DNA of 5,439 nt from an uncultured Catenibacterium sp. (GTDB taxonomy: Bacteria > Bacillota_I > Bacilli_A > Erysipelotrichales > Coprobacillaceae), in contig CAAFPB010000220.1 in NCBI GenBank assembly GCA_900764725.1, positions 1 to 5,439 on the forward strand. The letters are read 5' to 3'. Below, piece after piece: positions 1-5,439 of this stretch. The first letter of the stretch is position 1. Each line of letters opens with the position of its first letter. Below the pieces are notes generated by a model that was given only the letters and a program-made list of their open reading frames with translations, had not been told where the DNA came from and ran no database searches. The position numbers and the translations under genes are program-made.

Positions 1-92
1 ATGTCAGGATAATCCTGCGCCAACACACTCTCCACTGCACCGCGAATTGTCTTCTCACGGTTGTAACAACTAGTTATAATCGAAACTTTCAT
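1..92 (-). CDS. Family 2 glycosyltransferase, N-terminal fragment (30 codons, runs off the window)
   Basis: Only the first 30 residues are present; the gene continues beyond the left edge. The start MKVSIITSCYNREKTI followed by SVLAQDYPD is the classic first strand and helix of a GT-A fold family 2 glycosyltransferase. In this family the nucleotide-sugar base is bound by the early SIIT-x-x-YN segment, and the Q-x-Y-P segment leads to the V-x-D-(G)-x-S-x-D motif, which here lies outside the window. It resembles colanic-acid-type transferases such as WcaE/WcaA, but 30 residues do not fix donor or acceptor. The ATG begins one base after the TAA of the TPR gene (TAA-A-ATG), so its translation is probably coupled to that gene, and its ribosome-loading region lies inside the TPR reading frame. 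Hand count of positions 1-60 gives 53% GC, a sharp rise from the AT-rich gene before it. Confidence 0.88.
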   Translation of the reverse strand, partial: MKVSIITSCYNREKTIRGAVESVLAQDYPD

Positions 93-93
93 T

Positions 94-1650
94 TTAAATC
101 TTCTCACTCATTTTCAATTCATCAAACACCTCATTACGCAAATTTATCAATTCTAGCTTTTCATTAGGAATAGCTAATTGCTCTAACTCCATTAATGCCG
201 AAGTATTTTGATAATTTGAAAAAATAATTTCTTCTCTAAGCATATTAATTTGAGCTTTGATCTTGACCTCATCGCTATTTTCTTTCAATGCAGAAGCATG
301 AAGTATCGCTTGTTCATATAGTTTTTGTCCCTTTTCTCTATCTTTGCGACGATAAGCTATTAAGCCATGAGTTGCTTCCTTACAAATGGACATTGATTCC
401 GACAAAGCCTTATTACAGTGTTCTAACTGTTCCATATCTTTTGCTGCTTCATCAAGCTTGTTAATTCTTGCATTAACATAAGCTCGATTATTTAACATCC
501 ATGGATCATTAGGATGAGACTTTAGCCCAACTCCCAAAATATTAGAACTTAAATCATAATCTCTTAAAAGAGATGTAGAAATTTCATAGCCAATAAAAAC
601 TGGTTTTAAAGAGAATGGCATATCGCAAATCCAATCAATAGCATGATGAATGGATTCTCGAGCATCATTCAATTCCAAGGCCTTATAAACTTTACTTTCG
701 TGGCTGCATTTCACATTAAGACCTGATTGTATTGTTATAGGTATTCGAGCAGAAATCATTGCCCATTCAGCCTGCGCCAAACTATTATCGTTAGGATCAA
801 CTAATGATTGATTAAACAAGTCACGACTTTTTTTTCTTGTTCCATATTCCATCTCTACAGTACCCAGAGCACTTGCCAACTCTGAAATGCTAAACGGAGT
901 ATAGCTTGATGAAAAAATCATCTGTTGACCTTTTTTGATGTTACCAGAGCGTTTACCTCTCATCATAGCGATAGAGATATCTGATGCCATCAACCATGGA
1001 TCAAATCTTGATAAGCCTGTTTTTCTCACAATTTCTGCAGCTCTCTCATTATCTCCAATATGGATATAAAATCTAGCAGCAGCCCTTGCCACAAACCTAT
1101 TCTTTGGATCTAAATAGAGCGCCATTCTCATAAGTTTTTCAGCTTTATCTTTCAAACCGACAGTTACATAAGCTCGGGCCATATCCACATATACTATAGG
1201 ATTAAAAGGATAAGCATGAGCATATATTCTAAGGGCATGAATCTTTTTATGAGTTTCGCTTGCCGTCTTTAATTTCTCTATAGCTACATTTTTTAAACGC
1301 AATACATCTTTATCACATTCCACTTTATTATTATTGGCAAGAATGTATTCTGCTGTTTGTTTTTGTACCAAATTTATTTTATCCTGCTTTGCCAACAAGA
1401 ACTTAGCAGCTTCTATTACATGCGAGTTATTTTTTTGACTATTTGTTATAGCAGCACTTATTAAGTCACTTGCTCTATAAACAGACTTAGAATCTATCCA
1501 ATCTGAAATATACTCATCAATAGGATACAAATCAGCATCACTGAGATTCACATTTTCAAATGAAGTGAGTTCTCCCAAATTGACGGTATTGTTATAGTAT
1601 CGCCAATTTGGTATAACTTTTCTTCGAGGTGTTTCTACTCTATAATCCAT
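94..1650 (-). CDS. TPR-repeat protein, third gene of kinase cassette
   Basis: A 518-residue soluble protein with no signal peptide or membrane segment. Helix-turn-helix repeats of TPR type are visible at about 151-184 (ARAYVTVGLKDKAEKLMRMA, then LDPKN), 185-217, 253-287 (ending in DPND), 347-382 (ending in HPND), 383-416 (NNRAYVNARINKLDEAAKDM) and 421-455. The DP-N and HP-ND endings are the usual TPR turn between repeats. Residues 1-60 are not TPR-like and contain IPNWRYYNNTVNLGEL, which may be a family-specific docking or recognition segment. TPR arrays bind proteins, so a scaffold, adaptor or kinase-substrate role is the natural inference; no enzymatic motif is seen. The ATG lies 6 bases after the kinase stop, which is doubled (TGATGA). 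The gene ends one base before a glycosyltransferase start. It is AT-rich (25% GC at 1321-1380, 40% at 961-1020). The exact family is not recognised. Confidence 0.88.
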   Translation of the reverse strand: MDYRVETPRRKVIPNWRYYNNTVNLGELTSFENVNLSDADLYPIDEYISDWIDSKSVYRASDLISAAITNSQKNNSHVIEAAKFLLAKQDKINLVQKQTAEYILANNNKVECDKDVLRLKNVAIEKLKTASETHKKIHALRIYAHAYPFNPIVYVDMARAYVTVGLKDKAEKLMRMALYLDPKNRFVARAAARFYIHIGDNERAAEIVRKTGLSRFDPWLMASDISIAMMRGKRSGNIKKGQQMIFSSSYTPFSISELASALGTVEMEYGTRKKSRDLFNQSLVDPNDNSLAQAEWAMISARIPITIQSGLNVKCSHESKVYKALELNDARESIHHAIDWICDMPFSLKPVFIGYEISTSLLRDYDLSSNILGVGLKSHPNDPWMLNNRAYVNARINKLDEAAKDMEQLEHCNKALSESMSICKEATHGLIAYRRKDREKGQKLYEQAILHASALKENSDEVKIKAQINMLREEIIFSNYQNTSALMELEQLAIPNEKLELINLRNEVFDELKMSEKI

Positions 1651-1656
1651 AATTCA

Positions 1657-2718
1657 TCACTTTTTAAAAACCAAAATCTCAGCCTCTCGCTTCATCAGGT
1701 CTAGTGTAGAGATAAAGCGTTCCAAACTGTAAGGATTTCCATGAGTTAGAGACAAATTTTTAGGATGACCCCTAAACTCAGGAATAGGAGAACACAAGTA
1801 CTCTATAGTCTGAAGGAGTCTGTCTCGCAACCGTATTTCCGGTATCGATTTTTTTATTTCTTCCAATGCCAAAGCAAAAGCATTGTTGAGATAAGAACGA
1901 ATTTGATCCAAATCACCTTGATAATGATCTGGAAGATATGATTCGGGAATATAACTATATAACAAAGCGTTCATACTCACACCCGTTATATAGAATACGA
2001 TAAGACTACCCAACAAATAGCAGTCTGTCAGATATTTCTGTCTCGAAGAATCTGAGATGATCCAATTATAAGATCGCTCTGGAGGTGAATAATTATGGTC
2101 TCCAGTAAATAAACGATCCTTATACGGACTATCCAAAGCTTCACAAGAAGAACATCCCAAATCTCCAATTTTGGTTTCATCATTGAATTGAAGAATATTT
2201 GATGGCTTGATGTCTTGATGTGTGATACCAACTTTATGAAGATTATACATACCAACAGCCACATCATGTAAAGATTTCATTTTCCAGGAAAATTCCAGTC
2301 TTTCTGCAACATCAAGCATATGATGAATATCATCATCTGCCATTTCAAAAACAAGATAAGGAACTAACATATTAAAAACAGAAACAAACTCTTGACCAGA
2401 ATCTATTACATAAACCACTTTCCGAACATTTCCTTCCTTACAAATTTCAGACAGGCTTCGCTCATACTGATATTGATCAATCATTATTTTCAAACAAGCC
2501 ATAAGATCAGTTCCATTCTCAGTACCACGACTCATATACTGTTTCAGATCAAGTGCCTTCATGAAACAAATACGCCCATCTTTTTCTACATCAAAGCACA
2601 TAGAATAAACGCCACCTGTAGAAGTTCCTAATGTCGAATGAATTCTTACGACTCGCCACCCACTCTGAAATATATATCCTAGCAATTTCTCTTGCTCTTC
2701 CAGACTCGTCTTTGCCAT
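1657..2718 (-). CDS. Hanks-type Ser/Thr protein kinase, cytosolic
   Basis: A 353-residue protein with the full series of eukaryotic-like kinase motifs: glycine-rich loop LGTSTGG (30-36, form GxSxxG), ATP-anchoring Lys54 in FMKAL, a probable helix-C Glu near 86, hinge LVFEM (122-126), catalytic loop HQDIKPSN (167-174; Asp169 as base, Lys171, Asn174), metal-binding DLG (186-188) in place of DFG, SPPE (211-214) in place of APE, and the helix-F Asp232 in DCYLLG. All key residues for phosphotransfer are kept, so activity is likely. HQD for HRD removes the arginine that usually contacts an activation-loop phosphate, so control may not depend on loop phosphorylation. There is no membrane segment, PASTA or other sensor domain; the roughly 60 residues after the core are short and charged. 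It starts 5 bases after the membrane-protein stop, and the TPR gene follows after 6 bases. A glycan or small-molecule kinase is less likely because K-P-S-N is typical of protein kinases. Confidence 0.93.
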   Translation of the reverse strand: MAKTSLEEQEKLLGYIFQSGWRVVRIHSTLGTSTGGVYSMCFDVEKDGRICFMKALDLKQYMSRGTENGTDLMACLKIMIDQYQYERSLSEICKEGNVRKVVYVIDSGQEFVSVFNMLVPYLVFEMADDDIHHMLDVAERLEFSWKMKSLHDVAVGMYNLHKVGITHQDIKPSNILQFNDETKIGDLGCSSCEALDSPYKDRLFTGDHNYSPPERSYNWIISDSSRQKYLTDCYLLGSLIVFYITGVSMNALLYSYIPESYLPDHYQGDLDQIRSYLNNAFALALEEIKKSIPEIRLRDRLLQTIEYLCSPIPEFRGHPKNLSLTHGNPYSLERFISTLDLMKREAEILVFKK

Positions 2719-2723
2719 ATTCT

Positions 2724-3446
2724 CTATTCTTTATCTAAAAAAGTCAAATATGCAGCAAACATCTTCTTTGCATATTTATAATCGTTGTAATACATAAAGA
2801 TTATACATACAACAAATAAGATTAGCAATATTGGATACAAATAATCAGTTACACTAATATGTGTTGCAGCCAATAAAGTTTCAAATATATGGGAACTAAA
2901 ATAAACTAATAATGAAGAAATAATAGTTCCGCCTAGTAAATTTCTATAAAAACCATAGAAGCAATTATATTCAAACACAATATTATCTTCTCGAGTTTTA
3001 TTCTTAATATCAGAAACGATATCCTCAACTCGCTTCAGCTTTTCCTTTTTATTTATGTTTACGTCCTCTATATCTATCTGTCTTTTTTCCTTTTGAAACG
3101 TCACTATTCTATTATAGCTTGCCTCAGATATACCACACCCTTTTTTCATCAAGATTTTGTGCATATAATGACGCCACATACTGTTGAAGAAAAGATTATC
3201 CACCAACATTGCAGAAAAATCACGTATGACGGCTTTTAACAAGAATATCAGTGCTGTAAATATAGCACCACCCCAAGCTATAGCCTTTGTTAAATACCAA
3301 ACAACATCCTCCTCTTTTACATTTTCTTGCGAAAAGGCTATAACCAAGAAAATTATGAAAGGAAAAATAAGACAGATAACAGCAGGCATTTTTCTGGCCC
3401 AGCAGTTATACTTTTTGTCTCTTTCGTTTTTTGCTTTTTGATCCAT
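2724..3446 (-). CDS. Four-helix membrane protein of unknown function, first gene of kinase cassette
   Basis: A 240-residue protein with a charged N-terminus and four likely membrane helices at about 20-39, 53-74, 169-192 and 202-220. Helices 2 and 3 are separated by a hydrophilic, lysine-rich segment of roughly 95 residues (75-168) that is probably cytoplasmic, as is the positively charged C-terminus. Just before helix 3 is a distinctive string, YNCFYGFYRNLLGG (160-173), which looks like a conserved core. I recall similar NxxYGFxRNLxGG strings in unnamed bacterial membrane proteins but cannot verify this here. No enzymatic motif is seen. The start at 3446 is the only ATG in frame: an in-frame TAA lies four codons upstream. 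The kinase begins 5 bases after its stop, so the two are surely co-expressed; this protein may be the sensor or membrane anchor for the kinase, or its effector. It is extremely AT-rich (22% GC at 2761-2820). Function unknown. Confidence 0.82.
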   Translation of the reverse strand: MDQKAKNERDKKYNCWARKMPAVICLIFPFIIFLVIAFSQENVKEEDVVWYLTKAIAWGGAIFTALIFLLKAVIRDFSAMLVDNLFFNSMWRHYMHKILMKKGCGISEASYNRIVTFQKEKRQIDIEDVNINKKEKLKRVEDIVSDIKNKTREDNIVFEYNCFYGFYRNLLGGTIISSLLVYFSSHIFETLLAATHISVTDYLYPILLILFVVCIIFMYYNDYKYAKKMFAAYLTFLDKE

Positions 3447-3501
3447 AATAACATTATTTTAATTAATAATTATTTTTCTTTATATAATCTTCATCACAGG
3501 A

Positions 3502-3519
3502 ATACCTTGGTATATACCA
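3502..3519. repeat. Overlapping palindromes upstream of the kinase cassette
   Basis: TGGTATATACCA at 3508-3519 is a perfect 12-bp palindrome. It overlaps a second inverted repeat, ATACC-TT-GGTAT, at 3502-3513. They lie in the 91 bp gap between the glycosyltransferase stop and the membrane-protein start, about 56 bp upstream of that ATG, with a very AT-rich stretch (3447-3490) between. This is where a repressor or activator site for the three-gene cassette would be expected. No Bacteroidetes -7 element (TAnnTTTG) is present in the gap, so a promoter here is not shown. A role as a dimeric-regulator operator is inference; chance remains possible in DNA this AT-rich. Confidence 0.35.
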
Positions 3520-3537
3520 TTCTCCATATTTTTCACT

Positions 3538-4443
3538 CTATTTTACTTCCTTATATGTATCTATGAGATACTTTTTTATCTTACCTTCATCAAAGCCAAA
3601 CTTCTTTTTGATTTCATATACCTTGGCATCCACCAGGAATCGGTACCAGAAACCTTGTAGAACATACCATATAAAGCCTTGCTTGCCATCCATAAAACCA
3701 AGTTTCAAGATAAATCTGATGAAGAAATACAGGAATGGTCTTAGGAAGAGAGGCATTCTAGCATACCTCACCTTCAACCAGCGCTTTCTTTCCGCATCGT
3801 TACCAAAAAACTTAGCAGCTACACCTTCAGCATCAGCATCCATCTCATACTGCATCTGCAACATGTTGATAGCTTCACGAGACGCATACTTGTTGTGCTT
3901 GTCACTCCACCAGGTCAGATCATTCAGATTCTCATCCGTCTGATCGCCATCAACATAGATAGCCTTACCAGAAGTGATGATAAGATGCTCATCCATCACC
4001 TTGTTCTCACTCTCACCGAATCCTTTACGGATAACCTTAATCTGAGGAGCCGGATACCAACCGCCATGTTTCAGCTTTCTGCCTTGGAAAACGATGGCTT
4101 TATTTACATAGATACCATTTACATCTTGCTCACAAGTACCTATAGCCTTAGAAACTTTCTCTCCTAACTCTTCAGAAATATACTCATCAGCATCCACACG
4201 CCAGATCCAATCTCCGGCAATCTCACAATTTCTGATAGCCCAGTTGAACTGTTGAGCCTGATTCTCAAACGGATGCTTCACCGTCTTAGCTCCCAGTTCT
4301 TCCGCTATCTCCAGCGTCTTATCAGTAGAGAATGAGTCTATCACCCATATTTCGGTGACAAACGGAGTGAGCGATTTGATGCAACGAGCTATATGCTTCT
4401 CCTCATCTTTTGTCAAGATGATAGCTGTTATAGTATTACTCAT
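3538..4443 (-). CDS. Family 2 glycosyltransferase, WaaE/KdtX type
   Basis: A 301-residue GT-A enzyme that transfers a sugar from a nucleotide-sugar donor to a lipid-linked or lipid A-core type acceptor at the inner face of the cytoplasmic membrane. Visible motifs: TAIILTKDEEKHIARCI (6-22), the WaaE-like start; VIDSFSTDKT (34-43), nucleotide binding; WRVDADEYI (81-89), with the metal-binding D-x-D at 84-86; MDEHL (150-154), carrying the probable catalytic acid; and HNKYASREA (183-191), typical of the WaaE/beta-1,4-glucosyltransferase branch. The C-terminal part (232-270) is aromatic and hydrophobic and should sit against the membrane. Length is about normal for the family. The start is fixed by an in-frame TAA two codons upstream. 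It lies 92 bp after the acetyltransferase and probably shares its transcript. The core is about 48% GC but the last 60 bases fall to about 27%, next to the AT-rich cassette. Sugar specificity cannot be read. Confidence 0.94.
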   Translation of the reverse strand: MSNTITAIILTKDEEKHIARCIKSLTPFVTEIWVIDSFSTDKTLEIAEELGAKTVKHPFENQAQQFNWAIRNCEIAGDWIWRVDADEYISEELGEKVSKAIGTCEQDVNGIYVNKAIVFQGRKLKHGGWYPAPQIKVIRKGFGESENKVMDEHLIITSGKAIYVDGDQTDENLNDLTWWSDKHNKYASREAINMLQMQYEMDADAEGVAAKFFGNDAERKRWLKVRYARMPLFLRPFLYFFIRFILKLGFMDGKQGFIWYVLQGFWYRFLVDAKVYEIKKKFGFDEGKIKKYLIDTYKEVK

Positions 4444-4535
4444 ATATTACAAATTATTTTTTTTTCTATCCAAAAGCCTCCTTACAATTTCACCTTCTAG
4501 GGAAAGTTTCTTTTGTATAGTCACATTATAGGAAG
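4444..4535 (-). other. 92 bp gap between acetyltransferase and glycosyltransferase
   Basis: No gene is supported here. On the transcribed strand it holds a perfect AAGGAGG (4483-4477) and then a run of nine A residues. The AAGGAGG is 33 bases before the glycosyltransferase ATG, too far to serve it, and no useful start codon follows it at the right distance (a TTG there opens only eight codons). Bacteroidetes make little use of Shine-Dalgarno sites, so this is probably chance. No terminator hairpin is seen, which fits read-through into the glycosyltransferase. Confidence 0.5.
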
Positions 4536-5090
4536 TTACCTTAATGTTCTTTTCTTGATAACCTTTGCCGGATTTCCACCGACGACAGTCCAAGGTTCAA
4601 CACTTTTATATACAGAAGCCGTAGCACCTACCACGGCCCCCTCTCCTATTTCTACTCCCATACCAATGTATGCACGGCTACCAACCCACGCACCTCGGTG
4701 CAAGACTATAGGAGCCGTAATGAGTCCGCTATCCGCCGTATTAGCGTGATCTACATCATGCCCTGCAGTGCAGAGATATGAGTACTGCGATACGATAGCG
4801 TCATCCTCTAATACCACCCAGTCTTGATTATAACAAATCACTTCAGGCCCCAAACAGGCACGATGCCCCATTTGCAGCATCCAAGGAGCCCAGATCTTTA
4901 CTGAAGCATAAACATTTGCATCCCATTCTATCTTAGCTCCGAACAATCGCAACAAGGCAATGCGCCACTTGCGAAACGCTGGAGTAATAAAAGGACGAAA
5001 CAGAAATGCAGCTGTGATATTCCACACCACTCGCTTTATTTTGATACTCCCAGACACATGCCCAGGAGTATGACGTTCTAAATTAACCAT
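4536..5090 (-). CDS. wcaF: WcaF-type hexapeptide-repeat sugar O-acetyltransferase
   Basis: A 184-residue left-handed beta-helix (LbH) acyltransferase, the usual length for the WcaF/colanic acid acetyltransferase group. It moves an acetyl group from acetyl-CoA to a sugar hydroxyl of a polysaccharide building block in the cytoplasm, working as a trimer. The N-terminal helical part (about 15-50: VVWNITAAFLFRPF, then RLFGAKI) is the typical WcaF lead-in. The hexapeptide coils run from about 52 to 170 (VYASVKIWAP, then RGAWVGSRAYIGMGVEIGEG). The catalytic His is at 111 in TAGHDVDH, and the closing VVGGNPAKVIKK (169-180) is the family's C-terminal signature near the CoA site. GC is high (53% and 58% in two hand-counted lines), as in the left-edge glycosyltransferase. 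The symbol rests on family resemblance; the acceptor sugar is unknown, and other LbH acetyltransferases of capsule loci look alike. Confidence 0.92.
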   Translation of the reverse strand: MVNLERHTPGHVSGSIKIKRVVWNITAAFLFRPFITPAFRKWRIALLRLFGAKIEWDANVYASVKIWAPWMLQMGHRACLGPEVICYNQDWVVLEDDAIVSQYSYLCTAGHDVDHANTADSGLITAPIVLHRGAWVGSRAYIGMGVEIGEGAVVGATASVYKSVEPWTVVGGNPAKVIKKRTLR

Positions 5091-5301
5091 TTAAATTCTA
5101 TTTATTCTTTTGTTATCATAATTGCATGGAGATACAAGAAGTTCCAGTATCAATATTCGACATCAGAATCATGCTCATACATTAATTACATTCCATCTCT
5201 CCCTAATTTCATTACTTTCTTGATAGTGCTCTTTCGAAATAGCAACACACAAAAAGAACACTTACCTTAAATATATACTCACAAGTGAGATAACAGGTCA
5301 A
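5091..5301 (-). other. 211 bp gap upstream of the acetyltransferase
   Basis: This gap separates the partial upstream gene from the acetyltransferase. No ORF, tRNA or recognisable riboswitch is seen in it. It contains one stem-loop (5225-5262, listed separately) and a weak 4-bp inverted repeat, CTCA-caag-TGAG, near 5278-5289. The only TTTG on the transcribed strand (5253-5250) is not preceded by a TA at the spacing of a Bacteroidetes -7 box, so no promoter can be named. The gap is the longest of the window and so the likeliest place for an internal promoter or transcript end. Confidence 0.45.
5225..5262 (-). other. Stem-loop in the acetyltransferase leader
   Basis: Arms AGTGCTCTTT (5225-5234) and AAAGAACACT (5253-5262) on the plus strand are inverted repeats with one mismatch. 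In RNA transcribed from the minus strand the mismatch becomes a G-U pair, giving an unbroken 10-pair stem with an 18-base loop. No U-run follows the stem on that strand, so it is not a standard intrinsic terminator. It may be an RNA-stability or attenuation element, or the end of the upstream transcript; the large loop makes it only moderately stable. Confidence 0.35.
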
Positions 5302-5439
5302 CTAAGCCTTAGTTCCACGAAGAACCTGTCTAACACTTTTCGGTAATTCATCAGAAGATTGCTTCAACATCTCTTCATGTATAGCAATAGCCTCTTGGCT
5401 ATCAAATCTCATTCTTATTAATTTATTATGTCCACCAAC
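5302..5439 (-). CDS. C-terminal end of an unidentified gene (45 codons)
   Basis: An open minus-strand frame enters from the right edge and ends at TAG (5304-5302), giving 45 residues that begin VGGHNKLIRMRFDSQEAIA and end SVRQVLRGTKA. The composition is that of a soluble protein C-terminus: an amphipathic Glu/Lys/Leu helix (SQEAIAIHEEMLKQ) followed by a short basic tail. It fits the strand and the locus, so it is most likely another polysaccharide-biosynthesis gene. The fragment carries no motif I can assign, so no function is given. The frame is open from the first base, so the true start lies outside the window. Confidence 0.62.
   Translation of the reverse strand, partial: VGGHNKLIRMRFDSQEAIAIHEEMLKQSSDELPKSVRQVLRGTKA

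Follow-up and report, generated by a model that had tools for sequence, protein, structure and literature searches.

A PDC-M71 kinase-TPR pair with a four-helix membrane protein inside a glycan locus: a possible abortive-infection cassette

Introduction

The 5,439-nt stretch of DNA analysed here (the window) carries three minus-strand open reading frames, for a membrane protein, a kinase and a TPR protein, packed between glycosyltransferase genes, and the question it raises is whether the trio controls the capsule or is defence cargo. A first-pass annotation had recognised no named system in the three genes, and had left that choice open. Kinases have a place in defence, as in KKP, a case of a Ser/Thr kinase in antiphage defence (PMC11341870). 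The features of the window are as follows.

1-92, minus strand: start of a probable family-2 glycosyltransferase, context only; the reading frame leaves the window, 30 residues readable
94-1650, minus strand: TPR solenoid protein, 518 aa, PDC-M71B
1651-1656: kinase-TPR gap, 6 bases
1657-2718, minus strand: kinase, 353 aa, Hanks-type non-RD Ser/Thr, PDC-M71A
2719-2723: membrane-kinase gap, 5 bases
2724-3446, minus strand: membrane protein, 240 aa, four-helix, candidate effector; family without a model in the scanned libraries
3447-3537, minus strand: gap before the cassette, 91 bases; no promoter-like match (consensus scans only)
3538-4443, minus strand: upstream family-2 glycosyltransferase, context only (PF00535, 1.2e-14)
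4536-5090, minus strand: hexapeptide acetyltransferase, WcaF-like, context (PF00132, 1.4e-06; NF007797, 9.5e-42, below its cut-off)

Results and discussion

The open reading frame coordinates reproduce exactly the packing first described, and the placement between two glycosyltransferases holds, upstream by the PF00535 match and downstream by a motif: the downstream frame begins at position 92, one base past the TPR stop, and exits the window, and its 30 readable residues resemble, by motif only, what we take to be the start of a family-2 glycosyltransferase. This tight packing, together with the lack of a promoter-like match to consensus scans in the 91-base gap ahead of the trio, suits co-transcription with the glycan genes and speaks against a defence reading. 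It also supports a regulator of the glycan locus, in which a kinase anchored by the four-helix protein and docked on the TPR protein would set glycan output through phosphorylation of proteins for assembly or export. A cluster of membrane protein relatives (P0142) that reads as a glycosyltransferase fusion (PF00534) adds that a glycan context may recur. However, the GC content of the trio (31-36%) is unlike that of the complete flanking glycan genes (42-47%), and the relatives of the pair, described below, keep other company. A search of plasmids returned no near DNA match to the window.

The kinase is matched by Pfam PF00069 (E 1.3e-13, 51.4 bits, cut-off 31.7) and carries the complete Hanks catalytic set, comprising the strand 3 lysine (K54), the helix C glutamate (E86), HQD169xKxxN174 and D186LG. 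All 128 aligned kinases share E86, H167, D169, K171, N174 and D186; 125 of them have K54, the remaining three having gaps at this position. The usual kinase motifs are HRD and DFG; here they are HQD and DLG, and judged by these residues the kinase is intact, yet non-RD, a refinement of the Hanks-type assignment made initially. Scans of Pfam, PADLOC and NCBIfam found no second domain, in keeping with the suggestion that it lacks a sensor, and a PDB search returned generic kinases.

The TPR protein is predicted as an all-helix model (mean pLDDT 87.7), and fold and sequence searches lead to generic TPR solenoids. TPR families in Pfam match it at best at 4.4e-05, all below curated cut-offs. Residues R10, P14, W16, R17 and E27 are conserved in its N-terminal segment.

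Searching for defence systems, as had been proposed, gave the two genes a name. The kinase matches the PADLOC model PDC-M71A (E 1.6e-133, residues 1-351 on model positions 1-350 of 352) and the TPR protein PDC-M71B (E 2.5e-167, residues 1-513 on model positions 1-510 of 515), in both cases end to end and in the order kinase then TPR, so that the trio can no longer be called wholly unnamed. PDC-M71 is a phage-defence candidate of PADLOC-DB 2.0.0; the PDC candidates are the output of a guilt-by-embedding screen (PMC12988326). The window differs from PDC-M71 in its additional membrane gene, which has no PADLOC model, and in its glycan location. Our literature search found no paper naming PDC-M71, hence no antiphage activity published under that name, and none of the titles listed concerned this trio.

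The pairing of kinase and TPR protein is strict and exceeds chance. Of the 80 genome loci retrieved through the kinase, 79 have the TPR gene next to it, kinase first, and at the single exception the contig ends inside the kinase; adjacency is likewise seen in five of six loci from the viral collection and in all three plasmids examined, and the pair occurs in several phyla. Neither gene was found in phage records, and PDC-M71B is patchily distributed, occurring in 2 of 399 genomes within one family. A membrane gene was detected at just one of the 80 loci (L070); the trio is not obligate, and the unit is kinase plus TPR protein. Adjacency, proposed at the outset as a check, thus holds for kinase and TPR protein and mostly fails for the membrane protein.

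Relatives of the pair adjoin restriction-modification, Bil and Septu genes, and it is for this reason that we favour defence over capsule control, a choice the first-pass annotation had not made. Such genes lie within two genes of the pair at 15 of 79 loci, a count from a narrow seed search whose seeds came mostly from the same loci; at the other 64, which weigh against defence, the seeds found no defence gene within that distance. BilD lies 30 bases upstream of the pair in L006 (2.4e-134), PtuA-PtuB lies upstream in L035 (read as L113), and hsdS-hsdR lies upstream in L028. Methylase_S accounts for 5 of 144 genes near the pair against 2 of 138 among genes more than 5.5 kb away, and N6_Mtase for 4 of 144, being absent from the far families listed. 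Integrases show no such excess in loci L001-L046 (2 of 144 near the pair, 3 of 138 far from it), a point against the defence reading. No glycosyltransferase family is among the first 25 of 126 or the first 25 of 122 neighbour families listed for the two batches, and any such family therefore has at most 1 of 144 and 1 of 148 members. As the neighbours of the pair elsewhere are more often of the defence type, the glycan regulator is ranked second and considered unlikely. The 5.4-kb window itself holds no known defence system in or beside the cassette. By genomic association in relatives, we read the trio as probable defence cargo inside a glycan locus.

A further explanation for the pair is that it forms a toxin-antitoxin-like or element-maintenance module, with the kinase as toxin and the TPR protein as its restrainer. 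Its mobile company is consistent with this, as Phage_integrase (7 of 148) and Resolvase (3 of 148) are among the neighbours in the second batch and on plasmids the pair has integrase, TniQ, NACHT or relaxase genes nearby. However, the kinase gene comes first, both genes are long and strongly conserved, and such a module would not account for the Bil, Septu and type I restriction genes found next to the pair. We regard this module as improbable, the least likely of the explanations weighed here.

Hydropathy and charge show four hydrophobic regions in the membrane protein; its ends and its middle are rich in lysine and arginine, and two short loops contain few of these residues. Its AlphaFold2 model, built on 21 sequences, consists of helix throughout (mean pLDDT 74), which agrees with the four-helix protein originally proposed. 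It has no significant match in Pfam or NCBIfam, and neither the gene nor its relatives reached a convincing PADLOC model, the one match of the window protein being 56 residues to PD-Lambda-5_A (E 1.1e-4). Fold searches with the model gave nothing at E 0.001. In general layout it is like S_4TM (PF18159), the effectors of CBASS-type loci, which have four helices and a cytoplasmic middle region. Membership of that family was rejected, as Pfam gave no PF18159 match at E up to 1 and hhalign against one S_4TM protein gave E 0.12 over 36 columns (probability 0.5 on a 0-100 scale).

Profile searches found relatives of the membrane protein in eight genomes, and none in viral contigs. In seven of the eight the relative has neither kinase nor TPR gene alongside and has an MBL-fold gene at most two genes away, and five of these seven also have a likely ubiquitin-like E1-E2-JAB gene. 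The eighth genome is that of L070, in which the relative follows the pair in the order kinase-TPR-membrane; a widened profile over L001-L089 matched this locus only. The idea that the pair has a membrane partner in general was not supported, since a crude hydropathy count gave few multi-helix neighbours besides BilD and the profile found only L070. The kinase tree places L070 as sister to the clade of 22 members to which the kinase of the window belongs (supports 0.933 and 0.993), and for that reason the membrane-kinase link may be ancestral, with a changed gene order; given this position we do not claim two independent origins. In five of 34 clusters of membrane protein relatives the longest contig has exactly the size of a TPR cluster's, with concordant divergence (offset control mean 0.24), and these coincidences extend down to about 46% identity. 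A further pair of clusters, P0143 and P0060, shares the size 3170 but is discordant, at 90% and 40% identity to the window proteins, and is not counted as support.

These observations bear on whether the kinase and TPR protein might alone be a defence system, the membrane gene being a neighbour in its own right or another small system that travels with them in one clade. A detectable membrane relative is missing from 78 of 79 genome pair loci, and the MBL-fold neighbourhoods without kinase or TPR gene point the same way. Against it stand the mere 5 bases between membrane gene and kinase, the gene order in L070 and the contig-size coincidences, and we hold a defence pair without the membrane protein to be somewhat less probable than the glycan regulator.

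The reading we prefer, at about even confidence, is that the trio, a PDC-M71 pair plus a four-helix membrane protein, is an abortive-infection system whose membrane protein is predicted to be switched on by the kinase. The TPR solenoid would be both sensor and platform, and the kinase might dock on the conserved segment at its N terminus. Infection would lead the kinase to phosphorylate either the TPR protein or the middle, cytoplasmic part of the membrane protein. The membrane protein would in turn open or damage the inner membrane, halting the infected cell, and the glycan locus would be no more than the site at which the cargo lies. The parts of the trio, including a kinase with a complete catalytic set, fit the signalling device first suggested. 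KKP, Stk2 and PD-T4-6 likewise place a protein kinase within a proposed defence locus, but the matches of the PD-T4-6 and Stk2 models are confined to the catalytic core of the window kinase (7.6e-12 and 3.8e-09), and neither of these two is known to have a TPR partner.

The MBL-fold/E1-E2-JAB operons (PADLOC PDC-M48B, E1-E2 and JAB models) have a homologous membrane gene in their neighbourhood; the window differs in having kinase and TPR genes in place of MBL or E1-E2-JAB genes. From its company only, the membrane protein is predicted to be a candidate shared effector. We propose tentatively, and with clearly less confidence than the abortive-infection reading itself, that one four-helix effector family is plugged into two unrelated immune switches, phosphorylation (kinase-TPR) and ubiquitin-like (MBL, E1-E2-JAB), the window then being a kinase cascade whose membrane-killing output can be exchanged, carried inside a surface-glycan operon. 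PDC-M71 is a strictly paired module of which the window is a version with a visible candidate output, and the presence of the same membrane family, not covered by the defence models scanned, beside E1-E2-JAB genes suggests one output common to different immune chemistries.

Gene arrangement and family membership

The window carries five complete minus-strand genes, the start of a sixth and, at its far edge, the end of another:

5302-5439, minus strand: tail of an ORF coming in from beyond the window (45 residues read)
4536-5090, minus strand: WcaF-like hexapeptide acetyltransferase, first in transcription order
3538-4443, minus strand: family-2 glycosyltransferase, second
2724-3446, minus strand: membrane protein, third
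1657-2718, minus strand: kinase, fourth
94-1650, minus strand: TPR protein, fifth
starting at 92, minus strand: sixth gene, last in transcription order, only its beginning in the window; probably another family-2 glycosyltransferase, by its motif

The membrane protein, kinase and TPR genes (the trio) are preceded by 91 bases and followed by 1 base; the first-pass annotation, which had described a compact cassette of these genes separated by 5 and 6 bases, was right in coordinates and description, both gaps being confirmed by the ORFs. The kinase matches PDC-M71A of PADLOC-DB end to end (1.6e-133), as the TPR protein does PDC-M71B (2.5e-167), and by sequence this pair of genes is assigned to PDC-M71. 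The membrane gene, judged likewise, falls outside every curated family scanned (Pfam, NCBIfam, PADLOC), with no significant Pfam or NCBIfam match and a sole PADLOC match to a 56-residue stretch of PD-Lambda-5_A (1.1e-4). The trio is read as a variant of PDC-M71, an already catalogued but unvalidated candidate. PDC candidates derive from a guilt-by-embedding screen, most lacking experimental validation (PMC12988326); the name PDC-M71 was not found in the paper texts searched.

We give an even chance to the trio being a defence system, a reading whose observed basis is its parts, their order, conservation and company. The TPR protein would be a putative sensor and platform, the kinase a putative switch and the membrane protein a putative output, with both the signalling direction and the effect on the membrane as proposed steps. 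In its proposed way of working the trio resembles multi-gene systems with an exchangeable membrane effector. It would also resemble other kinase-based antiphage loci such as KKP (PMC11341870).

Conservation of the kinase-TPR pair

Scanning with 40 aligned kinases recovered 363 relatives in representative genomes, from taxa including Bacteroidota, Gammaproteobacteria, Planctomycetota, Acidobacteria, Spirochaetia and Gemmatimonadetes, and, at genus level, Rhizobium and Micromonospora among others. The TPR gene directly follows the kinase on the same strand in 79 of the 80 loci read (the best 80 of 363), the lone exception, L030, being a contig that ends within the kinase. Five of six loci from the viral collection keep this order, as do all three plasmids read, of five with a match; the remaining viral-collection locus is a weak match (E 2e-11) that lacks a TPR gene. 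Distribution is patchy: PDC-M71B was present in 2/399 genomes of one searched family (that of G001), both already found by the kinase scan, and in none of 14 control genomes. Across 128 aligned kinases E86, H167, D169, K171, N174 and D186 never vary, K54 is found in 125 (the remaining three are gaps) and 127 have Q at position 168; these retained catalytic residues and the Q indicate an intact, non-RD kinase family.

One kinase (L064:4821-6533) reads 570 aa and exceeds the rest by some 200 residues, an extension that may not be real since the ORF start was chosen mechanically. The TPR gene is split into two ORFs, possibly decayed or mis-assembled, at L032:11032-12575 and L043:11059-12608.

Neighbours of the pair and the glycan setting

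On either side of the pair we sampled the two nearest genes with products of 110 aa or more, in batches A4 (144 of 148 genes selected, L001-L046) and A5 (148 genes, L047-L089). As a distant control we took 138 genes lying over 5.5 kb from the pair, drawn from 36 loci of the L001-L046 set.

Commonest Pfam families by batch
A4 (n=144): Methylase_S 5; N6_Mtase, ResIII, HsdM_N 4 each; SWI2_SNF2, DEAD, HSDR_N, AAA_21 3 each
A5 (n=148): Phage_integrase 7; HTH_31, HTH_3 4 each; Resolvase, ThiF 3 each
Distant (n=138): Phage_integrase 3; Methylase_S, AAA_21 2 each; rest mostly metabolic, transport or transfer families

Near (A4) against distant counts, restriction families lean towards the pair, and integrases (2 near, 3 far) and AAA_21 (3 near, 2 far) do not; in A5 restriction genes are not prominent. 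That the pair is a toxin-antitoxin-like or element-maintenance module we regard as very unlikely. PADLOC models matched at 1e-10 numbered 440 near and 141 far, which are not gene counts because one gene draws many models. Searching with 15 seed proteins for restriction, methyltransferase, Bil and Septu genes gave a hit within two genes of the pair at 15/79 loci (one, L012, by a weak match of 1.8e-9) and beyond 5.5 kb at 1/79 (L025, whose near match is hsdR), figures that are descriptive since most seeds came from the same loci and far DNA is missing at many. Clear examples are BilD 30 bases upstream (L006, 2.4e-134; homologues in L005 and L007), PtuA and PtuB upstream with a weak SIR2-like gene downstream (L035, read as L113), hsdM-like and hsdS-like genes upstream with an hsdR-like gene downstream (L017), hsdS and hsdR upstream (L028) and a nearby type II restriction gene (L010).

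ThiF-family (E1-like) genes make up 3 of the 148 A5 neighbours. A Deinococcus plasmid (L087) carries the pair a few kb from two genes whose annotations are a Pycsar effector family member and a nucleotide cyclase (14688-15017, 16063-17016).

Regulation of the glycan locus by the trio appears unlikely. It is kept alive by possible co-transcription with the glycan genes, as the 91-base gap before the trio matched neither of two promoter patterns scanned. Around the pair elsewhere, no glycosyltransferase family is among the 25 commonest Pfam families of A4 or A5, a ranking that leaves each such family with no more than one member per batch. The GC content of the trio (31-36%, against 42-47% for the complete flanking glycan genes) fits what would be expected of inserted cargo, in a small sample and with glycan loci varying anyway. 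Glycan surroundings may recur, since a close relative of the membrane protein lacking its N-terminal part (cluster P0142) stands fused after a stretch resembling a glycosyltransferase (PF00534); this fusion is either real or an assembly artefact.

The membrane protein family

Relatives of the membrane protein form 34 clusters (one named Prevotella sp.). No relative came up when genome and viral contigs were scanned by pattern, and profile searches detected the family in 5/399 genomes of G001's family and 3/393 of the order of a second genome, G002, itself included. Y13, A17, R18, Y160, N161, G165, R168 and N169 are common to all 17 aligned members, and from charge and hydropathy both ends, as well as the long middle region, are predicted to lie inside.

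Beyond the window the trio was read directly in DNA at L070. For six of the 34 clusters the longest contig is exactly the size of that of a listed TPR cluster, three also matching a kinase cluster; with sizes shifted by up to 200 the mean was 0.24 and the maximum 2. Five of the six are concordant in divergence (e.g. contig 4811: membrane 53%, TPR 53%, kinase 63%) and the sixth, contig 3170, is discordant. These concordant coincidences suggest that the trio likely persists down to about 46% membrane-protein identity. It is distinctly improbable, in our estimate, that defence resides in the pair alone, the membrane gene being a separate neighbour or a second small system.

Seven of the eight genomes with the family have an MBL-fold gene no more than two genes from the membrane gene (L096, L097, L098 with two membrane copies, L099, L100, L110, L111), some calls resting on weak PADLOC matches (~1e-8 in L091/L096) and that in L111 on similarity to another such gene; the eighth (L070/L101) has the order kinase, TPR, membrane gene. 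E1-E2 and JAB matches in one gene were confirmed for L097, L100 and L111, and L096 and L098 carry a 709-aa gene whose start is almost identical to that of the L097 gene. Nearby are a cytosine methyltransferase and type II restriction gene (L097), an adjoining AbiLi-like ATPase (L099) and, directly upstream, an AbiEii gene (L100). L111:8336-12476 is a tight operon of MBL-fold, E1-E2-JAB and membrane genes.

In the L111 locus a ubiquitin-like operon includes a membrane partner that no PADLOC model covers. The two copies in L098, one full-length and one short (7125-7844 and 9207-9500), are each followed by an MBL-fold gene.
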